Source of the DNA: Desulfuromonadales bacterium
GTDB lineage: Bacteria > Desulfobacterota > Desulfuromonadia > Desulfuromonadales > BM103
Direction: 5' to 3'
Assembly: GCA_029859485.1 (NCBI GenBank)
Contig: JAOUDB010000017.1
Location: 1-17,148, forward strand
DNA length: 17,148 nt
This document shows positions 1 through 17,148 of the stretch, in pieces. A program made the position numbers and the translations under genes. How positions within the stretch are numbered: position 1 is the first letter of the stretch; each line of letters starts with the position of its first letter. A model generated the notes under the pieces. The model made no database searches. It had not been told where the DNA came from and worked only from the letters and a program-made list of their open reading frames with translations.

Positions 1-50
1 TGCCGGTATTCTCAGCTCACTTTTGCAACCCCGCTTACGGTGATTATATT

Positions 51-413
51 ATGTTTGGTATAGGTTTTCCTGAACTCCTCATGATCATGGCCATCGCCCT
101 GATCGTGCTCGGACCGAAACGTCTCCCTGATATTGCCAAAGCCCTCGGTCGAGGACTTTCGGAATTCAAACGCGCCTCCGACGAACTGAAGCAGACCTTC
201 GAGGCCGAAGTCCGTAATCATGACACCGACCAGCAACCCCCTCCACCTGTCAAGCTGACCCCGCCCGGAGCCATGCAGAGCCCCTATCCTGACGAGGCCA
301 ACGCTGACGCCCCGGAGCCTTCCATCGTCCCGGAGCTTGATGTCGACAAACCAACGTTAGAAAAATCAACGGCTGAAACCGAGAAGAAGAGCGAGGACTC
401 CCGGCATGAGTGA
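51..413 (+). CDS. tatB: Sec-independent protein translocase subunit TatB (TatA/B family)
   Basis: This is a small subunit of the twin-arginine translocase, which moves folded proteins across the inner membrane; TatB with TatC forms the receptor for twin-arginine signal peptides. The 120-residue protein has the family layout: a very short N-terminus with Glu8 in GFPELL, one membrane helix at about residues 6-21, the hinge LGPKRLP at about 20-26, an amphipathic helix to about residue 55, then a disordered acidic and proline-rich tail. Glu8, the long tail and the position directly before tatC favour TatB over TatA, but some bacteria use one bifunctional TatA-like protein, so the letter is not certain. 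It overlaps tatC by 8 bases (ATGAGTGA), which suggests coupled translation. The ribosome binding site before the ATG is weak. Confidence 0.88.
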
Positions 414-1167
414 TCAACAGATGCCGTTGACCACTCACCTAGAGGAGTTACGCCGCAAGCTGATTATTGCCGGCGTTTCCTGGCTGGTGGCCTTTCTGGT
501 CTGCTATTCATTTTCAGAACAACTCTTCAACCTGATTGCAGACCCGGTTCGCCAGGCGTTGCCGGAGGGGACCTCGCTGGTCTTCATCACGGCAACCGAG
601 CCCTTTTTTACTTACCTGAAAATAGGCGCCCTAGCCGGGCTGCTCGTCTCCATGCCGGTGATCTTCTGGCAAATCTGGTCCTTTATCGCACCGGGCCTTT
701 ATGCAAACGAGAAGCGCTACGTTTTCCCCTTTGTGCTGGCAAGCTCGTTCTGCTTCGCCTGCGGCGCTTTTTTCGGTTTCAACTTCGTCTTCCCCATGGC
801 CTTCAAGGTGCTTATTGAGTTCGGCACCGGCGGTGGTGAAATCAGCGCCATGCTCTCCATGGGCTCCTACCTCTCCTTGTCGAGCAAACTCCTGCTTGCC
901 TTCGGATTGGTTTTTGAGCTGCCGGTGGTGATCTTCTTTCTGGCCCGCATGGGCATCGTTGACTACAAGTTCCTCGCCCGTAATCGCAAGTTCGCTCTCC
1001 TCGCCGCGTTCCTGATCGGTGCCATGCTTACGCCACCGGATGTTTTTTCACAAACAGCGCTGGCCCTGCCCTTCATCATCCTCTATGAAATCGGAATTAT
1101 CATCGCAAGGCTGTTTGGCAAGCGTCGTGAAACCGATGAAGAAGCAGACCAAAAAGCCGAGGCGTAA
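406..1167 (+). CDS. tatC: Sec-independent protein translocase subunit TatC
   Basis: TatC is the polytopic core of the twin-arginine translocase and binds the RR motif of its substrates. The 253-residue protein shows the family hallmarks: HLEELR at residues 11-16, the periplasmic EPF around Glu65, APGLYANEK at about 95-103, the conserved FELP with Glu171, and LTPPD at about 208-212. About six hydrophobic membrane segments are visible. The C-terminus is a short charged cytoplasmic tail. The length is normal for the family. Translation probably starts at the ATG that overlaps the end of tatB. A hairpin 27 bases past the stop closes the transcription unit. Confidence 0.96.
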
Positions 1168-1193
1168 CCACCCTGCTCCGCTTCAAAGGGACA

Positions 1194-1230
1194 AAAGGCG
1201 ACCCTGCAAGAAGAGAGCAGGGCCGCCTTT
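1194..1230. terminator. Bidirectional hairpin terminator between tatC and the DsbA-like gene
   Basis: A 14-base stem with one internal mismatch (AAAGGCG, then CCCTGC) pairs 1194-1207 with 1217-1230 around a 9-base loop. It is followed by ATTTCTT on the plus strand and by a short T-run on the minus strand. It lies between two convergent genes, so it can end transcription from both sides. Confidence 0.85.
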
Positions 1231-1255
1231 ATTTCTTGGGGCAACGAATGAAGAG

Positions 1256-2101
1256 CTATTTGGCTGCTTTTTTCAGCTCCGCATCAATCATCATCTTGAA
1301 GCCTTTAAGACTACGATCTTTCAACTGGAGTCCGTTGATATACGCAGCCGGTGTGCCACGCACGCCGGCGTTGGCCCCCAATTGTATATCGTTGTTCACT
1401 TCCTGGAGCAGGGCTGGGTTTGCCACGTCTTGGTCAAAACGTGCCATATCAAGGCCGACAGACTCGGCCAGTTCACGGATTTTGGCATTATTCAGCTTGT
1501 TGTAATTGGCAAACAACTGATCATGTAAAGGCCAAAACTTGCCCTGGTTGCGCGCTGCAATACTAGCAACGGCTGCCTGCTTGGCAAACTTGTGCATGCT
1601 CAGAGGAAAATGCTTGAATACCACCTTGACCTGCTTGGGATAGGCAGCCATCACCTGGTCCAGCGTCGGCACCAATTTTGCGCAGTAGGGGCACTGGAAA
1701 TCATCGAAGAGGGTAATGGTTACAGGCGCATCCGCATCCCCCTTTACGGCGGAGCTTCCAACCGGAAGCTGCTGTACATGAGCAATGGCGAGAATCTGCA
1801 ATTCGTTGCTTTTGCTGTTACCCAGGTAAAGCGTCTGTCCGTCCGGGGAAACTTCCAGACTGGTGACTCCCGCTCCAACCTTGAAGAGCTCCTGCGGCTG
1901 GCCGTCAGCTGAGAAAATCTGGACCTCTCCCGTTTCAAGGAGAACAAAGAGACGCCCGTCACTGACACTCTGGGCAACATCGACCGGTTGTTTGCCCAGG
2001 GGGTGACTTTTGACCAGATTCTTTTCGAGTTCCGCACAGACCGAGCCGGCCATTAACAGCAGACCGAGCAACAACATCAAAATACGACTTACACCTGACA
2101 T
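1256..2101 (-). CDS. Periplasmic DsbA-family thiol oxidoreductase with N-terminal propeller-like segment
   Basis: This is a probable periplasmic thiol-disulfide oxidoreductase of the DsbA/DsbG-like thioredoxin fold. I chose the ATG at 2101 (281 residues) because GAGAGG lies about 10 bases before it and the protein then begins with a clean signal peptide of about 23 residues ending in VCA. The reading frame extends upstream to 2170 without a good start. Mature residues about 30-105 contain VSPDGQTLYLGN and similar stretches, like one or two blades of a beta-propeller. The thioredoxin domain follows, with active site CPYC at residues 137-140 and the cis-proline TP at about 250-251. A lipobox is not convincing, because Val precedes the Cys. 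The neighbouring tat genes suggest envelope biogenesis, but the gene is on the other strand. The substrate and redox partner are unknown. Confidence 0.85.
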   Translation of the reverse strand: MSGVSRILMLLLGLLLMAGSVCAELEKNLVKSHPLGKQPVDVAQSVSDGRLFVLLETGEVQIFSADGQPQELFKVGAGVTSLEVSPDGQTLYLGNSKSNELQILAIAHVQQLPVGSSAVKGDADAPVTITLFDDFQCPYCAKLVPTLDQVMAAYPKQVKVVFKHFPLSMHKFAKQAAVASIAARNQGKFWPLHDQLFANYNKLNNAKIRELAESVGLDMARFDQDVANPALLQEVNNDIQLGANAGVRGTPAAYINGLQLKDRSLKGFKMMIDAELKKAAK

Positions 2102-2133
2102 GAGTGATACCCTCTCTTTGTTGAATTTTGAGA

Positions 2134-2152
2134 ACACGACCTGTTGTCGTGT
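2134..2152 (-). other. Hairpin in the probable leader of the DsbA-like gene
   Basis: ACACGAC (2134-2140) pairs perfectly with GTCGTGT (2146-2152) around a 5-base loop. It ends about 32 bases upstream of the chosen start at 2101. It would lie in the 5' untranslated region if transcription starts near 2172. No T-run follows on the coding strand. A role in mRNA stability or translation is speculation. Confidence 0.4.
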
Positions 2153-2179
2153 ATCCCTTAACTTAACCATTAAGCATTC

Positions 2180-2212
2180 ACTATAATTACCCCCAGCAGG
2201 GGACTATGTCAA
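2180..2212 (-). promoter_or_regulatory. Possible promoter of the DsbA-like gene
   Basis: On the minus strand a perfect TTGACA (2207-2212) lies upstream of TATAGT (2180-2185), but the spacing of 21 is too long for a standard sigma-70 promoter. A hairpin (CCCC TGCT GGGG) fills part of the spacer. It may need an activator, or one of the two boxes may be chance. Confidence 0.3.
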
Positions 2213-2231
2213 TCACAGCAGATGACAAGCC

Positions 2232-2260
2232 TTGACAATCGTTCCTTGCGACGGCATAAC
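2232..2260 (+). promoter_or_regulatory. Sigma-70 type promoter before the ABC exporter genes
   Basis: TTGACA at 2232-2237, a 17-base spacer and CATAAC at 2255-2260 fit a sigma-70 promoter. The predicted start of transcription, near 2266-2268, leaves only about 3-5 bases before the ATG at 2271, so the mRNA would be almost leaderless. The -35 box is 19 bases from a TTGACA facing the other way. Confidence 0.55.
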
Positions 2261-2270
2261 TTGAGATTCC

Positions 2271-3197
2271 ATGACAACTCCAGCTCTTGCCATTCATAAC
2301 CTCTCTAAAGAGTTCGACGGTGCCATCGCCGTCAACGACATCTCGTTTACGATCGAGCCCGGAGAAATATTCGGTCTGCTCGGGCCTAACGGTGCCGGTA
2401 AAAGCACGACAATCAACATGATCGGCGGTGTCTCGCGCATCGGTAGCGGCTCCATCGAGATCTTCGGTGCAGACAACCAGAAGGACTACCGCACCACCCG
2501 GCGTATGGTTGGCGTTATGCATCAGGAAATCGTCATCGATAATTTCTTCACCATCGACCAGGCCCTGAGACTGCACGCCGGCTATTATGGCGTTCGTGAT
2601 GATGAAGCCTGGCGGCTACAATTAATCGACCGCCTGGGTCTTAAACCACACCTGCACAAGGTGATGATCAAGCTCTCCGGCGGCATGAAGCGCCGTTTCA
2701 TGATCGCCAAAGCGCTGATTCACAAGCCCAGGTTGCTCATCCTTGATGAACCGACCGCCGGTGTTGACGTGGAGCTGCGCCACACGCTCTGGGATTTTGT
2801 GCGTGAAATCAACCAGCAGGGCACGACCATTCTCCTGACCACTCATTACCTTGAAGAGGCCGAGCAGATGTGCGAGCGCCTCGCCATCATGAACCACGGC
2901 AAGGTCATCGCACTTGAATCAACCGAGACCCTGCTGCAGGAACTCGGCACGCGCACGATCATTGTCCACCTGCAGGAGCCGATTACAAAAGCACCCGATA
3001 ATCTTTGTTGCCAGGCGACGGAACTTGACGAGTCCGGCACAACCTTGCAATTGACCTTGTCAACCAGTCAACCGACCGGGGACCTGTTGCAACGACTCTG
3101 TGAGATCGGCCTTTCAATCGCTGATATCGAAACCAGAAGCGCCGGGCTCGAAGAAATTTTTCTGCAAATGACCAAGGCGGGCAGGGTGGACGCATGA
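2271..3197 (+). CDS. yadG: ABC exporter ATP-binding protein, YadG type
   Basis: This is the ATPase of a two-gene ABC-2 type exporter. The 308-residue protein has Walker A GPNGAGKST at residues 38-46, the Q-loop Gln at 85, the signature LSGGMKRR at 135-142, Walker B LLILDEP at 155-161 and the switch histidine at 192. A C-terminal domain of about 90 residues follows. From memory, the length and sequence closely resemble Escherichia coli YadG, including the HYLEEAE stretch and the phrase AGYYGV. The transported substrate is not known; relatives are annotated as multidrug or polysaccharide/lipid exporters. The stop overlaps the start of the permease gene (ATGA), so the two are translationally coupled. 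The ribosome binding site before its ATG is poor, which fits the short predicted leader. Confidence 0.92.
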   Translation: MTTPALAIHNLSKEFDGAIAVNDISFTIEPGEIFGLLGPNGAGKSTTINMIGGVSRIGSGSIEIFGADNQKDYRTTRRMVGVMHQEIVIDNFFTIDQALRLHAGYYGVRDDEAWRLQLIDRLGLKPHLHKVMIKLSGGMKRRFMIAKALIHKPRLLILDEPTAGVDVELRHTLWDFVREINQQGTTILLTTHYLEEAEQMCERLAIMNHGKVIALESTETLLQELGTRTIIVHLQEPITKAPDNLCCQATELDESGTTLQLTLSTSQPTGDLLQRLCEIGLSIADIETRSAGLEEIFLQMTKAGRVDA

Positions 3198-3982
3198 ATC
3201 AACAGAGCGACAACGCTTTTAACTCCTGGCTGCCTTTTTACACCCTGCTGAGAAAAGAGATCCGCCGGTTCCTGCGGGTAGCCTCCCAGACCCTGGTCAC
3301 CCCGGTCATCACCGCCTCGCTTTATCTCTTTATCTTCGGAGCCACCCTCGGTGAACGCATCAGCGTACTCGAAGGCTTCAGCTATGCCCAGTTCGTTATA
3401 CCGGGCCTGATCCTGATGGGTATCATCAACAACTCTTTCTCCAACGTGGCATCCTCGCTCTTCATGTCGCGCTACCTTGGCAGCATAGTCGACCTTCTGG
3501 TCACACCAGTCACCCCGACCCAGTTCATCATGGCTTACACTCTGGCCGCTATGTTGCGCGGGCTGGCTGTAGGCCTTGTGGTCTGGCTGATCTCCTGTCT
3601 TTTTGCCACGCTGCCCTGGGCGCACCCTTTTGCCGCGATCACTATGGCTTGTCTCGCCAGCTTCCTCTTTGCCCAGTTCGGCATTATCGCTGCGATCCAC
3701 GCAGACAACTTCGATTCGCTGTCGATGTACACCAACTTCATCATTTTACCCCTGATCTATCTCGGCGGGGTTTTTTACCCGATCTCCATCCTGCCGCCAC
3801 TCTGGGCCAAGCTTTCTCACCTCAACCCGCTTTTCTATCTGATTGACGGTTTCCGTTATGCTATTCTCGGTGTCGGCGACCTGTCTTTTGTCGTCTCTTT
3901 CTGCACGGTTATTGCTATGGCACTGGGGCTTTTTGCCTGGGCTGCCATCCTGATTGCGCGCAGTTATCGTTTGCGCAACTAA
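3194..3982 (+). CDS. yadH: ABC-2 type exporter permease, YadH type
   Basis: This is the membrane partner of the preceding ATPase. The 262-residue protein has about six membrane segments and the ABC-2 family pattern. An N-terminal cytoplasmic helix (TLLRKEIRRFLR) leads into the first segment. A QFVIPGLILMGIINNSFSN stretch follows, and near residues 190-220 there is GGVFYPISILPPLW leading to LNPLFYLIDGFRY. AGGGTGG lies just before its ATG, which overlaps the stop of the ATPase gene by 4 bases. The pairing, length and motifs match E. coli YadH. The substrate cannot be read from the sequence. Confidence 0.9.
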   Translation: MNQQSDNAFNSWLPFYTLLRKEIRRFLRVASQTLVTPVITASLYLFIFGATLGERISVLEGFSYAQFVIPGLILMGIINNSFSNVASSLFMSRYLGSIVDLLVTPVTPTQFIMAYTLAAMLRGLAVGLVVWLISCLFATLPWAHPFAAITMACLASFLFAQFGIIAAIHADNFDSLSMYTNFIILPLIYLGGVFYPISILPPLWAKLSHLNPLFYLIDGFRYAILGVGDLSFVVSFCTVIAMALGLFAWAAILIARSYRLRN

Positions 3983-4003
3983 GACCACCTTTTTTCCTGC
4001 TTG

Positions 4004-4022
4004 TTGGTGCCCTTTGCACCAA
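4004..4022. repeat. Small perfect hairpin downstream of the ABC exporter
   Basis: TTGGTGC (4004-4010) pairs with GCACCAA (4016-4022) around CCTTT. No T-run follows on either strand, so it is not a terminator by itself, but it stands directly before the larger hairpin at 4026-4059 and may add to it. Confidence 0.45.
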
Positions 4023-4025
4023 TAG

Positions 4026-4059
4026 AAAGAGAGCCCGTCCATTCAGACGAGCCCTCTTT
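4026..4059. terminator. Bidirectional hairpin terminator between the ABC exporter and gntR
   Basis: Arms of 14 bases at 4026-4039 and 4046-4059 surround a 6-base loop. The two mismatches become G-U pairs in the minus-strand RNA. CTCTTT ends both arms. It lies between the convergent exporter and regulator genes. Confidence 0.75.
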
Positions 4060-4103
4060 ATTCACCTAATATCACACGATTGCCTGCAGCAATTTTTCTG
4101 TTT

Positions 4104-4796
4104 CTAGGCTGACTCCGCATTATTTGCAGCAGTTTCAGCTTCTGACATACTCTGAATCAGTACTCCGGCACCGATGGTTGCAGCGTGCCGTACCAGGCTA
4201 TCTGCCCGTTTTCCATCATGGTTCCTAAAGGCTTCGATCATATTGCGGTGCTCTTCCACTGATATTTCCATACGGCCTGGCTGTGAAAGGGACGCCAGGC
4301 GCAGGCGCTTGAATCTCATCACCAGCTGGTTAATCATCTCGTAGAGTTTATCGTTGCCGGCCGCCTTGATAAAGAGATCGTGAAACTCATTATGCACACG
4401 GAAAAAGCTCTTGACGTCACCATCCGCAGCGATCTTCTTAAGCCGCTCGTTAATTGATTCGAGCCGATCGATATCTTTCACGGTCAGTTTTTCTGCCGCC
4501 ATCTTCGCAGCAAAACCTTCAAGGAGAATCTTAATCGCATAAAACTCTTCTATATCCCGCTCTGACAAAGACGCAACAACGGCTCCCTTGCGTGGAATCA
4601 CCACAAGATAGCCCTCAGATTCAAGCTGCCGAAAAGCCTCCCTGATCGGGGTACGGCTGATGCCGAAACGTTCCGCCAACTCTGGCTCCGAGACTCGTTC
4701 GCCTGGTTTCATCGTTCCCTTGAGGATAGCATCCCGGATCATCTCCAGGATTTTTTCTCTCAGGGTCTGATGTCTTTCAATTGGTTTTTTGCGCAA
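4104..4796 (-). CDS. GntR-family transcriptional regulator, FadR/FCD subfamily
   Basis: This is a DNA-binding regulator whose ligand is probably a small carboxylic acid or similar metabolite, as known for FCD proteins. The frame is open up to a GTG at 4844, but that codon lies inside the promoter and operator. I therefore chose the TTG at 4796, which has GGAG 6 bases before it and gives 230 residues beginning (M)RKKPIERHQ. The winged helix covers about residues 8-75, with recognition region FGISRTPIREAFRQLESEGYL. The C-terminal FCD domain has the expected histidines at about 139 (EFH), 183 (EEH) and 204 (RHA), consistent with a metal site. A palindrome in its own promoter suggests autoregulation, and an identical one lies before the ATP synthase operon. 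It diverges from the potassium channel gene. The ligand is unknown. Confidence 0.9.
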   Translation of the reverse strand: MRKKPIERHQTLREKILEMIRDAILKGTMKPGERVSEPELAERFGISRTPIREAFRQLESEGYLVVIPRKGAVVASLSERDIEEFYAIKILLEGFAAKMAAEKLTVKDIDRLESINERLKKIAADGDVKSFFRVHNEFHDLFIKAAGNDKLYEMINQLVMRFKRLRLASLSQPGRMEISVEEHRNMIEAFRNHDGKRADSLVRHAATIGAGVLIQSMSEAETAANNAESA

Positions 4797-4826
4797 GAGA
4801 AACTCCGTTCTATTAGTCTTCCGCAA

Positions 4827-4854
4827 ATTGTATACAGTATACACTCAATGTCAA
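4827..4854 (-). promoter_or_regulatory. Promoter of the gntR-family gene
   Basis: On the minus strand TTGACA (4849-4854), a 16-base spacer and TACAAT (4827-4832) make a strong sigma-70 promoter. Transcription would start near 4820, 24 bases before the TTG start. The palindrome at 4830-4842 fills the spacer and overlaps the -10 box. Confidence 0.75.
4830..4842. promoter_or_regulatory. Palindromic operator GTATAC-A-GTATAC (gntR copy)
   Basis: A perfect 13-base palindrome lies between the -35 and -10 boxes of the gntR promoter, where a bound dimer would block RNA polymerase. Short palindromes are usual for GntR-family dimers. The same palindrome occurs at 13952-13964. That the neighbouring regulator binds it is inference. 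Confidence 0.7.
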
Positions 4855-4895
4855 GCTATTTCTCTTTCACAAACATTCCTAAACCACTTAACTGC

Positions 4896-4924
4896 TTGCC
4901 TTTTATTCTATGCATGATTATCAT
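4896..4924 (+). promoter_or_regulatory. Probable promoter of the potassium channel gene
   Basis: TTGCCT (4896-4901), a 17-base spacer and TATCAT (4919-4924) fit a sigma-70 promoter. Transcription would start near 4931, about 20 bases before the ATG at 4952, with GAGGT 8 bases before that ATG. Confidence 0.55.
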
Positions 4925-4951
4925 CCCTTAAGTTTTTCTTGAGGTTAAAGT

Positions 4952-5314
4952 ATGGATCCGATTAGACATCTACGCTTCTCTATCGCCGCACTTGTATCGA
5001 TAATCGCGATCGGCACTTTTGGTTACTCCATGGTCGAAGGTTGGTCGCTCTTCGATTCCCTCTACATGACCGTCATTACCCTGGCAACAGTCGGCTTCAA
5101 AGAGGTTCAGCCCTTATCAGATCATGGCAAATTATTCACCATCGTTCTGATTATCAGCGGGACAGGCATGATCGCCTACACCCTCAGCAGCCTGCTTCAA
5201 TTTACCCTTGAAGGCCAGCTTCGAAAAATCCTCGGGAGGAAAAATTGGAAAGCCGTATCAGCAAACTCAGTGATCATTACATCATCTGCGGTTTCGGCCG
5301 CATCGGCCATCTGA
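4952..5314 (+). CDS. Potassium channel pore part (two membrane helices), out of frame with its RCK domain
   Basis: This is the pore part of an ion channel of the two-helix K+ type. Membrane segments lie at about residues 8-28 and 60-82, with a pore helix and the selectivity filter TVGF at residues 46-49 between them. Residues up to about 97 (ending GRK) look like the family. The last 23 residues have no family character and are the product of a frame change: at the run AAAAA (5240-5244) the frame leaves the one that encodes the RCK domain. Adding one A here would give a single protein of 335 residues with GRKKLESRISKL across the joint, as in fused channel-RCK proteins. So this is a frameshifted gene, a sequencing error, a programmed shift or a genuinely split channel. 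GAGGT precedes the ATG by 8 bases. Confidence 0.8.
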   Translation: MDPIRHLRFSIAALVSIIAIGTFGYSMVEGWSLFDSLYMTVITLATVGFKEVQPLSDHGKLFTIVLIISGTGMIAYTLSSLLQFTLEGQLRKILGRKNWKAVSANSVIITSSAVSAASAI

Positions 5315-5958
5315 TCTGCCGCGAATTTCAATCGCGTCCCATGCCTTTCGTTGTTGTAGAAAAAGACCCGCAACTGGTTGAACGCCTCGCCCGTGGCGAC
5401 TATATGTACGTTGAGGGCGACGCGACCGATGATGAAGCCTTGCAAGCCGCTGGCATTGAGCGCGCCAAAGGTCTAATTGCTGCCGTGACCTCAGACACTG
5501 ACAACGTTTATATCACCCTGACCGCGCGAGGGCTTAATCCGAAATTGTTCATTCTGGCCAGGGCAAACGAGGAGGGCTCCGAAAAGAAACTGATGCGTGC
5601 CGGCGCGAGCAAGGTTATCTCTCCCTACACCATTGGCGCAAGCCGTATGGCACAGGCCATTTTACGCCCGTCGGTGGTTGATTTTATTGAGATTGCAACG
5701 GCCAGCGAAAACCTTGAACTACAGATCGAGGAAGTCTCCATTCATCCAAGTTCTGAAGTTGCTGGCAAGTCACTCGTTGACTCTGGGATCAAGCAAAGTA
5801 TGGGCATCATCATTGTCGGCATTAAACTTACCGATAATGAAATGACCTTTAACCCACCTCCTTACACAATAATCGAACCTAATTCCGTGTTGATCACACA
5901 TGGTGAACGGCCCGCCATCGATAAGCTTGAAAAGATTGCCGGAGGCTTGCAGCAATGA
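5245..5958 (+). CDS. RCK (TrkA-N/TrkA-C) regulatory domain of the potassium channel, separate reading frame
   Basis: This is the cytoplasmic regulator-of-K-conductance module that gates such channels through a bound nucleotide or ion. From the TTG at 5245 it has 237 residues. TrkA-N spans about 10-130, with CGFGRIG at 15-21 (GxGxxG), an acidic end to beta-2 (VVVEKD, 37-41) and GDAT at 58-61. TrkA-C spans about 145-230. The TTG has an excellent ribosome binding site, GGGAGG, 5 bases before it, so separate translation is plausible. In the archaeal channel MthK the RCK domain is known to be made both fused to the pore and alone from an internal start. The frame overlaps the pore frame by 70 bases. 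Its stop overlaps the next gene (ATGA). Confidence 0.82.
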   Translation: MESRISKLSDHYIICGFGRIGHLICREFQSRPMPFVVVEKDPQLVERLARGDYMYVEGDATDDEALQAAGIERAKGLIAAVTSDTDNVYITLTARGLNPKLFILARANEEGSEKKLMRAGASKVISPYTIGASRMAQAILRPSVVDFIEIATASENLELQIEEVSIHPSSEVAGKSLVDSGIKQSMGIIIVGIKLTDNEMTFNPPPYTIIEPNSVLITHGERPAIDKLEKIAGGLQQ

Positions 5959-6764
5959 GCCGTCCCCGCCTTGGAGCCCATATTCCCTGGGCGCAGATCG
6001 CAACCTACCTGGATCGTGTCCTTGCGCTTGAACTCGCTCCAGAAATTGCCATCAAGGGCCCCGAGTTCGACACTCTGGACGAAAGCCTGCTCGATCAATC
6101 CAGTCAAAAAATTGCTGCAGCTCAGATCAGACCAACCCTTCACGCGCCCTTTTTCGATCTGAATCCCGGCGCCCTCGATCCACTTATCCGCCAGGCAACT
6201 AGGCAACGGTTGACCCAAGCCCTTACGGCAGCCGGGCGTCTCAACGCACACCTGATGGTTATTCATCCGGGAGTCGATAAGTGGCGGTACCCGAACCTTG
6301 AACAAGTCTGGTTGGTCCAGGCAAAGGAGTTCTTGCTGCCTCTGATTGACCAAGCCGCAGCATGCGGATGTCGTTTGGCTATTGAGAACATCTACGAAGA
6401 TGCGCCCGACCTGCTCGTACAACTTGTGGATGAAATTGATTCAGAATGTTTTGGTCACTGCTTTGACGCCGGGCATTGGCACCTGTTCGGCAAAACCAAC
6501 ATGACAGATTGGCTCGCTGCGATTGGCCCACGCCTTTTGCATCTGCACCTGCACGACAACCACGGCGTAGCTGACGAGCATCTGCCGTTAGGTGAGGGTA
6601 CGATAGACTTCTCCCCGCTTCAGAATAAACTGCGCAGCATGCCGGCTCTTCCCAGCATGACCCTTGAAGCGCACAGCGCAGAGCACCTCAAACGGTCGTT
6701 GCAGCAAGCTAAAAAGCTGTTCGCACCCACAATTTGTAGTCCAGACTCCCCATCCAGTTATTAG
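5955..6764 (+). CDS. Sugar phosphate isomerase/epimerase-like TIM-barrel protein
   Basis: This 269-residue protein belongs to the xylose isomerase-like/AP endonuclease 2 TIM-barrel superfamily, whose members bind divalent metals at the C-terminal ends of the strands. Likely ligands or active-site residues are His63 (LHAPF), His104 (IHPG), Glu144 (IENI), Asp171 and His174 (FDAGHWH), the HLHDNHG stretch near 198-204, His209 and Glu238 (LEAH). The stretch HLPLGEGTIDF is typical of sugar phosphate isomerase/epimerase members. The pattern suits a metal-dependent isomerase better than an endonuclease, but the substrate cannot be named. It overlaps the RCK frame by 4 bases, so it is probably co-translated with the channel. 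A functional link to potassium is not known. Confidence 0.85.
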   Translation: MSRPRLGAHIPWAQIATYLDRVLALELAPEIAIKGPEFDTLDESLLDQSSQKIAAAQIRPTLHAPFFDLNPGALDPLIRQATRQRLTQALTAAGRLNAHLMVIHPGVDKWRYPNLEQVWLVQAKEFLLPLIDQAAACGCRLAIENIYEDAPDLLVQLVDEIDSECFGHCFDAGHWHLFGKTNMTDWLAAIGPRLLHLHLHDNHGVADEHLPLGEGTIDFSPLQNKLRSMPALPSMTLEAHSAEHLKRSLQQAKKLFAPTICSPDSPSSY

Positions 6765-6820
6765 CTGTGCAATCAACCGGAATTCAACTGACCACACGAT
6801 ATTTGCGGGAGTTTTCAAAT

Positions 6821-7594
6821 ATGCTGTTTAAATTACTATCACTTTTTACTGCAGGTTTTTTGGGAGGGATTCTTAACTCGATCGCCGGAGGTGGAAGTTT
6901 CATAACCTTTCCTGCGCTCCTATTTTTTGGGGTACCTCCGATCAGTGCCAATGCAACAAATACTTTTGCTTCCTGTGCTGGTTATTTGAGCGGCGCTTAC
7001 GCGTTCCGAAAAGATCTATATGCGCACAAGAGAGAATTGCCGCTCATTATTCTGATTAGCCTGGCTGGTGGTATCGCAGGTGCATGGTTGCTTCTTCAGA
7101 CTCCAGAAGCCATATTTCGTGAAATCATTCCCTGGCTACTATTATTTGCAACGCTACTCTTTATCTGCGGTGGGAAACTTAACACTACATTAAAACAGTT
7201 CGCTTCATATCACCAACATGCTTCTATTATAGGCCGCTTGTTGCTGCTTCTCCTGCTGCTGGGGATATGTCTCTATGGTGGGTTTTTTAATGCTGGTCTG
7301 GGAATAATTGTTCTCAGCTATCTGGCTCTGGCAGGTTATTCGAACATTAACACGATGAATGGTCTGAAACTCCTGGTTTCATCAGCCATATCGATGATCG
7401 CGATTGTTTTATTTGTTTTCAGTGGAGTCATTGCATGGCATGAGGGCATTAGTGTTTTACTTGGGACATTAGTGGGTGGGTATGTTGCCGCTCATGTTTC
7501 CCGCAAGCTCTCTCAAAAACATGTAAGGTCCTTTATTATTGTGGTTAGTTGTGGAATTACTTGTTACTTCTTTATCGACATGTACATCGCATGA
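6821..7594 (+). CDS. TauE/SafE (TSUP) family membrane protein
   Basis: This is a probable anion or organosulfur transporter of the TSUP (formerly DUF81) family. I chose the ATG at 6821 because GGGAG lies 9 bases before it and the protein then begins directly with the first membrane helix (257 residues). A longer frame from the GTG at 6767 lacks support. The N-terminal repeat LGGILNSIAGGGSFITFPALL and the ANATNTFA stretch are characteristic, and a second copy of the pattern (NAGLGIIVLSYLALAGYSNINTMNG) starts near residue 160. About eight hydrophobic segments are visible. The gene is visibly richer in A and T than its neighbours, which could mean later acquisition. Family members export or import sulfite, sulfonates or small organic acids; the substrate here is unknown. 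Confidence 0.85.
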   Translation: MLFKLLSLFTAGFLGGILNSIAGGGSFITFPALLFFGVPPISANATNTFASCAGYLSGAYAFRKDLYAHKRELPLIILISLAGGIAGAWLLLQTPEAIFREIIPWLLLFATLLFICGGKLNTTLKQFASYHQHASIIGRLLLLLLLLGICLYGGFFNAGLGIIVLSYLALAGYSNINTMNGLKLLVSSAISMIAIVLFVFSGVIAWHEGISVLLGTLVGGYVAAHVSRKLSQKHVRSFIIVVSCGITCYFFIDMYIA

Positions 7595-7931
7595 AAAGAG
7601 GCCAAAAGACATATAAACTGAGCAACGAATAAGTCTTCTACAGGGTAGCACCCACACAATTCATACAAAGATAACTAACAATTTAATCTACGCAAACGGA
7701 AGACGTGTGAAGTAAAAATTCGCAATGCCTGCTCGAAAATGCCTTCCATATTTACGCCACAATCAAAGTTTTTTTGTTTTAAGTGGTCCAGGCAGGTTTT
7801 TCTCGTTGGGTTCCTCTGGGGGCTGTAAGGGCCTTTTCTGAGCGCCCCTGTCAAGCTGTAAATTTTCATCTTGCAAGCAGCGAGCAAAGCACTAATAAAT
7901 CCGTAAAAGCACAACCTGACACTTATAAACG
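7595..7931. other. Gene-free stretch between the TSUP gene and the atp operon terminator
   Basis: About 337 bases hold no convincing gene. Minus-strand 7675-7914 and plus-strand frames starting near 7783 are open but have no ribosome binding site and no recognisable protein features. The first part and the end are AT-rich; a GC-rich patch with runs of G and C lies at about 7795-7855. No terminator for the TSUP gene is evident. Confidence 0.6.
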
Positions 7932-7960
7932 AAAAAGGGCGACTCTTGCGAGTCGCCCTT
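7932..7960 (-). terminator. Rho-independent terminator of the atp operon
   Basis: On the minus strand AAGGGCGACTC pairs perfectly with GAGTCGCCCTT (arms 7950-7960 and 7935-7945) around a 4-base loop and is followed by a run of T ending at 7932. It lies about 22 bases past the atpC stop. Confidence 0.93.
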
Positions 7961-7982
7961 CAATCATTATTTCAATTCAACA

Positions 7983-8396
7983 TCAGTGGACTTTCTTACT
8001 CGCCACCTGGACACGAATTAAGGCACGTTCCAAGGCGCACTCCATGATCTTGAACTCTTTGTCTTCGCTTGTAAGCTTCTTGAGAGCTTCCTCTGCGCGC
8101 GAGAGAGCGGCTTTGGCACGTTCTAGATCAATCTGATCAGCCGGCTCAGCTGTTTCGACCAGCACAGTCATAACATTGTCTTCAACTTCCACATAACCCC
8201 AGTTGACTGCAACGTGAAACGTCTCGCCGTCCTTATTATAGGTTAACTCGCCAACCTTCAAGGTGGTCAGCAGGGATGTATGGTCGGGAAGAACACCAAA
8301 CTCGCCAACGGTGCCGGGAGCGGTGACTTCGTCAACCTCTTCCGATAACACGCGTTTATATGGTGTAACCATTTCCAATTTAAGCTTATCTGCCAT
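7983..8396 (-). CDS. atpC: ATP synthase epsilon subunit
   Basis: The epsilon subunit is part of the central stalk of F1 and can inhibit ATP hydrolysis. The 137-residue protein has the N-terminal beta-sandwich (residues 1-85; TPYKRVLSEEVDEVTAPGTVGEFGVLPDHTSLL region) and a C-terminal helical hairpin (about 90-137) rich in charged residues and Ala/Leu, so the regulatory domain is present. It is the last gene of the operon, 33 bases after atpD. AAGGAA lies about 10 bases before its ATG. Confidence 0.96.
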   Translation of the reverse strand: MADKLKLEMVTPYKRVLSEEVDEVTAPGTVGEFGVLPDHTSLLTTLKVGELTYNKDGETFHVAVNWGYVEVEDNVMTVLVETAEPADQIDLERAKAALSRAEEALKKLTSEDKEFKIMECALERALIRVQVASKKVH

Positions 8397-8429
8397 GCCT
8401 ATTTATTCCTTTATGCCGGAATCGTCTGA

Positions 8430-9905
<1,476 letters not shown>

Positions 9906-10781
9906 TTAAGCTTTAATAGACTCAGCGCCGGAGATAATCTCCAGCAGTTCCTTGGTGATAGCAGCCTGACGGGCACGATTGTACTGCAGGGTCAGTTTGC
10001 CAATCATTTCCGAGGCATTCTTACTGGCGCTATCCATGGCCGTCATCCGGGCACCGTGTTCTGAAGCCGCGGATTCAAGCAAGGAGCGGAAAATCTGCAC
10101 TTCGATGTGCTTGGGCAGAATTTCTTCCAGAACCTCAGTGGCATTCGGCTCATAGATATATTCGGTAACCTGTGCACCTTCATCAACGACCTTCGGTACG
10201 ATCGGTAACAGTTGAGTGACCGTTTGCACCTGGGTCATAGCACTCTGGAAGGCATTGTAAATCAGGAAAACGCTGTCGTAATCCCCGCTGCGATAGAGCT
10301 CAATGACTTCCTGGCCAAGCAGCGCTCCAGTCGGGTAGGACACCTGCCCGGTACCAACCAGGTTTTCATGAACCTTGGTGATCTCCATGCCTGCGCGACG
10401 TTTGAGGTAATCGTTGCCCTTACGACCAACGATTAACAGCTCGTAGCTCTCGAAGCCTTCGCCTTTTTCGCGGATAAACCGTTCAGCGGTTTTGGAGATG
10501 TTGGTGTTGAAGCCGCCACAGAGCCCTCGATCGCCAGTAATCAGAACGATTAATGCCTTGCCTTTGCCGCGTTCTGCCAGCAGAGGGTGGCTATCTGCGT
10601 CTTCACGTAGTGCCAGGCTGGAGAGGACATCAGCCATTTTGTCTGCATAAGGACGAGCCGCTACAACGGCTTCTTGAGCACGCCGCAGTTTGGCCGCCGA
10701 AACCATTTTCATGGCCTTGGTGATCTGCTGCGTGTTCTTGACCGTGCCTATTCGTTTTTTTATGTCTTTAAGACTTGCCAT
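9906..10781 (-). CDS. atpG: ATP synthase gamma subunit
   Basis: The gamma subunit is the rotating central shaft of F1. The 291-residue protein starts with the conserved helix [36 protein letters not shown], has the central Rossmann-like domain with [14 protein letters not shown] at about residues 81-94, and ends with the second shaft helix ([16 protein letters not shown] to [16 protein letters not shown]). It follows atpA after 25 bases and precedes atpD by 69. Confidence 0.98.
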
Positions 10782-10806
10782 CTCTTCTTACCCGATCGTT
10801 GCGTTA

Positions 10807-12315
<1,509 letters not shown>

Positions 12316-12340
12316 TATTGCGACCTCATCACCCTGTTCG

Positions 12341-12883
12341 TTAAGGATTCTTCAAGGATTCTTCGATTCGTTTAAGTTGAGTTTTGACGCTGCCATCGAA
12401 AAGGCGACCGCCAATTTCCGCTTGTAAGCCGCCGATCAGATCAGGATTAACTTCAACAGTTAAGGCGATCTGCTTACCTGTCTGCTTCTCCAGGCCGGAG
12501 GCAATCGCCTGCTGCTGAACGTCGTCCAATGCAGTGGCAGCTGTTATTTTAGCGCTCAGGATACCGGACAATTCGTCCGCCTGGCGTCGGTAACTTTCTT
12601 CTATTTGACTGAGGAAGCAAAGACGTCCCTTGCTCAGGAGAAGGCCGAGAAATTTGACCATTCCTTCTGACAACTCAAGGGCCTTGTAGACTTCGGACAA
12701 CATGGCCTGCTTCTTATCCAAGGCCAGGGTGGGGTTGTCGAGCAATTGGCTTAACAACTCTTCCTGAGACAGAACTTCCTTAACTTTGGCCAATTCATCG
12801 GCATAGGCCTCAACAGCCTTTTCTTCCATGCCGATCTCAACCAACGCCTTGGCATACCGTCTGGTTAGGGCACTGACACTCAA
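12341..12883 (-). CDS. atpH: ATP synthase delta subunit
   Basis: The delta subunit joins the peripheral stalk to the top of F1. The 180-residue protein has the N-terminal helical bundle (from [11 protein letters not shown]) and the conserved C-terminal [20 protein letters not shown] at about residues 145-164. Its start appears to be a TTG at 12883 that overlaps the atpF stop (TTGA), with GGGAG about 7 bases before it; no better in-frame start lies nearby. An 11-base tandem duplication, AAGGATTCTTC on the plus strand (12343-12364), encodes its last residues. Confidence 0.95.
12343..12364. repeat. Perfect 11-base tandem duplication at the end of atpH
   Basis: AAGGATTCTTC occurs at 12343-12353 and again at 12354-12364. 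Because 11 is not a multiple of 3, the second copy is read in another frame and supplies the last residues and the stop of AtpH. Confidence 0.85.
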
Positions 12884-13479
12884 TGGAGTTCTCCCACTTT
12901 TTGCATATATTCATCGACCAGACGTATCTGATCGTCTGCAGAAACCTGCTTTTTCAGCATGTCTTCTGCAAGTTCCACGGCCAGACTTGCAGCTTCTTCA
13001 CGCAATTCAGCGCGAGCCTTGGCAACCACACCGGAGGCCTTGTTGTCTGCTTCCTGTTCAATCTTGATTGCTAATTCTTTGGCAGCAGCAATAATCTTGT
13101 CACGCTCCAGTTCGCCTTCGCGACGAATCGAGTCGGTAATACCGGCAATCTCTTCGGTTGCCTTGGCCAGCTTCTCACTGTATTCAAGATGTTTCGCTTC
13201 AGCAGCCTCTTTGGCAGCCTGAGCGTCAGCGAGAGTTTTCTCAATCTCCGCGGTGCGGCCTTTAAGACCTTTACGAATTGGCTTGGTTACAAAATAGGCG
13301 AGCAGGCCAACCAGCAAGGCGAAGTTGAAGCAACGGTATGCGAAGTCCTTAAGAATGACACCACTGTCGGCATGACCACCGCCACCACTTGCCAGAGCGA
13401 CAACTGGCAAGAACACCAGGCTGGTCATAACCGTCAACTTAACCAGGGTGGGCATAAGCTTTGCGTTGGAATTTTTCAT
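12880..13479 (-). CDS. atpF: ATP synthase subunit b, with signal-like N-terminus
   Basis: This is a peripheral-stalk subunit of F0. I chose the ATG at 13479 (199 residues) over the TTG one codon earlier, because GGGAGGG precedes it by 7 bases; it overlaps the atpX stop by one base. The N-terminus carries a hydrophobic segment at about residues 10-30 ending ALASGGGG, like a cleavable signal peptide. A second hydrophobic segment (about 46-65, FAYRCFNFALLVGLLAYFV) is the usual membrane anchor of b. The rest is a long charged coiled coil. With AtpX it probably forms a b/b' heterodimer. Confidence 0.93.
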   Translation of the reverse strand: MKNSNAKLMPTLVKLTVMTSLVFLPVVALASGGGGHADSGVILKDFAYRCFNFALLVGLLAYFVTKPIRKGLKGRTAEIEKTLADAQAAKEAAEAKHLEYSEKLAKATEEIAGITDSIRREGELERDKIIAAAKELAIKIEQEADNKASGVVAKARAELREEAASLAVELAEDMLKKQVSADDQIRLVDEYMQKVGELH

Positions 13480-13904
13480 CAAACGGCCCTCCCGAGTACC
13501 TTACCGGCAATCTCTTTAGCAAGAGCTTCAGTTTGGCCACGCAGTTCCTGACGGGCAGAGTCGGCTTCTTCCTGGATTTGCGCTGTGATCTTCTGCAGCT
13601 TGTCAGCAGCGGTACGATTGGCTTCACCTAGGATGCGGACTTCTTCTTCCTGGCCTGTCTTACGCAGGGCAGAACGTTCCTGAACGCCCTGTTGACGGGC
13701 TTCCTGAAGCTGTGCCTCGTAGCGTGTAATTTGTGACTGTACCTGCTCATCAATATCCTGAACCTTGGCCTTGGAGCTCTCAATGGTTTCTTTGCGAGCC
13801 TGAAGAGCAGCACGCAAAGGCTTGAAGAGCAGTGCATTCAGCACAACCAGAAGAATCATGAAATTGACAAACTGCAGGACCAGTGTCCCGTCTAGCTCGA
13901 TCAC
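13479..13904 (-). CDS. atpX: ATP synthase subunit b'
   Basis: This is the second peripheral-stalk subunit and the first gene of the operon. The 141-residue protein has one membrane helix (about residues 6-27, LVLQFVNFMILLVVLNALLF), the KPLRAALQARKETI transition and a long coiled coil to the end. The start is a GTG with GAGG 7 bases before it. Paired b and b' genes are known in cyanobacteria, Aquifex and many Deltaproteobacteria. The operon holds no a or c subunit gene, which must be elsewhere in the genome. Confidence 0.92.
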   Translation of the reverse strand: MIELDGTLVLQFVNFMILLVVLNALLFKPLRAALQARKETIESSKAKVQDIDEQVQSQITRYEAQLQEARQQGVQERSALRKTGQEEEVRILGEANRTAADKLQKITAQIQEEADSARQELRGQTEALAKEIAGKVLGRAV

Positions 13905-13951
13905 TGTCTTACCTCATTAAGTTCGCACCTTAAATAAATCAAGGTACATCG

Positions 13952-13964
13952 GTATACTGTATAC
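13952..13964. promoter_or_regulatory. Palindromic operator GTATAC-T-GTATAC (atp copy)
   Basis: The palindrome is identical to the one in the gntR promoter at 4830-4842 apart from strand orientation. It lies 48 bases upstream of the atpX start and about 50 bases downstream of the best -35/-10 pair. A bound GntR-type dimer here could act as a roadblock to transcription or could control an unseen weaker promoter that overlaps it. Confidence 0.65.
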
Positions 13965-14014
13965 GAAATTAGAAGCGCCTAAAAAGCTTCAAGCTGGGGG
14001 CTCAAAGCAGTGGA

Positions 14015-14043
14015 TGTCTACCATAGCACCTATGCCTTGTCAA
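14015..14043 (-). promoter_or_regulatory. Possible promoter of the atp operon
   Basis: On the minus strand TTGACA (14038-14043), a 17-base spacer and TAGACA (14015-14020) form a plausible sigma-70 promoter. It would start near 14008 and give a leader of about 105 bases that contains the palindrome. An extended -10 alternative (TGCTATGGT) overlaps the spacer. The -10 is only a partial match. Confidence 0.5.
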
Positions 14044-14110
14044 GATTCTTTTCGCAAAACATCGCCACAAAAAGATCCTCTCCCGTCATACGCACCACGG
14101 ATGGTTGGTG

Positions 14111-14530
14111 CTACTTCTTGGCGTCAACCTCAACGGCTTTGCTTCCTGCCGCATTTTCGCCGATGTTCATTGTAATCGTACCGTTCAGCAACACGCCATC
14201 CTCTACCGAGATAGCGGGAGTCTCAATGGTACCATCGACCTTGGCCGGAGAACGGAGTTCAACCCTTGTTTTGGCTTTGACATTCCCTTTGAAATTACCA
14301 CTAAGAATCAAGGTTCCAACCTGGATATCGGCTTGGATCTCTGCGCTTTCACCAACAATCAGGGTGTCGTGTGACGTCACTTCTCCACGAAAGGCACCAT
14401 CCAGACGGACAATCTCATTGAACACCAACTTGCCCTCAAATTGGCTACCAGGTCCCAAAAAGGCCTTGATATCACTCTTTTCGATCGGAGTTTCTTTGCG
14501 CATGGATTCTTTTTCCTTCTTGTTGAACAT
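14111..14530 (-). CDS. Bactofilin (polymer-forming cytoskeletal protein)
   Basis: Bactofilins are beta-helical proteins that polymerise without nucleotide at the membrane and act in cell shape, stalks or positioning of other machines. The 139-residue protein has a short basic N-terminus (MFNKKEKE), similar to the membrane-targeting start of some bactofilins. The repeated beta-helix core spans about residues 24-120 (FEGKLVFNEIVRLDGAFRGEV, GTLILSGNFKGNVKAKTRVEL and so on), followed by a short disordered tail. It lies 51 bases downstream of parB without a clear promoter of its own, so it is probably in the parAB operon. In Myxococcus bactofilins are known to work with ParAB, which makes a link plausible here. 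Confidence 0.92.
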   Translation of the reverse strand: MFNKKEKESMRKETPIEKSDIKAFLGPGSQFEGKLVFNEIVRLDGAFRGEVTSHDTLIVGESAEIQADIQVGTLILSGNFKGNVKAKTRVELRSPAKVDGTIETPAISVEDGVLLNGTITMNIGENAAGSKAVEVDAKK

Positions 14531-14581
14531 CGCGTAATTTTCCTAGGTTTCTATAATGAGTCTAACCAAAAGCTCTTTCGA

Positions 14582-15439
14582 CTATCGATCCTCAAAAATA
14601 TCAAGTAACCGCTCGAGTTCGTCCGGCGAATAATAGCTGATCTCTATCTTACCGCCCTTACCACCGCGGGCTTGAGGTAGAATACTCACCTTGGTGCCGA
14701 GGCTGCGCTGCAATCGGGCAGCAAGATCCACCATTTCAGGATCAAGCAGGCTCTTGCGGGCCACCGCTTTAGTCACACCACCCTTGAGCTTTTTAACCAG
14801 GGCTTCCGTTTGACGGACAGAAAACTGCTTCTTGACCACCTGGTCTCTGACTTCCTTGATACGGGCAGCGCTTTCCAGCGCCAGCATGGCCCGGGCGTGA
14901 CCCATGGTCAACTGGCCGGCAACAACATCCTGCTGGATCATCTCCGGCAAGCGTAACAGGCGCAGGGAGTTAGCAACGGTAGGCCGTTCACGACCGACCC
15001 GACGGGCCACTTCTTCCTGGGACAGATCAAAGGTGCTCATCAGGTAGCGGTAGGCTTCAGCCTCCTCGATCGGGTTCAGGTCCTCGCGTTGGATATTCTC
15101 TATCAGGGCCATCTCCATGGCCCAGTCTTCAGAGACATCCTGAATAACAACCGGAACTTCCTTAAGGCCCGCCTTCTGAGAAGCCCGCCAGCGACGTTCA
15201 CCGGCGATGATCTGATAATGATCACCTGCGTGACGGACAACCAGGGGTTGGATCACCCCTTTTTCCCGAATCGAGGCAACCAGTTCCGCCATTTTGGCGT
15301 CATTGAAGGTTTTACGGGGCTGCTGCTGATGCGGCTTGAGTTCTTCGACGGGGCAGACAAAGTATTTGTGTCGACCATCCTGGGAAGCGGACGTGAGCAG
15401 GGCACCGATACCCTTACCTAGTGCGGGACGCTTGGCCAT
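14582..15439 (-). CDS. parB: Chromosome partitioning protein ParB
   Basis: ParB binds parS sites near the origin, clamps on DNA with CTP and stimulates ParA. The 285-residue protein has the N-terminal ParA-contacting start (LGKGIGALL, residues 7-15), the CTP-binding motifs IIAGERRWRA (77-86) and ENIQREDLNPIEEA (114-127), a helix-turn-helix at about 138-165 (LSQEEVARRVGRERPTVAN) and a C-terminal dimerisation helix. The start is 2 bases after the parA stop. No parS site is visible in the window. Confidence 0.97.
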   Translation of the reverse strand: MAKRPALGKGIGALLTSASQDGRHKYFVCPVEELKPHQQQPRKTFNDAKMAELVASIREKGVIQPLVVRHAGDHYQIIAGERRWRASQKAGLKEVPVVIQDVSEDWAMEMALIENIQREDLNPIEEAEAYRYLMSTFDLSQEEVARRVGRERPTVANSLRLLRLPEMIQQDVVAGQLTMGHARAMLALESAARIKEVRDQVVKKQFSVRQTEALVKKLKGGVTKAVARKSLLDPEMVDLAARLQRSLGTKVSILPQARGGKGGKIEISYYSPDELERLLDIFEDR

Positions 15440-15441
15440 TC

Positions 15442-16209
15442 TTAAGACTTCTCCCTGCGAATGATTTCACGCGCCAGATCCAGATACGCCGTAGCACCCC
15501 GTGAAGAGATATCATAAAGCAGTGCGGGCAGACCGTGACTGGGCGCCTCAGAAAGACGTACGTTGCGCGGAATCATGGTTTCAAAAACCTGTGTGGAAAA
15601 ATGTTCCCGAATGCCTTCACTGACCTGGTGAGACAGGTTGTTACGGGCATCAAACATTGTCAGCAGGATGCCATGAATAATCAGGCTCTGGTTCAGCTCC
15701 CGCTGAATCAACCTCACCGTGTTGATCAACTGGCTCAATCCCTCCATGGCGTAATACTCGCACTGCAGGGGGATCAGTACGCTGTCTGCGGCAGTCAGGG
15801 AGTTAATGGTCAACAAACCCAAAGAAGGTGGGCAGTCGATGAGGATATAGTCATACTCTTCAGCCACTTCGGAGAGGGCTGTCTTTAGCTTGTTCTCACG
15901 CGCCAAGGCAGAAATCAACTCCACTTCGGCACCGATCAGGTCTGGATTAGCAGGCAACAGATGAAGGAGGTCAAGAGCAGTGGTTTTACGCAACTCGCTC
16001 ACCGGCACAGAACCAAGCAGGGCATGGTAAACCGTCTGCTCCATACTGTTGGGATCTACACCAACGCCACTGGTCGCATTGGCCTGGGGATCGAGATCAA
16101 CCAACAGGGTGCGTTTTTCGGCAACAGCCAAAGACGCCGCCAGATTCACGGCTGTGGTGGTTTTACCGACGCCGCCCTTCTGGTTGGCAATGGCAATGAC
16201 TTGAGCCAT
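15442..16209 (-). CDS. parA: Chromosome partitioning ATPase ParA (Soj)
   Basis: ParA is the ATPase that moves ParB-parS complexes over the nucleoid. The 255-residue protein has the deviant Walker A KGGVGKTT at residues 11-18, LLVDLDPQ at 35-42 and DYILIDCPPSLG (Asp125) as Walker B. It is short, without the N-terminal DNA-binding extension of plasmid type Ia ParA, as is usual for chromosomal Soj. AAGGAG lies about 10 bases before the ATG. It forms a unit with parB. Confidence 0.97.
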   Translation of the reverse strand: MAQVIAIANQKGGVGKTTTAVNLAASLAVAEKRTLLVDLDPQANATSGVGVDPNSMEQTVYHALLGSVPVSELRKTTALDLLHLLPANPDLIGAEVELISALARENKLKTALSEVAEEYDYILIDCPPSLGLLTINSLTAADSVLIPLQCEYYAMEGLSQLINTVRLIQRELNQSLIIHGILLTMFDARNNLSHQVSEGIREHFSTQVFETMIPRNVRLSEAPSHGLPALLYDISSRGATAYLDLAREIIRREKS

Positions 16210-16285
16210 GCCTCTATTTCTCCTTGGGAATTGATGTTTTTTGAGTCGCTCAGACTAACATAAGCACTTGGATCTGCAAAGGAAA

Positions 16286-16330
16286 TTTGCCTGCCCCCCC
16301 TCCACTACCAGATGTTGAGCAGCAGGCAAA
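16286..16330 (-). terminator. Possible hairpin between rsmG and parA
   Basis: TTTGCCTGC (16286-16294) pairs with GCAGGCAAA (16322-16330), 9 bases, around a 27-base loop that contains a run of C. On the minus strand only TTTCC follows, so it would be a weak terminator after rsmG. It may instead be a processing or attenuation structure before parA. Confidence 0.35.
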
Positions 16331-16360
16331 CAAAAACACTACATATGGTGTAAAAACTCT

Positions 16361-16993
16361 CTATCGGGCCAACTCAATCAGGCAGCGCTGGGCCCCGGAA
16401 CGAGGCAAAACAAGGCGATGTAAAGCTATGTTCCAACCCGATTCGCAAAGGCGCTTCCGATAGGTTAAGAATTCCTGCTCACCTTCCGGCCCTTTCATCG
16501 CGACCAAACGTCCCCCGGCTTGCAGAAAAGGCTCAGCCATAACCACCAGATCCTCCAGGGAGGTCAACGCCCTGGCTGTCACCAGATCGAAACCGGCCCG
16601 GTAGCTCTCCTCTTCCTGCAAGTCCTGGATCCGTGCGTGTAAAGCGGCAAAAGACAGCAAACCGAGCTTTCTTGCTACATGCTTCTGAAAGTCTATCTTC
16701 TTGCCAACAGCATCAACCGAAACGACCTGCAGAGAAGGACAAACAATTTTGAGGGGTAATGCGGGGAAGCCGGCACCGGAACCCATATCGAGAAGGCGGC
16801 CGGCCGGCCTTGCAAAAGAGAGCATGGTCAGGGAATCAACCAGGTGTTTCTCCAGCACCTCCTCCCGATCGGTTATGGCCGTCAGGTTTCTTCGTTTCGT
16901 CCAGCGCAGCAATTCGTCTACCAGCAACTCGAGTTGTGCAAGGCTGTCATTGGAGATTCCAAGCTCCAGTTTTTGTAACTGCTCTTTAAGCAC
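16361..16993 (-). CDS. rsmG: 16S rRNA m7G527 methyltransferase RsmG (GidB)
   Basis: RsmG adds the N7 methyl group to G527 of 16S rRNA, and its loss gives low-level streptomycin resistance. The protein of about 210 residues has the conserved NLTAITDREEVLEKHLVDSL at about residues 37-56, the SAM-binding LLDMGSGAGFPALPL at about 67-81, VDAVGKK, and the ARAL stretch near residue 144. The start is either the GTG at 16993 or the TTG directly before it (16996); AGG lies 8 or 5 bases upstream. It follows mnmG by fewer than 10 bases, as in many bacteria. Confidence 0.94.
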   Translation of the reverse strand: MLKEQLQKLELGISNDSLAQLELLVDELLRWTKRRNLTAITDREEVLEKHLVDSLTMLSFARPAGRLLDMGSGAGFPALPLKIVCPSLQVVSVDAVGKKIDFQKHVARKLGLLSFAALHARIQDLQEEESYRAGFDLVTARALTSLEDLVVMAEPFLQAGGRLVAMKGPEGEQEFLTYRKRLCESGWNIALHRLVLPRSGAQRCLIELAR

Positions 16994-17002
16994 CAAAAAA
17001 AC

Positions 17003-17148
17003 CTAACGTTTTAGAATAACTGATAAAATTGCAATTGCAGCGGGAGTCACTCCAGGAATTCTACCGGCCTGACCGAGGGTGCGAGGAGCGACCTTCATCA
17101 ACTTCTCACGAACCTCTGCGGAGAGACTCCCCACGCTGTCATAATCAA
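17003..17148 (-). CDS. mnmG: tRNA uridine-5-carboxymethylaminomethyl modification enzyme MnmG, C-terminal end only
   Basis: The window ends inside this gene. The last 47 residues plus stop are present: they begin [16 protein letters not shown] and end with the family's [20 protein letters not shown]. MnmG with MnmE modifies the wobble uridine of some tRNAs and is FAD-dependent; the C-terminal helical domain seen here contacts MnmE and tRNA. The rest of the gene lies beyond the right edge. The order mnmG-rsmG-parA-parB supports the call. Confidence 0.9.

Follow-up and report, generated by a model that had tools for sequence, protein, structure and literature searches.

Why the same 13-bp palindrome should stand upstream of both a GntR-family regulator gene and an ATP synthase operon, and which protein recognizes it, is the question raised by this locus. 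Two exact copies of GTATACNGTATAC were found in the window (the whole stretch of 17,148 nucleotides analysed), at positions 4830–4842 and 13952–13964, and no further copy with up to two mismatches was detected there, in agreement with the first-pass annotation, which had placed both copies and had held them to be the only ones. When two mismatches were allowed, two or more matches occurred in 2 of 200 dinucleotide shuffles of the window, with a mean of 0.12. The genome of the organism itself (3.45 Mb in 637 contigs) contains four exact copies and none of a reversed control pattern, and at up to one mismatch 11 matches were counted against 3 for the control. At up to two mismatches the palindrome was not enriched in this genome (40 matches against 59 for the control), and for this reason two-mismatch sites were rejected as operators and only sites with no or one mismatch were used. 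The earlier view that the palindrome is not a product of chance, which was to be given up if random copies proved to be numerous, is borne out by the mere four exact copies in 3.45 Mb, by the absence of the reversed pattern and by conservation in relatives. The two exact copies lying elsewhere in this genome precede icd, the gene of a monomeric isocitrate dehydrogenase, and, at a distance of 309 bp, an rnhA-like gene; in a near relative (G008) the same site lies before rnhA, with a NuoA-like gene behind rnhA.

It is very likely that the GntR protein encoded at 4104–4796 binds TTGTATAC(A/T)GTATACAA, represses its own gene and directly regulates the F1 ATP synthase operon, within a conserved energy-metabolism regulon. 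The features on the regulator side are the following.

4104–4796, minus strand: gntR, encoding a 230-aa FCD-type GntR regulator; the TTG start at 4796 is our reading, and the mechanical open reading frame reaches 4844.
4827–4854, minus strand: gntR promoter, TTGACA-16 nt-TACAAT (11 of 12 matches), with the putative operator in the spacer and overlapping the -10 box.
4830–4842, no strand: putative operator GTATAC-N-GTATAC of the gntR promoter, an exact match that is also exact in 73 of 79 orthologue loci.

The protein carries an N-terminal winged helix (PF00392, E = 7e-19, 67.6 bits, above the cut-off of 27) and a C-terminal FCD domain (PF07729, E = 3e-27, 96.1 bits, above the cut-off of 24.3). 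Among the 25 NCBIfam models listed, of 31 matched, none reached its cut-off, the best score being that of TIGR03338 (138.3 against 271.5 bits). A histidine metal site is common in FCD proteins, while many others are without metal. Across 81 sequences, His155 and His199 are conserved, and the position of His220, which we take to be the C-terminal metal ligand, holds Lys in 70% in a comparison made without structure alignment. The ligand might be, at a guess, some central metabolite signalling the supply of carbon or of electron donor. The mechanical open reading frame is 246 aa long and begins with GTG at 4842–4844, sharing one base with the palindrome; homologues are mostly about 224–240 aa long among the 120 matches listed, and the TTG at 4796 is preceded by GGAG in our reading. 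The true start is probably this TTG, which places the palindrome 34 bp upstream of gntR; with this start the earlier statement that both copies lie outside genes stands, and with the mechanical start it fails for the 4830–4842 copy by that one base. In seven genomes of family f6 (G034, G038, G039, G041, G042, G043 and G046) the GntR match carries one in-frame stop codon, and the proteins may simply end earlier there.

Of 79 orthologue loci, 73 have the exact site upstream of gntR and the other 6 a site with one mismatch; the loci are the best 80 of 280 relatives, one of which was without upstream sequence. The promoter layout is conserved as well: in the 78 loci that remained when two of the 80 with less than 120 bp upstream were dropped, the operator follows the start of TTGACA (at most one mismatch) by exactly 12 bp in 67, and its end is overlapped by TACAAT (at most one mismatch) in 73. 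The position of the operator between the -35 and -10 boxes points to autorepression, with GntR seated between the two boxes and blocking its own promoter. In the window, the gene upstream of gntR is divergent and, in our reading, potassium-channel-like. It was rejected as a conserved target of the 4830 site, which is kept in Desulfuromusa (L079) next to what we read as another gene.

The second copy of the palindrome belongs to the following setting.

13952–13964, no strand: putative operator GTATAC-N-GTATAC upstream of atpX, exact, 48 bp before the atpX GTG start and conserved in part of the relatives.
13479–13904, minus strand: atpX (F0 b'), first gene of the F1/b/b' operon, from NCBIfam and the operon order in the list of open reading frames.
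7983–13482, minus strand: atpF, atpH, atpA, atpG, atpD and atpC, the remaining operon, from the same list, with names from our reading of the translations.
13986–14008, minus strand: terminator-like hairpin behind the preceding gene, just upstream of the operator.

The best NCBIfam model for AtpX is F0F1 ATP synthase subunit B', with 74.3 bits, under its cut-off of 131. A simple promoter scan found no promoter at the atpX operator region of the window. About 22 bp separate the end of the terminator-like hairpin from the operator downstream of it, so that the atp promoter probably lies between hairpin and atpX, at the operator itself, and this position is likely to be that of a repressor. A small bactofilin-like gene (our reading; 14111–14530) was also observed between parB and the atp operon, with a comparable arrangement in L098 and L104.

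Conservation of the atpX site was evaluated in 26 loci with 300 bp upstream, out of the 28 among the 80 orthologue loci with an AtpX match on the same contig; 52 loci without such a match and two with less than 50 bp upstream were left out. The site is exact in 16 loci, has one mismatch in one and two mismatches in the same place in another, and is absent there in 8, so that the atpX site is not universal. In the Geobacterales genomes G005, G006 and G007, the best AtpX match has a one-mismatch site in G006 and no site in the other two. Overlapping double operators were seen in two loci (L097 and L106), namely GTATACTGTATACAGTATAC at atpX of Desulfuromusa kysingii and an exact and one-mismatch pair at gntR of Malonomonas rubra.

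These figures bear on a reading in which the site serves mainly as the autoregulatory operator of GntR, binding at the atpX copy hardly altering the output of ATP synthase. In its favour, nearly all loci keep the gntR copy, whereas 10 of the 26 have either no atpX copy or an inexact one, and the four f6 genomes examined have an exact site solely before gntR, although each of them has 9–13 further one-mismatch sites, against 0–7 matches of the reversed control. Against this, all 16 exact atpX sites start 43–60 bp upstream of the gene and persist at loci whose AtpX identity falls to 36–42%, and four of six genomes have another site before the F0 operon. We consider such a restricted role improbable, and direct regulation of the F1 operon by GntR through the atpX-upstream copy would be the better account.

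The assignment of the palindrome to GntR is supported by the distribution of both across the order. A GntR orthologue (E ≤ 1e-40) was found in 102 of 136 genomes, and the exact site is present in all 102 of these, compared with 13 of the 34 genomes without the regulator; 21 of these 34 were thus siteless in whole-genome scans. The reversed control pattern occurred in 4 of the 136 genomes, with one match each. Eleven of the 13 regulator-less genomes with the site are assemblies less than 90% complete. When the count was restricted to genomes with a completeness of at least 90% and a contamination of at most 5%, the site was present in 67 of 67 genomes with the regulator and in 2 of 17 without it (Fisher p about 1e-14, with kinship ignored). 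The regulator-less groups without the site are the families f11 (4 of 4 genomes) and f17 (12 of 14) and the genus g50 (3 of 3); the two f17 exceptions have G or C as the middle base, one lying inside a 573-aa open reading frame and the other within a doubtful one of 66 aa. Two f12 genomes at least 95% complete (G108 and G109; loci L214 and L211) have an exact site before icd and no close GntR orthologue; a search for a diverged orthologue in both gave best matches of 29–40% identity, including one that spans 122 residues at the end of a contig. These two genomes are a real exception to the pattern in which the site follows the regulator. On position and co-occurrence, the palindrome is most likely the binding site of the GntR regulator, which would recognize it as a palindromic operator.

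The putative targets of the site were examined in six genomes, namely the organism's own (G000), G008 of the same genus, Desulfuromusa kysingii, Malonomonas rubra, Pelovirga terrestris and Geothermobacter hydrogeniphilus; one-mismatch sites were analysed in these 6 of 9 genomes, with the overlapping pairs (atpX of G002 and gntR of G001) counted as two each. With no or one mismatch, 73 sites were found against 11 reversed-pattern matches, and 52 of the 73 precede, within 450 bp, nine operons that recur in four to six of the six genomes (7 + 7 + 6 + 6 + 6 + 6 + 5 + 5 + 4 sites), where about 0.1 would be expected by chance. The operons are gntR, atpX, icd, nuoA, acnB and an NADPH oxidoreductase operon with Fer4_20, NADH_4Fe-4S and Pyr_redox_2 domains (six genomes each), followed by sdhC/frd and gltA (five each) and F0 ATP synthase (four). 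The gltA site is missing in the organism's own genome, the assembly of which is without a citrate synthase match. The genes icd, acnB, sdhC, nuoA and gltA were identified by Pfam or NCBIfam; the first gene of the F0 operon, which had no NCBIfam match, was labelled atpZ from our reading of its translation, as were ppcA, rnhA, selA, ispD, ispF, glnS and cysS from theirs. Another eleven sites have targets that occur no more than twice (a 2-oxoacid:ferredoxin oxidoreductase operon, a pyruvate:ferredoxin-type oxidoreductase, a second nuoA, rnhA, and ppcA-like and multihaem cytochromes), which count for little because the markers were drawn from the sites' own neighbourhoods. Altogether 63 of the 73 sites have an assigned target and 10 have none, the assignment at L163 resting on a 23%-identical cytochrome match, and of 35 exact sites in eight genomes, 28 have an assigned target and 7 have none. 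In Geobacterales, exact sites were found before gntR, icd, nuoA, sdhC and gltA. Besides gntR, the regulon would thus take in gltA, acnB, icd, sdh/frd, nuo, the NADPH oxidoreductase and the F1 and F0 ATP synthase operons, and so a large share of the apparatus with which Desulfuromonadales and, in part, Geobacterales oxidize acetate and carry out oxidative phosphorylation. The original proposal that GntR represses itself and also regulates the F1/b/b' operon gains comparative support from the conservation at gntR (73 of 79) and atpX (16 of 26) and from co-occurrence, and proved too narrow, atpX being one of nine operons.

The placement of the operator relative to the promoter boxes differs among the targets. 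At gntR, icd and probably acnB it overlaps the -10 box or the spacer, and repression of icd and acnB by GntR is suggested by this overlap. At nuoA (6 of 6), gltA (5 of 5) and ppcA (2 of 2) it lies 8–12 bp upstream of TTGACA in our reading of the aligned stretches, a placement that would fit activation, or else interference with the contacts of RNA polymerase alpha. Because the operator stands upstream of the -35 box at nuoA and gltA, the regulator may be dual, the same protein repressing some operons and activating others. At nuoA, acnB and the NADPH oxidoreductase, a weaker half-site, GCATAC, has the same orientation throughout the six genomes, which suggests tuned affinity. In L006, L150 and L183, the operator of the F0 operon overlaps TACAAT and ends 8–9 bp short of the first gene's ATG, a layout that would imply a leaderless mRNA. 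The overlap with -10 boxes at gntR, icd and probably acnB would also suit the idea that the repeat is no operator and merely a promoter element, TATACT resembling a -10 box, or a chance restriction-type hexamer. This idea is hardly credible, however, since the site lies upstream of a conserved TTGACA at nuoA, gltA and ppcA, the 13-bp length is maintained together with the two half-sites, and the site is missing in many regulator-less genomes and in none with the regulator.

FCD/FadR-type GntR regulators of central or respiratory genes are represented in Escherichia coli by PdhR and FadR, the latter of which both represses and activates, depending on operator position. ATP synthase is, to our knowledge, a direct target of neither. 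The window GntR scored far under the cut-offs of the PdhR and FadR models (44.9 of 330 and 24.9 of 249.2 bits, respectively), and it differs from both proteins in operator and regulon.

Two regulators of Geobacter come closer. GSU3370, of the GntR family, was reported to bind the gltA promoter, its role being little known (PMC10599522, citing Ueki and Lovley 2010), and the portion of PMC10599522 covered names no operator or regulon for it. HgtR (GSU3364), which was reported to be induced by hydrogen (PMC7894505, citing Ueki and Lovley 2010), was reported to downregulate gltA, atpG (F0 b') and nuoA (PMC7726332, citing Ueki and Lovley 2010), and its gene is described as having an enhancer-binding-protein (EBP) gene upstream and a predicted RpoN promoter. 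The first-pass annotation was aware of no GntR control of an atp operon in this group. In the wider group, control of such an operon by a different protein had already been described, HgtR being reported to downregulate atpG, nuoA and gltA, and the GntR orthologue GSU3370 was reported to bind the gltA promoter. In the portions of the literature covered by the search, which did not extend to Ueki and Lovley 2010, neither a description of the operator nor a literal GTATACNGTATAC string was found. Term searches in the portions covered of the genome papers of Geobacter metallireducens (GTATAC, GntR, GSU3364) and Pelobacter carbinolicus (GntR, HgtR) gave no occurrence.

The gene order of two relatives allows the two regulators to be told apart. 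In L088 and L095 the order is gntR-selA-ispD-ispF-glnS-cysS-small gene-EBP, the last encoding Fe-hydrogenase and sigma-54 activator domains, so that the small gene (59–63 aa) is the sixth after gntR. Its product is weakly like ribbon-helix-helix proteins (RHH_1, 15.7 bits, below the cut-off of 20.5), and a GG-N10-GC sigma-54-type box was seen upstream by eye, where a stricter pattern gave none. The small gene is likely to be hgtR, and the Fe-hydrogenase/sigma-54 activator protein is plausible as a hydrogen sensor switching on hgtR. This activator gene precedes the small gene in three Geobacterales loci (L088:8347–11041, L095:17177–19990 and L094:9861–12548). At least one GTATAC box was observed upstream of the small gene in all three, with two in L095. 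Since the order fits both the six tags between GSU3370 and GSU3364 and the EBP next to HgtR, the window GntR is most likely the orthologue of GSU3370, to which it was likened by gene order and not by the sequence of GSU3370. The possibility that HgtR is the window GntR was rejected by gene order, the neighbour of gntR being potassium-channel-like; HgtR is another gene with another type of promoter, predicted RpoN in contrast to the sigma-70-like promoter of gntR.

A further explanation is that the palindrome is the site of HgtR, as the hydrogen-induced repressor of Geobacter sulfurreducens, with gntR merely one of its targets. The reported HgtR targets gltA, atpG and nuoA coincide with genes that bear the palindrome. 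The fitting small gene in L088, L094 and L095, however, adjoins the Fe-hydrogenase/sigma-54 activator gene and is distinct from gntR, and it is present in the three Geobacterales genomes and had no match in the other six of the nine, all of which bear the sites, the genome of the organism itself included. This explanation is therefore highly unlikely, and GntR remains the preferred reader of the site. A bolder reading would make GntR a dual master regulator in Desulfuromonadia, acting through one 17-bp operator to repress gntR, icd, acnB and the two ATP synthase operons and to activate gltA, nuo and ppcA, the sign and strength being set by operator position and the conserved imperfect half-site, with HgtR added on top in Geobacterales and partly taking over the atp operon; it is put forward tentatively, as a possibility rather doubtful in its full extent.

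Geobacter and its relatives are models for microbial electricity and metal reduction, and little is known of the switches by which the amounts of ATP synthase, complex I and citric-acid-cycle enzymes are adjusted to the supply of electron donor. What is offered here is an operator, a named orthologue (GSU3370) in a genetically tractable strain and a list of nine target operons. The occurrence of the same site before many respiration and citric-acid-cycle genes of relatives suggests that one protein probably helps to pace energy metabolism, and it would be unusual, if true, for a single GntR to coordinate directly the two ATP synthase operons together with complex I and the greater part of the citric acid cycle.
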